The notes under the pieces are model-generated. The model saw only the letters and a list, made by a program, of their open reading frames with translations, had not been told where the DNA came from and made no database searches. 64,000 nucleotides of DNA, from IMG/VR virus record IMGVR_UViG_3300031787_000001, positions 1 to 64,000 of that record. One strand, written 5' to 3'. Of this stretch, positions 1-64,000 are shown in pieces (the stretch's first letter is position 1; the number at the start of each line of letters is the position of its first letter). Both the position numbers and the translations under genes were made by a program. The stretch comes from a virus.

Positions 1-3000
1 TTTTAGGGTTTATAAATTTAGCATTTGCGGTAATAATTTTAGATCCACTAATAACATTAGGTGTTTGAAATCTAGTACCATAAAAATATGAAGTACTACT
101 ACTATCTTTTATTTCACCCCATAATAATGGTTTTGGTTTAGGATCTGTTTTAATGTTATTGATAACACCCATTGTCATATCATCATCAATTTTATATATC
201 CCTCCACCCATTTTAACTACCGCCGCTCTTAACCATTCATAATTCTTATCAGGAGATGAATAGTTTTTATTTTCAATTAATTGTATATATTTTTCACCAG
301 TTGTTTTATTATCACTAAATCCATTATACGGTACACCAAAAATATTAACACCCGACCTGTGTACTAATGTTTCACCATTAAATGATTTACCAGATAAGTC
401 TACTGTCACTGTCCTTCCATCTTGTACTGTTAATGATATTTCACTTTCAGGTCTCTTTATTAATGATTCTTTAACCTTTATTTGTGCTTTATTTACTATG
501 GACTCAAATAAAGGTCTATAGGTTGCCATAGTGGCCTCTTTTGGATCAGGTAAAGACGCGTATGGTATTCTTGTTCCCGTAAAATTTGTTGTTATATTAT
601 TATTTCTTATAGAATGTGTAACCTCCGTAATCCAATACGTACCTTTAAACATTGGAATATTTTTAAGATAAAAATACATTGTTGGTTGTATCATGACGTT
701 ACCCATAGAACTAACTTGACATGTATATGAAGATTGTCTGTATATGTCATATAACCCAATATCTACTTGATATGCATTTGCACCTGATTCAGATCTACCT
801 AAATTTTCCATTGCAATAAATGATTCGGTAGTATTTTTTAATGATGATTGGTCAAGTTGTACTCCTTTAAAAATGCCTTGATTTTGATCACCAAAACTTA
901 CCTCGAATGCAACGACTCTATTTGATTTTGATAATTCAGCATTATCAAATACAGCAGGTGCGGTTATTATTAATGGATTTCTATTTTGATCTTGTATATT
1001 AAAACTGTCATCAATAAATTTATAATCTTTATTATATTTGTTAAGATCCAAATGTTTTGATGTTGGTCCAGTATATTGTAAAATTACTTTGGGTGACGAT
1101 TCTTGATAATCAACTTCTAAAAACGTACCAAACAAATTTTTGGCTAATTTTTTGGAAGGAATCAATTTAACTTTATTACTATAATTTGCACCATAAAAAT
1201 TTATATATGAGGGAAGTACTCTCATATCAAATCCGGTACCTTGTATTAAAACAGAAATAACACTGTATAAATTTAATTTTTGATTTTTTGTGTCACCTAA
1301 TGGTATTAATTTTTGTATATTAAAATACGCATCAGAACCAATATCTTTGTTTGCCTTATCTAAAAATAAAAATTCTTCAAATAATAATCTTTGACCGATT
1401 GAATTACCTCCAATCCACTTATCATTAAATGACTTGAAAAAATTATATGTTTCTAGTTTTAATATTTCATCACCAAAACCACTAACTGGTGTCATTCTTT
1501 GTGCATCTGTTGTTTTTGTTAACTTACTAAACTGTGAAATTAAATTTTGTAAAAATTCGGTATGTCTTTTTGTTAAAGTTGTTGTTGAATCAATTACTAA
1601 AACATTTTTTCTAATATAATCTATAAAATCAGGTTTAGTTGGTGATGCGGTGTTTAAATAATGTCCAGCAAATATTTGTGCTAACGATCTAAACTGAATT
1701 ACATTGTCCTCACTTAACTCAATATCATTTGTTGCAAAAAATTGTAAATATTTATTATCAATATCTTCACCTAAATAAAGATCAATATATTTTGAATTGG
1801 GCGATACTTGAGCAATATTAAATGTATTATAACTAAATGTACTTCCAGAATTTATATTTGCAAACCCATTAACAACATATGAATCAATTTCTTTAGGGTT
1901 TCCGTTTGTAAATTTTATTAAATTATCTTTACTTAATAATTTTGTATGTATGTTCTGTATCTTGTCTTTTTGTCTATTTTTTATATCAATAATAATTTGA
2001 TCTGTTCTACCAGTATCTGTTGATATTTTTTCTACACTACACAAATCTTTTAAAATAGATTGAAACTTATCATAAAAAACACTTTCAAATTTTTTATAAG
2101 GTAATTCTTCTTTTACTGTCGACGTTGCAAAATTTATGAACATTTCTTCCATTTCGTTCAGAATATCTGGATTAAATGTTGCAATTAAATCGATAACTTT
2201 TCTATAGTTTGTGTCCATAGAAAATATATTATCATTAGTTGTGGAACCACTATTATAATTTCTGGTATATTGGTATGGGGAAGCAAATGTTAATCCACTA
2301 AAATTTTTAAATAAACCCTCATCCTCCCAAATTATTCTTGTGTATTTTTGTTCTTGTTCAAAAAAATTATTTTGTGGTATATATGAATTACCCCCATCTG
2401 ATGGTAATACAGTAAATCTGAGATCTTTCGGGTCGTATTTGGAATTATCAACAAATGTTGTCCAATATCTCATTCCGTTTGTCACAACTCGAGCATTACC
2501 TATAATCCCACCTGCAACAACATTTACATCAAAAGAAGGACTACCTGAAAATACATCATAATGATTATAACCATTAACTACTTGGTGAAATATAGCATCA
2601 TAATATGGATGAATACCTACATCAGAATTATTAGAATATGTCACACCACTACCATTTAATGTAAATGTAAATCCAGAATTATTATCAAAAAACTCACTAC
2701 CATTAAAATTTGTGGTTATATTTGATGTACTTAAAAAACCATCTAATATATCATTATTGTCTAAAATTTTCTTTTTATATCTGTGATATATTGATCCCCA
2801 TTTTAATAGTAAATGATATGGTATAAAATGTGTTGAACCTATTTCTCTAAATAAAGAAGATACTTTTATGTTATTTGAAAATCTATCTTCCAAATCTTTA
2901 AAAGGTAATGAATTAAGTAATAAATATGCAGAACCCACATACTTACCAACTCTTCCTGATTTGAAGAAATCGGAATATAATTGTTTGTGGAAATATGGTG

Positions 3001-5614
3001 TATTTAAAATATTGACTTTAGTATCTAAACCGAATGTTTGTACCGTACCAGGTACTGGTACTGTAGTGGTACCTAAATACAATTTATTTGAAAATATATT
3101 ATTCTTAAAATTATCTTTAACCCATAATTCGGGATTCACCTCTGTTGAAATAAATCCTTCCGATGTATTGACTTTTAAAGTGTTACCAAATTTAAACTCA
3201 TTATCAGTAAAACTATTTTGTTTTAAATAAGACAAATATGTTTTTGAATTAAATGGATATATTTCTGTTCTATATGTATCTGACTGATATCTTAATAAAT
3301 CATCACTTAATTTAACATATAAAGAATCATTATTAACAGGTTTAGGGTTAGTATTATTATTAGAATTCCTGTTAGGGTCGTAATATTGTTCAAAAATGTG
3401 TGGACTATCTATTATGCTAGAAATATAACCTACTGTTGGTAGTCTATCAACGTAATATGGATATCTATCAAATGGTGATAGACTTCTCATTAAGTTTAAT
3501 AAGTCAGGAAAACTTTTAACACTGTCTCTTAATATATCAATAACATCATTGTCATGTTTTATCGACTCGCTTAAGTTTTCAAATTCAAAATTAGATAATT
3601 CTCTTATTGTATTTGAATTAAAAGAATCAAATAATGTTATATAATATGATCTTTCAAATATTTCATATAATATAGAAACTAATGTTTTTTCTGTATAAGG
3701 AATTACACCTAAAGATTTACCAAAACCATTTATTAGTGTGTCAAGTGTACTTATCTTTTTTATTTTACCCTCATCTAAATTATCTTCAAAAACGTAATCT
3801 ATTTTACCAATACCACCTTCCTTTTCTGATAATGGGTCATATTTTTTAGTTGTTACCGCAATATAGTCTTCAACAAAATCAATTTCTGGCCACAATTTCT
3901 TATCATTAGTTTTCAATTTTTGTAATAGATCTTTATCACCAGGATATGCCACTACTTTACTTTTACTACCTGAACCTGTACTTTTTTTAACTTCCGGCCA
4001 AGGATATACCGCACCACCACCAGGTGTTTCATCGGAAAATCCGACTAATAAATTTTTTCTAGTTTCGGCATCTTGAAATGCCTTATTATGTGTATCTTTT
4101 AATAGTCTAATGTAAACTTCTGCATTAGCAAGAACCACAGCAAATATGTTTCTTATTGTTGGTTCAAACCCAATACCCTTTTTAGGGTCTCTTAAAATTG
4201 TATTTATTTCTTTTTCAACATCTTTTTGTAGTGCATCTTTTTGTTTTAAAAATTCATTTACCATTTTTTTATAATCCTCACCAAGTAAATCAATATTCAA
4301 CCCAACTTGTTTGTCTTTATAACCAATATAATCATCGATATTTTTAATATCGTTACTTTTCTTTAATTTAGTAAAATCACTACTTGTCTTGTTTATTACA
4401 TTATTGGCAAATAAATTAGTTTTAGATAAAAGTTCTTTATACCTATTTAAACCCTTTTCAAGAGTATCGTCTGAATCTCCTTTTATTTTTGATTTATCTG
4501 TTTTATCGGATATATTTAATAAATAAAATAATTCATCCCCCCTTGTTCCGCCAGTGAAACTAACAGTAGATAAATTTTTCTTTGTCCATATGTTTATGTA
4601 TTCACCTAATTTTGATAAACCATCTTCATATTCAACTATACCTGCGAAAACCTTAAAATCTACTTTTTGAAATATTTCGTTTTCCAGTATTTTATCTAAA
4701 CTTTCTGAAATTGTAATAAGTTCTTTAAGTGTTTTTACGGGAAAATTTGGATCAATTAATTTTTTTTGTTTTAGTTCATTATAAACAGATCTTAAAATTG
4801 CATATCCTCTAGATGATTTTGAAATCTTTTTTTCAAAAGTACCACTACCTTCATTAAATGTTGGTCTTGTACTATTTTCAACTCTAAACATATAAGGACA
4901 ATTTAACATACCATTTAATGGTATATCAGAAATGTGTGCAAATGTTGCACCAACGAATGTTGCCATACTTTCAAAATTACCAGACCCTTCGTTAAATTTT
5001 GTTGTAAATTTTACTAAATGTAATCTATATCTAATTGCCTTCCCATAATAACCTTTAACTGTCAAATAAAATATCGGCCAAGGTAAATGAAAAAATGCTT
5101 TATATGGTGAGTTTTCGGGAGACTCAAATAATGTTTTACCTCTAACATCTATAAAGTTTATTGTAACTTGTGGAATTGAGTTCAAACCTTTGGTTGTTAT
5201 TGTTATACTATCAATACCAAAACTTTGTCCGGTTCCATCCGATTGAAAAAATTCACCAGTACCTACATTTATTTTATTACCATTTATGTCGGTACTTTTT
5301 TTTGTAATTTCTGTTTTTTCTAAAAATGCATTTGTCCATGACGTATCAAAATCATCACCATTTTGATTTCTTAAAAAATTAAGAGTACCTTTTGCTATAG
5401 ATATTAAAGTATTTTTATCATTACTAGAAACTAAAATAGATCTGGGAATAATATCCGCCTCCAAATTAACATACATCATCAAATTTTCAGGACGAATAGA
5501 TCTAGGTTCTATTTCACCATCCACAACAACACTGTTAGGGTCGACATAAATTAAATTATTTACATCTGATTTAACAAGAATGTCCTCACTATTTGAAATA
5601 TCTTTATTCCCCAT
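1..5614 (-). CDS. Giant baseplate/tail structural protein, C-terminus beyond window
   Basis: Reading the minus strand from the ATG at 5614 gives an uninterrupted frame to the left edge, 1871 codons with no stop. It overlaps the end of the gp53-like gene by 11 nt, which supports translational coupling and this start. The product looks like a virion protein: rich in Asn, Ser, Tyr and beta-strand-like segments, with no signal peptide or membrane segment. Near the visible C-terminal part is a stretch reading PMFKGTYWITEVTHSIRNNN, which resembles the end of gp27/late-control-D type tail hub domains (G-x-Y-x-I-x-x-V-x-H). An N-terminal segment after residue 110 is predicted beta-rich and aromatic. 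Its neighbours (LysM gp53-like, tape measure, tube) place it in the baseplate. The exact T4 counterpart is not identified; a gp27-type hub role is a weak inference. Confidence 0.85.
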   Translation of the reverse strand, partial: MGNKDISNSEDILVKSDVNNLIYVDPNSVVVDGEIEPRSIRPENLMMYVNLEADIIPRSILVSSNDKNTLISIAKGTLNFLRNQNGDDFDTSWTNAFLEKTEITKKSTDINGNKINVGTGEFFQSDGTGQSFGIDSITITTKGLNSIPQVTINFIDVRGKTLFESPENSPYKAFFHLPWPIFYLTVKGYYGKAIRYRLHLVKFTTKFNEGSGNFESMATFVGATFAHISDIPLNGMLNCPYMFRVENSTRPTFNEGSGTFEKKISKSSRGYAILRSVYNELKQKKLIDPNFPVKTLKELITISESLDKILENEIFQKVDFKVFAGIVEYEDGLSKLGEYINIWTKKNLSTVSFTGGTRGDELFYLLNISDKTDKSKIKGDSDDTLEKGLNRYKELLSKTNLFANNVINKTSSDFTKLKKSNDIKNIDDYIGYKDKQVGLNIDLLGEDYKKMVNEFLKQKDALQKDVEKEINTILRDPKKGIGFEPTIRNIFAVVLANAEVYIRLLKDTHNKAFQDAETRKNLLVGFSDETPGGGAVYPWPEVKKSTGSGSKSKVVAYPGDKDLLQKLKTNDKKLWPEIDFVEDYIAVTTKKYDPLSEKEGGIGKIDYVFEDNLDEGKIKKISTLDTLINGFGKSLGVIPYTEKTLVSILYEIFERSYYITLFDSFNSNTIRELSNFEFENLSESIKHDNDVIDILRDSVKSFPDLLNLMRSLSPFDRYPYYVDRLPTVGYISSIIDSPHIFEQYYDPNRNSNNNTNPKPVNNDSLYVKLSDDLLRYQSDTYRTEIYPFNSKTYLSYLKQNSFTDNEFKFGNTLKVNTSEGFISTEVNPELWVKDNFKNNIFSNKLYLGTTTVPVPGTVQTFGLDTKVNILNTPYFHKQLYSDFFKSGRVGKYVGSAYLLLNSLPFKDLEDRFSNNIKVSSLFREIGSTHFIPYHLLLKWGSIYHRYKKKILDNNDILDGFLSTSNITTNFNGSEFFDNNSGFTFTLNGSGVTYSNNSDVGIHPYYDAIFHQVVNGYNHYDVFSGSPSFDVNVVAGGIIGNARVVTNGMRYWTTFVDNSKYDPKDLRFTVLPSDGGNSYIPQNNFFEQEQKYTRIIWEDEGLFKNFSGLTFASPYQYTRNYNSGSTTNDNIFSMDTNYRKVIDLIATFNPDILNEMEEMFINFATSTVKEELPYKKFESVFYDKFQSILKDLCSVEKISTDTGRTDQIIIDIKNRQKDKIQNIHTKLLSKDNLIKFTNGNPKEIDSYVVNGFANINSGSTFSYNTFNIAQVSPNSKYIDLYLGEDIDNKYLQFFATNDIELSEDNVIQFRSLAQIFAGHYLNTASPTKPDFIDYIRKNVLVIDSTTTLTKRHTEFLQNLISQFSKLTKTTDAQRMTPVSGFGDEILKLETYNFFKSFNDKWIGGNSIGQRLLFEEFLFLDKANKDIGSDAYFNIQKLIPLGDTKNQKLNLYSVISVLIQGTGFDMRVLPSYINFYGANYSNKVKLIPSKKLAKNLFGTFLEVDYQESSPKVILQYTGPTSKHLDLNKYNKDYKFIDDSFNIQDQNRNPLIITAPAVFDNAELSKSNRVVAFEVSFGDQNQGIFKGVQLDQSSLKNTTESFIAMENLGRSESGANAYQVDIGLYDIYRQSSYTCQVSSMGNVMIQPTMYFYLKNIPMFKGTYWITEVTHSIRNNNITTNFTGTRIPYASLPDPKEATMATYRPLFESIVNKAQIKVKESLIKRPESEISLTVQDGRTVTVDLSGKSFNGETLVHRSGVNIFGVPYNGFSDNKTTGEKYIQLIENKNYSSPDKNYEWLRAAVVKMGGGIYKIDDDMTMGVINNIKTDPKPKPLLWGEIKDSSSTSYFYGTRFQTPNVISGSKIITANAKFINPK

Positions 5615-5927
5615 AATATAATTTATACAATTCTACGTTTCTTTTGTAATCTTGTAAAGAGGTAACTAGTGGAAATGGTACTCTAACTACAAAATTATCA
5701 GGTATTTCGAATTCAATACTACCCGCTAATGGGTTGGCCAATAATATTAACCACCCGAAGACAGGAGTACCATAATATTGATCTGAAATTTTATCTAATC
5801 TAGTTTGATTTTTTTTAAAAAAAACATACTTATCTGTCTTTTTTATAGGTATTTCTATGCCAGGTACTATTCTAAACTCACCATCAATAAGAAATTCGTC
5901 ATATCTATCATAATAACTTCTACTCAT
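5604..5927 (-). CDS. LysM-like baseplate wedge protein (gp53-like)
   Basis: A 107-residue protein containing a LysM-like core: the region KKNQTRLDKISDQYYGTP followed by FGWLILLANPL has the usual pattern of a short helix-forming LysM repeat (xxLxxIaxxyYGdpxxWxxIaxaN). T4 gp53 and the P2 gpX family carry this fold and link the tail tube or baseplate wedge to the rest of the baseplate. The protein is shorter than T4 gp53 (about 196 residues), so only the LysM part may be shared. The gene overlaps the upstream 1617-residue gene by 8 nt and the downstream giant gene by 11 nt, so the three are probably translated from one message. Confidence 0.65.
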   Translation of the reverse strand: MSRSYYDRYDEFLIDGEFRIVPGIEIPIKKTDKYVFFKKNQTRLDKISDQYYGTPVFGWLILLANPLAGSIEFEIPDNFVVRVPFPLVTSLQDYKRNVELYKLYYGE

Positions 5928-8900
5928 TTCTAAAATAATTTAGTTTTTTATCTACAGGTTGTTTTGTAGAATTTATTTTTGTAAGTATATCTTTTTCATT
6001 GGTGTCGGTAATATCTGATTGTGTACCTGTTTTAAACTTAATTTTTAATGTGTCTTTTCTTTTTGGGTATTTTTTTAATTTAAATTTAATATCATCAGGT
6101 TTTTCTAAAAATTTATCTAACGACTTGGATAATTTTTCTTTTTCAACATTAGGTCTGAAAACAAGTACATCAGTATATTGATTTAATATATTATTTTTAT
6201 AATCACTTAATAAATTTGAAATCATTTTTATAACTTGTGCGTCTGTTATTGATTGTGGATTATTAAAATTAACTGTGTTAGAAATTTTATTAGTTAATCT
6301 TACATGGTTATCACTAATATAATCAACGCACGATGAATATTTGTCCAATAAAATATCATATGTAAATCCAGATAAATCAACCTTTGTGAATTTTTCATTT
6401 TCTATTTTTCCATCATGTATATAATAGATTAAATAGTTTAACCCATCTAATGTTTTTATAATTTCATTTCTAGCCAATATTAGATCTTTTTCAATTGCCC
6501 CAAATTTTTCTGGAATTTCATCAAATATTTTTTTAATTTCTGAACTTAAATATGGTTTTAAAATTTGATCTGAATTTGGGACTTTAGCATCCGGTATTTT
6601 TGCGTCTAATAGGTCTTTTGTTAAACTTGGTATTTTATTTTCAATAACATCAACAAATCTTTCTCTAACGTCTCTCAATATTATTGGTAATTCTTTACTT
6701 TTTTTGTATTCACCTACTAAATCTAAAACAACAGTTTGAGCACCATTTGGTTGTGTATAAACATCATATTTTGTTATTGGTCTATATGTTTCAGAAAAGA
6801 ATAAACTTGTAATATCTTCACCATATTTTAATAAAGATGTGTTATAAGCACTCTTATATTTTTCAAAATAATTCTCAACTTGTTTAAATAATCCGTTGAC
6901 TAAATCATCGTAACTTATTTCTTCACCTTCAGGTTTACCTATAAATTTACCATTAACAATATTATTTCCATTATTAACATCGTCTTGTCTTTCAGGTGTT
7001 TTTGGTGCGTTTTTTTGTATCTTTTCTAAAAAATCTTTTGTAAACTGTTCCGCATCAACACCAGCAATTTTTGTATTTGTTGGTATGGATCTCTCATCGT
7101 ACATTTCGGTATTAGCATAAAAATTAGATGATAGTGCGTTCTGTAATTTTTCAACTGGTTTTTCTAATCCATGTCCACCAATGAAACTTAATTGTAATGT
7201 GACAGACGCAATCATCGGTTGTACACCAATACCTTCAGGATTAAAATCCCAAACAGCATCATCAAAATTTATACTTATATCTTTTATGGCAACTTTTGAA
7301 TGATAAAAATCCCCAATTCTTATTATACAAATTGGTGGTGGTCCAAATGTTGTGTTTCTGGCATTTAAATCGGCTTCATCTGATAATCCTTTTATTGGTA
7401 ATGTGTCGCCAGGTCTAATACATTGATGTAAAAATGTTAATCTAGCATTTAAACCTTCCGGTGTCATTGAATGAAATGCGGGATGAAAATATTTTAATTT
7501 TTCTTTTAAAGATGAAAATTGTATTGGTGAATCCTCCTCTAATTTTTTGAAATAAAAACACTCCGATAATGTTTTCATTATCAATCTTTTCATAACATCA
7601 ATAGGTGGTTTCTTTATTTCTTTTTTAATTTCAATTTTACCATCTTCTTCTAATGATGTCTTTGGTAAAACAGGTGGATTTGGTGGTGGTGGAGGTGGTG
7701 TTGGTTGTACCTGTTGTTTAATATATCCTATCTTTACTTTTGATTGTCTACAATTAACCGCAACTGGTGCTACAACATCTAATTTTTCACCTGCAGATAC
7801 ATTTAGCGGATATAAAAAATCTTGTGTTGTACACGAAACACTAGATCCATTTTCTTCTACATTACCATATTCACCATAGTTTGTTACTTTTATTTTAAAT
7901 TTACCATCTATCTCGTATCCAATGTCTCTAAATGTAACAATATCATTAACCCATTGTATTGGGGACTTAGTGTCTTTAATATTATTGGTGGTTGGATCTG
8001 TTGGAAATACATATTTTAATCTTGTTGTTCTAAACTTTTCCATATCAAACGAAGGATCATTTGCTATTTTTTCAAAAATGTCCTTTAAGATTGAATATGT
8101 TCTTCTAAAAGATAAATTAAGGTTATATTCATTATTTGTTAACGCGGATGTTGATGATCCTATTTCAATTGTAACTTCTTGTACCGTACCTCCAGATATG
8201 TCTACTTTTAATTGATCAATTGTTTTTCTATATGTACTATAATTCTCATCTAATTTACTAAAAATATCTGTTAATCTATTTAAAGATATTTGTATTAAAC
8301 TACTTTTACTTGTACCTCTAACATCTGTCTTACCATATAATAATTTTATATCGTTTAACATGTTTTTATCAGGATTTGTTGTTGCACTATATGCGGTTAA
8401 CAAAAGATTTAAATTTTTTTGTAAAGCATTTTTCTGTTTGTCATAATCTCCAGTTTGTTGTGTGGGTGACGATCCTTTATAATAAGAATATGCAGTTTCA
8501 TAACTTTCCGCAGTTATATAATTCTTAGTACTCATTTTTGGATAATCGTTCTCAAATTTTAGATTAACATCTAAATTAATATTTTGTGGTTGAGTACCTC
8601 CACCGCTAGGTGATGTGTTTGGTTCATCTTGTTTAATATCTTCAGTTACTACTTTATATTTTTGTATTAATTCAGTTGATACACCCGCATTCAAATATCT
8701 TTGAATTAGTTTTATATCATCTTCATTTAATGTTGCGTACTTTTTAACTAAATCATATAAGTCAACATCTTGACATCCAGCAAAAAAGGCATTTATATAA
8801 TTGTCCGCCTCTTCATCTGACATATCCTTAAAGACTTCTCTAACCAATAAGTTCATTATACTTGGATGGTCGACAATTACTTTAAATGAAATTGTACCTG

Positions 8901-10773
8901 ATCTTGATGTATTTTGATAAGTATAGATTGGTTCAGGTCTACCTAAAAATAAGTTTTCTTCCCATCTTGCATTGTTTGTTTCATTTACTTTTAAATCATA
9001 TGGTGGAAACCACATAACTCTACCACCGTTTGGTCCTCTTTCGCAATATGGTAAATCTTGAACTGTAAATCCTTCTCTATTAGATGTTTTCCATGCCAAG
9101 TTCTCAATTGAAAACATATATTTTTTAGCATAAAATCCACCACCATACGGGTAATTTGGAAATATATTTGACGATCCTTCAAAACTTTTATTACCATCGG
9201 ACATAGGTGCAATATTCAAATTATAAGGTGTTGTTAAAACACTACCTTCAAATTTTCTAATATTAGTCCCTCTTTTCATGGTATCTGACCTTGTCATGTA
9301 TGGTCTATCTTTTGTCCACACTCTACAATACTCAACACCACTTTCTTCTCCTGTAAATTTATCTGTATATTTAACTGCAGAACCTCTAGATATTCTAATA
9401 TCACCTTCACCAAAAACTCTACTTGTTTGGTCAATAACATTTGCCACATGTGAACGGGCTTCACCACCATTTGTTGGTAATGTATTTAATAGTTCTTGTG
9501 TTACTCCTAAAATAGAATCTTCTCTAAAATCAAAACCACTCGATAGAGACTGATCGTAATTTGATTTTTGTAAATTAAAAAACTCGTTGTTCGCACCTAT
9601 TTTATTTTTTGAATTTTTACTTATCCAAGTTAATTTATTTGAAATCTGTCCTCCCTCACCGATATTTTTTGTTCTTTGAAATAGAGTTGCTTGTATCTCA
9701 TCAAACATTAAAGTTAAATAAAAATTACTTTTAACAGGTCTATCATTAAAATCACTCATCGCGTATTTTACATCATTTCCTCTGTCATCACCGATATATG
9801 CGATACCTGCCGGTGCTTCAACACCTAAAACATTTTTAACACCTTGTGCAACATTATCAACAAAATTAAATAATTTAGATGAATTTTGTGATCTTGCTGT
9901 TGTGGTATAATTTGGTGCATATTTTGAAAAAGATAAGTTGTCAAATAATCTTTGTTTCTGACCCTGACCCATATACTCAATAAAAAGATCAGAAGGTTTC
10001 CTGTCTCTTTGTGGTCTTCTTTGAATACCGATTAAAGAACCTAAAGCACCTGTGACATCCTGAAGTATCGCACCTAATTCAGTTCTTGTATCAGGTCTAA
10101 CATTTACAGGATTCGCCGGATTACTTAAATAATCACCAGGTATTTCTGTAAATGGGAATTCCACACCGGCAACAGATTGTAAAAAATCAATGGCTTTACC
10201 GGGTAATGTTTTTGCAACAGTAATTTGATAGTTTGGATCAACTAACGGTTCTCTACCTGTTATTAGATTTATTGCTGTGGTATTATTACCTCTTATTGCA
10301 TCTAATAATCTAACCCTACCTTCTGTTACTCTTTTAAGATTTTGTTCTATTCTAGAATACACGGGACCCTTTTGATCTTTATCCCTAATATATGATGCCG
10401 CAAATTTAAATAATTCAGATTCATTATCGTAATTTGATGTGGTCATTATACCAACTAAATTATAGTTACCACTTCTAAAATATGGTGTTCCATTATAATA
10501 TAATAATAAATTTGCTCTTCTTGGAATTGTATCTATCCTATCTTTAACAAAATATTGTAACGGTTTAAATGTGTTAGAATTTTGATGTTGTTGTAAATCA
10601 TTTGCTCTATTTGTATCTACCGCACCCGGATCTACATTTGAAAAATCACTTAGATTTTGTACTGTATAGTTACTTGCATTAAATGTCTGTGGACCATTTG
10701 GTTGTTGTAGTGTTCTAACAATTAACGCATCCCTAAATGTTCTTGTTGTATTAAAATCTAAATATGTTGGCAT
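5920..10773 (-). CDS. Large tail/baseplate structural protein (1617 aa)
   Basis: This is one of the largest genes in the window. Its sequence is typical of virion structural proteins of marine T4-like phages: aromatic, Asn/Thr-rich beta segments (for example SGTISFKVIVDHPSIMNLL around residue 670) and a proline-rich linker with seven consecutive Pro near residue 1010. A conserved-looking stretch near residues 1165-1230 contains IGDFYHSKVAIKDISINFD and LQLSFIGGHGLE, which recalls domains that contact the tail tube or baseplate hub. The C-terminus is Lys-rich and charged. A late-type promoter motif lies 13 nt upstream. It is followed by the gp53-like gene with an 8-nt overlap. No catalytic motif was recognised. 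The T4 equivalent is unknown; a role as baseplate or tube-initiator protein is inferred from position between tape measure and gp53. Confidence 0.85.
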   Translation of the reverse strand: MPTYLDFNTTRTFRDALIVRTLQQPNGPQTFNASNYTVQNLSDFSNVDPGAVDTNRANDLQQHQNSNTFKPLQYFVKDRIDTIPRRANLLLYYNGTPYFRSGNYNLVGIMTTSNYDNESELFKFAASYIRDKDQKGPVYSRIEQNLKRVTEGRVRLLDAIRGNNTTAINLITGREPLVDPNYQITVAKTLPGKAIDFLQSVAGVEFPFTEIPGDYLSNPANPVNVRPDTRTELGAILQDVTGALGSLIGIQRRPQRDRKPSDLFIEYMGQGQKQRLFDNLSFSKYAPNYTTTARSQNSSKLFNFVDNVAQGVKNVLGVEAPAGIAYIGDDRGNDVKYAMSDFNDRPVKSNFYLTLMFDEIQATLFQRTKNIGEGGQISNKLTWISKNSKNKIGANNEFFNLQKSNYDQSLSSGFDFREDSILGVTQELLNTLPTNGGEARSHVANVIDQTSRVFGEGDIRISRGSAVKYTDKFTGEESGVEYCRVWTKDRPYMTRSDTMKRGTNIRKFEGSVLTTPYNLNIAPMSDGNKSFEGSSNIFPNYPYGGGFYAKKYMFSIENLAWKTSNREGFTVQDLPYCERGPNGGRVMWFPPYDLKVNETNNARWEENLFLGRPEPIYTYQNTSRSGTISFKVIVDHPSIMNLLVREVFKDMSDEEADNYINAFFAGCQDVDLYDLVKKYATLNEDDIKLIQRYLNAGVSTELIQKYKVVTEDIKQDEPNTSPSGGGTQPQNINLDVNLKFENDYPKMSTKNYITAESYETAYSYYKGSSPTQQTGDYDKQKNALQKNLNLLLTAYSATTNPDKNMLNDIKLLYGKTDVRGTSKSSLIQISLNRLTDIFSKLDENYSTYRKTIDQLKVDISGGTVQEVTIEIGSSTSALTNNEYNLNLSFRRTYSILKDIFEKIANDPSFDMEKFRTTRLKYVFPTDPTTNNIKDTKSPIQWVNDIVTFRDIGYEIDGKFKIKVTNYGEYGNVEENGSSVSCTTQDFLYPLNVSAGEKLDVVAPVAVNCRQSKVKIGYIKQQVQPTPPPPPPNPPVLPKTSLEEDGKIEIKKEIKKPPIDVMKRLIMKTLSECFYFKKLEEDSPIQFSSLKEKLKYFHPAFHSMTPEGLNARLTFLHQCIRPGDTLPIKGLSDEADLNARNTTFGPPPICIIRIGDFYHSKVAIKDISINFDDAVWDFNPEGIGVQPMIASVTLQLSFIGGHGLEKPVEKLQNALSSNFYANTEMYDERSIPTNTKIAGVDAEQFTKDFLEKIQKNAPKTPERQDDVNNGNNIVNGKFIGKPEGEEISYDDLVNGLFKQVENYFEKYKSAYNTSLLKYGEDITSLFFSETYRPITKYDVYTQPNGAQTVVLDLVGEYKKSKELPIILRDVRERFVDVIENKIPSLTKDLLDAKIPDAKVPNSDQILKPYLSSEIKKIFDEIPEKFGAIEKDLILARNEIIKTLDGLNYLIYYIHDGKIENEKFTKVDLSGFTYDILLDKYSSCVDYISDNHVRLTNKISNTVNFNNPQSITDAQVIKMISNLLSDYKNNILNQYTDVLVFRPNVEKEKLSKSLDKFLEKPDDIKFKLKKYPKRKDTLKIKFKTGTQSDITDTNEKDILTKINSTKQPVDKKLNYFRNE

Positions 10774-10786
10774 CTATAATTTATAT

Positions 10787-10796
10787 TATAAATAGG
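10787..10796 (-). promoter_or_regulatory. Late promoter motif
   Basis: CCTATTTATA on the minus strand ends 13 nt before the ATG of the 1617-residue structural protein. It matches the repeated TATTTATA core seen upstream of many late genes in this window. Confidence 0.5.
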
Positions 10797-10810
10797 TTTT
10801 AATTAAAAAA

Positions 10811-12727
10811 TTATTCATCTACCACTAGATAACTATTTTTTGTTGGTGATACAACTGTAGGTTCAATTTTTATTCTTTTTATTATATTACCAAATTTATC
10901 GTAATCAAATACTATATTATTATTTGTTTGTGGTGCATTATTTGATGTTGTTGCGGTTGTTTTTGTGTTTGATGCTTCTTTGTTTTCTTTGTTCATATTT
11001 TGAGCCTTAAGTCCATCCCTAATTATCTTTTGACCTTCTTTTAACTGATTATCTACACTATTACCCATTTTATCAACAAAGTCTGTAACCAATTTACCTC
11101 CTGCAACCGATTCGGTTTTAGTTGATTGTGCTAATTTAGCTTGTGCTGTTGGTCCAAATCCTAATGTTTCCGCAAGTTGAGTTCCTTTTTTACCCGCCTG
11201 ATTCATACCCAATAACGCAATGTAATTGACATCTCTTTTTATGTTTTCAATATTTGAAGCCTGTCCCCTCGCAATGTCTTCTGTTGTTTTTTCTTTTAAT
11301 TGGTCTTGGTATTGTAATAATTCTTTTGCTTGTTGGTCTGTTAACTCATCTAATGCAACTTCTTGTTTACCAAAATATTTTTGTAAATCTGGTGATTTTC
11401 CTAAATCGATGGTCATCTTACCATCTTTCATTCTCGCTATGTTTGTTAAAAATTCCGTTTGGTCAGGATCTAAAGTTAAACCTCTAGCCAATAAATCAGA
11501 AGCCGCCGATGATTTTTCAGCCGCTGCCAAAGCACCTTGTGCGAGTTCTTTGTATGAAATACCCATTTGAGCGGCCATTTCTTTTGCTCTACGTAAATTA
11601 ACACCAGTTATTTCAAATCTACCTTGTTCAGAATTATATGTTGCCAAACCTTTTGCAGCACCAATTAATGCGTCCTGTAGTCCCTCAACATTGTTTGTTG
11701 ACATGTACATTAATTTAAGTGGATCATTAAAATCACCTATTGCACCACCTAATACTTGTAAATTAGCGGATAATTCTAACGCACCTTCAGGATTCATAAC
11801 TTTATCCGCTATTTGGAAAACTTCATTCATACTCATTCTAAATTCAGTTGCCTTTCTTGCCATAGTTGCCAATCCATCAATACCGTTTTTAAAACCATAC
11901 GAATTTATTTTGTCCATATTTTGTGCTAAGTCACCAATTACTTTTTTAGATTGTAAACCGAGTTCCATAGAACGTTTACCCGCTCTTTCTATTGCTGAAT
12001 TTGCTTCTTGTGCACCTATACCTATTTTTTCAAAATCATCATATAAGCTAACCATGTCTTGCATTGAACCTAAATATGCCTTACCAACCTCTCCCGCCTT
12101 TTCTAATGTTTGTTGATTGACCAATGCAAATCTACCACTTTCATTTACAATTGAAATTGCAGCATCTGCCACCTCCGCAAAACTAATACCAAGTTGAACT
12201 AATCTTGGGTTGGCGTCTGTTATTGTTTCTCTAAAATCTCTAGAAAGATCACCTGTTAAAAGTGCTTTGGAGTTAACTTCTTCTAATAATTTTGTCTGTC
12301 GTGCATAATAACTTTCCATTCCCTTGGCCACCATTTCGACAAGTGTTTTACCCATACCTTGTAAAGTAAAAGTTCCTGTCTTAATTTTTTCCATTAGATC
12401 ATCTATACCCACCAATTGATCTTGTAAATTAGGTAAATAAGTATTTGATTGTGATTCTTGAGTTTTTAATAAACCCATAACAGCGTTCAAAGATGCTGTA
12501 CCAACATCCTTAATTGCACTACCGGTACTAACAGTACCTGTACCACTTGTGCTAGATGAACTTGATCCAGAGTTAGATTGTTTTTGTACCTTATTCCATT
12601 CATCCATTAATCTTCTTTTTTCATCGGAAGTTAATGGATTACCACCATTTTGTCTTAAAGCTTCATTAAATACGTCAGTATAATCATTTGAAAATCTTGC
12701 TAACGCTGAATAATTTAAATTTGGCAT
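10811..12727 (-). CDS. Tail tape measure protein (gp29-like)
   Basis: A 638-residue, Ala/Met/Lys/Gln-rich and largely helical protein. The central part (about residues 100-470) is a long amphipathic helical region with phrases typical of tape measures, such as GAALAAAEK-like Ala-rich helices and repeated MxxxA/G patterns. A Ser/Thr/Gly linker sits near residues 52-75 and a low-complexity Asn/Thr linker near residue 590. Tape measure proteins fill the tail tube lumen and set tail length; T4 gp29 is about 590 residues, so this length predicts a tail near T4 size. The gene begins 4 nt after the stop of the gp51-like frameshift extension of the upstream gene, matching the universal chaperone-then-tape-measure order of long-tailed phages. 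Identification rests on composition, length and position. Confidence 0.75.
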   Translation of the reverse strand: MPNLNYSALARFSNDYTDVFNEALRQNGGNPLTSDEKRRLMDEWNKVQKQSNSGSSSSSTSGTGTVSTGSAIKDVGTASLNAVMGLLKTQESQSNTYLPNLQDQLVGIDDLMEKIKTGTFTLQGMGKTLVEMVAKGMESYYARQTKLLEEVNSKALLTGDLSRDFRETITDANPRLVQLGISFAEVADAAISIVNESGRFALVNQQTLEKAGEVGKAYLGSMQDMVSLYDDFEKIGIGAQEANSAIERAGKRSMELGLQSKKVIGDLAQNMDKINSYGFKNGIDGLATMARKATEFRMSMNEVFQIADKVMNPEGALELSANLQVLGGAIGDFNDPLKLMYMSTNNVEGLQDALIGAAKGLATYNSEQGRFEITGVNLRRAKEMAAQMGISYKELAQGALAAAEKSSAASDLLARGLTLDPDQTEFLTNIARMKDGKMTIDLGKSPDLQKYFGKQEVALDELTDQQAKELLQYQDQLKEKTTEDIARGQASNIENIKRDVNYIALLGMNQAGKKGTQLAETLGFGPTAQAKLAQSTKTESVAGGKLVTDFVDKMGNSVDNQLKEGQKIIRDGLKAQNMNKENKEASNTKTTATTSNNAPQTNNNIVFDYDKFGNIIKRIKIEPTVVSPTKNSYLVVDE

Positions 12728-12731
12728 TATT

Positions 12732-12878
12732 TTAACCTTTTTCTAATTCTATTATATAATTTATGAAATATCTTCTTATATAAATAGGCATGGACAAAAT
12801 ATCCGAATAGGTAAAACCTTTTTTAACCAAAAATAATATCTCTGAAAGTTGATCCTTTCTATATTCCGTAGAAAGGGC
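12732..12878 (-). CDS. gp51-like C-terminal extension reached by probable +1 frameshift
   Basis: This frame encodes 48 residues (ALSTEYRKDQLSEILF then VKKGFTYSDILSMPIYIRRY and a charged end) and stops 4 nt before the tape measure ATG. The sequence looks like a real helical protein and has the F-x-Y/W-x-D/E-I/L-xx-MP-x-x-x-R-R/K-Y pattern of gp51-type tape-measure chaperone ends. It has no usable start of its own: an in-frame TAG lies about eight codons upstream of the first Ala codon, and the first ATG is after the conserved part. It therefore needs a shift from the gp26-like frame. The likely site is TTT TTT C at 12879-12885: a Phe tRNA on TTT can slip forward to TTC. A shift of -2 would give the same frame. 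The fusion would be about 291 residues. Frameshifted chaperones upstream of the tape measure are known in lambda, P2 and Mu. Confidence 0.7.
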   Translation of the reverse strand, partial: ALSTEYRKDQLSEILFLVKKGFTYSDILSMPIYIRRYFINYIIELEKG

Positions 12879-13608
12879 GAAAAAAGTCCACCCCGAAACC
12901 TATAACAAATAGGACTTCTTCTCCTGATGGGGCGATTGTTTTTTGTGTTAAATCTAAACCTGGTTTGTTATCGTTTATAAATTTTCTAAAGTCCTGAGCA
13001 TCTTTAATTGGTAATCTATCAATAAAATTTTTAATATTCATCATATCTTTATTACCTGCAACAGATTTAATCATAAATTCAAGCCTTTTTGTCATAATCG
13101 GTGGTACACCTAAACCATTCCAACTTTTTTGAATTTCGTCTATTTCACTTTCTTGTTTTTTTGTTAAAAATTTAAAAGTAACATCTACCTTAGATTTTTC
13201 CATAAAATATTTGTATTCACCATTTGAATCTGGTGTTAAAGTGAAATCTTTCATTTTTAATGTACCTAAGTCAACGGTTACATTAAAATCTTTATTTGTT
13301 TTCGGATCAGTTAATGTTACTTTATATTCTGAACCAAAAGCAGTGTTTCTAAGAAAAATTAAAATCGCTTGAATATCTTCATCAATTAATTCGTCAATAG
13401 TTATGTCTCTGTCTAAAACTTTTCTTTTTAATAATTCATTAACAACACCATTCGTATTAACAATATTAGGTGCGGCTAATATATTTTCATCTGTTGCTGT
13501 TAGATATGCGACTCTTACTGATTTTTTATTGTTTGGGTAGTGTATTCCTCTTGATGGTAATTCTACCACATCGTATGCGATTGTTGGGTCTATTCTTAAT
13601 TCTTCCAT
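12859..13608 (-). CDS. Baseplate hub assembly / tape-measure chaperone (gp26-like, zero-frame product)
   Basis: A 249-residue protein resembling the T4 gp26 family (T4 baseplate protein family, PF12322 by recollection). The N-terminal VVELPSRGIHYP signature, the following KSVRVAYLTATDENIL segment and a region describing FLRNTAFGSEYKVTL are typical. In T4, gp26 and gp51 act during hub and tape-measure assembly and are not major virion parts. The zero-frame coding region ends at a TAG at 12859-12861, but just before it a run of six T residues is followed by C, and a second frame continues to the start of the tape measure gene (see the extension entry). A late-like TATTTATT motif lies upstream, and a strong terminator separates it from the tube gene. 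The zero-frame length is close to T4 gp26 (208 residues). Confidence 0.75.
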   Translation of the reverse strand: MEELRIDPTIAYDVVELPSRGIHYPNNKKSVRVAYLTATDENILAAPNIVNTNGVVNELLKRKVLDRDITIDELIDEDIQAILIFLRNTAFGSEYKVTLTDPKTNKDFNVTVDLGTLKMKDFTLTPDSNGEYKYFMEKSKVDVTFKFLTKKQESEIDEIQKSWNGLGVPPIMTKRLEFMIKSVAGNKDMMNIKNFIDRLPIKDAQDFRKFINDNKPGLDLTQKTIAPSGEEVLFVIGFGVDFFRPFYGI

Positions 13609-13659
13609 AATAAGTTAATTTAATAAATAACTATGTTAAAGTAAAGTTTTTAAAATAAA

Positions 13660-13689
13660 AAAACCAATAGAAAAATATCTATTGGTTTT
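13660..13689 (-). terminator. Rho-independent terminator after tail tube gene
   Basis: A perfect 12-bp stem (AAAACCAATAGA with TCTATTGGTTTT) with a 6-nt loop is followed on the minus strand by a run of T. It lies 22 nt beyond the stop of the tail tube gene. Confidence 0.85.
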
Positions 13690-13710
13690 AAAAATAAAAA
13701 ATTTATAGTA

Positions 13711-14199
13711 TTAATAAACAAGAATACAACGATCTGGTCTTAATCCACAATCAATTGATGCAATTTCATCTTGTTTGTAATCAAGTGAACCAAAATTTAA
13801 ACTTGTTATAAATGTACCTTGAAGAATCCATTTTTCAACAACAACACCTGTTGGGTCCAACATTTCTAATTCAATATCTTTTTTATAACCAGCAGCATAA
13901 CCCATACGACCTGTAACTGATTCTGCATGTAAACGGAACCACTCCATTAACGCCTGTGCGGCAGAAGGACCAATTGGGTCTTTAAATGTTACTTTCATCT
14001 CATCCCATGTAAATCTACCAGCAACATATGTTGAGGTATTTAAAAAAGGAATCTCAGTTGCATTTATTTTTGCTGATGGTCTCTGTGTTGATATTACATA
14101 CCATTCGTTAATTCCCAAAGACGAAGGGAAACGAAGGATAAACCTGTTCTGTCTTTTCGGTTCGTAAGGAACCGGCATTTTCATTAGTAAATCTGCCAT
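13711..14199 (-). CDS. Tail tube protein (gp19-like)
   Basis: A 162-residue protein matching the T4 gp19 / contractile tail tube family in length (T4 gp19 is 163 residues) and in sequence features: N-terminal P-x-EPKRQNRFILRF, the middle TWDEMKVTFKDPIGPSAAQAL followed by an aromatic WFRLH segment, and the C-terminal TSLNFGSLDYKQDEIASIDC segment. gp19 monomers stack as hexamers to form the rigid inner tube through which DNA leaves. The gene follows the sheath gene, as in T4. It has its own late motif 30 nt upstream and a strong terminator downstream, so it can be expressed as a single-gene high-level message. Confidence 0.92.
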   Translation of the reverse strand: MADLLMKMPVPYEPKRQNRFILRFPSSLGINEWYVISTQRPSAKINATEIPFLNTSTYVAGRFTWDEMKVTFKDPIGPSAAQALMEWFRLHAESVTGRMGYAAGYKKDIELEMLDPTGVVVEKWILQGTFITSLNFGSLDYKQDEIASIDCGLRPDRCILVY

Positions 14200-14229
14200 T
14201 GTAGATTATTTTGTTTTTTTTATCTTTAT

Positions 14230-14239
14230 TATAAATATG
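14230..14239 (-). promoter_or_regulatory. Late promoter motif of tail tube gene
   Basis: CATATTTATA on the minus strand, 30 nt before the ATG of the tail tube gene. It matches the TATTTATA core found before other late genes. Confidence 0.5.
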
Positions 14240-14304
14240 TCGTAAATCAAAAAATATTTTTAGATATTATTGATTTTATCAAATATTTTTCGTAGTTTTT
14301 TACT

Positions 14305-14396
14305 ACTAGTATATCTGGTCCCAGTATAAATATTACAATAAATAAAATAAGTTTATAAATAATATAAAACTAGAATACTGGATCTAGTATACTGGG
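14305..14396. repeat. Imperfect inverted repeat in sheath-tube intergenic region
   Basis: Two related copies of about 22 bp (14305-14327 and 14375-14396) face each other. Their ends CCCAGTAT (14320-14327) and ATACTGGG (14389-14396) are exact reverse complements, and the rest matches with few changes. The right copy also contains a smaller palindrome, ATACT-GGATCT-AGTAT. The roughly 300-nt gap has no open frame of note, so this is a candidate operator, structured RNA or recombination site. Confidence 0.55.
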
Positions 14397-14429
14397 TGAA
14401 ATATAAAAATATAATCTTTATAAAATAAA

Positions 14430-14445
14430 TGTTTCTCGTGAAACA
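14430..14445. promoter_or_regulatory. parS-like palindrome or weak terminator hairpin
   Basis: TGTTTCTCGTGAAACA differs at one position from the widespread bacterial parS consensus TGTTNCACGTGAAACA. It is flanked by A and T extending the stem, and six T follow on the plus strand, so a simple terminator is an equally good reading. Confidence 0.3.
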
Positions 14446-14460
14446 TTTTTTAGAATAAAA

Positions 14461-14483
14461 AAGGTGGTCAACTAGACCACCTT
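14461..14483 (-). terminator. Terminator after tail sheath gene
   Basis: A 9-bp GC-containing stem, AAGGTGGTC with GACCACCTT and a 5-nt loop, lies 20 nt beyond the sheath stop and is followed by a T-rich tail on the minus strand. The plus strand also has a T-run, so it may work in both directions. Confidence 0.85.
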
Positions 14484-14503
14484 TATTTTTATCTCCTTTT
14501 AGA

Positions 14504-17335
14504 TTATATATTATCAAATGAAGCACCTGTTGGTGTTATAATGAACTCTAAATCAATAAATTCAAGAGAACGAGTAGGTTTAATATAGATTTTACCTCTC
14601 AATGTGTTAGCGTCAATATCTTCAGGGGCATTTGATACCGTAACACGGAAATCATAAAGACCTCTTTCTTTCTTGATTGCTTCCATTATTGGATTAACCA
14701 ATCTTAAGAATTCATTTCTTACCTGATCATCATTTTGTTCAAACAATAATCTAACGGCTACCGCAGATATTAATTTTCTTGCTCTTAATAATAATCTTCT
14801 TACGTTAATTCTATCAAGTGCAGATTCTCTAACTTGTAAGGTTTTATTACCCCAAATTATTGTACCTGTATCTGAGAAAGTCGCAATTGGGTTTATTCTA
14901 CCTTTGTAAAGAATGTCTCTTTCGTCCAATGTTAATTTCTTAACAGCTTTAATTGATTTAACTAAACCTCTTGAATAACCCGCAACCGCGAACCATGGAT
15001 AAGAAACATTATCAGTTAATGCTACATTTCTTAATACCTCACCTGTTGGTGGTATGTAAAGTTGTGTTGCATTATCACCATCTCTTACCTGTATCCAAGG
15101 CCAGTATGTAGCTGAATAGTTACTATCATAACCTAAATCATCTAACATACCAACAACTTCTTCGGCATCATCTACATTTGGTGAATTTATAATATATAAT
15201 GAATCGGCTCTTTCTTCTTCAACCATATCAATTGCTTGATTAGTTAATGAATTGTGATCATAAAAGTTTAGACCAGGCGTTGCGAATACATTTATATTTA
15301 CCGCCTCAGGATTTGAGAATGTTTCAATACCTTTTAGAAAAGCATAATAATCTGAGTTACCTTCAGTAGAACTGAAAACACCACCATTACTTTCCCAGTT
15401 TGACACATATGTATTTTTTCCAAATATGTATTGATCGGTGTTTGTTTTTACATTTCTGTAAATGTCCCAACCATCAAATCCACCATAAGCCGCGAATGTG
15501 AACTTACGGAAAGTTATATTTTCTAACTTATCTTTATTTAAACCTTCTAAATCATATGGGGTTGTTTTATATGTTATACCCGTAATTGACGCGGCGTTAA
15601 CAGATAAGTGGAATGCATATGTTGTTGTATCTTCTGAACTTAAACCTTTATATTTTAAAAGATCGTTATCATACTTGAACCCTTCTTGAGTTGAAAAACC
15701 TAAAGATACTTTTCTTGGTTTATCTCCATTTGTTGTGATTGGAGATCCGTCGGATTCATAACCAACGATATCACCCGCATCGAAGTATTCTGTTTTATAC
15801 ATTAAACTACCCAATATTGAATTTGTTCCGAAACTTGTGTTACTTGAAAAACCTTTGAAACCTGCGGGAATTGCATCTGCCGGTGCGTTTTCTTTCATCT
15901 CCAACATAATGAATTTTGATTTTAATTCATATTCACCATCACTCGTACCTAATTTTTTAGCAATATATCCCGGAACTTCAGGGTCCATAGAACATCTTGA
16001 ATATTTTTCAAGAGCCACTACATTTTCATCGGTATCATTAAAATCACGAACAAGTAAATCAAATTCTTTTGTATCTAAATTAATGTTAGCAATTGTAATT
16101 TTTACTTGTTGATTAGACGCTTCACCATCAGATATTGTGATAACATCAAAAAGATCTGCAACTTTACCACCACGAACTTCAGATACTACTGTTGGTGACA
16201 ATGCAGTACTCCATCTTTCCGCGAAATCGAGTTGGTCTAAATTATAAACATTACTAGTACTTAAACCTCTAATTAAACCTTGTTTATATAAATTTTTAAC
16301 TAAATTAGGATAAGACTCGTGAAGATATAAAGGGAATTCAACATAAGATTTATCAAATACAGAATTACCAATTACTTTACCAATATATTTTGAAGATGTT
16401 AAATCCATACTACATTGATATGATTTAAGACCACCGGTTAATCCATTAACACTTAATTTGAATTCACTTAAAGGATCAGAATCTAATGTAGAAGATGTGA
16501 TATTAACATTTGAAGAATTTGTCACTTCTAATGTTAAAGATTGACCAACATATCTACCTCTAGATCTTAATGCCGCAACAATAACATTCGAATAATCCGT
16601 ATTTAAAGAAGCAGGATACTTGAATCTAGTTACGGTAAATGTATTTCCTGTATCGGGATAAACAAATAAATAAGAATAAACACCATCAATTGTTGTATCT
16701 ACACCTGGAGTTGATTCAGTATAATAAACATTATACCAATTTTTACCATTGTTTGTACCTATTGGTGATGATATTGTTGTACCAGTTAAACCAGATACTG
16801 ATGAATTAGGAACAGGTCCAACTGTAAACCAGTTACCACCATTAAATGTTGTTCCACTTATATACTCAGGTATTGTAGTACCATCTGTTGTTAACTTATC
16901 TGATAGTTCAGTATAAAACGCACTTAATGTAACTGCTGTTGTTGACATTCCACCATTTGTGGTTGTAGGAGTTGCGGTTGTATCTACAGTAACACCACCT
17001 AATGTTCTAATACCAAAAGTGTTAAAAGGTCTGTAACCTGTTAAACCTAAAACTCTTGTTACAAATAATTGATTAGATTCTTCTAAATATGATTTTGCAA
17101 CATATCCTAATTCATATTTTGGATTACCATTACCATCTTTTTCAGGTGATGTTGTTCCGAAATATGTTCTAAACTCATCAAAACTTGTAATTAATACTGG
17201 TTCGAAAGCAGGTCCTTTTAATGTCTCCCCAACCAAACCCAATGTAGTTACACCAACACTTTGTGCAACAAATGTTAAATCTAATTCAGATGTGTACACA
17301 CCTGGTGACACGAATACTCTGTTTGAAGTTGCCAT
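14504..17335 (-). CDS. Contractile tail sheath protein (gp18-like)
   Basis: A 943-residue sheath protein. The N-terminus (NRVFVSPGVYTSELDLTFV) and the segment GLVGETLKGPAFEPVLITSF are the hallmark of T4-like and other contractile sheaths. The C-terminal domain (from about residue 690) has the conserved order of PGLN, YNATYWPWIQV-like, PPTGEVLRNVALTDN-like and INPIATFSDTGTIIWGNKTL segments and the final LRGKIYIKPTRSLEFIDLEF handshake strand. It is much longer than T4 gp18 (659 residues); the extra length is in the Ser/Thr/Gly-rich middle (about residues 110-600), the surface-exposed protease-resistant domains that vary between phages. A late promoter motif lies 40 nt upstream and a terminator directly downstream. 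Confidence 0.95.
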   Translation of the reverse strand: MATSNRVFVSPGVYTSELDLTFVAQSVGVTTLGLVGETLKGPAFEPVLITSFDEFRTYFGTTSPEKDGNGNPKYELGYVAKSYLEESNQLFVTRVLGLTGYRPFNTFGIRTLGGVTVDTTATPTTTNGGMSTTAVTLSAFYTELSDKLTTDGTTIPEYISGTTFNGGNWFTVGPVPNSSVSGLTGTTISSPIGTNNGKNWYNVYYTESTPGVDTTIDGVYSYLFVYPDTGNTFTVTRFKYPASLNTDYSNVIVAALRSRGRYVGQSLTLEVTNSSNVNITSSTLDSDPLSEFKLSVNGLTGGLKSYQCSMDLTSSKYIGKVIGNSVFDKSYVEFPLYLHESYPNLVKNLYKQGLIRGLSTSNVYNLDQLDFAERWSTALSPTVVSEVRGGKVADLFDVITISDGEASNQQVKITIANINLDTKEFDLLVRDFNDTDENVVALEKYSRCSMDPEVPGYIAKKLGTSDGEYELKSKFIMLEMKENAPADAIPAGFKGFSSNTSFGTNSILGSLMYKTEYFDAGDIVGYESDGSPITTNGDKPRKVSLGFSTQEGFKYDNDLLKYKGLSSEDTTTYAFHLSVNAASITGITYKTTPYDLEGLNKDKLENITFRKFTFAAYGGFDGWDIYRNVKTNTDQYIFGKNTYVSNWESNGGVFSSTEGNSDYYAFLKGIETFSNPEAVNINVFATPGLNFYDHNSLTNQAIDMVEEERADSLYIINSPNVDDAEEVVGMLDDLGYDSNYSATYWPWIQVRDGDNATQLYIPPTGEVLRNVALTDNVSYPWFAVAGYSRGLVKSIKAVKKLTLDERDILYKGRINPIATFSDTGTIIWGNKTLQVRESALDRINVRRLLLRARKLISAVAVRLLFEQNDDQVRNEFLRLVNPIMEAIKKERGLYDFRVTVSNAPEDIDANTLRGKIYIKPTRSLEFIDLEFIITPTGASFDNI

Positions 17336-17375
17336 TGATTTTTCTTTTGATTAAAATATTTTTATTACTTTTATT

Positions 17376-17385
17376 TATAAATATC
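17376..17385 (-). promoter_or_regulatory. Late promoter motif of sheath gene
   Basis: GATATTTATA on the minus strand, 40 nt before the sheath ATG. This is an exact match to the commonest form of the repeated motif. Confidence 0.55.
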
Positions 17386-17465
17386 TTTATTTTTACCAAA
17401 GATTTTTTTATCTTCAACATAAAAGATAGTATTCTATCCTTTATTATCTTTATTTATCTTTAGAT

Positions 17466-17624
17466 ATGGAAAAGAAAATAAAAAACATAAAAATTAGTGA
17501 TATTCACCACGAAATGTTAAAAAAACACTGTGATAAAAATGGTTTAAAAATTCATAAGGTCGTGGAAAAAATGATAGAAGAATTATGTAAACCAAAGAAA
17601 AAAGATTTATATGGTGAAACTTAA
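17466..17624 (+). CDS. Small ribbon-helix-helix-like protein
   Basis: A 52-residue protein read on the plus strand between two minus-strand structural genes. The middle, KISDIHHEMLKKHCDKNGLK followed by a second helix KVVEKMIEELC, fits the strand-helix-turn-helix plan of MetJ/Arc/CopG DNA-binding proteins (a short beta strand, then h-x-x-L-K-x-h-x-x-x-x-G, then a second amphipathic helix). Such proteins bind DNA as dimers. The end overlaps the stop of the opposing gene by 4 nt (convergent). It is shorter than most prediction cut-offs, but start, codon use and charged composition look real. A regulator of phage transcription is possible; the target is unknown. Confidence 0.55.
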   Translation: MEKKIKNIKISDIHHEMLKKHCDKNGLKIHKVVEKMIEELCKPKKKDLYGET

Positions 17625-18862
17625 TATGTGTAAGTTATACCAATTTTAGACCCAACAATAGGTGTAAAACTTAGTTCTACTGTATTTGTACCGGTAACAC
17701 TAAAACTTATATCATCACTTTCAATAAGTCCATTTATTGTAAATGTAACAATATCGTTAATTGGGTTAGATGTTGTAAAAATTAATGACGATCCGTCATA
17801 TGTGAAATTTTCAGTGGTAACTTGTAAAACAAAACCTTGATTGTTAACTAAAATTGCGTTAGATGTTCCTTTATAGTATGTTATTGTTATTACACTACCT
17901 GGTGGAGGCGGTGTAACAAAGGTTACTTTAGATGTTCCCGCAATATGGTAATAATCAACACCTAATTGTTGAATCAGACCGTTTATTGCAACATTAAATA
18001 ATATATCCATAGGTTCACCAACACCAAATATAGTCTGAATACCATTACCATATAATGTTGTGATTATTATGTCTATATTTTTTGGTACCACTTTTTTACT
18101 CATTTTTTTCGTATCAACAAATTCGGTTAATAAAATTGTTCTGTTAACCGCTGGCTTAACTTCAAATTCTTCAGCATCAATTAAAAATCCAAGTAAAATA
18201 AATTGATAGTTTTGAACATAAAATCTCCTACCATCAATTGTATCCATAGGTGTATTGTCTTCAATTCTTTCAAGAATTAATGGTACGTAATGTCCCTTTA
18301 TTGTTGTGTAATCTTGTCTTGAACTAAAATTTTGCATAACCATCTTATTAAATCTGTTCAAGTCTCTGAATTTATTACAAACAATTGTAACGTCATAACT
18401 AATATCTACAGGTATTGGTTGTGGTATTTTATATACATCAGCACCTAACATACCATTAGCATCTTGTTTTTTAACTGTAGAATAATGAAATCTATGTCTA
18501 TCGGGAATAGTCCTTAATACGGATGGATTTGTACCTGGCTGAACATCTGGTTTCCTAACTACAGAAATAAAAGGTAAATTTATGTTTCCCTCCTCATCAC
18601 TATATTCCCACGTATTTTGTAATTCCGCCCATCTTTGTATTGTTAAAATTCTTGGGATCATGGGTATTTTTTTACCATCAGAAACAACAACAAAATTCTT
18701 TTCAACATAATCTAACATACCTCTATCCAAATCATCATGTAAAATAGAATCGGGTAAGTATGGATCTGATTTAGTAATAAAATCTAACAACTCCTGTCTT
18801 CTCGGTAATAATTCTTTACCGAGATAAACTTGAATATTATTTTTCTTTTTAGGTATACCCAT
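17621..18862 (-). CDS. Tail completion / sheath stabiliser candidate (gp15-like)
   Basis: A 413-residue protein. The start at 18862 (MGIPKKKNN) is preferred over an upstream in-frame ATG at 18901 because it leaves a 1-nt gap after the previous stop. The core (residues about 115-240) has VDISYDVTIVCNKFRDLNRF and a run ending in YQFILLGFLIDAEEFEV, which resembles the T4 gp15 tail terminator family that caps the sheath and tube. T4 gp15 is 272 residues; the extra C-terminal part (about 260-413) is beta-rich with repeated GxxxSxVTFVTPPPPGSVITI-like and SFTPIVGSKIGITYTY segments, possibly Ig-like. The neighbours are a second neck candidate and the sheath, the T4 order 14-15-18-19. The assignment is inferred from order and partial pattern. 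Confidence 0.5.
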   Translation of the reverse strand: MGIPKKKNNIQVYLGKELLPRRQELLDFITKSDPYLPDSILHDDLDRGMLDYVEKNFVVVSDGKKIPMIPRILTIQRWAELQNTWEYSDEEGNINLPFISVVRKPDVQPGTNPSVLRTIPDRHRFHYSTVKKQDANGMLGADVYKIPQPIPVDISYDVTIVCNKFRDLNRFNKMVMQNFSSRQDYTTIKGHYVPLILERIEDNTPMDTIDGRRFYVQNYQFILLGFLIDAEEFEVKPAVNRTILLTEFVDTKKMSKKVVPKNIDIIITTLYGNGIQTIFGVGEPMDILFNVAINGLIQQLGVDYYHIAGTSKVTFVTPPPPGSVITITYYKGTSNAILVNNQGFVLQVTTENFTYDGSSLIFTTSNPINDIVTFTINGLIESDDISFSVTGTNTVELSFTPIVGSKIGITYTY

Positions 18863-18863
18863 T

Positions 18864-19376
18864 TTAAACTCCTCTAAATTGACCTTCTTGTACAAATGCA
18901 CAAGTTATTGTTCTATAATGTGGTTTATAACCGAACATTTTATGTTTACCATCAGATGTCACTCTACCGTCATTTGTCACTTGATAGTATCTCATTTTAG
19001 TTTCAGATTCGGGATACCCCACATAATCACCATATTTTATATCTATTTTTAATTCGTCTAAATGTTTGATGTATACAGAAATTGTCATATTCCCGTGTTC
19101 ACTATAACGAATCAAACCCCCTTTATATGAATTATTTTTTGGTTCTTCTATTTTTACCAAAGCATTTATTTCAACAGGAGGAAAAAATTTTATTTCGTCC
19201 ATACCAACCTCACCATAAACATTGTCATTATCTGTTTTTTGTCTATCAACACGATATACAACTACTTTCATGTTCACATCACCATGTAAGTATTCCTGAC
19301 CCAATTCTAAATTGAAATCAAAATCTTCTTGAGAGAAAAACTTGGATAGTCTTGTTATAGGTAATTTATTGTCCAT
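18864..19376 (-). CDS. Neck / head-tail joining protein candidate (gp14-like)
   Basis: A 170-residue soluble beta-rich protein. The C-terminal half (FGYKPHYRTITCAFVQEGQF preceded by MRYYQVTNDGRVTSDGKHKM) and the IKYGDYVGYPESETK segment are of the kind found in neck proteins of T4-like marine phages, where the short protein precedes gp15. It sits 1 nt upstream of the gp15-like gene. A TATTTATT late-type motif is 4 nt before its start. T4 gp14 is 256 residues, so this would be a short version. The role is inferred from synteny; no catalytic motif or membrane segment is seen. Confidence 0.45.
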   Translation of the reverse strand: MDNKLPITRLSKFFSQEDFDFNLELGQEYLHGDVNMKVVVYRVDRQKTDNDNVYGEVGMDEIKFFPPVEINALVKIEEPKNNSYKGGLIRYSEHGNMTISVYIKHLDELKIDIKYGDYVGYPESETKMRYYQVTNDGRVTSDGKHKMFGYKPHYRTITCAFVQEGQFRGV

Positions 19377-19425
19377 ACCTAATAAATAGTTTAAAAATAC
19401 ATTCTATTTACTTATATTAGTTAAT

Positions 19426-21177
19426 ATGCAGAAAAATATACCAGAAGTAGAAGCCAGAGAAATATTATCTGTTTATGATGGGTTTAATAACCAACTTTTA
19501 GAGTGGAAAGATAAATTTGTAAATGTTAAAAATTTCAAATTAACTAGACCACAATCTGATTATGTATTAAAATATCATACGGTTAAACCTAAAGTTGCTA
19601 GAAAATATCTGAATTTAGTACCAAGTTTTGGTGAAAAAATCAGAGAAGATAAATTATTACCAAAAGTACCTGAAAAGATTTGGTGTGAAAAATTATTGTG
19701 TGAGACAGATAAAGCATATCACATTTGGGGTAAGATTTTAGACACTGAACAAAACCACGCAATGTGGTTACCAAAAGGGGCAATACTACAAGAAGAGAAA
19801 AAATTAGATAGAATCATTGATTACTCAAAATATGAAAAAAGACCACCATTAGAACATCAAAAAGTGGCGATCGAAAAATTATTGGCCAACAATAAATTTA
19901 TTCTTGCGGATGATATGGGATTAGGTAAAACAACATCTGCTGTCATCGCTTCTTTGGAGTCTGAAGCAAAAAAGATTTTAATTGTTTGTCCGGCTTCACT
20001 TAAAATAAATTGGGAGAGAGAAATAAGAAATTATAGTGATAGAAAAATATTAATTGTTGAGGGTAGGAAGTGGGGTTCTACTTTTGATTATTATATTATA
20101 AATTACGATATAATCAAAAACTATCACACAACGGATAATAGTGAAGATAGTGAAGATTATAAATTATTGGTTAACGCAGGATTTGACCTTGCAATCGTCG
20201 ATGAAGCACACTATATTTCAAACAATACAGCACAAAGAACAAGATTGTTAAATGACGTTTTAAGTAAGATACCTAAAGTATGGTTATTAACAGGCACACC
20301 AATGACATCAAGACCAATTAACTATTATAATCTTTTAAAGATTGTGGAATCCCCATTAACTTTAAATTGGCAACATTATGTTTACAGATATTGTAAGGGG
20401 TATCAATTCAGGGTTGGTAATAGAAAAGTGTGGAATACAAGTGGCGCTAGTAATTTAGACGAATTACGTGAAAGAACTAAGAATATTGTTTTAAGAAGAA
20501 TGAAAACCGATATTCTTGATCTACCTGAAAAGATAATAACACCCGTTTTCTTGGATTTAAAAAGTACTTTTTATAATGAAGAGTTAGAAGAATTCATGAG
20601 AATATCTAAAGAAAATAAAAAAGAAGAAAGTCTGAGTGTCACGATTAATCGTCTAATGAAAGTTAGACAAATTATCGCACAAGAAAAAGTACCATACACT
20701 TGTGAGTTAATTGACAAATTTATTGAACAAGATAAGAAAGTAATTGTCTTTACTAATTTCACAAGTACATTAGAACTGTTACAAGAAAAATACAAGAAAA
20801 ATTCTGTAATATTAGACGGTCGTATGTCTAAACAAAAAAGACAGGAAAGTGTGGATAGATTTCAAAATGAAAGTAAAATAAAAGTTTTTATTTCTAACAT
20901 TGTTGCCGGTGGTGTTGGGATCACATTAACTGCGGCTGAAGGGGTTATTATGAATGATCTTTCTTTTGTTCCCGCTCACCATTCACAGGCGGAAGATAGG
21001 GCGTACAGATACGGACAAAAAAATAGTGTTCTCGTATATTATCCAATATTTGAAAACACTATTGAAATGATAATATATAATATCTTAAATAAAAAGAAGG
21101 GTATTATTGATCAGGTAATGGGTGACGGTGAATATTCTGAAAACTTCAGTACTGAATTATTGAATAATATTCTTTAA
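19426..21177 (+). CDS. SNF2-family DNA helicase/translocase
   Basis: A 583-residue SF2 ATPase of the SWI2/SNF2 type, closest in layout to SMARCAL1/annealing-helicase-like and bacteriophage SNF2 proteins. Visible motifs: Q-like LEHQKVA near 143, Walker A DDMGLGKT at 162-169, motif Ia IVCPASLKINWERE near 186-199, Walker B DEAH at 259-262, motif III WLLTGTPMTSRP near 285, motif V near 490 (NIVAGGVGITLTAA) and motif VI QAEDRAYRYGQ near 526-536. Such enzymes remodel or anneal branched DNA and strip proteins; in T4 the unrelated UvsW has a comparable role in replication and recombination. The gene is divergent from the neck genes and convergent with a small unknown gene, overlapping it by 21 nt. 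Confidence 0.93.
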   Translation: MQKNIPEVEAREILSVYDGFNNQLLEWKDKFVNVKNFKLTRPQSDYVLKYHTVKPKVARKYLNLVPSFGEKIREDKLLPKVPEKIWCEKLLCETDKAYHIWGKILDTEQNHAMWLPKGAILQEEKKLDRIIDYSKYEKRPPLEHQKVAIEKLLANNKFILADDMGLGKTTSAVIASLESEAKKILIVCPASLKINWEREIRNYSDRKILIVEGRKWGSTFDYYIINYDIIKNYHTTDNSEDSEDYKLLVNAGFDLAIVDEAHYISNNTAQRTRLLNDVLSKIPKVWLLTGTPMTSRPINYYNLLKIVESPLTLNWQHYVYRYCKGYQFRVGNRKVWNTSGASNLDELRERTKNIVLRRMKTDILDLPEKIITPVFLDLKSTFYNEELEEFMRISKENKKEESLSVTINRLMKVRQIIAQEKVPYTCELIDKFIEQDKKVIVFTNFTSTLELLQEKYKKNSVILDGRMSKQKRQESVDRFQNESKIKVFISNIVAGGVGITLTAAEGVIMNDLSFVPAHHSQAEDRAYRYGQKNSVLVYYPIFENTIEMIIYNILNKKKGIIDQVMGDGEYSENFSTELLNNIL

Positions 21178-21366
21178 TTCTTCAATTTTTTCATCTAACA
21201 ATTTTACAAAGTTTTTATCTTCATTATTTGAAAAATTTACAATAATTTCTTTTTTAGGTTCTAAAGTGTGATTTATAAAATTATTCTCACCTTCTCTTTG
21301 TAAAATAAAATCAAAATTATTTATTACACATATCCTAAATAGTTCGTCTATTTTTTTATCTATCAT
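21157..21366 (-). CDS. Small protein of unknown function
   Basis: A 69-residue protein read from the ATG at 21366, which overlaps the last 11 nt of the upstream gene in the pattern ATGATAGATAA; an upstream in-frame ATG at 21411 would lie well inside that gene and is less likely. The product is acidic and Asn-rich with a helical C-terminus (FVKLLDEKIEELKNIIQ). Its 3' end overlaps the 3' end of the helicase gene by 21 nt on the opposite strand. It is not recognised; it may work with the preceding gene because of the coupled start. Confidence 0.55.
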   Translation of the reverse strand: MIDKKIDELFRICVINNFDFILQREGENNFINHTLEPKKEIIVNFSNNEDKNFVKLLDEKIEELKNIIQ

Positions 21367-22246
21367 ATATTTTTTCTTTATATAATAATTTTTTAGGAAA
21401 ATAAACACCATTGTTTTTTATTTCAATTTTTGATTTATTATTTTCAAAAATAACAATTCTTTTACCGATACATACGAAAACGTAATAGTTACATTTTGAT
21501 GTCTGACTTACACTAACATCAAGAAAATAATAATCGTCATGTTCCTCAATATTACATATACTTTTTATTTGATGTGTTGTTTTTTTTGATTGATGATTTA
21601 ACCACAGATCAATACCTTCTTTTCTATCATTATAATCACCTCTACCTTTTGTTGAAACATAATTTACGATATCGTCAAAAAAATCATTAATGTTTTCTTC
21701 ATAAAATTTTTGTGCTTTATCACCAATACCCATCGTTTTATTAAATAATTCAATCAATTCATGGTACATAGGAGAACCTATAAGAAAAATATCGTTTTTC
21801 TTATATTTAACAATTTTTAAAAATTTTTTTATTTTTTCTATAGTTTCACTTTCAGTGTCGTTAATATTAAAAATTATTTGATTTTTATATGAAAAAATCT
21901 CATTATCAATTATAATTTCTTCAATACCTTTTACCCTATAAAGATTAACTAAAAATTTATTACACCTATTAGCAATTATTGTATGACAACTGTAATTTGT
22001 ATCTGCTTGCATTAATGGCGACCATTCATTATTTATTATAACACCAATATCTTTTTTTTCTGATTTCGGGTTCTGTTTCCACATACCCAATGGTTCATAA
22101 ATTTCTCTTAAAATTTTATTTATCTCCTCTCTTAAAAATAATTTTATTCTATTATTTCTTTGCCAACTTTTAGAAATTTCGTCATTTAATGACATTTTTA
22201 AAAGAGGATCGATTTTTAATGTTTTTAATCTTTCTTGTAATGTCAT
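21356..22246 (-). CDS. Unknown protein, possible PD-(D/E)XK nuclease-like
   Basis: A 296-residue protein starting at 22246 (MTLQERLKTLKIDPLLK); the longer frame to 22498 is rejected because it runs into the divergent neck gene. The C-terminal third has an arrangement reminiscent of restriction-endonuclease-like folds: KGRGDYNDRKEGIDLWLN followed by HQIKSI (candidate D and Q-x-K) and a strand NYYVFVCIGKRIVIFEN. The middle includes an alternating beta/alpha segment around IFLIGSPMYHELIELF. No helicase or methylase motif is present. Its early-type surroundings (SNF2 helicase, polymerase) fit a DNA-acting protein, but the nuclease reading is weak. It could also be an unrelated phage-specific protein. 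Confidence 0.6.
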   Translation of the reverse strand: MTLQERLKTLKIDPLLKMSLNDEISKSWQRNNRIKLFLREEINKILREIYEPLGMWKQNPKSEKKDIGVIINNEWSPLMQADTNYSCHTIIANRCNKFLVNLYRVKGIEEIIIDNEIFSYKNQIIFNINDTESETIEKIKKFLKIVKYKKNDIFLIGSPMYHELIELFNKTMGIGDKAQKFYEENINDFFDDIVNYVSTKGRGDYNDRKEGIDLWLNHQSKKTTHQIKSICNIEEHDDYYFLDVSVSQTSKCNYYVFVCIGKRIVIFENNKSKIEIKNNGVYFPKKLLYKEKIYDR

Positions 22247-22261
22247 AATACCGAAATATAA

Positions 22262-22271
22262 GATATTTATA
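22262..22271 (+). promoter_or_regulatory. Late promoter motif of gp13-like gene
   Basis: GATATTTATA on the plus strand, 15 nt before the ATG at 22287, in the 40-nt divergent gap. Confidence 0.55.
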
Positions 22272-22286
22272 GTAAATAAACAAATT

Positions 22287-23405
22287 ATGGCGGCGACTAT
22301 TATAACACCGGAAGAAAAAGACAAATTATTTACCCAAGTTTTACACCTTTTAGGTATGCCAGTTAGAGGAGTAGAGTTAACTGAAGAACAAATGGATAGT
22401 TTTTTACAGCTGGCGATATCAGAATATGAGCAATATGTAAACGATTGGTTAATCGAATCACAATGGTCTGCATTGGCTAATTTGGACGTTGATAACAACT
22501 CATTAACAAGGGCATTTACAAATAGAAGTTTAGATTATGAAACTCAATACACTTACGCATATTCAAAGATAGTGGGGTTACAAGCAAACGGTCCATGGGA
22601 ACTTAAAAAAGATTATTTTGATTTAGTACAAAATCAACAAACATATGTAATCCCCGCAGGACGTGAAATTAATGAATTATTATGGTTTACAAGGGCCACA
22701 TTAACCGACTCTATTGTTGACCCATTTTTAGGTGGTTTTGGTGGTCTTGGGGGTGTTGCATTTGGTGGTGTCGGGGGTTTCGCACAAGTAGGTGCGTCAG
22801 GTTCTTATTTCTTATTACCCGCGTTTGACCTATTATTAAGAATGGGTGATAGGAATTTAAAAAATAGATTAATTGGTGGTGATTTAACATATAGAATAAC
22901 TGCAGGTCCAAATGGAACTAAAATAGTACACTTACTTAATGTACCGGGTGGTAAATTTGATTTTGGATCAATAAATAAAAATACAAGAGTTTGGTATTGG
23001 TATTATGATGCCGGTGACAATAGAGATGAATGTTTAGAGAAAAACAAAGATATTATCAGATTACCTTCAGATGTTATGACCGATCCATTAACTTGGGATG
23101 ATCTTAATAAACCTTCACAAAACTGGGTTAGAAAATATTTTATTGGTTATTGTAAAGAAGGTTTGGCAAGAATTTGGGGTAAATTCTCAGGTGACCTTAA
23201 AGTTCCTGATAGTGAGGTTAAATTAGATTACTCTTCATTACTTACAGAAGGTAAAGACGAAAGATTAAAACTTGTTGAAGAATTAATGGCACGTTTAGAA
23301 AGACTCCGCCCCGAAAAACTTTTAGAAAGAAAGAAAAACGAGGCGGAATTCCTTAATGGTTCATTGAAATTTAGAGCAATGCCAAGTCCGATCAATATTA
23401 TCTAA
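22287..23405 (+). CDS. Neck protein (gp13-like)
   Basis: A 372-residue protein. The N-terminal half (LTEEQMDSFLQLAISEYEQYVNDW, with a further YTYAYSKIVG segment) and the C-terminal DDLNKPSQNWVRKYFIGYCK followed by EGLARIWGKFSGDLKVPDSE are typical of the T4 gp13 / head-completion neck family of myoviruses, where the last part is a helix that contacts the portal-side collar. A glycine-rich loop (about residues 149-172) separates two structured parts and is unusual. The C-terminus is a charged amphipathic helix. It has its own late motif. It overlaps the end of the opposing DNA polymerase gene by 4 nt. It is separated from the gp14/gp15 candidates by three non-structural genes, unlike T4. Confidence 0.6.
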   Translation: MAATIITPEEKDKLFTQVLHLLGMPVRGVELTEEQMDSFLQLAISEYEQYVNDWLIESQWSALANLDVDNNSLTRAFTNRSLDYETQYTYAYSKIVGLQANGPWELKKDYFDLVQNQQTYVIPAGREINELLWFTRATLTDSIVDPFLGGFGGLGGVAFGGVGGFAQVGASGSYFLLPAFDLLLRMGDRNLKNRLIGGDLTYRITAGPNGTKIVHLLNVPGGKFDFGSINKNTRVWYWYYDAGDNRDECLEKNKDIIRLPSDVMTDPLTWDDLNKPSQNWVRKYFIGYCKEGLARIWGKFSGDLKVPDSEVKLDYSSLLTEGKDERLKLVEELMARLERLRPEKLLERKKNEAEFLNGSLKFRAMPSPINII

Positions 23406-26299
23406 ACATGATCTGCGTGGTATGCAAAATCATTACCATTCGTTTCAATTATTTCATCTTCATTACTTATAACAGAGTTTTCTTGTAATGAAACAACTTT
23501 TCTATTGTGATCAACCCAATATTGATCAACTAAACTTAAACTATCTTCCACATACATAAAATAAGGGTCACGATTAACTCTATTCCAAAATATCACCTCA
23601 CTATCTGAAAGTGTCATAACTTCATCAAAATTATCTTGACCACCTTCTTTTAATGGATGTCCACTGATTAATTCACATTGTGATTTTGTAAAGTATTGAC
23701 GATCTTTTGGGTCTTCTATTAATATATCTTCCCTTATCTCAGGTTTAAACACAACTAATAAAGGTTCTATTCTTTTATTAAAATTATTAAGATAACGAGG
23801 CACATTATAATCACCGGTCATGTCGGGATTATTTTGAATATCTTTTTCTGATATCATGTAGCAATTAACTTCTATGAAATCGTTCGGCATTTCTACACCA
23901 TGTTTTTGTAGGTATTCTTCTTGTTGTTTTTTAGTTGGTTTACTTATTTTTTGTACATCACCCGAAGACTTTTTAAGACCATTGTTGATGTAATATATTG
24001 TTTCACCCAAACCGGCAGGATAGTTATTTTGAATAACTAATTCCATATGAGCTTGTCTTGACATCAGTGATCCTGCCTTAGTTGTTTTCTTTATGTGTTT
24101 TTTATAATCTTCCACATTTTGTTTTACACGTGATTTGTTTGCTATTTTAGATAGTGGAATTTCTTTATTATATATCTTTTCAACGTATGAATAGTATAAT
24201 TCAACAAATGAATGTCCATCACCATTTAACAAATATTTTAAACCTTCATCTAAAAACTCAACAATATACTGTTGTAATTTTTTTGATTTAATCGTATTAC
24301 CTGTTAATTTTATTTTTTCCTTACCTTTCTTAATTAATTTAATGATGTAATTCTTTCTTGAAACATTGATACAAGATGGGGCAACATAATCAATATCTAA
24401 CCCCATCTCATTTCTCATAAAAATATCATTAAACTCGGCAGTATCCGCTTCAATACCTTTATACTCTTTTCCTTCTGTAACTAATTCATTTAATCCTTTA
24501 CCGACATAAATATGTTTGTCAATATCTTCAGGTGTTTCAAAGTTAACACCATCAGTGTCCATTACAAGTGGTTTATAACCTTTCTTCATAAAGAACATAA
24601 TCATCATACGAAGACATTGTCTACCCACACATGTAATAGTTTCACCCATATTCATATCACCCCACGGAAATACTTGTGGTGCAGATAATGAACCAAAATA
24701 TGCATTGATGAAAATTTTAATAGGTAATTGTTTCCTATCATACATTTCCGCCTCAACAGGATTTGTTTTAGAAAGTTCACCGGCAAGTCTTTTATATTTG
24801 ATACGAATATTACGGAAATATTTCAACATTGATTTCTGTACACCCATAACATCGCAATCGGGAAACACATCATATACAAGTTGAATTGATGGATAAAGAG
24901 ATGCATAGTCAAATTTAACAATGTTCTTCGCATAACCTACATTTAATAATCTTGATAACCCACCTGTAATTGCCCTCTTTTCATCTTTTTCAGGTATTGC
25001 CAAATTATTTTCATAAGACCATGCCAACATTATTATTTTCCATAATGTTGCTGTACCCATTGTTGCAACTCTCTCATAAGTGGTAGGTACTAATTTAGAA
25101 AGTAAAAATGTAGACTGACTAAAAGAATCATCAACAATCATCGTTTCATAAAGATCATCATCCAAGTATTGTTCTACAATTCTTTTACCTGACCATATTT
25201 CATATTTACCAGGATATTTTTCCAATAGTCCTTCAGTACCTTTCTCACCAATTTTTTTATATTTTCCCGTTTTTGGATTTACGTAGTATAATTCATTATC
25301 TAAGTAAATTTTGGAAATAAATGGACCGTCAACATAAACACGATTTTCTTTTTCCTTTTCGAGATATTTTGTTATATATTTTAAACCCCAAGATTTGATT
25401 TCTGAGTTTATCGCCTGAGCTCTTCTTACAGAATGTGCAATATCAATAATATTGAAACCCCAAATGATATGTTGGGTATATGGTTCGATTTCATTAGCGA
25501 GTTTTAATATACCTTCTTTTTCTTTTATTCCCTGTGAGGTTAAAATACTTGTCAACCCTTCAACATTAACACCAAGTATTTCCGCCCTTTTAAGTATAAA
25601 CGGAAAGTCAAATGAAGCTGAATTGTATCCACCAATTATTGTTGGTTTTAATTCTTTTATTGTTTTAAAAAACTCTTCGATACATCTTTTCTCACCATCA
25701 TCACCGAAAGCGTCGATTGTTTTAACTAAACCACGATTATCCTTCATACCAATTAAGATTATCTTATTGGTTTCAGGTTCAAGACCTGTGGTTTCAATAT
25801 CAAATACAAGTCTATGTACACCACTATAATCATCGATACCCTTAAACAATCTTTTTTTCTTTTGAATAAGATATTGTTCAACAGGTGATAATATTGTGAA
25901 ATATTTTTTAGTTTCATCACCCCAAGGATTTAACCCACCAAACCTAAAAAAATTAATTAATTCTGTATAACCTTTAATACTCTTAACAAGAAACTTCATT
26001 CCGTTTTCTAATCGTTCATTACCGTGAGTTTCTAATTTTTCGATAATAATACCAAATTCACCCATTTTTTTCTTTTGAGTCATTTTACTATTACCGTAAA
26101 AATTTAATCCATTTAGATCTGAAACCCACAAAAATGGTGTGAACGTGTCGGGAACAACAACTTTACCCTTTTGGGGGTCTTGTATAATTTTATAAATTTT
26201 ATTTGTGGGATAATCGTATTCTACACCAACGATAAATTCTTCGGGATCTGCACCGTTTAGGAAGCTCTCGATAACTTCCTGAGAGATAACATCTTTCAT
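23402..26299 (-). CDS. Family B DNA polymerase (gp43-like)
   Basis: A 965-residue replicative polymerase with 3'-5' exonuclease. Exo I is VFDIETTGLEP (D167 and E169), Exo II GGYNSASFDFPF near 222. Polymerase motif A is KFDYASLYPSI near 465, motif B KIFINAYFGSLS near 528, and motif C VMDTDGVNF near 580; the latter has Gly where most family B enzymes have Ser (DTDS). A thumb segment (KLTGNTIKSKKLQQYIVEFL) resembles T4 gp43. It is slightly longer than T4 gp43 (898). The 5' leader holds two palindromes that could be an autogenous control site (see findings). The 3' end overlaps the gp13-like gene by 4 nt. Confidence 0.96.
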   Translation of the reverse strand: MKDVISQEVIESFLNGADPEEFIVGVEYDYPTNKIYKIIQDPQKGKVVVPDTFTPFLWVSDLNGLNFYGNSKMTQKKKMGEFGIIIEKLETHGNERLENGMKFLVKSIKGYTELINFFRFGGLNPWGDETKKYFTILSPVEQYLIQKKKRLFKGIDDYSGVHRLVFDIETTGLEPETNKIILIGMKDNRGLVKTIDAFGDDGEKRCIEEFFKTIKELKPTIIGGYNSASFDFPFILKRAEILGVNVEGLTSILTSQGIKEKEGILKLANEIEPYTQHIIWGFNIIDIAHSVRRAQAINSEIKSWGLKYITKYLEKEKENRVYVDGPFISKIYLDNELYYVNPKTGKYKKIGEKGTEGLLEKYPGKYEIWSGKRIVEQYLDDDLYETMIVDDSFSQSTFLLSKLVPTTYERVATMGTATLWKIIMLAWSYENNLAIPEKDEKRAITGGLSRLLNVGYAKNIVKFDYASLYPSIQLVYDVFPDCDVMGVQKSMLKYFRNIRIKYKRLAGELSKTNPVEAEMYDRKQLPIKIFINAYFGSLSAPQVFPWGDMNMGETITCVGRQCLRMMIMFFMKKGYKPLVMDTDGVNFETPEDIDKHIYVGKGLNELVTEGKEYKGIEADTAEFNDIFMRNEMGLDIDYVAPSCINVSRKNYIIKLIKKGKEKIKLTGNTIKSKKLQQYIVEFLDEGLKYLLNGDGHSFVELYYSYVEKIYNKEIPLSKIANKSRVKQNVEDYKKHIKKTTKAGSLMSRQAHMELVIQNNYPAGLGETIYYINNGLKKSSGDVQKISKPTKKQQEEYLQKHGVEMPNDFIEVNCYMISEKDIQNNPDMTGDYNVPRYLNNFNKRIEPLLVVFKPEIREDILIEDPKDRQYFTKSQCELISGHPLKEGGQDNFDEVMTLSDSEVIFWNRVNRDPYFMYVEDSLSLVDQYWVDHNRKVVSLQENSVISNEDEIIETNGNDFAYHADHV

Positions 26300-26312
26300 T
26301 ATTATATTTTTA

Positions 26313-26344
26313 AATGTGACACATTAGCTTACCGAAAATCGGTA
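26313..26344. promoter_or_regulatory. Two palindromes in the leader of the DNA polymerase gene
   Basis: AATGTGACACATT (26313-26325, 6-bp arms around one base) and TACCGA-AAA-TCGGTA (26330-26344) lie 14-45 nt upstream of the polymerase ATG. They could form RNA hairpins or bind a dimeric protein. In T4 the polymerase represses its own translation through a leader hairpin, so an autogenous operator is possible. Confidence 0.5.
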
Positions 26345-26388
26345 GTTTGTCTTAACATTAATAAATATAATAAAAATTTTACCCTAAA

Positions 26389-26757
26389 TCAAAAAATGTT
26401 GATAAATAGTTTTTCTTTTAACGGAACAATTAATTTTGTTGTTGGATTCGAATTTGTGTCTAAAAATTGAATGGTAACAATTCCTTCAAATTTACCTTTT
26501 ACAGATGTACCTTCTTCTGTAAATCTATATGTAATATAATATTCATCGGTTGTTTGGTCGTATTTCTTGGTTCTTGTGGTTATTAAACACTGACCATTTA
26601 AAATTTGAGGTTCTTCTGTTTTAAAATCATACATATCAAATGTGATATTTGAATTTTCTAACATATCATTAAAAGATGACTTGTCGTTTTTACCATCATC
26701 AATTAATCTTAATTTTAAAATTGGTTCAGTTGCTCCCTGTCTTATATTAAATTCCAT
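26389..26757 (-). CDS. Small virion-like beta protein
   Basis: A 122-residue protein starting MEFNIRQGATEPIL. The pattern (N-terminal strand, then ITFDMYDFKTEEPQILNGQC, TKKYDQTTDEYYITYRFTEE and GKFEGIVTIQFLD) is that of a small Ig-like or BppU-N-terminal-like fold used in phage baseplates and fibres, where an N-terminal F-x-I-R-Q-G-x-T-x-P-x-L signature is common. A late motif is 12 nt upstream. It lies between polymerase and oxygenase genes. A structural role is likely, but the precise place is not known. Confidence 0.6.
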   Translation of the reverse strand: MEFNIRQGATEPILKLRLIDDGKNDKSSFNDMLENSNITFDMYDFKTEEPQILNGQCLITTRTKKYDQTTDEYYITYRFTEEGTSVKGKFEGIVTIQFLDTNSNPTTKLIVPLKEKLFINIF

Positions 26758-26769
26758 ATAGGTTTATTT

Positions 26770-26779
26770 TATAAATATT
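26770..26779 (-). promoter_or_regulatory. Late promoter motif
   Basis: AATATTTATA on the minus strand, 12 nt before the ATG of the 122-residue protein. Confidence 0.45.
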
Positions 26780-27409
26780 TTACTTTTGAAAGTATTTCTC
26801 AATTCTTTTACTTAATCTAACTCTCGGGTCGTTTATATTTCTACCAAGATCCTCATATTTCAAAATAAATCCGAAACTCAAAAAAACTCTTCTTGAATTA
26901 AATTCATTTGTCCAGTGTTTATAAAGAGAAGCTTCAAATCCATATAAATCTGTTTCTTGAATTTTTATTGATTCCCTATCAATAAAAAAATCATAATCCT
27001 CAGATAATACACTTATATTACATTTGTAATTAACATAACCATCAATTGACGCATCATAATGTGGATTTATTTTTCCACCTTTATTCATGTCTACAGCCTG
27101 TAAAAAAATATTGTCTTTTGGGAAATTAAATTCTTCAGATATTCTATCTATTATTTTATAGATAAAATCAGGTAAAGGTTCTTTTGAAACGTCAGATATT
27201 GATTGAAATTTTGTGATGTAATTTGTTAAATAGGTATTTGAAATATCGAATATACAAGATTTACCCTTTAATGTTTTTGAAAGTTCAGTGAGATGGTAAT
27301 TACTATCATTACCTATATGATTGACAGAATCCAACCAGTTAATTATCTGATTGGATTCGTCCTTTGTGATAAAGTTTTTTTTTATTTTATAACAATCCGT
27401 ATTTTCCAA
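26780..27409 (-). CDS. 2-oxoglutarate/Fe(II)-dependent oxygenase-like protein
   Basis: A 209-residue double-stranded-beta-helix protein. The iron-binding triad is visible: H117-x-D119 in NPHYDASIDG, distal His 165 in LYKHWTNEF, and Arg 173/174 in NSRRVFLSFGF for the 2-oxoglutarate carboxylate. The layout resembles the prolyl-hydroxylase-type oxygenases frequent in cyanophages and other marine myoviruses, where the substrates are mostly unknown; protein or nucleic acid modification is possible. It overlaps the following 86-residue gene by 23 nt. The family length is normal for the compact phage versions. Confidence 0.75.
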   Translation of the reverse strand: MENTDCYKIKKNFITKDESNQIINWLDSVNHIGNDSNYHLTELSKTLKGKSCIFDISNTYLTNYITKFQSISDVSKEPLPDFIYKIIDRISEEFNFPKDNIFLQAVDMNKGGKINPHYDASIDGYVNYKCNISVLSEDYDFFIDRESIKIQETDLYGFEASLYKHWTNEFNSRRVFLSFGFILKYEDLGRNINDPRVRLSKRIEKYFQK

Positions 27410-27647
27410 TTTTTTTAAGATTATGTTTTTCCAAAAATTCTTTTGGATTCATCGCTTCAATTATTGTTAATTCAGCAGAACTAATCATTTCTTGTGCTTT
27501 ATTTTCGGGTATCGCCATAACACACATTTTATGTGTTGCGGGTGATTCTCCGGTTGGTGATAAATCTATGTTTAAGATGTTATCATTTTTCATTTTTTCT
27601 CTAACTTGTGAAAGTTTAGATACTTCACATAATATACAGATTCTCAT
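27387..27647 (-). CDS. Small conserved-looking protein
   Basis: An 86-residue protein (MRICILCEVSKLSQVREKMK start). It has an alternating beta-alpha-beta pattern with CVMAIPENKAQEMISSAELTI, suggesting a small ferredoxin-like or Zn-free alpha/beta fold. It contains two Cys near the start (C4, C7) that could bind metal. It precedes the oxygenase gene with a 23-nt overlap. The function is not recognised. Confidence 0.55.
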   Translation of the reverse strand: MRICILCEVSKLSQVREKMKNDNILNIDLSPTGESPATHKMCVMAIPENKAQEMISSAELTIIEAMNPKEFLEKHNLKKIGKYGLL

Positions 27648-27673
27648 ATTATTTATTTTTTATTTTTTATTTC

Positions 27674-28831
27674 TTAATTATACACTCTTATTTCTATTGA
27701 TTCTATCGCATCTTGACCAATATCAATATAGTCTCCAACATTTACAATTCCATCATTAAAGACTAACTGAACTTCGTTATTTGATATTCTAACTCCTCCA
27801 GGAAATCCTGTATTTCCATTAAGACCATCATGAGTATAAATTATGAATGTTTTATTCTCAGGAAAAGCGTTACTTAAAGTACCCAAATAATATCCGACAT
27901 TATTTCTTGTCCAAACTATATCACCAATAGTATTTTCTAAAACAGTAACAACAGGGTCAGTTATTCCAGATTGTCTTAATAAAGCAGTGTACACTTTATA
28001 TTTAGGTCCATATGCCGTTGATTGTACCGTATCATCAGGGAAGGTTAGACCTGTAGTAGAAAAACTCCAAGCCGTCCCAACTCCATCTGAGAAGTTAATG
28101 TTTACGTTTGTCGGATTGGCAACCACTGCACTACCTGGTGCGGATGGTCCACTACTTATTAAGTCGGGAATTGCGGTAGTCTGAATAGATCCGTCGGGAA
28201 ACTCTAAAGATCCGTCTGCACCGAAGGTCCAGTTACTAGCAGTTATTGCTCCGCCAATATAAGTTGATGAAGTTGTTAAAAAATCACCTCCTGGTAGAAA
28301 GTAGTTACCTACTCCTCCATCTCCTTGTGGTGTTAGTACAGTACCAAATTGTAAAGTATAACCGCCAAGTATTCCAGGACCGTATATTGTCATACCATCT
28401 GTAATCGTACCGTTAATCATATCGGTAACATGTAGTGTTGCTCCTGGACCATCACCATATCCATTATCAATGTATCCTATAAATTCAACTTCTGCATCGG
28501 TTGTTTTTATTTGTACCTTATTTAATGAATCGCTTATTAATAGATTATTATTTTCACCACCAATTATTAAATCAGCGTTACTCTGATCAATAGTACCTCC
28601 GGCTCTAATGTGAATGTGATTAGGACCGGTTGGATCTAAAACAACGTAACGATTATCATCGGTACTTGCGTCAGGTTTTAGGATAAGTGTAGTCAATCCT
28701 GAACCATCACCCGAACTTTCAGGTATTGATTCTATTTGACTACCTTCAGGAAAATTAAGAGGACTTGTTAAATTTATTTGAGGTATTGTTTGTCCCGATA
28801 CGTTATTTACAATATATTTTGTTGTTGCCAT
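27674..28831 (-). CDS. Tail fibre / adhesin subunit
   Basis: A 385-residue Gly/Thr/Ser/Asp-rich, beta-strand-rich protein. It has repeats of the form LEFPDGSIQTTA and GLTFPDDTVQSTAYG (about residues 210-265), a phrase pattern very common in phage fibre proteins (FPDGTxQxTA), which often form beta-prism or trimeric shafts. The C-terminal half ends with VQLVFNDGIVNVGDYIDIGQD and a short tail. It is 2 nt from the 842-residue fibre gene, so the two may be co-expressed. No signal peptide or enzyme motif. Binding specificity cannot be told from sequence. Confidence 0.75.
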   Translation of the reverse strand: MATTKYIVNNVSGQTIPQINLTSPLNFPEGSQIESIPESSGDGSGLTTLILKPDASTDDNRYVVLDPTGPNHIHIRAGGTIDQSNADLIIGGENNNLLISDSLNKVQIKTTDAEVEFIGYIDNGYGDGPGATLHVTDMINGTITDGMTIYGPGILGGYTLQFGTVLTPQGDGGVGNYFLPGGDFLTTSSTYIGGAITASNWTFGADGSLEFPDGSIQTTAIPDLISSGPSAPGSAVVANPTNVNINFSDGVGTAWSFSTTGLTFPDDTVQSTAYGPKYKVYTALLRQSGITDPVVTVLENTIGDIVWTRNNVGYYLGTLSNAFPENKTFIIYTHDGLNGNTGFPGGVRISNNEVQLVFNDGIVNVGDYIDIGQDAIESIEIRVYN

Positions 28832-28833
28832 TT

Positions 28834-31362
28834 TTATTCGTTTATATCTTTAATTGTTAATATATCACTTGAATCGTAATATGATAATCTTTTATTTCCA
28901 CCTTGTCTTTCAAAAATATGACAAGTATATGATTCATATACAGATGGATTAGGACTTACGCCGGTTATTGTTATTACAATGTCACCATCACCGTCAGAAC
29001 CACCAATAGCGGAACCTAATATAGTAATTGTGTCTCCAACATTGAAAGACGTTCCTGATGAAACAAGTGACATACTTGTAACCTCACCACCAACAGGTGT
29101 AAACTGAAAGTCAGAACCAACACCGTTTCCACTATTTATAAATTTAGTAGGTTCAAAAAGTTCAATAATCTGTGTTGACCATGGATTATCCGTTCTATTA
29201 GTTCCTAAAGCAGTATACGTAAATGATGTTATAATACCATAATTAGTTGTAAAATCAGTCCCACTAACGTCTGTATCAATAACATTCCATTGGAAGTAAT
29301 CACCAATAGTGTTATTTTGGAAGTAATTACCAACTCTATTATTGTAAAAGTATTCTCCAATAATATTATTTTGGAAAATATCACCAATGTAGTTTTTCTG
29401 TGAGTTAAATCCTCCAAATCCGAAACCTTCATCAATTATATTATTTTGGAAGAAACTACCAATTTCATTATGTTGGAAATTTTGTGCAATTGTATTTCCT
29501 TGAAAAGCAGAACCTATGTTGTTACCAACAAATCCGTCACCGATAATATTACTTGTAAATCCATCCTTAATTATATTTGCAAAAACATTACCAAAAAAGT
29601 CATTACCTAAGAAAAATGAACCGAAAGAATTATCGGCACAAATCCCACTAAATTCATTTCCTGAAACACCCCAACCTGTTTTATTGGTGTAAAACTCTTG
29701 ATATATTATATTACCTTTAAATTCATTGAATATTTGGTTATCGTAGAAATGACCATATATTGTGTTATTTTCAAATCGTTCTCCAATGATATTGGTATAA
29801 AAATCTGAGTTTATTGTGTTATTATAAAAATCATGATCAATTTGGTTTTTATAAATCGATTCGTTAATTGTATTGTTAGAGAATCTAGTACCTATTCTAT
29901 TTTCATAAAAATCTCTACTAGAAGGATTCAAAATATCACCTAATGTGTTATTCTCAAAATATTCACCGATAACATTATCATAAAACACACAATAAAGGTT
30001 ATTATTGTTAAATCCGTTACCAATTAAATTTCCATTACCTCCCCAATAAATTTCATTATTATAAAATCCATTACCAATATCGTTTTTATAAAATTGTTGT
30101 TTAATTTTATTATTATTGAACTGACTACCTATTTCGTTATTTTGAAAGTCTCCTCCACTTATTTCATTATCTCGGAAATCATTCATAATATTATTTCTAT
30201 AAAAACTATTTTGGACTATATAGTTGTTATAAAAGTTTTCACCAATTCTATTATATTGGAAATTTGAGGTAATTCTATTATTAAAAAACTCATTTCCGAT
30301 AACATTAGCATCAAAGTCATCATCAGTAATGTTGTTAAAGAAATAGTTTCCAATGTTATTATCATAACAATCATCAAAAAATGTGTTATTATAACAACTA
30401 TGACCAAATTTATTACCTATAAATCTATTATGAAAAACATTATTAGCTAAAATAAAGTCATTTTCATTCTCTTGATATAAATTGGCATGATTACCAATAT
30501 AATTGTTATAATTACCAGTACCGTCAAAAGTATAATACTCTCCAAATAAAGAAGGGTCATCTACATTGTTTTGATAATAACTACCATATTCGTCCCAAAA
30601 GGTACCATACATTTTAGTATTTGGACCTAAAGTTACGGTTGTTAATCCTGTAATAGCCATTTCGGTATCACTTACAATATTTGTTACTTCAAAAACCCTA
30701 AAATCATTATTAACCGATTCAAAACCAATCTTATCGCCCACTATAAGAGTACTTAAGAAAATAGTATCAGTACCAAAAACTGTCATTTCTGTTGAAGAAA
30801 TATCCGCAACACTAACAGTTCCTTGATATGGATTGTTTAGTGAAACTTCATAGTATCTATATCTTTTGAATAAAATTGTTCTATGATCGTAATCAGTTCT
30901 GTTATTAAACTCATCAATTCTTTCTGTTATTCTACCTTTAGCTGGTGATCCAGTTCTTTCTGTCACATTAAATGTTATATCATACTTAATACTATCTTTT
31001 GGATAAGAAGGTTGATATGCGTTTTCAGATAAAGTTGAATTTGATGTTGCAAACACAATTATTGAGTCAATATCCGCAACTTTATAGTTATTTCCGACTA
31101 TGGAATTTTTATTGTAATCATAATCAGGTTGATCATAACAAGTTTGGAAATCTGTTATTCTATAATAAGAACCGGCAACAAATGTTGCACCTGTATATTT
31201 GTCATATAACTCTGAGTAAGTAATATCCTCAAATGTTAGATTATTAGTTATAGATGAAAAATCTATATGATATGTTGACCCACTTAATTCTACCGGAAAT
31301 AATGTGTCCGAAGTGGGATTTGCTAGATTAGTTAATTGACCGATGGTTTTTCCTGTTAACAT
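28834..31362 (-). CDS. Fibre protein with ~42 nonapeptide (FxxNxIxxx) repeats
   Basis: An 842-residue protein. The N-terminus MLTGKTIGQLTNLANPTSDT matches that of the neighbouring 347-residue fibre and probably attaches the protein to the tail. Residues about 50-280 are a mixed beta domain. Residues about 284-699 consist of about 42 consecutive nine-residue repeats of the form F-x-x-N-x-I-x-x-x, for example FYNNTINSD, FYTNIIGER, FENNTIYGH. Such regularly spaced aromatic/Asn/Ile repeats point to a beta-solenoid with one repeat per side or turn. The C-terminal part (700-842) carries a GxSFNVGDTITILGSAIGG beta segment. It has its own late promoter motif 16 nt upstream. Confidence 0.8.
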   Translation of the reverse strand: MLTGKTIGQLTNLANPTSDTLFPVELSGSTYHIDFSSITNNLTFEDITYSELYDKYTGATFVAGSYYRITDFQTCYDQPDYDYNKNSIVGNNYKVADIDSIIVFATSNSTLSENAYQPSYPKDSIKYDITFNVTERTGSPAKGRITERIDEFNNRTDYDHRTILFKRYRYYEVSLNNPYQGTVSVADISSTEMTVFGTDTIFLSTLIVGDKIGFESVNNDFRVFEVTNIVSDTEMAITGLTTVTLGPNTKMYGTFWDEYGSYYQNNVDDPSLFGEYYTFDGTGNYNNYIGNHANLYQENENDFILANNVFHNRFIGNKFGHSCYNNTFFDDCYDNNIGNYFFNNITDDDFDANVIGNEFFNNRITSNFQYNRIGENFYNNYIVQNSFYRNNIMNDFRDNEISGGDFQNNEIGSQFNNNKIKQQFYKNDIGNGFYNNEIYWGGNGNLIGNGFNNNNLYCVFYDNVIGEYFENNTLGDILNPSSRDFYENRIGTRFSNNTINESIYKNQIDHDFYNNTINSDFYTNIIGERFENNTIYGHFYDNQIFNEFKGNIIYQEFYTNKTGWGVSGNEFSGICADNSFGSFFLGNDFFGNVFANIIKDGFTSNIIGDGFVGNNIGSAFQGNTIAQNFQHNEIGSFFQNNIIDEGFGFGGFNSQKNYIGDIFQNNIIGEYFYNNRVGNYFQNNTIGDYFQWNVIDTDVSGTDFTTNYGIITSFTYTALGTNRTDNPWSTQIIELFEPTKFINSGNGVGSDFQFTPVGGEVTSMSLVSSGTSFNVGDTITILGSAIGGSDGDGDIVITITGVSPNPSVYESYTCHIFERQGGNKRLSYYDSSDILTIKDINE
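29265..30512 (-). repeat. Nonapeptide repeat array (27-bp units)
   Basis: Coding repeat of about 42 units with a 27-bp period, diverged at the DNA level but regular in protein (F-x-x-N-x-I-x-x-x). A few units have lost the Phe or Asn, notably around residues 555-575 where WGVSGNEFSGICADNSFG breaks the rule. Confidence 0.75.
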
Positions 31363-31378
31363 GATTTTTTCTTTTTAA

Positions 31379-31388
31379 TATAAATATC
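31379..31388 (-). promoter_or_regulatory. Late promoter motif
   Basis: GATATTTATA on the minus strand, 16 nt before the ATG of the nonapeptide repeat fibre and just beyond a terminator. Confidence 0.55.
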
Positions 31389-31400
31389 TTTTTAAATGAA

Positions 31401-31423
31401 AAACCCTCTAATTTAGAGGGTTT
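31401..31423 (-). terminator. Terminator after the 347-residue fibre gene
   Basis: AAACCCTCTAA and TTAGAGGGTTT form a perfect stem, followed on the minus strand by a T-run. It stands just beyond the stop at 31429 and before the next late motif. Confidence 0.8.
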
Positions 31424-31428
31424 GTTTT

Positions 31429-32472
31429 TTATACTGTTTCAGCAACAAATTTAAATTTATATGTTTTACTTGGATATGTTGCAGGTATTATAATACCAAA
31501 ACCATAATATTCATTACTGTACGGGTTAAACACCGCATCAATTGGACCGGCATATGTTGGACCATTTGGATTAAGACTCAAATCAAGAACTGCACCGAGT
31601 GTATTTGAATCACCTATCTGAGTTGGATTATTAACAACAGAAGATCCTGGAGTTACTCTAGTTGTATATGTGTATGGATACCATTCAATACCAACGAGAT
31701 CACCACCAATATCAACCCCACCACCTTGAAGACCTGAAGAAGATCCGTTAGGAGAAACTTTTAATGCTTTATATATACCAACAAATAATCCATACTTACC
31801 ATCGGCTTCAGTGTCCAATATATTTGTTGTTACCGTTAATTTACTAATTGATTGTGGTGTTGAAAAACTGTGCCAATATTGACTATCAGGATATAAAATT
31901 AAACTTGTATCAACATTTATACCTGAACCAATACCTATTGATGGTGCTTGAAAATAATCGTATACACCGAAAGCCTTTGTTTCTGTTCCACCAGTATGAC
32001 TAATCTCAAAAATTGGATAATCCGCCACATTTGAACTTAATGGTGTTACAGTTGTTGACCAACCGCCAGGTAATGGATTTTCATAACATACAAAATCATA
32101 TGATATACCATCGTTAGGTACTCTAAAAAATCCGTCTACTATACCATTAATATCACCACCACCATTTGATGGGAATACTCTAATTGATCTATCGGATTTA
32201 TTAACAACACTAACTCTCTTACCTTTAATTGGTGTTGTGGGTAATTTTACTGCAAAATTTTCAGTTGTTGCTGTTGTTATTACATTAATACCGTAAACCA
32301 ACACCGCGGTTGTACCACTATCAACACCTTGTGGTATCAAATCTGAAACCTGTTCAACAAATCCTGAATATATCACATGATATGTTTGACCATCAAGTTG
32401 TACTGGTATAAGTGAATCTTGTGTGATTCTGTTTAAATTCGTTAATTGACCAATTGTTTTTCCTGTTAACAT
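31429..32472 (-). CDS. Tail fibre protein with adaptor N-terminus
   Basis: A 347-residue protein. Its first residues (MLTGKTIGQLTNLNRITQDS then LIPVQLDGQTYHV) are nearly the same as those of the 842-residue fibre, so they form a shared attachment module of about 35 residues. After this come beta-rich segments with GVNVITTATTENFAVKLPT-like stretches and a Gly/Ser-rich middle (residues 220-260). The C-terminus ends in YKFKFVAETV. It is 27 nt downstream of the preceding fibre gene and ends at a terminator. It probably forms a receptor-binding or short fibre subunit. Confidence 0.7.
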   Translation of the reverse strand: MLTGKTIGQLTNLNRITQDSLIPVQLDGQTYHVIYSGFVEQVSDLIPQGVDSGTTAVLVYGINVITTATTENFAVKLPTTPIKGKRVSVVNKSDRSIRVFPSNGGGDINGIVDGFFRVPNDGISYDFVCYENPLPGGWSTTVTPLSSNVADYPIFEISHTGGTETKAFGVYDYFQAPSIGIGSGINVDTSLILYPDSQYWHSFSTPQSISKLTVTTNILDTEADGKYGLFVGIYKALKVSPNGSSSGLQGGGVDIGGDLVGIEWYPYTYTTRVTPGSSVVNNPTQIGDSNTLGAVLDLSLNPNGPTYAGPIDAVFNPYSNEYYGFGIIIPATYPSKTYKFKFVAETV

Positions 32473-32499
32473 TTTATTTTTTTTTATTTTTTTATACTT

Positions 32500-33681
32500 T
32501 TATTCAATAAATTGAAGATAAAATCCCTCACCGATTGAAATATATTCATTATTATCTGTTATTATTGGATCTACTAGAACTTCATCTAATGGTGGACACT
32601 GACAATCACCAACATAAGTTATAGTGTAACTTGGGAATAAATCTAAATAAAAAGTTCCACCTGATATACAACTATTATCAAAAGGTGTATATTCTGTAAC
32701 ACCAGAATTTATGAGATCATTTTTTTGTTGTCCTGTACAACAATCAGTCCAAAATACATATGTAGAATCTGTAGTTACATCAAATTGAACTGATGTATAA
32801 CAACCTGAAATCGGTGACAGACACGTACCTGATGTAACTATTGGTAAAGGATTTTGTCCCGGACCAGTTAATTCCCACGTAGTAACTAAATCAGGTGTTG
32901 CAACATTGTCGCTACTAAAATAATAACTAGTTCCTATATTTTTTATAAACCAAAATCCTCCAAATCCTGGCTCCCAAACTATAAAATTATTTTCATTTGA
33001 ATATGAATTTTTACCATCTACAATTCCCACAAATGTGTATGTACCATTAACAATAGATGATCCCGCATCGGACACACAAATTGGTCCAAATGGATCAATT
33101 GTAGGCGTTGGCGTTGGTGTTGGTGTATCTGTTGGTGTTGGTGTAGGTGTATCTGTTGGCGTTGGTGTTGGGGCATTAATTAAAAAGATTTCTGCAATAG
33201 AACCAAGAGGTGCCCCCGATAAAATCGGTTGACCAAATAAAACTTCACCGGTCAAATTACTATATTCTTCATTTATTGTGACAATTGTTTGTCCTGTTAA
33301 GTTTGAGTGATTTATTGTAACACCAGTAGAAATAGTCACCGAACCACCTGAAAATAAACTTAAAAACATTTCAAAATATAAAGTAACGTTACCACTAACT
33401 CTACGATTAGAAATTAAGTTAAATTTACCAATTATTGAACCGGGTAAAATTTCTGTTTCTAAACTTAATTCTAATGGTGTTGGATCGGGTACCAATAAAG
33501 AATATGTGTGATCATATTCCCCAAAGTACAAATCATATATACCATATGGGTTTGTGTCATAATAATTAAATGGAACTGTTTTGACACCCAAATTAAACGA
33601 TCCACCGGAAGTTGGATTAAAAGTAACATTTGTTGTTTTACCACTCAAATTATTACTTAATATTCTTGCACCTATTGCCAT
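32500..33681 (-). CDS. Fibre protein with Pro-Thr linker
   Basis: A 393-residue protein. N-terminal residues 1-170 are beta-rich (SLETEILPGSIIGKFNLISN and a second strand set); residues about 170-196 are a short Pro-Thr-Asp linker of PTPTPTDT repeats; the C-terminal domain (about 200-393) has a CVSDAGSSIVNGTYTFVGIV opening and ends in a motif ITDNNEYISIGEGFYLQFIE. The last segment resembles the short Tyr/Glu modules that end the PT-repeat protein. A late motif is 13 nt upstream. A soluble adhesin or fibre tip connected by a flexible linker is the likely role. Confidence 0.7.
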   Translation of the reverse strand: MAIGARILSNNLSGKTTNVTFNPTSGGSFNLGVKTVPFNYYDTNPYGIYDLYFGEYDHTYSLLVPDPTPLELSLETEILPGSIIGKFNLISNRRVSGNVTLYFEMFLSLFSGGSVTISTGVTINHSNLTGQTIVTINEEYSNLTGEVLFGQPILSGAPLGSIAEIFLINAPTPTPTDTPTPTPTDTPTPTPTPTIDPFGPICVSDAGSSIVNGTYTFVGIVDGKNSYSNENNFIVWEPGFGGFWFIKNIGTSYYFSSDNVATPDLVTTWELTGPGQNPLPIVTSGTCLSPISGCYTSVQFDVTTDSTYVFWTDCCTGQQKNDLINSGVTEYTPFDNSCISGGTFYLDLFPSYTITYVGDCQCPPLDEVLVDPIITDNNEYISIGEGFYLQFIE

Positions 33682-33694
33682 TTTTTATTTTATT

Positions 33695-33704
33695 TATAAA
33701 TATC
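33695..33704 (-). promoter_or_regulatory. Late promoter motif
   Basis: GATATTTATA on the minus strand, 13 nt before the ATG of the 393-residue fibre gene. Confidence 0.55.
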
Positions 33705-33736
33705 TTTAATTTACTATTTATTTTTTCATATTAAAT

Positions 33737-35203
33737 TTATTCCAAAATTTCGTGATTCAGATCACCGGTTGGTATTATCAAATAAGACAATTCTCCGTTA
33801 GGTATAATTGTATATATTGTATCGTTATTTGGGATTATTAAGTGTGTTAAGTTATTAGGTATTATTAAATAAGACAAATCCCCGTTAGGTAATATATTAT
33901 AATTTATATCGTTATTTGGAATTATTAGATATGTTAAATCATTTTTTGGTGCAAATATAAATTCATAATTTATTGTATATTGAGCATTAATTGTATTTGG
34001 AACAACATTTAATTGATCATAAGATGCTGTGGCATTTAATAAATTGTAATCATCATTCAAATTAACAATCGTACTTCCACTAGTACCATTTTGCTCTATT
34101 GATACTGAATTTGTTATTGTTATTGGTGATCCCGATATCACACCAAGATTATTAACAAAATTTAATGTTATAGATTCAAATAATGGTTTATCTGACGTTA
34201 ATATATATTTTGATTTAATAGATCCTGGAGTGAAAATTGCCTTAAGATTTAAATTAAAATTCGTACCTGAACCAATTAAATTATCATCACATTTAACACC
34301 ACAAATTTCAAAATCAAACTCATTCAGTCTGGTCATAAAATTATGATAAACCTGAACAAAATTTAACGGTTCTTCATAATATTTTATTGTTTTTATATTA
34401 AATTCAGAAACACCTTCGTGAATACCCATCATTAATGGTGTACCACCTCCCCATGATTGTATGAATGGTTGAACACCTCTATTTGAAGGTATTACCTCTT
34501 CAAAATCTTTTATTTTTGCAATAGGTCTACCATTTAAATATATTTTTAAAATACCCAATCTGTTTTTTCTTTCATTCGCCCATTTTCTGTTTAAAACTTC
34601 AGGATACGAATAATCGGGAGTGGCCCCCGTCATAACATCAAGAGGATTGTTATTTAATGTTCTACCGGTAATTAAATCATTCCAACCACCATCATTTTCT
34701 AAATTACAATCTGTTAATCTTTTATATCGGTCAAATGTTATTGTAATATTAAAATCTTTATTTAGATCTGTAACACATAATGGGTCCGTTTGACCATTTG
34801 TAACATAATAAGATTCGGTATACCCACTATTTGTTTGACATATACCCAAATAACGAATTGCAGACCATTTTATTCTACCATCATTTGTAAAACCAAAAGA
34901 TAGGTTATTGTCTGCATAATTTTTAATGTTGTCATCACCCCTAACACCAATATAATAAAAAATACTACCTTGTGACCAATTTAAACCCTCTCTATTGAAT
35001 ACAAAGTCAAGGGTCCATCCTTTTTCTGGTCTTCTTTTTATTATACCATCACAATTATCGGGACCGGCACCACTATCAATTTTAAACGCCCAAGGTTTTA
35101 CACCCGTTTTTGGGGCTTGTGAACAACAATTATCAGGATCAGATAATTTTTCCACACAATCAATAATAGAAACCGAAAATCCCGAAATATTTAATATTGA
35201 CAT
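33737..35203 (-). CDS. Lectin-like fibre protein with C-terminal repeat tail
   Basis: A 488-residue protein. Residues about 35-300 resemble a concanavalin/LamG-type jelly roll: KGWTLDFVFNREGLNWSQGS, then LKIYLNGRPIAKIKDFEEVI and PLMMGIHEGVSEFNIKTIKY, the order typical of laminin-G-like carbohydrate-binding domains. Residues about 415-488 are seven copies of a nine-to-ten-residue repeat of form GDLSYLIIPN. A pair of Cys (C27, C28) near the N-terminus is unusual. A late motif is 11 nt upstream. The protein probably binds a host surface sugar; target unknown. Confidence 0.7.
   Translation of the reverse strand: MSILNISGFSVSIIDCVEKLSDPDNCCSQAPKTGVKPWAFKIDSGAGPDNCDGIIKRRPEKGWTLDFVFNREGLNWSQGSIFYYIGVRGDDNIKNYADNNLSFGFTNDGRIKWSAIRYLGICQTNSGYTESYYVTNGQTDPLCVTDLNKDFNITITFDRYKRLTDCNLENDGGWNDLITGRTLNNNPLDVMTGATPDYSYPEVLNRKWANERKNRLGILKIYLNGRPIAKIKDFEEVIPSNRGVQPFIQSWGGGTPLMMGIHEGVSEFNIKTIKYYEEPLNFVQVYHNFMTRLNEFDFEICGVKCDDNLIGSGTNFNLNLKAIFTPGSIKSKYILTSDKPLFESITLNFVNNLGVISGSPITITNSVSIEQNGTSGSTIVNLNDDYNLLNATASYDQLNVVPNTINAQYTINYEFIFAPKNDLTYLIIPNNDINYNILPNGDLSYLIIPNNLTHLIIPNNDTIYTIIPNGELSYLIIPTGDLNHEILE
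33740..33962 (-). repeat. C-terminal decapeptide repeat
   Basis: Seven tandem copies of a 27-30 bp unit coding for (N/G)(D/E)LxYLIIPN variants at the end of the lectin-like protein. Confidence 0.7.
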
Positions 35204-35214
35204 TACATTTTTTA

Positions 35215-35224
35215 TATAAATATC
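35215..35224 (-). promoter_or_regulatory. Late promoter motif
   Basis: GATATTTATA on the minus strand, 11 nt before the lectin-like protein start. Confidence 0.55.
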
Positions 35225-35249
35225 AATGAAATAAAAGATTTGATAATAA

Positions 35250-35278
35250 AAAACCCCACATAATACATGTGGGGTTTT
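35250..35278 (-). terminator. Terminator after the C1q-like gene
   Basis: AAAACCCCACAT and ATGTGGGGTTTT with a 5-nt loop form a 12-bp perfect stem. T-rich flanks on both sides allow bidirectional termination. Confidence 0.85.
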
Positions 35279-35300
35279 ATTTTTGATTTTTAATCAAATC

Positions 35301-35891
35301 TTATACTGCTAATTTTTTAACATATATTGTTGTTGGGGCACCGTTACTATTTGACGGGAATGGTGCATTTATTGATGGATTTATTGAAACTGTATAATAT
35401 GTTGGTGAAGTAATGTTAACAATTGTATGACCATATATTATTTGATCGTCCGAAGTCTCTGTACTTGAATAATCTGAAATCATATTACCTACAGTCATTG
35501 CACCGTTAGATGTTGTTGAACTATTTAATCTAACACTAACGTCGATACTATTGAATAAGTCAAAAATATGTACACTTGAAGTTATTTCATAAAATCCAGG
35601 TTCTTTAAAAAATATTCTAGCACCTGTATTACCTGCTTGTGTTGAGTTAACTAATTCAAAAATATCGGTATTACTATTAAGAATGGTAGTGTCCCATCTA
35701 GGATAGTTTTCAACACCATTTGTTAAGTTAGCATAGTTTGTTGTCCAAGAAAAAGATGCAACTGCGGAATCTAAAAAAACAGATCTGGTTACTTTAAATG
35801 TTTCTGTTTCACCACTATTATTCATCACCACGTATGAACCAGTGGTGTCCCCTGTAAATAAGGGTAATTGACTTATTTTAACGTTAGCCAT
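35301..35891 (-). CDS. C1q-like fibre protein with KISQLP adaptor
   Basis: A 196-residue protein. It opens with MANVKISQLPLFTGDTTGSY followed by VVMNNSGETETFKVT, the KISQLP-type adaptor seen at the start of many marine phage fibre proteins. Residues about 55-196 look like a C1q/TNF jelly roll: a region ending FFKEPGFYEITSSVHIFDLF, then SIDVSVRLNSSTTS and a final YTVSINPSINAPF. C1q-like trimers often form the receptor-binding tip. A late motif lies 12 nt upstream and a terminator follows, making it a single-gene message. Confidence 0.7.
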   Translation of the reverse strand: MANVKISQLPLFTGDTTGSYVVMNNSGETETFKVTRSVFLDSAVASFSWTTNYANLTNGVENYPRWDTTILNSNTDIFELVNSTQAGNTGARIFFKEPGFYEITSSVHIFDLFNSIDVSVRLNSSTTSNGAMTVGNMISDYSSTETSDDQIIYGHTIVNITSPTYYTVSINPSINAPFPSNSNGAPTTIYVKKLAV

Positions 35892-35903
35892 ATTCTTTTT
35901 TTA

Positions 35904-35913
35904 TATAAATATC
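35904..35913 (-). promoter_or_regulatory. Late promoter motif
   Basis: GATATTTATA on the minus strand, 12 nt before the C1q-like protein start. Confidence 0.55.
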
Positions 35914-35939
35914 ATAGATTTATGTTTTTTCAATTTTTT

Positions 35940-37166
35940 TTAATACAAACCTACTTGATAAAATGTTTTACCTGATAAAATTAATTTTTCGGTAGAACTT
36001 CTACCTAAAACAATATGTGTTTCGGTAATACCTGTATTTGAATAATTAACAGTTTGTCCTGTCCAAGGAGAAATATTTATGGCGTCTACAACATCATCTA
36101 TTCTATTGGCGTATCCAAAATATGTAACACCACCAATTAGTCCACCAGCAAATACCAACCCAACAATTTTTCTTGTTCCTGAAATATCAGCAACAAGAGC
36201 GGATCCCGAATCACCACCATTTATTGGATATGAACATATACTACCATTCGGTGTTGTAGTTGCACTCGCAATAAATTGTATACATCTACCAAATTGAACC
36301 ACAGTGTCGTTCCCCTGCTTAGTATATGCAATATTAATTGTTACAGGATATGAATTTGTTAAAAGTTTCATTTCACCTTCACCTTTAGATCCGGTCGTTC
36401 TACCCGCACTAAATAAATTGTTTTTATTTGTTAATAATCCGTCAATTTCAGAAGAAGTTGCAAATTCGAGTGGTTGCGTCCATCCGGTAACACCTTCCAT
36501 TAAATAAGAAGTACTTATGTTAATATCTGAAGAATTAATGGTTGTTAATGCAACATCTGCATAGTTTATTGAACCACTTGAAATTGGTTTATATTTTTTT
36601 ACTTTACCAATTGCATTATTTAAACTTGAATTACCCGATTCATTTGGTTGTGTAACAAAATCATTAAGTATTGATGTTTTTATTCCACCTAAACTTCTAT
36701 CTGAATTTAAAAATGCATCGTAAACTAAAACATGATTATTTGATACACCCACCAATGAATTTGTCTCGTTGTCAACAGCCAAAAACCCCATCGTCCCAAC
36801 AAACCCACTTAAATCACTAAAATTTGTTACAGATATACCACATTTTAAAGGTCTTATTTTATTTCTATTGGATGGAGGTGTTGTTTGCCAATTATAAAAA
36901 TCAGAAGGACATGTTAATGGTTTTATTTCCAATTCTACCACATCTGTTTTAAATGTCTCACCAGAATATGTTATGGTATTTGGGATTAAATCTTTTTCAT
37001 CCACTTGTTCTATCGGTAATTTTTTCGACACACTGAAAATCAATGATTTTTCTGTTGTTAATAAACCATTTTTTGTTTTATATCCATATCCAACACCAAT
37101 AACATTATCTGAAGTCTCTTGTTGATATTTTATTGTCAATTCATCCAATAATTTCATGTCTTCCAT
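35940..37166 (-). CDS. Trypsin-like (chymotrypsin-fold) serine protease
   Basis: A 408-residue protein with the full catalytic triad in order: His145 in GVSNNHVLVYD, Asp204 in NYADVALTT, Ser320 in INGGDSGSALVAD (the GDSGS signature of family S1). The N-terminal part (IGVGYGYKTKNGLLTTEKSL) resembles a family of bacterial S1 proteases with a beta-rich pro-region that stays attached. The last 40 residues form a separate beta tail ending TFYQVGLY. No signal peptide, so it acts inside the cell or on the particle. It starts 3 nt after the PT-repeat fibre gene. Proteases in a fibre cassette may mature adhesins or cut host surface protein; the substrate is unknown. Confidence 0.8.
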   Translation of the reverse strand: MEDMKLLDELTIKYQQETSDNVIGVGYGYKTKNGLLTTEKSLIFSVSKKLPIEQVDEKDLIPNTITYSGETFKTDVVELEIKPLTCPSDFYNWQTTPPSNRNKIRPLKCGISVTNFSDLSGFVGTMGFLAVDNETNSLVGVSNNHVLVYDAFLNSDRSLGGIKTSILNDFVTQPNESGNSSLNNAIGKVKKYKPISSGSINYADVALTTINSSDINISTSYLMEGVTGWTQPLEFATSSEIDGLLTNKNNLFSAGRTTGSKGEGEMKLLTNSYPVTINIAYTKQGNDTVVQFGRCIQFIASATTTPNGSICSYPINGGDSGSALVADISGTRKIVGLVFAGGLIGGVTYFGYANRIDDVVDAINISPWTGQTVNYSNTGITETHIVLGRSSTEKLILSGKTFYQVGLY

Positions 37167-37169
37167 ATG

Positions 37170-40100
37170 TTATAAATTTGGTATAAAGATAAATAATGTG
37201 TTGACTGTTGAATCAATTATTAAAAAATCAGAATTTTCTGTTAATATATTATCCGAACCTTCCGTTGATAAATAATCTTCAGGGACACTTGTCGATGTTG
37301 GCGTTGGTGTAGGTGTTGGAGTTGGCGTCTCAGTTGGTGTAGGTGTACTAGTTTCAGTTGGTGTAGGTGTACTAGTTTCTGTTGGTGTAGGTGTACTAGT
37401 TTCTGTTGGCGTTTCTGTTGGTGTAGGTGTACTAGTTTCTGTTGGTGTAGGTGTACTAGTTTCTGTTGGCGTTTCTGTTGGTGTAGGTGTACTAGTTTCT
37501 GTTGGCGTTTCTGTTGGTGTAGGTGTACTAGTTTCTGTTGGTGTTGGCGTCTCCGTAGGAGTTGGCGTTTCTGTTGGCGTAGGTGTACTAGTTTCAGTTG
37601 GTGTTGGCGTACTAGTCTCCGTAGGAGTTGGTGTCTCGGTTGGCGTAGGTGTACTAGTTTCTGTTGGTGTTGGCGTTTCTGTTGGTGTCTCGGTTGGCGT
37701 TGGTGTACTAGTTTCAGTTGGTGTTGGTGACGGTGTTGGGTCAGGACACTCATCCTGTTCTAATGAAATATAATCACTATTCTCAGTTAATACATAAAAC
37801 CCATCTTCTTTTGTTAATAATTTTTCACAAGTTTCTATTGGTGTTGGTGTTGGCGTTTCAGTTGGTGTTGGCGTACTAGTCTCCGTAGGAGTTGGTGTCT
37901 CGGTTGGTGTTGGTGTTTCTGTTGCAGTTGGCGTAGGTGTTTCTGTTGCGGTTGGTGTAGGTGTACTAGTTTCTGTTGGTGTTGGCGTTGGTGTACTAGT
38001 TTCAGTTGGCGTTGGTGTACTAGTTTCTGTTGGTGTAGGTGTACTAGTTTCTGTTGGTGTTGGCGTTGGTGTACTAGTTTCTGTTGGTGTTGGCGTTGGT
38101 GTACTAGTTTCTGTTGGTGTTGGCGTCTCCGTAGGAGTTGGCGTTTCAGTTGGCGTTGGTGTACTAGTTTCTGTTGGTGTTGGCGTCTCCGTAGGAGTTG
38201 GCGTTTCAGTTGGTGTTGGCGTACTAGTCTCCGTAGGAGTTGGTGTCTCGGTTGGCGTTGGCGTAATAGTTTCAGTTGGTGTTGGGGACGGTGTTGGGGT
38301 CGGTGTTGCTGTAGGTGTAGGAGTAGGTATTGTCACATACACATAGTTAGTTGAAATTGTGAAACCACTTAAAGTTCCTCCTGTTGTATTAACAGTAATA
38401 TTTTCAAATTGAGATTCTAGTGTTAGTTCATTATAATTACCATTTGTTACGATTTGTGTCGTTCCACTTGTTGTACCACTTGATAATAATAATGTAACAT
38501 TATTAATTATCGGACTTCCAGTTGTGGTATATAATACCTCATCAAAATTTAAAGAAATGTCAAAATCATATTGTTGAAATATATATGTATTATAATTACT
38601 GATTATTGAACCTTCAGTATGTTCAGATTCAATAATTATTGTACCACAATTTCCATCTTCAAATATTATATAATCACCATTTTCAGTTGTTATTAAATTA
38701 CCATTTTCACCTTCAACTATTATTTCACATAATGGTAATGTAGGTGTTGGTGTTGGAGTTGGTGTTTCTGTTGGAGTTGGAGTCTCAGTTGGTGTAGGCG
38801 TTGGCGTACTAGTTTCAGTTGGTGTAGGCGTTGGCGTACTAGTTTCAGTTGGTGTAGGCGTTGGTGTTTCTGTTGCAGTTGGCGTTGGCGTACTAGTTTC
38901 AGTTGGTGTAGGCGTTGGTGTTTCTGTTGCAGTTGGCGTTGGGGTTGATGTTGCGGTTGGTGTAGGCGTTGGAATAGGTCCGGGTTCCGCACCAAAAATA
39001 CCCCATAAAAGATTTGTTCTAAATTCTATACCAGTAAATGTTAATGTTATTTGACTATGTGTACCTGGGAATCTTATAACACCATATCCTTCATTTGATG
39101 ATATTTTTTTATTTATTGGATCAACTATTAGTCCATTAAAACATGTCGGATAACATGGATCAAAATTAACAAAATCAACATCGGTAAAGAATGTTTGAGT
39201 TTGTGTCGGCGAACCTAAAGACCAAACACCTAATAATGCGTCTGTTATTTGAGGATTAAATGTAAAGGTTAATTGATTTGGACCCTCAACTAAATAGGTT
39301 ATACCAGTACTCGGTTGTGTAACATCAGTACATGTTAAACAATCTGTAAATTGTGCACTTTCTTTACTTACAATTCCCGATCCACTATAACTCACTGAAA
39401 CATCATGAGATTGTGTTGTTGTTATAATTTGACCTTCAGTAACACCTGTATTTATAAAATATTCCCAAACAATATTTTGAATACTTGGTGTTGGTGGAAG
39501 TGTAGGTGTTGGAGGAGTACAATCGTTTATCTCGGTATATATTATACTACCATCTTCTGTTGTTATAATGATATCATTTTCACCTGACACAACACCAATA
39601 CAAGTACCTATATTAGTGGTTATACCACCTTCATCATCAATAACACTTGATGCACAGAAATAAACCTGACTATTACCCGAAACTTCAATTGTGATAGGTG
39701 AAGAAGTTAAACAATCCAAATATGTTACAAAACTTGAACTTGGGAAAGTGTTATTTGCTAAATAACAATAACAATTAAGTATAGTAGGTGTTGGCGTTGG
39801 TGTAGGTGTACTAGTTTCTGTTGGTGTAGGTGTACTAGTTTCTGTTGGTGTAGGTGTACTAGTTTCAGTTGGTGTTGGTGTACTAGTTTCTGTTGGTGTA
39901 GGTGTACTAGTTTCAGTTGGCGTTGGTGTACTAGTTTCAGTTGGTGTAGGTGTACTAGTTTCTGTTGGTGTTGGTGTACTAGTTTCAGTTGGCGTTGGGG
40001 TTGATGTTGCGGTTGGAGTACTAGTTGCAGTTGGAGTACTAGTTGCAGTTGGAGTACTAGTTGCAGTTGGAGTACTAGTTGCAGTTGGAGTACTAGTTGC

Positions 40101-40622
40101 AGTTGGTGTTGGAGTACTAGTTGCAGTTGGTGTTGGAGTACTAGTTGCTGTTGGAGTACTAGTTGCGGTTGGGGTTGGTGTAATTGTGGGTGTTGGGGTT
40201 AATGTCGGGCTAGGTGTTGGTGTCGGAATGGCAATACTTAAATAATGAGTTTCTCCCGATATTCCAACATATGTATATATATGATTACTTAGTATTATAT
40301 GAGAATAGATATATTCAGGAACATTAAAATGTGTTACAAATTCATTGTAGTTAAATGTTACAGATAAACCGGAATATATATAATTAGGATTATTTATCGT
40401 ATTATCTATCTCAACAAGTGTTATTGTTAAGGTATTACTACTAAAATTTTCTAAACTATCGTCTATTTTTAATGAATTATAAAAAATTGGACCACTAAAA
40501 TCAAGTACCTCTTTATTGTAATCATTACCTATTTTTGATAATTCATAATCGTAATATTCTGAGCTATCCAATTTAACATCTAATCTAGACCCAAAAAACT
40601 TTAAAATGTTCTGATTATTCAT
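37170..40622 (-). CDS. Large fibre/adhesin with Pro-Thr-Glu-Ser repeat linkers
   Basis: A 1150-residue protein. Residues about 1-130 form an N-terminal beta domain. Four Pro-Thr blocks (about residues 130-282, 548-630, 765-930 and 961-1112) made of [14 protein letters not shown] and similar units link beta domains. Short recurring modules follow the linkers, such as [26 protein letters not shown] and [13 protein letters not shown], which look like small beta hairpins; some are bracketed by Cys. The blocks are rich in Ser/Thr and resemble mucin-like or O-glycosylated stalks. It has a late motif only 5 nt before the ATG and is followed 3 nt later by the protease gene. It probably forms a flexible extended fibre. 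Confidence 0.75.
37287..37743 (-). repeat. Pro-Thr coding repeat block (C-terminal)
   Basis: Tandem DNA repeats based on 24-bp units coding TPTPTETS and 12-bp units coding TETP, with many near-identical copies separated by ACTAGT (Thr-Ser) steps. Confidence 0.85.
37837..38331 (-). repeat. Pro-Thr coding repeat block
   Basis: The longest block of near-identical PTPTETS and PTETP units; suited to slippage or unequal recombination. Confidence 0.85.
38735..38980 (-). repeat. Pro-Thr coding repeat block
   Basis: Shorter block of PTPTETS and PTATETP units between two folded modules. Confidence 0.85.
39781..40233 (-). repeat. Pro-Thr coding repeat block (N-terminal)
   Basis: Two different sub-arrays lie side by side: 24-bp units coding TPTPTETS, then 18-bp units coding TATSTP. 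The two periods suggest separate expansion events. Confidence 0.85.
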
Positions 40623-40627
40623 ATTTT

Positions 40628-40637
40628 AATAAATATC
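40628..40637 (-). promoter_or_regulatory. Late promoter motif (minus side of divergent pair)
   Basis: GATATTTATT on the minus strand, 5 nt before the ATG of the PT-repeat fibre. Confidence 0.6.
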
Positions 40638-40650
40638 TTTCGAAACGTTT

Positions 40651-40660
40651 GATATTTATA
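40651..40660 (+). promoter_or_regulatory. Late promoter motif (plus side of divergent pair)
   Basis: GATATTTATA on the plus strand, 15 nt before the ATG at 40676. It mirrors the minus-strand copy 13 nt away. Confidence 0.6.
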
Positions 40661-40675
40661 TAAAAAACTGTATTG

Positions 40676-41422
40676 ATGAATAATTTTATAAAACAAGTTA
40701 TTGAAGAGAAATTTCTGTCTAAAAAACAACAAAGATTTTTTTATGCAAAAACTTCCGATAAATCTTTACCAAAGAAAGAAAGAAAGAAATGGTCAAAGTG
40801 GGCTAAAGAGTTTTCAGATAAGACAGATTTCAAAAAACTACCTGATGAAGTAAAAGAAAAGGACATCGAAGAAATCGTTGATGGGTTAGGTAATATTGGT
40901 AGAAGTAAAAAATCTAATAATTTTAATACCAAAGGTATCACATCAAATTCAATAACAGATAAAGTGGTTAAAATGGGTGCAGGTACAATGGGTACACATG
41001 GTGTACATGGTACACACACATCTTTAAGATATTGGGCCGAATCTGATATGAGTAAATCACTTGGATTTGATAAAACCATGGGAGTAGACGCATCATATGA
41101 AGACGCTGAAGACCACTTTGAAGATGAATTAGGTTTAGAACCAGAAGAGGCAAAAGATAGATTAGACCAAATGGGTTATGATAAAAAATTAAAAGACGAT
41201 AAAGTAAGATTGGTTGAAAACCCTAAAAAATTTATTGAGGAGTATATTGATAATATTTTAAGTAAAAAAAACCAATCAAATGATATCCTTTCAAATAAAG
41301 AAATTAATCCTATTATTTTAAAACAAATAAAAGCTTTAAAAAATAGTATGAATAGTAATAATTTATCGATGGAAACAATTGTAAAATATCTATCCGATGA
41401 TGTTGTTAACTTTAAAAAATAA
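40676..41422 (+). CDS. DUF3008-like virion-associated protein
   Basis: A 248-residue charged protein; the ATG at 40676 is chosen over a TTG one codon upstream. The N-terminal part (FLSKKQQRFFYAKTSD then KKERKKWSKWAKEFSD) resembles the SKKQQ(R)FF motif found at the start of many phage-encoded proteins of unknown function. The middle (GAGTMGTHGVHGTHTSLRYW) is Gly/His-rich, with four His in a short space, possibly metal binding. The C-terminus is a Lys-rich helix. It is the first gene of a plus-strand cluster whose stop and start codons almost touch, read from a late promoter, so a particle-associated protein is likely. Confidence 0.65.
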   Translation: MNNFIKQVIEEKFLSKKQQRFFYAKTSDKSLPKKERKKWSKWAKEFSDKTDFKKLPDEVKEKDIEEIVDGLGNIGRSKKSNNFNTKGITSNSITDKVVKMGAGTMGTHGVHGTHTSLRYWAESDMSKSLGFDKTMGVDASYEDAEDHFEDELGLEPEEAKDRLDQMGYDKKLKDDKVRLVENPKKFIEEYIDNILSKKNQSNDILSNKEINPIILKQIKALKNSMNSNNLSMETIVKYLSDDVVNFKK

Positions 41423-41916
41423 TGAATAAAGATCTAAAAGGTAGGATATTTGATATACCACAAAATATTTTAGATAAGATTAATCACACAATTGTTGGTC
41501 TTAATGGTAAACATGCACATGGATTAAATAGGGCAAAAAAGTTACTTTCAGATAAAAAAGTAAAATATGGTCAATTAAAAAGAATAATACACGATATTCA
41601 AAATACAGATAAAATAAAAGATAGAACTAAATATGATTTATGTGGTGGTGACTTGATGAAAGAATGGAGTAGAAAATTTTTAGATGGTGAAAGAGATTTA
41701 GTGGGTAAAAGAAAAGATTCTAAAAAAAGAGCGGACGATATAGGTGGTCTAACTGGAAGTAGAAAAAATAGTCATTTAAAGAAACATACTAAAAGATTTG
41801 GGTTCAAAATCCCTGTAAATTTAATAAAAAGTAATTCAAATAAAAGTTCAATTTCACCAATAACATCTTTAAAGTTATTTGAAGAAATTGAAAAAATAAA
41901 AAAATTAATGTTATAA
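41422..41916 (+). CDS. Basic protein of unknown function
   Basis: A 164-residue Lys-rich protein whose first base overlaps the last base of the preceding stop. Visible segments are a helical N-terminus (KGRIFDIPQNILDKINHTI) and a middle motif CGGDLMKEWSRKFLDGERD, followed by KKRADDIGGLTGSRKNSHLK. The basic charge suggests nucleic-acid or head-interior binding. Similar genes with LCGGDLMxxW occur in marine T4-like genomes next to small structural genes (recollection, not checked). Function unknown. Confidence 0.6.
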   Translation: MNKDLKGRIFDIPQNILDKINHTIVGLNGKHAHGLNRAKKLLSDKKVKYGQLKRIIHDIQNTDKIKDRTKYDLCGGDLMKEWSRKFLDGERDLVGKRKDSKKRADDIGGLTGSRKNSHLKKHTKRFGFKIPVNLIKSNSNKSSISPITSLKLFEEIEKIKKLML

Positions 41917-41917
41917 T

Positions 41918-42577
41918 ATGCCAACACAATTAGAAATTATCGCAAACCAACAAAGAGTTGAACATTTGGCAAGAAATGAATACAACTATTCAGACTTATA
42001 TTCTTCAGTAAACACGAGAGCTTTATCTGATGGTGATGAAGCGGGTAAAGGTGAAAATAATGGTTCTATTGGTTCTTTGACAGACATCAACACAAGAAAC
42101 GATTTAAAAGGTAGAAACATATATAATGAAAACAATGGTTATTCATCGGTAAACACAAGAGCATTATCCGATGGTGATGAACCAGGTAAAGGAGAGAATA
42201 ATGGTAATGTTGGTGGACAAACAGATATATTAACAAGGGTCGATAACACCGGTAGAAATTTATATTCACCTAATAATCAATATTCTTCAGTAAACACGAG
42301 GGCTTTATCTGATGGTGACGAAGCGGGTAAAGGTGAAAACAACGGTTCTATCGGGGGTCAAACAGATATTTTCACAAGAGTTGATAATACTGGCAGAAAC
42401 TTATATTCCCCTAATAATCAATATTCTTCAGTAAACACAAGAGCATTATCTGATGGTGACGAAGCGGGTAAGGGGGAGAATAATGGATCTGTAGGTTCAT
42501 TAACAGATATAAACATAAGAGTAGATAATACAGGTAGGAACATTTACGGACTAACAAGACAATATCCTGATTTCTAA
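41918..42577 (+). CDS. Protein of four 47-residue tandem repeats
   Basis: A 219-residue protein. After 27 N-terminal residues (MPTQLEIIANQQRVEHLARN) come four copies of a 47-residue unit starting YSSVNTRALSDGDE and ending in GRNIYxxNNG/Q, at residues 28-74, 75-121, 122-168 and 169-215. Copies are nearly identical; only a few positions (SLTDI/GQTDI, NTR/FTR) differ. The units contain DGDEAGKGENNGSIG, a calcium-loop-like Asp/Asn/Gly stretch. Such repeat proteins are found in marine T4-like phages as structural or head-decoration proteins. One base after the previous stop, one operon. Confidence 0.7.
   Translation: MPTQLEIIANQQRVEHLARNEYNYSDLYSSVNTRALSDGDEAGKGENNGSIGSLTDINTRNDLKGRNIYNENNGYSSVNTRALSDGDEPGKGENNGNVGGQTDILTRVDNTGRNLYSPNNQYSSVNTRALSDGDEAGKGENNGSIGGQTDIFTRVDNTGRNLYSPNNQYSSVNTRALSDGDEAGKGENNGSVGSLTDINIRVDNTGRNIYGLTRQYPDF
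41999..42562 (+). repeat. Four 141-bp tandem repeats
   Basis: Direct coding repeats in the preceding gene; many third-position differences, so they are old or under gene-conversion, not a recent expansion. Confidence 0.8.
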
Positions 42578-43464
42578 TGAAAATAAAAAAAATATTATTT
42601 AATCTTTTAAATGAACAGGTCGTTCTTCAAAGTACAAGAACGAAACCAATTGTTAATGCAATTAAAAATAGGAATCCGATTACATTTTATTATTCTGGAC
42701 CAAGAAAACCTAAAAAAGATAGTGTAAAACCAGGTAACAGAATAAAAGGTGAGGCAGTCGCAATAGGGTTAAATAAAAAAGGTAATTTAGTTATTAGAAT
42801 GTGGGTCCAACCCCCATCAGTATCAAAAAGAGGATTTGAGGAACATGGTTGGAGAACATTTATGGTTTCAAGAATGAGTAATATACAAATATTAACAAAC
42901 GAAAAGTTTGACACAAAAAGACCACAATATAAAGAAGGTGATGACGGTAGTATGAGTGTCACATATGTTACATCCGATTGGACATCAACACCACCAGTAT
43001 CTAAAAAACCAGAAATAAAACAACCCCAACAACCAACTAATTTACCACAACCTAAACCAGAAGAAAAACCAACTAAAAAACCTGAACAATTACCACAACC
43101 TAAACCAGAAGAAAAACCAACTAAAGAACCTGAAATAGTTAGTACAACAAAATATGACGTTGATGTTTATACTACACTAAAACCGAAAATAAAAGATATT
43201 AATGGTAAAAAAGTGGTTTCAACACAAGATTATCAAAATTCATTAAATGATCTTTATAAGAAAAAAGAAACAGAATGGATTGATAATCAGAAAAAAATTG
43301 GCGGGAACATAAGGCCAGGTGAGGGAACAAGAAATAAATTTAAAAAAGATTCTAAATTCGAATTAGATAAGTTATTGTCTAATGACAAGATAGAAGTTTC
43401 GGACGAACAAGAAACACAACTTAATGAAACTATAAAAAGATTTAAATCTTTAATTTTTTATTAA
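42577..43464 (+). CDS. WYL-like domain protein with Pro-Lys linker
   Basis: A 295-residue protein whose first base overlaps the previous stop. Residues about 20-115 (PIVNAIKNRNPITFYYSGPR, then an EAVAIGLNKKGNLVIRMWV strand and GWRTFMVSRMSNIQIL) follow the plan of WYL domains (conserved I-x-x-A-I, Y, R-x-x-P-x-G and a terminal I/V pattern), which bind ligands or nucleic acid in bacterial regulators. A linker with two copies of LPQPKPEEKPTK lies at about 152-182, then a charged helical domain to the end. A DNA-binding helix-turn-helix is not visible. Its place in a structural cluster is unexpected. A moderate call. Confidence 0.6.
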   Translation: MKIKKILFNLLNEQVVLQSTRTKPIVNAIKNRNPITFYYSGPRKPKKDSVKPGNRIKGEAVAIGLNKKGNLVIRMWVQPPSVSKRGFEEHGWRTFMVSRMSNIQILTNEKFDTKRPQYKEGDDGSMSVTYVTSDWTSTPPVSKKPEIKQPQQPTNLPQPKPEEKPTKKPEQLPQPKPEEKPTKEPEIVSTTKYDVDVYTTLKPKIKDINGKKVVSTQDYQNSLNDLYKKKETEWIDNQKKIGGNIRPGEGTRNKFKKDSKFELDKLLSNDKIEVSDEQETQLNETIKRFKSLIFY

Positions 43465-43496
43465 AAAATAATATATTATATAAAATATTTAATATT

Positions 43497-44096
43497 ATGT
43501 CAGGGAGAGGAACAGTATCGGAAAACGATTTAATGTATAAATTGGTTAACGCCAAAAAAGTAATGAATAAAGTAGAGACAGGATCTTATCAAAGAGGTAA
43601 TGTAAATGAAGAAATTTTAAGATCTTCACCAGAAGAAATAATTTCAAATAAACAAATGACGAATCAACCAATATCTAATCAATCTCATTTGAAACCTGTT
43701 AACTCAAATTTGAATGTTGATAAAATCAACCAATCCAAATTACCTGATGCAATTAAAAAAGCAATGATTGAAAATCCAATACCTCAAATATCTTTAAACG
43801 ACACGATAGATATGAATTTTGTTCAAGGAGCAAAAAGATTAATGGAACGTGAAGGTATGATATCAAAAAAACCAAAATCACAACCACAACAAGTGATTAA
43901 TGAATCATATGTGTCTTCAGATTTAATATCACAATTAACACCAATAATTGAAAATACAATTAGAAAAGTTTTAGACGAAAAATTAAATCAATTACTTACA
44001 GCACAACAAACAGCAAGTATTAATGAAAACTTGGTATTAAAAGTAGGTGACTCCATTTTTAAAGGAAAAATAACTGGAGTAAATAAGTCAAAATAA
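43497..44096 (+). CDS. Small virion-associated protein of unknown function
   Basis: A 199-residue Ser/Asn/Gln-rich protein (start SGRGTVSENDLMYKLVNAKK). The C-terminal part, after a disordered linker, has VINESYVSSDLISQLTPIIE and a helix IRKVLDEKLNQLL, then ends in a small beta segment LVLKVGDSIFKGKITGVNK that could be a hairpin. It could be a scaffold- or prohead-related protein. The reading frame ends the first plus-strand cluster, followed by a T-run region before the glycosyltransferase gene. Confidence 0.55.
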   Translation: MSGRGTVSENDLMYKLVNAKKVMNKVETGSYQRGNVNEEILRSSPEEIISNKQMTNQPISNQSHLKPVNSNLNVDKINQSKLPDAIKKAMIENPIPQISLNDTIDMNFVQGAKRLMEREGMISKKPKSQPQQVINESYVSSDLISQLTPIIENTIRKVLDEKLNQLLTAQQTASINENLVLKVGDSIFKGKITGVNKSK

Positions 44097-44130
44097 TTTG
44101 TTTTTTCATTTTTTTTTCGTATAATTTAGA
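44097..44130 (+). promoter_or_regulatory. Host-like promoter candidate (TTTG/TATAATTT)
   Basis: TTTG at 44097-44100 and TATAATTTAG at 44120-44129 are 19 nt apart, about the spacing reported for Bacteroidota housekeeping sigma promoters (TTTG, then TAnnTTTG). It would serve the glycosyltransferase gene 15 nt later. Confidence 0.35.
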
Positions 44131-44144
44131 CATATAATATTAAT

Positions 44145-45365
44145 ATGTCAAAAATTAAAATTTTAGCAATTCCATCCGATTCATTTGGTGTAGGTAAATT
44201 CAGGATGTTAGATCCATATAAATTTATTGGTGATAATTATACAGATGAGATACATGTAGACATCGTATATAATGTTCAAAACATTGACGACGCTTTCAAA
44301 GATTACAATATTGTTATTTTCCACTCTTTTATTCACCAATTACCACATGAAGTCAATATTGCAAGAATTAATTGGTTAAAACAAAGAGGTGTAAAAGTTA
44401 TAATGGATATTGATGATTTATGGTATGTTGATCATAGACATCCTTTATATTATCACATAATGAAAGAAAAGATCGGTGATAAAAAAATTCAGATGTTAAA
44501 ATTGGTTGACTATGTGACAACAACAACACCAATTTTTGCTAAAACAATAAAAGAAAAATTAGGTATTAAAAATGTAGAAATTTTTCCAAACGCAGTTAAC
44601 CCAGAAGAAAAACAATTTCAACCAAATCCAATATCATCAGATAAAATAAAGTTTGGTTGGCTCGGAGGATCAACACACTTACACGATTTAGATTTATTAA
44701 GAAATGGTATATCAAGTTTACATTATTCACATAGAGGAAAAGTACAATTTGTTTTGTGTGGATTTGACTTGAGGGGTACAATGACCGAAGTAAATAAAAT
44801 GACAGGGGAAGTTGTTAGGAGAGACATCAAACCAATGGAAACGGTTTGGTATGAATATGAAAAAATATTCACAGACAATTATACAATATTAGATGAACAA
44901 TATAAAAACTTTTTATTAACATTTGTTAAAACAGATCAGTATTTTTCTGAGATGCCTTATATTAGAAGGTGGACAGAAGATGTTAGTGAGTATGGTAAAA
45001 ATTATAACTATTTTGACGTTTCTTTAGTACCTTTAGTTGAAAATGTTTTTAACACAAACAAATCACAACTTAAAGTTATTGAGGCGGGATTTCACAAAAA
45101 AGCAATCATTGCAAATGAAAGTTTACCATATACATTAGATTTAAAATCGGCCTTTAATGATGGTAAGTTTAATGAAACGGGAAATGCTCTTTTTGTGTCT
45201 CAAAACAAAAATCACAAACAATGGGCACAACAAATGAAAAGATTGGCCGATAATCCAAATATGATTACAGATTTAGGTGAAAAATTATATGAAACAGTTA
45301 AAGACAAATATTCATTACAGAAAGTTTCTAAAGATAGAGTTGAGTTCTTAAAATCAATAATATAA
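44145..45365 (+). CDS. GT-B glycosyltransferase (GT4-like)
   Basis: A 406-residue protein. The N-terminal Rossmann half (IKILAIPSDSFGVGKFRMLD and KVIMDIDDLWYVDHRHPLYY) and the C-terminal half with NVEIFPNAVNP, IKFGWLGGSTHLHDLDLL and the late DVSLVPLVENVFNTNKSQLK, IEAGFHKKAIIANESLPYTL segments follow the GT-B fold; the E-x(7)-E pattern of GT4 is not clear. Similar glycosyltransferases in jumbo and T4-like phages may act on capsular, cell-wall or phage glycans or modified DNA. It belongs to a set of three sugar-transfer genes here. Donor and acceptor are unknown. Confidence 0.8.
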   Translation: MSKIKILAIPSDSFGVGKFRMLDPYKFIGDNYTDEIHVDIVYNVQNIDDAFKDYNIVIFHSFIHQLPHEVNIARINWLKQRGVKVIMDIDDLWYVDHRHPLYYHIMKEKIGDKKIQMLKLVDYVTTTTPIFAKTIKEKLGIKNVEIFPNAVNPEEKQFQPNPISSDKIKFGWLGGSTHLHDLDLLRNGISSLHYSHRGKVQFVLCGFDLRGTMTEVNKMTGEVVRRDIKPMETVWYEYEKIFTDNYTILDEQYKNFLLTFVKTDQYFSEMPYIRRWTEDVSEYGKNYNYFDVSLVPLVENVFNTNKSQLKVIEAGFHKKAIIANESLPYTLDLKSAFNDGKFNETGNALFVSQNKNHKQWAQQMKRLADNPNMITDLGEKLYETVKDKYSLQKVSKDRVEFLKSII

Positions 45366-45384
45366 AAATTAAAATTAAAAAAAC

Positions 45385-45615
45385 ATGCATTATTTAGTAA
45401 CTATCGGTTATGAAACCGAACAAATGGACAGAAACGGAAATCCAAGACTTCAAAAATTGAAATACATTGTTGAAGCAGAATCAGTTGAAGAGGCTACTCT
45501 CGTTGCTTCAAAGTATAGATCGGGAGATGTTAGATCTAGTGAAAGTATTTCAATTGTAAAAATGCCAATTGAATGTATTATCGACAAGAAAAACACACCT
45601 GAATACTATAAATAA
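45385..45615 (+). CDS. Small DUF4494-like protein
   Basis: A 76-residue alpha/beta protein with start MHYLVTIGYETEQMDRNGNP and the segment YIVEAESVEEATLVASKYRS. The layout (short strand, charged loop, second strand, V-E-A-xS-x-E-E-A helix) matches the DUF4494-like family of Bacteroidota and their phages. Function unknown; it is a soluble small protein 20 nt after the glycosyltransferase. Confidence 0.55.
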   Translation: MHYLVTIGYETEQMDRNGNPRLQKLKYIVEAESVEEATLVASKYRSGDVRSSESISIVKMPIECIIDKKNTPEYYK

Positions 45616-45621
45616 AATATA

Positions 45622-45864
45622 ATGGAATTTTATAGTAAAGATATCCAAATTTTGAGACAGTCTCAAAGTAAACTTGCTTTGGAGTATTTTAATTCTATGG
45701 GTATAATATTATCTGTTGAAGAGTTACAAAGAGTTACAGATGTATTTGTTGAATGTTGTTTAAGACCGTCAGATAATGATTTAAAAAATAGAATCAAATT
45801 ACTTGATAAATGGATATTAGATAAACAACAACAAATGAAATTATTATTAGAAGAAAAAAAATAA
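45622..45864 (+). CDS. Small helical protein of unknown function
   Basis: An 80-residue protein, mostly helical and charged (SIQILRQSQSK-like start, then LDKWILDKQQQMKLLLEEKK). It stands 6 nt from both neighbours. No recognised motif. It may be an early small protein; coiled-coil end suggests oligomerisation. Confidence 0.5.
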   Translation: MEFYSKDIQILRQSQSKLALEYFNSMGIILSVEELQRVTDVFVECCLRPSDNDLKNRIKLLDKWILDKQQQMKLLLEEKK

Positions 45865-45869
45865 ATTAT

Positions 45870-46472
45870 ATGGAAAAACAACAAATTGAAGACTATATTA
45901 AAAGATTACAACAATTAGAGTCTGACATGAGTGGTGGTGAAGAAGATATAGATCACGATTTTATACAGGATTTAGATAAATTATTAAAAAATCTAAGTAC
46001 AGATATCGGATCTTCTTTTGGTCCACAATCATTAAAAATTCCTGTTAGGTTTAAAAAATTACACAATTTGGCAGTCACCCCTAGATATTCTAAAGATGGT
46101 GATGCTGGCATGGACCTAACAATTACCGATATTATATCAGAAACAAAAAGTGATGTAACATACGGATTCGGAATTGCAATAGAAATCCCAAAAGGATATG
46201 TCGGATTATTATTTCCGAGATCGTCAATTCGTAAATACGATTTAGCATTAACTAATTGTGTTGGTGTTATTGATAGTGGGTATAGGGGTGAAATACAAGC
46301 AACTTTTAAAAAAACAAGTTGGTTAAAAGGTGAATCATCAGAAAAATACAATGTGGGTGAAAGAGGTGCTCAAATTATTATATTACCGTATCCACAAATA
46401 GAGTTTATTGAAACCGATAATTTATCGGAAACTGAAAGAGGTGGAGGTGGATTTGGTAGTTCAGGATTGTAG
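45870..46472 (+). CDS. dut: dUTPase with N-terminal extension
   Basis: A 200-residue trimeric-type dUTP pyrophosphatase. The five motifs are in order: motif I DGDAGMDL at 76-83, motif II LFPRSSI at 114-120, motif III region VGVIDSGYRGE at 131-141, motif IV GERGAQII at 163-170 and C-terminal motif V RGGGGFGSSGL at 190-200. It hydrolyses dUTP to dUMP and PPi, lowering uracil misincorporation and supplying dTMP precursor with the dCMP deaminase found at 58 kb. Residues 1-55 are an acidic helical extension absent from most dUTPases. It lies in a compact operon. Confidence 0.95.
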   Translation: MEKQQIEDYIKRLQQLESDMSGGEEDIDHDFIQDLDKLLKNLSTDIGSSFGPQSLKIPVRFKKLHNLAVTPRYSKDGDAGMDLTITDIISETKSDVTYGFGIAIEIPKGYVGLLFPRSSIRKYDLALTNCVGVIDSGYRGEIQATFKKTSWLKGESSEKYNVGERGAQIIILPYPQIEFIETDNLSETERGGGGFGSSGL

Positions 46473-46482
46473 TATATTTATA
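46473..46482 (+). promoter_or_regulatory. Late-type motif
   Basis: TATATTTATA on the plus strand, 29 nt before the TTG start of phoH. It shares the TATTTATA core. Confidence 0.4.
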
Positions 46483-46511
46483 ATTAAAATAAATAATTTA
46501 AAACTAAAAAA

Positions 46512-47234
46512 TTGACAGTTAAAAAAAACACGAGAGCAAAATCAGAACCTCTTATTGAAAAAAAATTAACAGCAAAAGAAAAAATAAGATCTTTGGTTAA
46601 AAAACCAAAAGAAAAGTTTTTAACCAAATCTCAGGAAGAATATTGGAATATTTTAGGTAATAACCAAATAACCTTTTGTTTTGGTCCTGCGGGTGTTGGT
46701 AAATCATATATCGCAATGAAAAGAGCAGTTGATTTACTTTGGGAAGAAGACAACAAATATGAAAAAATAATAATTGTTAGACCCGCAGTTGAAGCTGAAG
46801 AAAAATTAGGTTCATTACCTGGTGGTATGGAGGAAAAATTAGATCCATATATCTATCCTTCATATTATCTTTTAAATAAAATAATCGGTAAAGAAGCAAG
46901 GGAAAAATTAAAAGACGAAGGTATAATTGAAGTTGCTGCTCTTGCTTATATGAGAGGATGGAATGTTGATAACACGATCTTAGTTTTTGAGGAGGCACAA
47001 AACGCAACACCGTCTCAAATAAAGTTGTTAATCACTCGTATCGGTTATAATTCCAAATTTTTTATATCTGGAGATCTTGAACAATCCGACAAATATAAAG
47101 ATAAAACAAAATCAGGATTGTACGATGCTAAAAGAAGATTGGAAGGTGTAAAAGATATTGGACTATATGAATTCGGTAAAGAAGACATTGTTAGAAATCC
47201 ATTAATTGGTGAAATATTAAAAAGATACGACTAA
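46512..47234 (+). CDS. phoH: PhoH-like ATPase
   Basis: A 240-residue P-loop protein of the PhoH family. Walker A is GPAGVGKS at 58-65; Walker B is ILVFEEAQN at about 156-164 (PhoH-type EEAQN); sensor-like GDLEQSDKY near 192-200. The start used is TTG at 46512; no in-frame ATG precedes the Walker A, so a shorter start is excluded. PhoH-like proteins are widespread in T4-like and marine phages; their biochemical role is not settled (RNA helicase/nuclease-linked ATPase or phosphate-stress protein). Residues 1-45 are a Lys-rich extension. Two hairpin terminators follow. Confidence 0.92.
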   Translation: MTVKKNTRAKSEPLIEKKLTAKEKIRSLVKKPKEKFLTKSQEEYWNILGNNQITFCFGPAGVGKSYIAMKRAVDLLWEEDNKYEKIIIVRPAVEAEEKLGSLPGGMEEKLDPYIYPSYYLLNKIIGKEAREKLKDEGIIEVAALAYMRGWNVDNTILVFEEAQNATPSQIKLLITRIGYNSKFFISGDLEQSDKYKDKTKSGLYDAKRRLEGVKDIGLYEFGKEDIVRNPLIGEILKRYD

Positions 47235-47250
47235 CAATAAAGTCGTTTTT
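47227..47250 (+). terminator. First terminator after phoH
   Basis: ACGACT and AGTCGT with an 8-nt loop form a 6-bp stem overlapping the stop codon and followed by TTTTT. Confidence 0.65.
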
Positions 47251-47254
47251 GCAC

Positions 47255-47294
47255 AATAAACCCATACTCTTTATTATAAAAGTATGGGTTTATT
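47255..47294 (+). terminator. Second terminator after phoH
   Basis: AATAAACCCATACT and AGTATGGGTTTATT form a 14-bp stem with a 12-nt loop and a following T-rich stretch. In tandem with the first it should end the dut-phoH message. Confidence 0.75.
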
Positions 47295-47330
47295 ATTTAC
47301 TTAAAAAAATTTTATTATTATATTTTAAGT

Positions 47331-47978
47331 ATGGAAATATTTGTAAGTGTTGATGGTGTATTAAGAAACACAATTCAAAAATTGGATTACCATTATAAAG
47401 ATTTTTATTTTGATTCTGATGTAGAAAATACCGAAAACACAACAGAATTCAAATACGATGTTATTGAACCAGTTTATAATGATAATTTATTAAATCATTA
47501 TAAATTTCAATCTAAAGAAGAATTTGAACATTTTCTTTTTATTGAATTTCCAATAGAAATTTTCGGTCACGCATCCACAAGTTATCAAGGTGTTTTTACG
47601 GATTTAAATAAAATTATTTATGAAAATAAAGAACATAATATAACAATTGTCGGACTTGATGAATTAGGTAAATCTAAACCCGGAACTTTATTCTTTTTAT
47701 CTAAAAATGGATTTATGGGTAATAACATAAAATTCATAAGGAGTGAAGACATTAAAGATATGTGGGAAAAATGTGATTATTGGATCACAGACAATGAAAA
47801 AATTATTATAGAATGTCCAAAAGAAAAAACCGTAATTAAATTTAACACATCTTACAATCAATACTTTACAAATAAAAAAGAAATAACTAAATTAATACAA
47901 ATCGAAGAATTATGCTCGAAATTTTTGGAAAAGAATACTACATCGACATTGATAGAATCACAGAAGAATGTAGAATAG
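47331..47978 (+). CDS. HAD-like protein with altered catalytic site
   Basis: A 215-residue alpha/beta protein. The N-terminus MEIFVSVDGVLRN resembles HAD motif I (DxDGT/V) but has Ser for the first Asp, and a later CDYWITDNEKII segment resembles motif IV/ITDN of HAD hydrolases. This fits the phage HAD-like fold with possible loss of phosphatase activity. The rest is charged with Lys/Glu helices (EELCSKFLEKN at the end). It overlaps the following small gene by 67 nt. It starts a new transcription unit after the phoH terminators. Function unknown; possibly a nucleotide or sugar-phosphate related protein. Confidence 0.55.
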   Translation: MEIFVSVDGVLRNTIQKLDYHYKDFYFDSDVENTENTTEFKYDVIEPVYNDNLLNHYKFQSKEEFEHFLFIEFPIEIFGHASTSYQGVFTDLNKIIYENKEHNITIVGLDELGKSKPGTLFFLSKNGFMGNNIKFIRSEDIKDMWEKCDYWITDNEKIIIECPKEKTVIKFNTSYNQYFTNKKEITKLIQIEELCSKFLEKNTTSTLIESQKNVE

Positions 47979-48211
47979 AAGTTAAAGAAAATTCAAATCA
48001 GAATGATGAAAATTCTGAAGAAGATACACAAACAATAAATATTTTTAAATATGAACTTTTAAAAATATTCATTGAGAGAATATTAGGCGAGAATTTTGAA
48101 GATGATGAAACAATTGGATCATTTGGGTCGGAAACCACAACATTATCATTTAAAATAGCTTTTAACACTTTAATAAAAAATCAAATTTTAATCGAAAACG
48201 AAGATGAGTAA
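47912..48211 (+). CDS. Small acidic protein of unknown function
   Basis: A 99-residue acidic protein (start MLEIFGKEYYIDIDRITEEC, then an Asp/Glu/Asn-rich stretch). It overlaps the upstream gene by 67 nt and the downstream glycosyltransferase by 8 nt, implying translational coupling. No recognised motif; predicted helical C-terminus (SFKIAFNTLIKNQILI). Confidence 0.5.
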   Translation: MLEIFGKEYYIDIDRITEECRIEVKENSNQNDENSEEDTQTINIFKYELLKIFIERILGENFEDDETIGSFGSETTTLSFKIAFNTLIKNQILIENEDE

Positions 48212-49268
48212 CAAAGAGAACATTGAAAATTTAGAAATCGCCTTGTCAAGGCTAGAGTCAAATAAACAAATTTTTTATTTTTTGACGTATGACACAAAAA
48301 ATAACCCAAGAGCGTCGGTAAAGTATATCTACGACTTGGCACTAACACTAAATAAACAGGGATATATTTCCAAGATTTTAGTGGAAGATAAGACATATAC
48401 TGGCGTTGAACATTGGTTAGGTGACAAATACAAAGATTTACCCGTCGTGTCGATAAAAGAAGATAAAATAGAAATTAATATTGACGATGTAATTGTTGTA
48501 CCCGAATATTATTCAAATGTTTTAGAACAATTGTCTAATATAAAATGTGTAAAAGTAATGTTAGTACAACAAAAAGATTACATGTTTGAAACATTGTCTA
48601 TTGGTAGTAGATGGAGTAATTTTGGTTTCGATAAGGTAATCACAACAACTAATAATACTAAAAAATATATTTCAGAATATTTTCCTGAAGTTTTAGTACA
48701 CGTTATTCCACCAATTATCGGTGAAAATTTTAAACCATATGAGAAACCAATTAAACCATATATTGCAATAAGTTGTAGAAATAGATCTAAAAGTAGAAAA
48801 CTAATATCTGAATTTTATTTAAAATTCCCACAATTAAGGTGGATTACTTTTAGAGACATGGTTCAAATGACTTATGATGAATTTGCATCTTCATTAAAAG
48901 AATGTTTTGTTTCAGTATGGGTTGATGAAGAAAGTACTTTTGGTACGTTTCCATTAGAGTCTATGAAATGTGGTGTACCTGTTGTCGGTAAAATACCAAA
49001 TAATGAACCAGATTGGTTAAGTGAAAATGGTATGTGGACATATGATGAAAGTAAGTTAGTTGAAATATTGGGTACATATGTTTTGGCTTGGTTGGAAGGT
49101 GTTGAATTAACAGATGATGTTAAAACAAAAATGAAAGATACACTGTTACCTTATGACTCCACTATTACAGAAAATAACATAATAAGTATTTTTAATTCTT
49201 TTAAAGATAGAAGAGAAGAACAAATTAAAAATGCATTACAAAAATTAAAAACAGAAGAAACAGTATGA
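48204..49268 (+). CDS. Glycosyltransferase (GT-B type)
   Basis: A 354-residue protein. FYFLTYDTKNNPRASVKYIY, then VEHWLGDKYKDLPVVSIKED and IDDVIVVPEYY form the N-terminal Rossmann part; KVITTTNNTKKYISEYFPEV, the IAISCRNRSKSRKLISEF sugar-nucleotide side and KECFVSVWVDEESTFGTFPL with ESMKCGVPVVGKIPNNEPDW are typical of GT-B family enzymes (the conserved E in xESxxxGxPV). It overlaps the next GT gene by 4 nt. The sugar and target are unknown; with its neighbours it may modify phage virion, host glycan or nucleic acid. Confidence 0.8.
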   Translation: MSNKENIENLEIALSRLESNKQIFYFLTYDTKNNPRASVKYIYDLALTLNKQGYISKILVEDKTYTGVEHWLGDKYKDLPVVSIKEDKIEINIDDVIVVPEYYSNVLEQLSNIKCVKVMLVQQKDYMFETLSIGSRWSNFGFDKVITTTNNTKKYISEYFPEVLVHVIPPIIGENFKPYEKPIKPYIAISCRNRSKSRKLISEFYLKFPQLRWITFRDMVQMTYDEFASSLKECFVSVWVDEESTFGTFPLESMKCGVPVVGKIPNNEPDWLSENGMWTYDESKLVEILGTYVLAWLEGVELTDDVKTKMKDTLLPYDSTITENNIISIFNSFKDRREEQIKNALQKLKTEETV

Positions 49269-50056
49269 AAAATATAACAGTAATTTTACCAGTACATAAA
49301 TTAAACGAAGAGTACATTGTAATGTTAACAAATTCAATAAAATCGGTTGAATTATTTTATGAAGATGTTAAATTATTAATTGTACATCCAACTGAAATTT
49401 CAGGTGATTTGAAAAAAATTCTTTCCACATTAAATCAAAAATTAGAGATAAAATGTCTTGAAAATAAAAAGAATAGTGGTTTTACCTCACAAGTAAATTT
49501 AGGTATAGAACAATGTGATACCGAATGGTTTTCAATATTGGAGGTTGATGATGAGTATAAACCTATATGGTTAAAATCAATAATGGAATATAAAAACGAA
49601 TATACCGATGTTGATGTGTTTTTACCAATTATAAAAGATGTAAATGTGGAAGGTAATTTTCTATCTTTTACAAATGAATCTACATGGGCATATGGGTTCT
49701 CAGAAAAACAAGGATTCCTCGATAATGAAGTTTTATTAGAATATCAAAACTACCAAACAAGTGGTGGATTATTTAAAACTGAAGTAATAAAAGAAAATGG
49801 ATTGTTTAAAGAAAATTTTAAATTAACGTTTATTTATGAACTATTACTAAGATTAACACATAATAAAGTAAAAATTATGACTGTACCAAAAATAGGGTAC
49901 CAACATGTTAATTTTAGAGAAGACTCTTTATTTTGGAATTATAAAAATGACGAATCCTCTAAATTATCAGAAAATGAAGTTAAGTTTTGGTTAGATGCCG
50001 CAAAAAAAGAATATTTCTTTAAAAATAATAGAGACCTAAACTATGTTGAGTCTTAA
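49265..50056 (+). CDS. GT-A glycosyltransferase (GT2-like)
   Basis: A 263-residue glycosyltransferase with the GT2 plan. The N-terminal ITVILPVHKLNEEYIVMLTN and the acidic metal site WFSILEVDDEYKPIWL (VDDE as DxD-like) are clear, as is the late acceptor-side segment NYQTSGGLFKTEVIKENGLF and an ELLLRLTHNKVKIMTVPKIG end. It overlaps the upstream glycosyltransferase by 4 nt, and the downstream sigma factor starts at its stop (1 nt overlap), so all three are one transcription unit. Substrate unknown. Confidence 0.85.
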   Translation: MKNITVILPVHKLNEEYIVMLTNSIKSVELFYEDVKLLIVHPTEISGDLKKILSTLNQKLEIKCLENKKNSGFTSQVNLGIEQCDTEWFSILEVDDEYKPIWLKSIMEYKNEYTDVDVFLPIIKDVNVEGNFLSFTNESTWAYGFSEKQGFLDNEVLLEYQNYQTSGGLFKTEVIKENGLFKENFKLTFIYELLLRLTHNKVKIMTVPKIGYQHVNFREDSLFWNYKNDESSKLSENEVKFWLDAAKKEYFFKNNRDLNYVES

Positions 50057-50754
50057 TGCCAAAAAAAAGAACCCAAAAAATCTATTTTGGGGATGATCAA
50101 GAAAAAGCGGTAATAAGATATTTGGAATCTGAAACCGAAGAAGAAAAGAACAAGATATTCAATGAATATTTAAGAGAACCCCTCATTATAATGGTCGAAA
50201 GTATTATCCGCCGTTATAAATTATATAGAAAAGACTTAGAATTTGAAGAAATTCATAATGACACAATGTCTTTTCTAATGACAAAGATTAATAAATTCGA
50301 TCATACTAAAAATCATAAGGCGTATTCTTACTTTGGTACAATATGTAAGAATTATCTTATGGGGGCAATTCAAAAAGACACTAAAGAATTAAAAAGAAAT
50401 GTGTCATATGAAGATGTAACAAGTGAACTCGAAAATAGACCAGATTTGGTTTACACTATTGATGCATATGAAATAGATTATTCCGAAGTATTGGTTAAGT
50501 TAGTAACTTCTTTAGAAGAGTTTATTGAAAATGAAGAATTAAACGAAAACGAAAAAAAATTAGGTTACGCGTTAATAGAAATATTTACAAATTTTGATAA
50601 AATATTTCAAATAGGAGATGGTAATAAATTTAATAAAAACCTAATATTACTCTCACTTAGAGAAATGACATCCTTGTCCACTAAAGAAATTAGGATTTCT
50701 CTAAAAAAATTCAAGAAAACATATAACGGGATAATGTTAGGATTTTTAAACTAA
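50056..50754 (+). CDS. Late transcription sigma factor (gp55-like)
   Basis: A 232-residue protein of the T4 gp55 type. Regions corresponding to sigma-2: the KIFNEYLREPLIIMVESIIR and FEEIHNDTMSFLMTKINKFD helices, then HKAYSYFGTICKNYLMGAIQ and KDTKELKRNVSYEDVT, the part that reads the -10 sequence. The C-terminal segment (KKFKKTYNGIMLGFLN) ends in a hydrophobic peptide as expected for contact with the sliding clamp. T4 gp55 is 185 residues and lacks sigma-4. Most likely it recognises the TATTTATA motif found before the structural genes. The gene overlaps the GT2 gene by one base. Confidence 0.85.
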   Translation: MPKKRTQKIYFGDDQEKAVIRYLESETEEEKNKIFNEYLREPLIIMVESIIRRYKLYRKDLEFEEIHNDTMSFLMTKINKFDHTKNHKAYSYFGTICKNYLMGAIQKDTKELKRNVSYEDVTSELENRPDLVYTIDAYEIDYSEVLVKLVTSLEEFIENEELNENEKKLGYALIEIFTNFDKIFQIGDGNKFNKNLILLSLREMTSLSTKEIRISLKKFKKTYNGIMLGFLN

Positions 50755-50769
50755 AATCTATTTATTGTT

Positions 50770-51147
50770 ATGAAAAACAGAAACAATATAACATTAGACG
50801 TAGATTCTGCAATATCGTTAATGCAAGAAATTTACAATGATGTCGTGGAACAAAAAAACACAGCATCGTTGATAATGAAAAAAATGCTTTCCTTTATGAA
50901 AGATGCTGAAGATATGAGCGTAATTGGTCCGGTAATAAAAGAACAACAAAAAATACTAAACGAATGTACCGAAAAGAAAATTTCTTTGGTAAAATTACAA
51001 GGTGCCCTATTAAAACAAACACAAGGTGGAGGAGGTAAAAACTTACCAATGGGTAAGTTAAGTCTTTCTGATGAAGATAGAGAATTACTTGATAAGTTGG
51101 TCAATGAAGAGGGAAATAATAATAATTCTGAAAATTATCAACTATAA
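50770..51147 (+). CDS. Small protein downstream of sigma factor, possible gp33 counterpart
   Basis: A 125-residue charged protein: ISLMQEIYNDVVEQKNTASL is a helix, then MKKMLSFMKDAEDMS and a Gln/Gly-rich loop (LLKQTQGGGGKNLPMGKLSL), ending SDEDRELLDKLVNEE. In T4 the late co-activator gp33 (about 112 residues) links RNA polymerase to the clamp. Size and location next to gp55 are compatible with this, but there is no visible sequence match. A TATTTATT motif and 4 nt precede the ATG. Alternatively it is a small head or baseplate protein that belongs with the next gene, whose ATG lies at its stop. Confidence 0.45.
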   Translation: MKNRNNITLDVDSAISLMQEIYNDVVEQKNTASLIMKKMLSFMKDAEDMSVIGPVIKEQQKILNECTEKKISLVKLQGALLKQTQGGGGKNLPMGKLSLSDEDRELLDKLVNEEGNNNNSENYQL

Positions 51148-53054
51148 TGAGTAAAACTAAAAAATTAAAAAAAGAAATAAAATCAAAATTAGAGGTCATC
51201 AAAAAAATAAATGATGACCCTAAAAAAGTATCCGACGATTTATATGATGCGTATTTAAAAGATTTACCATCAACAGATAAACTATTTGGTAAAAAATTTG
51301 GTGATTTTTTAGATAAAAGAAGAAAAAAAAAGGAAAACAATAAGGACATATTCTCAGATATTTTAGAAATAGCCGAAAGTTTTTTAAATAAAAAAAATCC
51401 AAAAGGTGGTACAGATAAATTATTTTCTAAAAATAGGTTAAAAAAACACGGATTAGACTCAACGATTGTTACATTGAGGTCTTCAAAAGAAATAATTTCC
51501 AAAAGAGTAAAAGAAGTTTTTTTTGTGTCTGATGGTATATGTGGTGTTGACTCTACTTTAAAAATTGACACAATAACATTAAAACCAAGTGAATTTGATT
51601 TTTTAAATCTTTTAACCGTCGATCCAAATAGTGATGTTGGTAAAGTGGCATATGAACCAATAAAACCAGTTCCTGGTAAAGAAAAAGTAAATAGGAAATT
51701 ATATGAGACATTCGGTGGAACCCCGTATCAATTTGATTCACAAAATAATAATACATTATTCACATTAAATTGGGACGCACCAAATCAACAATATATTGTT
51801 AACGGTTTAACACAAGGACTACCTGGTGTAATAAAAGTAGAAGATTTTTTTAATGATTATTATTCAACAGTAGAATTACCTGATATTGAACAAATAATTA
51901 AAAACGCCATGTATTTGAGTTTAGGTGGAGGTGGAGGTGACAACCCTTCTTTTCAAAAGGGAGTAGATTTTTTAAATAGACTTATAGCAAAATTATTTGC
52001 GGTTTGTGGATCACCAAAAGAAGGACAAAATCTAAAACAAAATGCGGTAGACATGTTTAATGAAAATGACGAAGATATTGAAAGTTATTTTGATTTTACA
52101 AACACGGAAGGTATTGATTTAGATGATGAAAATAATAGATTTAGGAGAGTTCTTAAATTTACTGATTGTAATAATTTTGAAATACCTGTTGATGACAAAA
52201 TATTAGAAGATTTTGTTTATTTAACAAATAGTAAATCGATAAATGATGTAATTAATGACGCATTAAATGATGCTGCCACAGCCGCTTTTGATAGGTCGGA
52301 TGGAACAATACCACAGATAAATTTTAATTTAAATTTAATGAATGATTTCATTATAAATTTACCAAAAGCTTTAATAATGTCGATATTAACACCTAAAGTA
52401 TTTTTACCGATTTTAATAATATATAAATTATTTAAATCATTGTTAAATATTAGAATTGATGTTAAAGAAATAATGAAAAAATTAAGTAAATTATTTAATG
52501 CTATTATTAAAGATTTATTTTGGCTTTTTATTAGAGAATTTTGGAGATTATTAAAAATAGATTTATTGGAATTCGTTTATCAAATTGCGGCTAAAATATT
52601 AAAAAACAAATATAAAAGATACTTAACAATTATTAGATCAATAATCTCAATACTACAACAAATAGTTGTTAATCCACCTGATAATTGTTTTGATATTTTT
52701 AATCTAATATTGACAACAATCACCAGTGCACTTAGGGGAGGTATTTCAAATGCAATTCCTGCAATTTTATTATCATTCGCAGATAAATTACCTGGTTATA
52801 GTCAGGATAGAGCATATATGAATATTGCCGAAAGATTAGAAGCGGCTGGTATCCCAATGGGACCACTGTATGGTGCATCAAATGATTTACCGGCATTAGT
52901 TAAATCAATAATTGATGGCCACACTGAAGAAGAAGATAAAAACGGATTTATTGCCGGAGGAAATCAATTCTTTACTGTACCTATTCCACCTATGGGTGCA
53001 GGACCATTAATTGTTCCACCCGGTATGATAAGAGTTTTTGGTAAAAAACAATAA
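51147..53054 (+). CDS. Virion structural protein, probable baseplate
   Basis: A 635-residue protein. N-terminal 110 residues are Lys-rich and helical; residues about 125-310 hold beta segments around STIVTLRSSKEIISKRVKEV and SLGGGGGDNPSFQKGVDFLN; the C-terminal third has long amphipathic helices (ALIMSILTPKVFLPILIIYKLFK and following) and a Pro-rich end FTVPIPPMGAGPLIVPPGMI. The long hydrophobic helices resemble baseplate wedge or head-tail connector proteins, not membrane proteins. It is first of a small baseplate operon leading to a gp5-like OB-fold protein. The T4 counterpart is not known. Confidence 0.7.
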   Translation: MSKTKKLKKEIKSKLEVIKKINDDPKKVSDDLYDAYLKDLPSTDKLFGKKFGDFLDKRRKKKENNKDIFSDILEIAESFLNKKNPKGGTDKLFSKNRLKKHGLDSTIVTLRSSKEIISKRVKEVFFVSDGICGVDSTLKIDTITLKPSEFDFLNLLTVDPNSDVGKVAYEPIKPVPGKEKVNRKLYETFGGTPYQFDSQNNNTLFTLNWDAPNQQYIVNGLTQGLPGVIKVEDFFNDYYSTVELPDIEQIIKNAMYLSLGGGGGDNPSFQKGVDFLNRLIAKLFAVCGSPKEGQNLKQNAVDMFNENDEDIESYFDFTNTEGIDLDDENNRFRRVLKFTDCNNFEIPVDDKILEDFVYLTNSKSINDVINDALNDAATAAFDRSDGTIPQINFNLNLMNDFIINLPKALIMSILTPKVFLPILIIYKLFKSLLNIRIDVKEIMKKLSKLFNAIIKDLFWLFIREFWRLLKIDLLEFVYQIAAKILKNKYKRYLTIIRSIISILQQIVVNPPDNCFDIFNLILTTITSALRGGISNAIPAILLSFADKLPGYSQDRAYMNIAERLEAAGIPMGPLYGASNDLPALVKSIIDGHTEEEDKNGFIAGGNQFFTVPIPPMGAGPLIVPPGMIRVFGKKQ

Positions 53055-53055
53055 T

Positions 53056-53256
53056 ATGGATATAAATAAAATAATTGAAATATCTGAAAATGCCGAAAAT
53101 AAACCAAACAAAGATTTAATTTCTGCCAGAGATATTTTAATTGAAGAATTTGAAAAAACAAAAGATTTAATAATAAATCTAACAAAACATCTTGAAGGTG
53201 TTGAAGAAATGTACGACAAAGTAAATAACGAAATAAAGAAAAGAATTATTAACTAA
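53056..53256 (+). CDS. Small coiled-coil protein in baseplate operon
   Basis: A 66-residue protein read from the ATG at 53056 (MDINKIIEISENAENKPNKD); the longer frame from 53038 overlaps the preceding stop. Almost wholly helical with heptad-like Ile/Leu/Val spacing (ARDILIEEFEKTKDLIINL). It may act as a small assembly or bridging protein. It is one base from the upstream gene and overlaps the downstream start by one base. Confidence 0.6.
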   Translation: MDINKIIEISENAENKPNKDLISARDILIEEFEKTKDLIINLTKHLEGVEEMYDKVNNEIKKRIIN

Positions 53257-54764
53257 TGAAAATAATTGATATTGCGGTATGTGACGATAATAAAGACCCT
53301 AAAGGTTTGGGTAGAATAAGATATAAATTACATAGTTCAGGTGGTGGTGCAAAAGAAAAGGCTGTTGATTATGAAAAATGGGGTGAAACAGATTTGTTTG
53401 TTGCTCAACCATTTTTACCATTAAATATAAATTTTATACCAGAGATTGGACAGGCGGTCAAAATAATAAGATATGATGTTAATAAAGAGAGTGTAAATCA
53501 GGAATACATTGCAGGACCATTTGGAAATCCCTATGATTTTAATAATACAGTGTTGTCGTCACAATTACAAAACACTACTTATGGTTCAATTGCCAAAAAA
53601 TCACCAGACATATATAAAAACGGTGAAATAGATGAAAGATATAAGGCGGCATTTACTGAAATAAATCATTATGGAGTTTATGGTAAATATGGTTCGGATT
53701 TAATTTTTACTGACAATGGATTACAGTTAAGAGGAGGTAAACTTTTATCAAAAGAAGCTGCAAGTTCAAAAAATAGGGAAACACTTATCAATTTTCCGAT
53801 AATGTCGAAAAAATCATCTAGAATTTATTTAAAAAAATTTCCTAAAGTAATGGAGTTAAAACCGGTGGAAGAAAAGACGGAAAAAGTACAATTTGCGGTT
53901 TTAAAGACAATAATTGAATATAGTTTAGATAGTCTAACAAATCCACAATTTGTAAACATATATATGTATGATGTTGAAAAACCATATGGGAATTTATACA
54001 ATACAAATTCATTTAACGAACATACTGAATTAGATTTTAATTATTTAAAATTGTATACATTATCAGGTAATACACCAACACTAACATTACCAATACCTCC
54101 ATCCCCACCATCATTAACACCAACTATTAATGATGCATATCTTTTTCTAAGAGACGGATTTAAAAAGATAATTGAAAATGGTCCCTTTTCTTTAAACCCA
54201 TTGTATAGAAAAACCACAGATTTATACCCATTATATTTTAGACCAACTAAAGAATTTAGAGAAAGAGTGGGTAATAATACAGAAAAACTAAAATTTTTAG
54301 ATAATGTTTTTATAAGAAATAAAAAAACATCTGGTTTAATATGGTCATTCACACAAGTCGATCCACAAGTGATCCCAAATGTTGAAATAAAATTAAAACC
54401 ATTTGTAAATGAAAATTCATCAGAACAAACTTTTGGTTCTATTTTATCTGATAAAATATTTTTATTATCTACAGAATATTCTTTAGGAACACCTGGTGGA
54501 TCACCAAATATTAATTTTGAGGGATTAAGTAAATATGATTTAACTCAAGAGGATTACATATCAAAAATAGAACCTAGTACCTATGCAACAGTAAGGGGTG
54601 AAAAATTATTGGAATTCCTATTTGCATTGAAGGAAGTTTTATATGGTCACGTGCATAATATTAATAAAACATATATTAAGGAATGGGACGAACATGAAAA
54701 TTTAGATAGATTATATCAATCTTTAGCAAATGACTTATTAAATACCTCAATTAGAATAAACTAA
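53256..54764 (+). CDS. Baseplate OB-fold protein (gp5-like)
   Basis: A 502-residue protein. The first 100 residues form an OB-like fold: MKIIDIAVCDDNKDPKGLGRIRYKLHS, then DYEKWGETDLFVAQPFLPLN and FIPEIGQAVKIIRYDVNKES, the same plan as the N-terminal OB domain of gp5/VgrG hubs and other T4-like spike proteins. The lysozyme and needle domains of T4 gp5 are not obvious. The rest contains long beta segments with Pro-rich linkers (residues 285-297). The C-terminus is helical. A hub or spike role is inferred from the OB domain and its baseplate operon. Confidence 0.65.
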   Translation: MKIIDIAVCDDNKDPKGLGRIRYKLHSSGGGAKEKAVDYEKWGETDLFVAQPFLPLNINFIPEIGQAVKIIRYDVNKESVNQEYIAGPFGNPYDFNNTVLSSQLQNTTYGSIAKKSPDIYKNGEIDERYKAAFTEINHYGVYGKYGSDLIFTDNGLQLRGGKLLSKEAASSKNRETLINFPIMSKKSSRIYLKKFPKVMELKPVEEKTEKVQFAVLKTIIEYSLDSLTNPQFVNIYMYDVEKPYGNLYNTNSFNEHTELDFNYLKLYTLSGNTPTLTLPIPPSPPSLTPTINDAYLFLRDGFKKIIENGPFSLNPLYRKTTDLYPLYFRPTKEFRERVGNNTEKLKFLDNVFIRNKKTSGLIWSFTQVDPQVIPNVEIKLKPFVNENSSEQTFGSILSDKIFLLSTEYSLGTPGGSPNINFEGLSKYDLTQEDYISKIEPSTYATVRGEKLLEFLFALKEVLYGHVHNINKTYIKEWDEHENLDRLYQSLANDLLNTSIRIN

Positions 54765-54766
54765 TT

Positions 54767-54776
54767 GATATTTATA
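54767..54776 (+). promoter_or_regulatory. Late promoter motif
   Basis: GATATTTATA on the plus strand, 10 nt before the ATG at 54787. Confidence 0.55.
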
Positions 54777-54786
54777 AAATAAAAAG

Positions 54787-56157
54787 ATGTCATATTTTCG
54801 TTCTTATTTTGAAAAAAATAATACTATACTTAAAAATTCTAGTATTAATACTGCCAAAAATCCGAATACCGAGATAATATACGGCACCACATTCTCAAAA
54901 TATCTGTTTAAGATAGATTTATCAACTTTACAACAAAAAATCGATTCCGGTGAGTATGTTATTGATGAAAACACAAAACACACTTTACATTTAACAAATA
55001 CTATTTTTGGTGATGAGGCCCTATTGGGTGATGATAGGGGTAATAGTAATAGAAGAGCAACTTCTTTTGATTTGATATTATTTAGGGTTAATGAATTTTG
55101 GGACGAAGGTGTTGGTTTTGATTATGATAAAGTATATGATTTAGCAACTGGAGAACAGTTATTTGACGTTAGACCATCAAATTGGTTTAATAGAACAAGT
55201 GTTGATACATGGGGGGAAGAAGGTGTTTATTCAACTTCACCCGATATAATTGAAACAATACATTTTGATAATGGTAATGAAGATATTAATATAGATCTAA
55301 CAGATTATGTTAACGGTATTTTAGAAAATGGTGACGATAATTATGGTCTTGGTTTGGCGTTTTCTGTTATATATCAGGATGTAACGACGGATGTTGGTCA
55401 AAGTGTTTCATTTTTTTCAAAGTATACACAGACGTTTTTCGAACCATATCTTGAGACTTATTTCCATGACGTAATAGAAGATGATAGACAAAATTTTGTA
55501 CATGGTGTTGAACAAAATCTATATCTGTATGTGACAAAGGGTACAAATTTTTATGATTTAGATTCATTACCATCTGTAGATATATTAGATAGTACAAAAA
55601 CACCGATAGCGGGATTAGAAAATCTAACACCAGTAAAAGTTAAAAAGGGTGTTTACAAGGTTACATTTGGTATTGAGGGTATTTTATGTGATGGTAAAAA
55701 GTTTTTTTATGATAAATGGAAAAATATAGAAATTGATGGAGTATCAATTGATGATATACTACAAAAGTTCGTACCAAAACCATATACTTCACAATATACA
55801 ATAGGTGAAAATCCAACAGAATTACAGAGATATGCAATACAATATTTTGGTATTAAACTTAATGAAAAAATAAATAGAGGAGAAAAAAGAAAAGTTGTGG
55901 TAACTTTCAGATCAATCGATTATCCAAAAACAGTTTTATTTGATGAGGTATATTATAGAATATATATAAGGGAAGGTAGAACACAAGTAAATGTATTTGA
56001 TTGGACTAAATTAGATAGGACAAATGAGAATTCTTTTGTTTTTGACACATCCTACATGATACCGAGAGAATATTATTTGGAGATAAAAGGTAAAACACAT
56101 TCTGAAGAAATTTTTTACAAAGAAAATATAAACTTTGAGATTGTGTCAGAAAAGTAA
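54787..56157 (+). CDS. Virion structural protein with DNRLRE/Ig-like domains
   Basis: A 456-residue protein. The N-terminus SKYLFKIDLSTLQQKI and LHLTNTIFGDEALLGDDRGN are typical of DNRLRE/CBM-like beta-sandwich domains (residues about 30-230), including WGEEGVYSTSPDIIETIHFD and DLTDYVNGIL. Later parts (about 235-456) include two Ig-like repeats with YLYVTKGTNFYDLDSLPSVD and a KVVVTFRSIDYPKTVLFDEV set. It sits at the end of the baseplate cluster with its own late motif. Probably a baseplate-attached or fibre-linking structural protein. Confidence 0.7.
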   Translation: MSYFRSYFEKNNTILKNSSINTAKNPNTEIIYGTTFSKYLFKIDLSTLQQKIDSGEYVIDENTKHTLHLTNTIFGDEALLGDDRGNSNRRATSFDLILFRVNEFWDEGVGFDYDKVYDLATGEQLFDVRPSNWFNRTSVDTWGEEGVYSTSPDIIETIHFDNGNEDINIDLTDYVNGILENGDDNYGLGLAFSVIYQDVTTDVGQSVSFFSKYTQTFFEPYLETYFHDVIEDDRQNFVHGVEQNLYLYVTKGTNFYDLDSLPSVDILDSTKTPIAGLENLTPVKVKKGVYKVTFGIEGILCDGKKFFYDKWKNIEIDGVSIDDILQKFVPKPYTSQYTIGENPTELQRYAIQYFGIKLNEKINRGEKRKVVVTFRSIDYPKTVLFDEVYYRIYIREGRTQVNVFDWTKLDRTNENSFVFDTSYMIPREYYLEIKGKTHSEEIFYKENINFEIVSEK

Positions 56158-56167
56158 AATATTTATA
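56158..56167 (+). promoter_or_regulatory. Late promoter motif
   Basis: AATATTTATA on the plus strand, only 3 nt before the ATG at 56171, overlapping the end of the preceding gene. This would give an almost leaderless message. Confidence 0.45.
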
Positions 56168-56170
56168 AAT

Positions 56171-56626
56171 ATGAAAAATTTAAATCAAATTATAAGAAAA
56201 CACCTCAGAGTTATATCTGAAAATGATGGAAAACCTGAACAGGAAAATTATATGTTTTTTGGTAACATAGAACAAATGAAAAGACAATGTGAACTATTAA
56301 TGGGGGAAGATAAAAACCAAATAGATTCAATTTTAAAGGAACACGATTGGGCACAAGATCATATTTCTGAGGCAAAAAGTTTACTAGACCAAGTTTTTGA
56401 TTTTTTAATGAATCAAACAAAAGGAGAACAATATGAAGATGAAATGATTAATGAAGAAAGTCAAATTGATGAGGGAAAAAACAAACCAACAAATCCTAAA
56501 TTATGGGCAAGAGCTAAATCTATGGCAAAATCCAAATTTAAGGTTTATCCAAGTGCATATGCAAATGGTTGGGCGGCAAAATGGTATAAAAAACATGGTG
56601 GTGGTTGGAGAAAAACTAAAAAATAA
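56171..56626 (+). CDS. DUF5872-like small virion protein
   Basis: A 151-residue protein. The start at 56171 (MKNLNQIIRKHLRVI) is preferred over an upstream frame start at 56135 that overlaps the previous gene. The C-terminal part, NPKLWARAKSMAKSKFKVYP followed by SAYANGWAAKWYKKHGGGW, is a highly recognisable phage domain (DUF5872-like) that recurs in T4-like and other phage genomes near head and tail genes. The first half is acidic and helical. Function unknown. It is 12 nt from the large three-module gene. Confidence 0.7.
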   Translation: MKNLNQIIRKHLRVISENDGKPEQENYMFFGNIEQMKRQCELLMGEDKNQIDSILKEHDWAQDHISEAKSLLDQVFDFLMNQTKGEQYEDEMINEESQIDEGKNKPTNPKLWARAKSMAKSKFKVYPSAYANGWAAKWYKKHGGGWRKTKK

Positions 56627-56638
56627 ATTTTATTACAA

Positions 56639-57934
56639 ATGAATCAATTGGGTATAATAGTATCAAAAGAGGATAAAGAATACATCGAAGAATGTATACA
56701 ATCTGGCGAGGTACTAAAGGAGGATTTAAGAAGGTGGTTTAAGGAAAAGTGGGTTGATGTAAGTAGAAAAGTTGATGGTAAACATCCACCATGTGGACGT
56801 AAAAAAGCAACAGGTAAAGGTTATCCAAAATGTCGACCAAAAAAGAAAGTATCAAAAGAAACACCTAAAACCGCGGGATCATATTCTAAAAAAGAAAAAA
56901 AGGCAATGACTTCTCAAAAAAGAAGAGCAGAAAAAAAAGACCCGAAACCCGGTAAAGGAAATAAACCAACATTTACGAGATATGTAAATGAGGCCTTCGA
57001 TGTTGATCCGAATGAATATAAAAAAATACTACAAACTAAAGATTTTTTATTAGTTGTTCCATTTACACATAAAGCATCTTGTAAATATGGTGCTAATACT
57101 AAATGGTGTACAACTAAAAGACATGACGATGAGGATTTTGAAGATCATGTTTCATCGGGTGTATTAGCGTATTTAATAGTAAGAAACCCTGAATATAGAG
57201 ATAAATTAAATAATTCAAAATTTGCATTATTTAGATATAAAGGAGAAGAGGGTGATGAAGATGGTTTGGTTTACACTGAATTAAATAATGAATATCCAAT
57301 AAAGTGGTTTAAAAACTTAATGGGTAAAAATGGTTTAACAGATGATTATTCTGAAATAATTGAAAAATATAATAATTTTTATAAAAAATATACAAACATG
57401 GCGTTAAATGAAAATATAGTTAAAAAATTAACTAATTTAGTTATGGAAGAATTAAGTAATGAGATAACTTTTGAAGATTTAGAAACACTAAAAAAAATAA
57501 ATAAGTTCGTTAAAAAACAAGAAGTAATTGATTGGTTTAATGAAAACGATATTGAGTATTTTGACATGAATGATATGGAAATGTATATAATGTACATCGA
57601 AAAAAACATGGAGGATTCTGAAGATTTAGGATCAGTAGAAGAAACTGACTTTATTGCTGATGATTTATTAAATGAGGCAGAATATCAAGGACGTAAAGTT
57701 CAATTAGGTAAGATCATGCAAGGTGATATTAAGAAATTTAAAGTATACGTTAAAAACGATAAAGGAAAAGTTGTTAAAGTTAATTTCGGTTTCGGTGGTA
57801 AATCTGCCAAGGGAAAAAGAATGGTTATTAAAAAGAATAACCCTGAAAGAAGAAAATCATTTAGAGCAAGACATAATTGTGACAATCCAGGTCCTCGTTG
57901 GAAACCAAGATATTGGGCTTGTAGAACATGGTAA
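56639..57934 (+). CDS. Three-module protein with DUF5872-like, KYGxxTxWC and basic C-terminal domains
   Basis: A 431-residue protein. Module 1 (about 1-110): LRRWFKEKWVDVSRKVDGKH with PPCGRKKATGKGYPKCRPKK and a Lys-rich SQKRRAEKKDPKPGKGNKP tail, a domain commonly fused to phage proteins. Module 2 (about 118-240): SCKYGANTKWCTTKRHDDED, a KYGxxTxWC motif also seen alone in phages, followed by VLAYLIVRNPEYRDKL. Module 3 (about 350-431): LGKIMQGDIKKFKVYVKNDK, then GKSAKGKRMVIKKNNPERRK and the end RHNCDNPGPRWKPRYWACRT, which is Cys/Trp/Arg-rich and may bind nucleic acid or metal. Modules 1 and 2 are separate genes elsewhere, so this looks like a fusion. Function unknown. Confidence 0.6.
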   Translation: MNQLGIIVSKEDKEYIEECIQSGEVLKEDLRRWFKEKWVDVSRKVDGKHPPCGRKKATGKGYPKCRPKKKVSKETPKTAGSYSKKEKKAMTSQKRRAEKKDPKPGKGNKPTFTRYVNEAFDVDPNEYKKILQTKDFLLVVPFTHKASCKYGANTKWCTTKRHDDEDFEDHVSSGVLAYLIVRNPEYRDKLNNSKFALFRYKGEEGDEDGLVYTELNNEYPIKWFKNLMGKNGLTDDYSEIIEKYNNFYKKYTNMALNENIVKKLTNLVMEELSNEITFEDLETLKKINKFVKKQEVIDWFNENDIEYFDMNDMEMYIMYIEKNMEDSEDLGSVEETDFIADDLLNEAEYQGRKVQLGKIMQGDIKKFKVYVKNDKGKVVKVNFGFGGKSAKGKRMVIKKNNPERRKSFRARHNCDNPGPRWKPRYWACRTW

Positions 57935-58375
57935 TTAATAAAAGATAATTTTAATATCACATTCATTAAGGAGTTCTAAACTCCTTTTTTGTTGCTCTTC
58001 CCACATCTCTTTATTGTTTGTTGTACAAACCTCTTTACAATAAACTGTTTTTATACCCGAGTTAACAATACCCCTTGCACAATCCATACAAGGTAAACCC
58101 GACGTAAGATATATTGTTGAATTTTTTAATGAAACACCTATTCTTGCTGCGTTATATATGGCATTACGTTCCGCATGTTCAAACCAGAAGTATTTTTCGG
58201 GTCTTTCCTGACGTTCTTCTTTTGAATCATATAAACCCCTTGGGAATGAATTATAACCTGTAGAAAGGATCTCATTATCCTCACCAACTATAACTGCACC
58301 TATTTGGGTGTATTTGTCTTTTGACTTTAACTTAACCTGTTCTGCGATCCCCAAAAAATAGTCTTTCCAATCCAT
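57935..58375 (-). CDS. dCMP deaminase
   Basis: A 146-residue deaminase. The start at 58375 is chosen because it overlaps the upstream stop as TGATG; an ATG at 58399 would overlap more. The zinc site is complete: HAE at 67-69 (FEHAERNAIYNAARIG) and PCMDC at 95-99. The N-terminal QIGAVIVGEDNEILSTGYNS is typical of dCMP deaminases. It converts dCMP to dUMP, feeding dTMP synthesis, and complements the dUTPase at 46 kb. It is convergent with the three-module gene, next to the head cluster. Confidence 0.93.
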   Translation of the reverse strand: MDWKDYFLGIAEQVKLKSKDKYTQIGAVIVGEDNEILSTGYNSFPRGLYDSKEERQERPEKYFWFEHAERNAIYNAARIGVSLKNSTIYLTSGLPCMDCARGIVNSGIKTVYCKEVCTTNNKEMWEEQQKRSLELLNECDIKIIFY

Positions 58376-58701
58376 CACATTAATTTTTGTGGAGACCAAT
58401 ATTGTAATCTATTATCTGAATACCTATCCAATCTACGAGCCTCTTTTTTCTCGATAAGTTTATTAATTTCTGTCATGTGTTTTTTATTTCTAATATCAAC
58501 ACCGACAATGTATCCTCCGTCCGATTTTTCATATGTTGTTTCAAATATGAATTTACCCTCATCATCTTTTTTTAATAGTTCAACAATACCATTTTTGGTA
58601 TCATTTTCTTTCTTATAAATTTTGTAGGGAATCGAACGTAATTCAATTAACTTTTGAAGAACGTCTAATCTTAGTTTTTCGTATTCATTTTCATCTGTCA
58701 T
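58375..58701 (-). CDS. Small protein of unknown function
   Basis: A 108-residue charged protein (start MTDENEYEKLRLDVLQKLIE). Contains helices and KKDDEGKFIFETTYEKSDGG with a GG-turn strand pair. Its stop overlaps the dCMP deaminase start (TGATG), so the two are likely cotranslated. No recognised motif; a role in nucleotide metabolism is possible by position only. Confidence 0.55.
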   Translation of the reverse strand: MTDENEYEKLRLDVLQKLIELRSIPYKIYKKENDTKNGIVELLKKDDEGKFIFETTYEKSDGGYIVGVDIRNKKHMTEINKLIEKKEARRLDRYSDNRLQYWSPQKLM

Positions 58702-58738
58702 TTAACAAATATAACGAATAAAACAATAAACACCAAAA

Positions 58739-58888
58739 TTAATTCACTTTAAGTAACCAAAATTTTCTATCATTTATTTTTACAAAGGTGGTATTTGATG
58801 TCATCCTATCAACATAAGTTTCTTTAACTCCATTTGTAAATGTGAGAACAAATCCTGTTTTTGTTGAATTCCATTTAATTTTATTCAT
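58739..58888 (-). CDS. Small hypothetical protein
   Basis: A 49-residue frame on the minus strand: MNKIKWNSTKTGFVLTFTNG, then VKETYVDRMTSNTTFVKIND and RKFWLLKVN. Alternating strands, charged, with two Trp. It lies between the 108-residue gene and the capsid terminator. It is too short for standard thresholds, but codon use and composition match the phage genes. Confidence 0.45.
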   Translation of the reverse strand: MNKIKWNSTKTGFVLTFTNGVKETYVDRMTSNTTFVKINDRKFWLLKVN

Positions 58889-58935
58889 ATAATGTATTTG
58901 AATTAATATAAGATTTTAACGGGATTATGTAAACA

Positions 58936-58963
58936 AAAAACCCCCGATTTCTCGAGGGTTTTT
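58936..58963 (-). terminator. Terminator after major capsid gene
   Basis: AAAAACCCCCGA and TCGAGGGTTTTT form a 12-bp stem with one mismatch and a 4-nt loop, followed by a run of T on the minus strand, 19 nt past the capsid stop. Confidence 0.8.
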
Positions 58964-58982
58964 ATATTGACATCAATTAAGA

Positions 58983-60722
58983 TTATCTTAATGTATCCAA
59001 GCTAAATGTAGTTAAACCATTTACTGTGATAGTACCGAAGTAACGGTTGTTAACCATTTTCTTCGCGTATCTTGTCATGATACCTTTGATAGGTGTCATT
59101 GTGAATGGATTATACATTGTTGGAGTCAACTGTAAAGGTACGTATGGAGCGTAGATGTAACCAGCGTCCAATAAAGATTTACCTTTATGACCAATCAAGA
59201 TCTTATTCGCAGGGAAGTAAGGATCACGATAAACTTGGTAACGACCAGCAAGTGAACCTACTTTTTCGATACCCATGTTATATTGATCTTGCTCAGGAGC
59301 TGCGTTTGATACGTGGAAATACTCTAAATCATCGAATACTGCAGAAACTTCTGAAGAAACAACGATCCAGTTAGCACCACCTCTCAAAGTAGTCTTGTGG
59401 ATTTGAGCAGAAATTTGGTTGATCTTGGTAACCAAAGTTTGGTTCCAGTCTTTCTGAGTGTAACCTTGAAGAGTTGCACCACCTGTTCCACCATATTTCC
59501 ATTCGTTATAGTCCCATTTAGCCGTCCAAGCTGCACCTTTTCTAAGGTCACGTAAGATTTCACGATCAACCTCAGCTGCGATTTGCTCAGATAACAATGC
59601 TGTTAACTCAGCTTCAGCGTCGATGTTGTGGAATGCACTTACGTCTTGAGCCAATTCAGGAGACCAAGTAGCTCTCAACTTTCTTTCAGTAACAGAAACT
59701 GTTACAGATTGAAGATCGAAAGAAACTTCACCAATTTCATCTTCGAATTCTAATGTTTCATACACTCTGAAGTGTAAAACGAAGTCAGCAAGAGCGAATG
59801 TACTATTAAGTGTTGTGTTAGAGTAACCGGACACAGAAGAATAGTTTTGTAAATCTACTTGAACATAAATTGTTCCTGTTTCATCACAAATGTCATTATA
59901 CTTAGCAGTACCACCCATAGCACCTGGGAAAGTAGCTGTTGATTTTTGACCGTATTCAACAATACCTTTACCGTATTTTTGAGTTACGATATTGAAGTTT
60001 TTAGAAACACCACTGAATTTAATTTCAGCAGATGCTAAAAATTCTTCAGTATCCATAATCTGACCGTTAGGTCCAATTAATTTACCTTGACCGTCTTTAG
60101 CGAATCCGGTGAACGTAAGAATTAATGAAGGAACGCTTTGACTATTTAATGAACTTAATGGACTTACAGGTGTAGCCACACCGTTACTGAAATTAACTAC
60201 ACTAGCAGCATTCATTGTGATAGCACTGAATCTACCTTTAGAATAATCGAAAAGTCCTGTGTCAGGTGCGTTACCGTCACCAGTCTCATAGAAACGATCA
60301 TAAAGGTTTACTCCAGTATATCCATCATCAGCAGAACCTGTTCCACCAGGAATACCATATGGTGTGTAGTGTGATCCACTGTTTCTTTCCTGAATTTTAG
60401 GAATGAAGTAGAATAATTTACCGATAGGTAAGTTCATAGCTTGTACAGACACGATGTCATTAGCTAATAATTTAGAGAATACACGTCTGATGATTGGGAA
60501 TACAACAGTTTCGAAAGAACCTGATGCATCCGCAACCGCAGCTTCGTTGATTAAGTATGAAGCTTGGTTTTCATACAATTGTGCAATGTTATCTTTTTGG
60601 TGACCATCAAGACCTTCTAAAAAGCCTAAGTCATCCCATTTTTTAATGGTATCTTCTTTGATAACACGAAGGTGCTTAAGACCGATGTTACCAACCATAC
60701 CTGATTCTAATAATGCTCCCAT
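58983..60722 (-). CDS. Major capsid protein (gp23-like)
   Basis: A 579-residue HK97-fold capsid protein of T4 gp23 type. The N-terminal SGSFETVVFPIIRRVFSKLL and SVQAMNLPIGKLFYFIPKIQ, the middle RKLRATWSPELAQDVSAFHN with AEAELTALLSEQIAAEVDRE and the C-terminal GVNWIVVSSEVSAVFDD-like and YVPLQLTPTMYNPFTMTPIK segments are diagnostic for this family. The N-terminal 60-70 residues (through YENQASYLINEA) should be removed by the prohead protease after assembly. The length is close to T4 gp23 (521). It follows the scaffold gene by 28 nt and ends at a strong terminator. Confidence 0.97.
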   Translation of the reverse strand: MGALLESGMVGNIGLKHLRVIKEDTIKKWDDLGFLEGLDGHQKDNIAQLYENQASYLINEAAVADASGSFETVVFPIIRRVFSKLLANDIVSVQAMNLPIGKLFYFIPKIQERNSGSHYTPYGIPGGTGSADDGYTGVNLYDRFYETGDGNAPDTGLFDYSKGRFSAITMNAASVVNFSNGVATPVSPLSSLNSQSVPSLILTFTGFAKDGQGKLIGPNGQIMDTEEFLASAEIKFSGVSKNFNIVTQKYGKGIVEYGQKSTATFPGAMGGTAKYNDICDETGTIYVQVDLQNYSSVSGYSNTTLNSTFALADFVLHFRVYETLEFEDEIGEVSFDLQSVTVSVTERKLRATWSPELAQDVSAFHNIDAEAELTALLSEQIAAEVDREILRDLRKGAAWTAKWDYNEWKYGGTGGATLQGYTQKDWNQTLVTKINQISAQIHKTTLRGGANWIVVSSEVSAVFDDLEYFHVSNAAPEQDQYNMGIEKVGSLAGRYQVYRDPYFPANKILIGHKGKSLLDAGYIYAPYVPLQLTPTMYNPFTMTPIKGIMTRYAKKMVNNRYFGTITVNGLTTFSLDTLR

Positions 60723-60750
60723 TTTAGTTTGTTTTTATTTTTTTGGTTTA

Positions 60751-62037
60751 TTATTTTATTTTACTCATCAAATCTTTCATTCTCTTGAACTGTGGATTTT
60801 CGTATGCTTTTGATTCCGACAATACATTTGAAGAAGATGTTGATGGAGTTGAAGTGATTTTTTCTGAAACTGTTTCGGTTACTGGTTTTTTAGTTCCCAA
60901 TTCAGATTTTATTGTGTTAAATAAGTTTTTAGACTCATTCATAGTAGAAATCGAATCAAATCTCTTCATAATATTCAATTTCTCCTGTTTTGTTGTTGAA
61001 TGTTCAGTGAACAAACGAGTAGCGTAAGCCAAATTAGCATTGAATACCGCAACTTCATTTAATTTTTCCTTAAAAAGAACTAAAGCCTTTTTGTATTCTG
61101 CGTTTTGTTTTCTTAATTTAGAAACTTCTTCATTAATACCAAAAACACCTGAACCTGCTTTATATTTTTTCTTACTTGGTAATCCGGATCTGTCTAAACC
61201 ACCTTTATTACCATGAGGATTTGATTTAGTTCTTGCGGCTTCAGTCGCCTCAATTGGTGTCCCATCTTCAGAACCTTCTGGTTCTTCGTATGTGAATGGT
61301 TCCTCTTCAGAAATATCTAATGTTGGATCTTCTTCATCAAGTGTTATTTCATAAACATTTTCTTCACCTAATTCAGGATCCATGTCCATTTCTTCTTCCA
61401 ATTCAGGTTCCATACCCATTTCTTCTTCCAATTCAGGTTCCATACCCATTTCTTCTTCCAATTCAGGATCCATGTCCATTTCTTCAGAAAGATCTTCTGT
61501 GTATGGTGATTCTTCTTCTAGATCTTCGTCACCTTCACCATCTAATTTAATGATATATTCATCACCGTCGATTTCAAGATCAAGTTCATCATCATCTTTT
61601 TTAACAATAATACCATCTTCAGGTTTCATTGCTTTAAAAACTTTAAGAACTTCATCGTGAGAAGCGCCTGTCATGTCCATAACACCACTATCGTCAGATG
61701 GTTCGTCTTCATATGATGTTTCGTCTTCATCATCAGAAGGTAATTCTTCATCATCAGAAGTCTCATCATCAGAAGGTAACTCTTCATCATCAGAAGTTTC
61801 ATCTTCATCGGAGGTTGTGTCATCACCAGCATCATCGGCTGTTACATCATCTTCCTCTTCTTCAGGATTGGGTTGTTCTTCAACATCCTTTTCCTCTTCT
61901 TCCAAACTTTCTTTAAGCAATTCGTTTAGTTCTTGTTTCATTGTTGAAGCAAGTATACCTTTTGCATTTGCTTTTACTGCTTCTTCAAGATTTTGTACTT
62001 GAAGTAACGCTTGTTCTAAAACTGATTTTTCGGTCAT
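60751..62037 (-). CDS. Prohead scaffold/core protein (gp22-like)
   Basis: A 428-residue, strongly acidic scaffold. Residues about 40-250 are mainly Glu/Asp/Ser/Pro with DETSDDEELPSD repeats and four copies of EEEMGMEPEL or related units; the C-terminal half (about 290-428) is helical (EEVSKLRKQNAEYKKALVLF, LAYATRLFTEH) and ends in FKRMKDLMSKIK. T4 gp22 is 269 residues and also acidic and helical. It forms the core of the prohead and is destroyed by gp21. Its position between protease and capsid is the T4 order. A late motif is 18 nt upstream. Confidence 0.88.
   Translation of the reverse strand: MTEKSVLEQALLQVQNLEEAVKANAKGILASTMKQELNELLKESLEEEEKDVEEQPNPEEEEDDVTADDAGDDTTSDEDETSDDEELPSDDETSDDEELPSDDEDETSYEDEPSDDSGVMDMTGASHDEVLKVFKAMKPEDGIIVKKDDDELDLEIDGDEYIIKLDGEGDEDLEEESPYTEDLSEEMDMDPELEEEMGMEPELEEEMGMEPELEEEMDMDPELGEENVYEITLDEEDPTLDISEEEPFTYEEPEGSEDGTPIEATEAARTKSNPHGNKGGLDRSGLPSKKKYKAGSGVFGINEEVSKLRKQNAEYKKALVLFKEKLNEVAVFNANLAYATRLFTEHSTTKQEKLNIMKRFDSISTMNESKNLFNTIKSELGTKKPVTETVSEKITSTPSTSSSNVLSESKAYENPQFKRMKDLMSKIK
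61377..61482 (-). repeat. Acidic decapeptide repeat in scaffold
   Basis: Three to four copies of a 30-bp unit coding PELEEEMGME variants in the scaffold gene. Nearly identical at the DNA level, so open to copy-number change. Confidence 0.7.
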
Positions 62038-62055
62038 TTGCGAATTTTATTTTTA

Positions 62056-62065
62056 TATAAATACT
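62056..62065 (-). promoter_or_regulatory. Late promoter motif of scaffold gene
   Basis: AGTATTTATA on the minus strand, 18 nt before the scaffold ATG. Confidence 0.5.
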
Positions 62066-62117
62066 TTGATTATATAGAAAATTTACTTTTAAGATATTAA
62101 TATCAATAAAAAATTTA

Positions 62118-62801
62118 CTATTTTGATAAAAATGTATCTAGTCTACCCATTAATTTTTTCATTCTATCATCAACAACAGGTTTTCTCTCAATTGTTTCTT
62201 GATATTGTTCTCTGTCTTTTAAATCACTAAACACATATGCTCCGGGAGTCGATGGTGAGGAGACTAAGTCAAAACACACTAATTCAAAATCATCTTGTAC
62301 TATGTTTTGTCCTTTTATATTTTTCAATGATCCTACACCTCTTGATGAAATACCTAAAGTGGCACCATTCATAATTAACATTGCCGCTTGATCACCTCTT
62401 GTACTTACGATACCCATTTTTTTCCAACCTGGTGATGTAAATAATTTAATTTTACCCATTAACATTTTACCATCCCACCATGTTTCAATGATTGAATGTG
62501 ATACTCTATCTAAATCAATTAATGAAGATGAGGGGTGATTTAATTCATTTAAAGCACCACCTTTTTTTATTAAAGATTGATATTTTTCATTTTCTCTTTT
62601 TAATAAAACTTCAGGATAAATTCTACCATTTTTGTTTGGGGTATCGTATTTCTGTAAAACAGCAAAAAGGATAAGGTCTTGCGAAAAGTCCATATCCTTC
62701 ATTTCTGAAATTATTTTTTTATTATCTTCTGGTGAGATATGGCCGGCATCATATTCTATTAATATACCATGTCCGGTTTCTTTTGGTCCTAATATCTTCA
62801 T
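62118..62801 (-). CDS. Prohead maturation protease (gp21-like)
   Basis: A 227-residue serine protease of the T4 gp21 type. His89 in NELNHPSSS and Ser152/153 in LGISSRGVGSLK are the probable catalytic pair. Also typical are LFAVLQKYDTPNKNGRIYPE, the ETWWDGKMLMGKIKLFTSPG segment and VSSPSTPGAYVF at the end of the core. T4 gp21 is 212 residues. It cleaves the scaffold and the capsid N-terminus before DNA packaging. A late motif is 15 nt upstream. Confidence 0.93.
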   Translation of the reverse strand: MKILGPKETGHGILIEYDAGHISPEDNKKIISEMKDMDFSQDLILFAVLQKYDTPNKNGRIYPEVLLKRENEKYQSLIKKGGALNELNHPSSSLIDLDRVSHSIIETWWDGKMLMGKIKLFTSPGWKKMGIVSTRGDQAAMLIMNGATLGISSRGVGSLKNIKGQNIVQDDFELVCFDLVSSPSTPGAYVFSDLKDREQYQETIERKPVVDDRMKKLMGRLDTFLSK

Positions 62802-62816
62802 TTATAGTTTTTATAC

Positions 62817-62826
62817 TATAAATACA
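62817..62826 (-). promoter_or_regulatory. Late promoter motif of prohead protease
   Basis: TGTATTTATA on the minus strand, 15 nt before the protease ATG. Confidence 0.5.
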
Positions 62827-62837
62827 TCGATATCGTA

Positions 62838-63263
62838 CTATTTTTTTGTTTTATAAAAATTAAACAAGTTTTTATCTACCAATGATTCGTTAATTATTGT
62901 TTTTATAATATCCGTAATTATTCTTTTTGTGTCTTTAGATTTAACATCAAATTTATTTTCAACATATAATGTTATTTCTAAATTCATAAAAGATCTTTTT
63001 TCTTTTTTTATTCCTTTGGTTCTTATGTCTAAATCTACAATAGATTGTGGTTTAAAATTTTGATGATTTAAATCGTATATTAATCTTTTTATATCTCTCC
63101 TTGTTTTAAAAATCACACTATCAAAGTCATCATTTTCATTATTTGGTTGTAACCAAGAATTTAATTTTAAATAAATTGTTTTTAGATTTTTAAAATCTAC
63201 GGTTCCATATCCGATCTTAACATCATCGTATGTTCCCAAAGGAATAAACTTTCCTGTCTTCAT
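62838..63263 (-). CDS. Head-region protein of unknown function
   Basis: A 141-residue basic protein. KIGYGTVDFKNLKTIYLKLN, FKTRRDIKRLIYDLNHQNFK and MNLEITLYVENKFDVKSKDT suggest an alpha/beta fold with an elongated strand pair. It stands just before the protease gene and after the promoter region for bS21. It might be a head-completion or portal-linked protein because the portal gene is expected nearby, but there is no sequence evidence. Confidence 0.55.
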   Translation of the reverse strand: MKTGKFIPLGTYDDVKIGYGTVDFKNLKTIYLKLNSWLQPNNENDDFDSVIFKTRRDIKRLIYDLNHQNFKPQSIVDLDIRTKGIKKEKRSFMNLEITLYVENKFDVKSKDTKRIITDIIKTIINESLVDKNLFNFYKTKK

Positions 63264-63365
63264 TATTTTTTACATATTAAAAATATTTTATGGTGTAAAT
63301 AAAAAATATGAAAAATTATCCACAAAACCAAATTTTTTTTGTATATATGGGTATAATTATAAAAT

Positions 63366-63557
63366 ATGATTATTATTGATTTAACTAAAGAAAAAAATTT
63401 GGAGTCTGCGTTAAGAACCTATAAACATAAAGTTCAAAAAACAAAATTGATCCAAGAACTTAGAAAAAGAAAGGAGTTTGTAAAACCTTCGGTAGAAAAA
63501 AGAGATTTGAAATTAAAAGCAATCCACACCAGTAAAATTAAAAATGGTCTCGATTAA
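63366..63557 (+). CDS. rpsU: Ribosomal protein bS21
   Basis: A 63-residue protein matching bS21 along its length: MIIIDLTKEKNLESALRTYK, then HKVQKTKLIQELRKRKEFVK and PSVEKRDLKLKAIHTSK. The conserved A-L-R/K-x-Y/F-K core, the E-L-R-x-R-K/x-x-F segment and the K-P-S-x-x-K-R turn are intact. In Bacteroidota, bS21 helps hold the 16S rRNA 3' end (anti-Shine-Dalgarno) so that it is not available, and position 54 is Tyr in Flavobacterium; here it is His. The phage copy may replace the host protein on 30S subunits. No Shine-Dalgarno precedes it. Convergent with the next gene, sharing a terminator. Confidence 0.9.
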   Translation: MIIIDLTKEKNLESALRTYKHKVQKTKLIQELRKRKEFVKPSVEKRDLKLKAIHTSKIKNGLD

Positions 63558-63572
63558 TCAAGACCATTTTTT
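63541..63572. terminator. Shared bidirectional terminator of the convergent pair
   Basis: AAAATGGTCT and AGACCATTTT flank GATTAATC, itself palindromic, and T-runs lie on both sides. It includes both stop codons. Confidence 0.8.
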
Positions 63573-63994
63573 AATTCTTTAAGTTTATAGTAACCGTACT
63601 TTGTGGTTTCCGTTTTCATCACTTCAGTTTTCACATTATTTAATTTAGTTACTAATTCAACATCATCTTTTGATTCAAGAATAGTTGAATCTATTTTAGA
63701 TACTATGGATTCTTTTAAATTTTTAACTTTATCTTTAAGTTCATTTTCATTTAAAGAAACAATTTCTTTTAATTCTTTCTTTTCGTTTTCATTTAAAGAA
63801 TTGTCAAATATAGTGTTAAAATTATTTGTCAATACGGCGTGTAGTAAATTTTGATTTTTAATAAAAATGGAAGATTTATTTTCATTTACTGTTTTGTTTT
63901 TTTTTCCAGTTAAAAAATCAATTAATTTTTTCTTTGCGGATATTTTTTTGTCTATGTTTAATAGATTATCATTCTCAGACAATAGATCTAACAT
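63554..63994 (-). CDS. Unknown coiled-coil protein, possibly extending past window
   Basis: A 146-residue protein from the ATG at 63994 to 63554; the frame stays open to the window edge, so the true start may be further right. It is Lys/Glu/Leu-rich with helical segments (KKELKEIVSLNENELKDKVK and LKNLKESIVSKIDSTILES), likely coiled coil. It ends with KNGLD, identical to the end of the convergent bS21 because both stop in the same palindrome. No recognised domain; near the head genes it might be a core or scaffold accessory. Confidence 0.6.
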   Translation of the reverse strand: MLDLLSENDNLLNIDKKISAKKKLIDFLTGKKNKTVNENKSSIFIKNQNLLHAVLTNNFNTIFDNSLNENEKKELKEIVSLNENELKDKVKNLKESIVSKIDSTILESKDDVELVTKLNNVKTEVMKTETTKYGYYKLKELKNGLD

Positions 63995-64000
63995 TTTATA

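Follow-up and report, generated by a model that had tools for sequence, protein, structure and literature searches.

A probable programmed +1 ribosomal frameshift in a tail assembly chaperone gene of the T4 gp26/gp51 family

Frameshifted tail assembly chaperones of the G/GT type are a widespread and conserved feature of long-tailed phages "except T4", and shifts in the +1 and -2 direction are known among them (PMC5009743). In T4, gp26 and gp51 are listed as hub assembly chaperones, with gp51 being absent from the particle and described as essential and of unknown function (PMC3004832). A +1 shift at the sequence UUU_CGU has been experimentally established in another system (PMC3498833). In the literature searched, which comprised open-licence papers and no preprints, we found no report of a frameshift in gp26/gp51. 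Here we describe a viral locus where, as judged from sequence comparison, a gene of this family very probably contains a programmed +1 ribosomal frameshift that would give rise to a short and a long form of the chaperone.

The analysed stretch of DNA, hereafter termed the window, comprises 64,000 nt of a 286,785-base viral contig, and checks for single copies cover the full record. On its minus strand, a gene at positions 12859..13608 encodes a gp26-like tail (baseplate hub) chaperone of 249 residues, which constitutes the zero-frame short product. Most of this protein matches the family PF12322 (E 1.4e-7, 31.8 bits with a cutoff of 24.5) and it also matches phrog_150 (E 2.3e-12). A second gp26-like gene was sought across the 287 kb record and none was found, leaving 12859..13608 as the only copy. 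Directly upstream resides a tail tube gene (13711..14199, minus strand; phrog_4542 tail tube, E 6.1e-27), a tail sheath gene is located at 14504..17335 (minus strand; phrog_23 tail sheath, E 4.4e-61) and a tape measure-like gene encoding 638 residues follows directly downstream (10811..12727, minus strand). A profile search did not link the latter ORF directly to any tape measure family, and its assignment is based on its position and on the annotation in the relatives immuto and LIS04. The chaperone gene is thus placed between tail tube and putative tape measure, as found in the lambda-type G/GT class. The host of the phage is probably a member of the Bacteroidota.

The gp26-like frame ends with the codons GAC TTT TTT CGC CCT TTC TAC GGA ATA TAG, the stop being located at 12861-12859 on the minus strand. 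Overlapping with this end, a +1 frame of 48 codons (12735..12878, minus strand) encodes the C-terminal extension ALSTEYRKDQLSEILFLVKKGFTYSDILSMPIYIRRYFINYIIELEKG, which is homologous to the C-terminus of T4 gp51 and closed by a TAA at 12734-12732, 4 nt before the ATG of the tape measure-like gene at 12727. Inspection of the sequence shows that, on its upstream side, the +1 frame is closed by a TAG at 12900..12902 (minus strand), which bounds the region of a possible shift. This region contains the heptamer TTTTTTC (12885-12879), and the proposed shift site TTT TTT CGC, comprising the E, P and A codons, extends over 12877..12885 (minus strand), with the P-site TTT at 12882-12880 and the rare A-site CGC at 12879-12877. 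The coordinates of the gp26-like stop, the extension, the heptamer and the bounding TAG all agree with an earlier note on this DNA, whose statement that the extension has no start codon of its own applies to ATG and GTG, neither of which precedes the MP motif, but not to TTG, which is found there twice. The extension alone has no match among Pfam and PHROG profiles, and a second gp51-like extension was sought elsewhere in the record and not found, making 12735..12878 the only copy.

Close relatives were identified in IMG/VR, with 30 loci detected by the gp26-like query and 20 further ones by the tape measure query, and after removal of duplicates 31 distinct junctions including the window were retained. 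In all 31, the +1 frame is open and contains the extension, with a constant spacing of 18 nt between A-site codon and stop. The P codon is TTT in every case (31/31), preceded by TTT in 30 junctions and by TTC in a single one (L049, TTC TTT CGC), and the A codon is CGC in 19, CGT in 11 and CGA in one junction and never AGA, whereas elsewhere in the same genes AGA accounts for 83% of Arg codons and CGC is absent. Phe in the P site is almost always encoded by TTT, compared to a share of TTC of 15-25% among Phe codons elsewhere. Within the window, CGC is used for 3 of the 562 Arg codons in 45 large ORFs, and an in-frame TTT-CGC occurs once in its ORFs, at the shift site. The locus thus combines a UUU_C P site and a rare CGN A site with a conserved +1 ORF, as described for UUU_CGN-type sites, and it shares with the G/GT class a slippery site near the 3' end, a shifted extension and their conservation in relatives. 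In the part of the extension that follows the gp26-like stop, the pN/pS ratio among close relatives is 0.30, with synonymous sites being near saturation, and the differences in the extension distribute over the three codon positions as 0.27/0.18/0.46. By these codon statistics, the extension is under purifying selection.

Five codons before the A site, a conserved GGG codon (12892..12894, minus strand) is a possible 5' stimulator. The codon is present at this position in 31/31 close relatives, compared to 23 of 282 Gly codons (8%) elsewhere in the same genes, and GGG is also enriched among Gly codons at this place in more distant sets (38/61 and 21/48 vs ~10%); with respect to its sequence pattern it looks like a nucleotide-level element. 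A simple Shine-Dalgarno-driven stimulation by GGGG is disfavoured by its spacing and by the near absence of Shine-Dalgarno starts, which are recognizable in just 2 of the 45 window genes. The spacing is also unlike that of prfB. Just 3' of the shift site, folding of the single sequence predicts an 8-bp hairpin (CCUUUCUA/UAGAAAGG; 12854..12876, minus strand). A search of the close-clade alignment for a conserved stimulatory structure 3' of the site detected none, and because the hairpin is absent as a conserved feature in relatives, it is probably dispensable for the shift. The sole consensus pairing in this alignment (z -3.0) extends across the slip site and is probably a consequence of codon conservation.

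The same architecture extends to more distant relatives. Two profile scans of IMG/VR yielded, among the matches listed, 158 usable loci, and within these the extension is open in +1 in 154, with 12 of the 154 also having an open -1 frame; of the remaining four, two are truncated where the contig ends and two have the extension in -1. Among 157 distinct loci of the matches listed, the E, P and A codons include TTT TTT TGG (108 loci), TTT CTT TGG (23), TTT TTT TAC (12) and TTC TTT TGG (5). Named examples, all with the extension in +1, are Flavobacterium phage immuto (TTT CTT TGG), Microcystis phage Mel-JY01 (TTT TTT TGG), LR756508 (TTT CTA TTC), Streptococcus phage GXN1 (TTC TTT CGT), Bacillus phage SP-15 (TTT TTT CAC) and Listeria phage LIS04 (TTT TTT AGT), and seven phage-like contigs from bacterial genome bins are also consistent with +1. 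The alignment of homologues that the earlier note had asked for thus finds slip site and +1 frame conserved, and the +1 join, which it had regarded as an oddity, turns out to be the rule in a large lineage, with -1 found at the same place in cyanophage-type relatives. A gp26-type +1 junction was also observed within a contig of 2.8 Mb that bears the label of a WOR-3 bacterium MAG (L338, CP070664.1), which is either a prophage or a misassembly.

Several loci depart from this layout. In the 595 kb phage LR756511 (L055), the extension is a stand-alone ORF, whose ATG overlaps with the gp26 stop (TAATG, around 3778). Seven gut Bacteroidota-binned contigs (L331, L332, L334, L337, L339, L342 and L343) contain a gp26-like gene followed directly by the next long ORF, with neither slip site nor extension, an observation that counts against the proposed frameshift. 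Two loci (L216 and L239) display TTC TTC TGG and a -1-frame extension without canonical site, and are about 7 nt longer than their cousins past the slip position. Finally, in Vibrio phage D510 (L078) a -1 extension accompanies the gp26 end TCA CTT TTC AAG TAA, which is not the canonical heptamer.

In cyanophage-type relatives, the extension is located in the -1 frame after an in-phase U_UUU_UUC or U_UUU_UUU at the end of gp26. This organization is found in P-SSM2, HTVC008M, S-RSM4, S-CRM01, Melnitz-2 and Sf-FS3, and equally in Aeromonas P19, Vibrio K571, Atu_ph07, PA5oct and Stenotrophomonas CM1, while Rhizobium I1_9 has a -1 extension with U_UUU_UUG. Of 78 distinct P-SSM2-like loci from IMG/VR, all 78 have the in-phase heptamer (U_UUU_UUC) and 77 have the -1 extension. 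The cyanophage and pelagiphage gp26/gp51 loci (L072, L073, L074-L076, L087 and L250-L329) resemble a -1 programmed frameshift and are annotated as separate genes. P-SSM2-like cyanophages offer an ATG a few codons past the slip site, HTVC008M being without such early start, and with start codons available in many -1 loci the case for frameshifting in cyanophages is weaker on this point. As in the window, the overlapping gp26 and gp51 of P-SSM2, S-RSM4 and HTVC008M encode a homologous short protein and an extension joined at the same FF; unlike in the window, the extension follows in the -1 frame and databases list a separate small gp51.

How the +1 frame of the window would be expressed can be considered in light of these relatives. 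Its opening by chance, or as part of a decaying coding sequence, is the least credible explanation: although at this composition 42 codons would stay open in a single sequence with a probability of ~0.012 (about 1%), all complete close relatives keep the frame open, it bears the mark of purifying selection and its product is homologous to T4 gp51. Alternatively, ribosomes that have terminated gp26 might re-initiate at a non-AUG codon and translate the extension separately, so that no fusion would be formed. They could make use of the TTG codons before the MP motif in the window, and both the stand-alone ORF of LR756511 and the ATG shortly after the slip site in P-SSM2-like cyanophages are in line with such re-initiation. 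We consider it unlikely, given that no ATG, GTG or TTG precedes the motif in 13 of the 31 distinct close extensions and in 73 of 150 distant ones among the matches listed, that the extension has a conserved F-x-L motif starting at the slip site, where its frame still overlaps with gp26, and that the slippery site is invariant at the junction.

Two further explanations concern the mode of slippage. A -2 slip on U UUU UUU, named as an alternative in the earlier note, would reach the same frame but add a further Phe, and the re-pairing it demands is possible on the TTT TTT of the window. In relatives, a -2 slip would be mismatched, and a +1 slip would not, at TTC TTT CG (L049, Streptococcus phage GXN1) and at TTT CTT TGG (the immuto set), and we regard it as very improbable. 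Transcriptional slippage on the T6 run, which would generate mRNAs lacking one U, appears to be slightly less probable still: the window does contain six consecutive T, yet such a run is short for polymerase slippage and it is broken in relatives of the same architecture (CTTTC, TTTCTTTGG). Given the variants TTC TTT CGN and TTT CTT TGG, neither a -2 slip nor a long T run can be the common mechanism. By comparison of the sites, nearly all of their variants are compatible with a P-site tRNA that slips forward by one base, and the UUU to UUC shift at TTTTTTC suggested in the earlier note gains support from both the constant P-site TTT of the close junctions and these natural variants.

For the proposed +1 frameshift, we infer that most ribosomes would terminate at the TAG and release the short gp26-like protein, and that some would skip one base, with the P-site tRNA re-pairing from UUU to UUC while the rare CGC resides in the A site, to produce a long chaperone with a gp51-type extension. 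If the system resembles lambda gpG/gpGT, the tape measure protein would be coated by a large number of short chaperones and a small number of long ones, which would bring in the tail tube or hub without either form having to stay in the virion. AF2 models of the short product (pLDDT 87 for the window form and 90 for an immuto-like relative) both rank YqbN, which we take to be a prophage protein of the XkdN tail chaperone type, first and the HK97 tail assembly chaperone second among solved chains, at low Z-scores of 4.9/4.8 for the window and 5.3/4.5 for the relative, with the next-ranked chains at 2.3 and 4.0, respectively. A Foldseek search of the PDB gave no significant match and sequence searches of the PDB returned nothing meaningful. 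The agreement of the two models is a hint towards, and no proof of, a chaperone fold. Taking models, gene order and T4 genetics together, a G/GT-like role is most likely for the window chaperone.

The relationship to T4 can be traced in both products. T4 gp26 and gp51 match PF12322 at E 8.8e-64 and 3.9e-52, each over ~205 residues, and judged by their mutual similarity (E 2e-6) they are paralogues. Their genes are divergently transcribed neighbours, gene 26 on the minus and gene 51 on the plus strand. Since they are paralogous and divergently transcribed, T4 therefore represents a duplication and not, as implied by the separate genes cited in the earlier note, an unjoined pair. Similarly, the proposed join of gp26 and gp51 stands insofar as a gp51-type extension is appended to the long form, as expected for a member of the T4 gp26/gp51 family, whereas the match to gp51 is restricted to its last ~40 residues and does not include the entire protein. 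These residues are 34% identical to the -1-frame extension of P-SSM2, and in hhalign the +1 extensions align at a probability of 93 (E 3.5e-7) with a set that combines the -1-frame extensions and the C-terminus of T4 gp51. The main domains of the +1 and -1 sets align at a probability of 98 (E 3e-13) and end at the same FF. T4 gp26 and gp51 thus belong to the same Pfam/PHROG family as the window proteins, the short form being similar to gp26 and the long form to gp51 including its homologous C-terminal extension. T4 differs in that gp51 carries the extension in frame and the two divergent genes need no frameshift, gene 26 ending with TTC TTT GAG TTA CTA TAA.

In a phylogenetic tree, both T4 proteins group with the cyanophage-type -1 sequences (SH-aLRT 100) on long branches, and the tree, whose root is arbitrary, needs at least three changes of shift direction. 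We lean towards a scenario where the ancestral T4-type hub/tape-measure chaperone was a single frameshifting gene, whose direction of shift changed at least three times while the output of short and long forms was kept, and where T4 exchanged frameshifting for duplication into gp26 (short) and gp51 (long). If true, T4 would be a duplicated form of the tail-chaperone frameshift rule and not an exception to it. The synthesis of short and long products by frameshifting in T4-type relatives would explain the "T4 exception", and gp26 and gp51 are suggested to be short and long chaperones, which most T4-type relatives make by frameshifting, from which a direct hypothesis for the function of gp51 follows. 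The collection also provides many naturally occurring sites, +1 as well as -1, that share a homologous position and on which the evolution of frameshifting can be studied, and it would correct the annotation of hundreds of phages in which the extension is either omitted or entered as a gene of its own.

Among described frameshift sites, influenza PA-X (UCC_UUU_CGU; PMC3498833) resembles the window in its UUU_C at the P site, a slowly decoded CGN at the A site and a +1 shift with re-pairing from UUU to UUC. The window would employ a bacterial ribosome in an unrelated gene, making the likeness convergent, and its relatives also use UUU_U and CUU_U. The +1 site of prfB (RF2), CUU_UGA, finds a counterpart in the CUU_UGG with upstream GGGG of certain relatives. 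It differs in having a stop codon in the A site and a Shine-Dalgarno-like sequence at a spacing of 3 nt from the slip codon, whereas in the window GGGG is located 8 nt before the P codon, the A site holds the sense codon CGC and the product is a chaperone. With lambda gpG/gpGT and HK97 gp13/14, the window shares a single gene flanked by those for tail tube and tape measure and a short and a predicted frameshift-extended product, and the models hint weakly at a similar fold; no sequence similarity to either chaperone was detected. Lambda and HK97 shift in the -1 direction, as do the cyanophage-type relatives, whereas the window with its T4-type contractile tail would shift by +1 at UUU_CGC (UUU_CGN or UUU_UGG in its relatives); the direction of the shift is inessential to the G/GT class.
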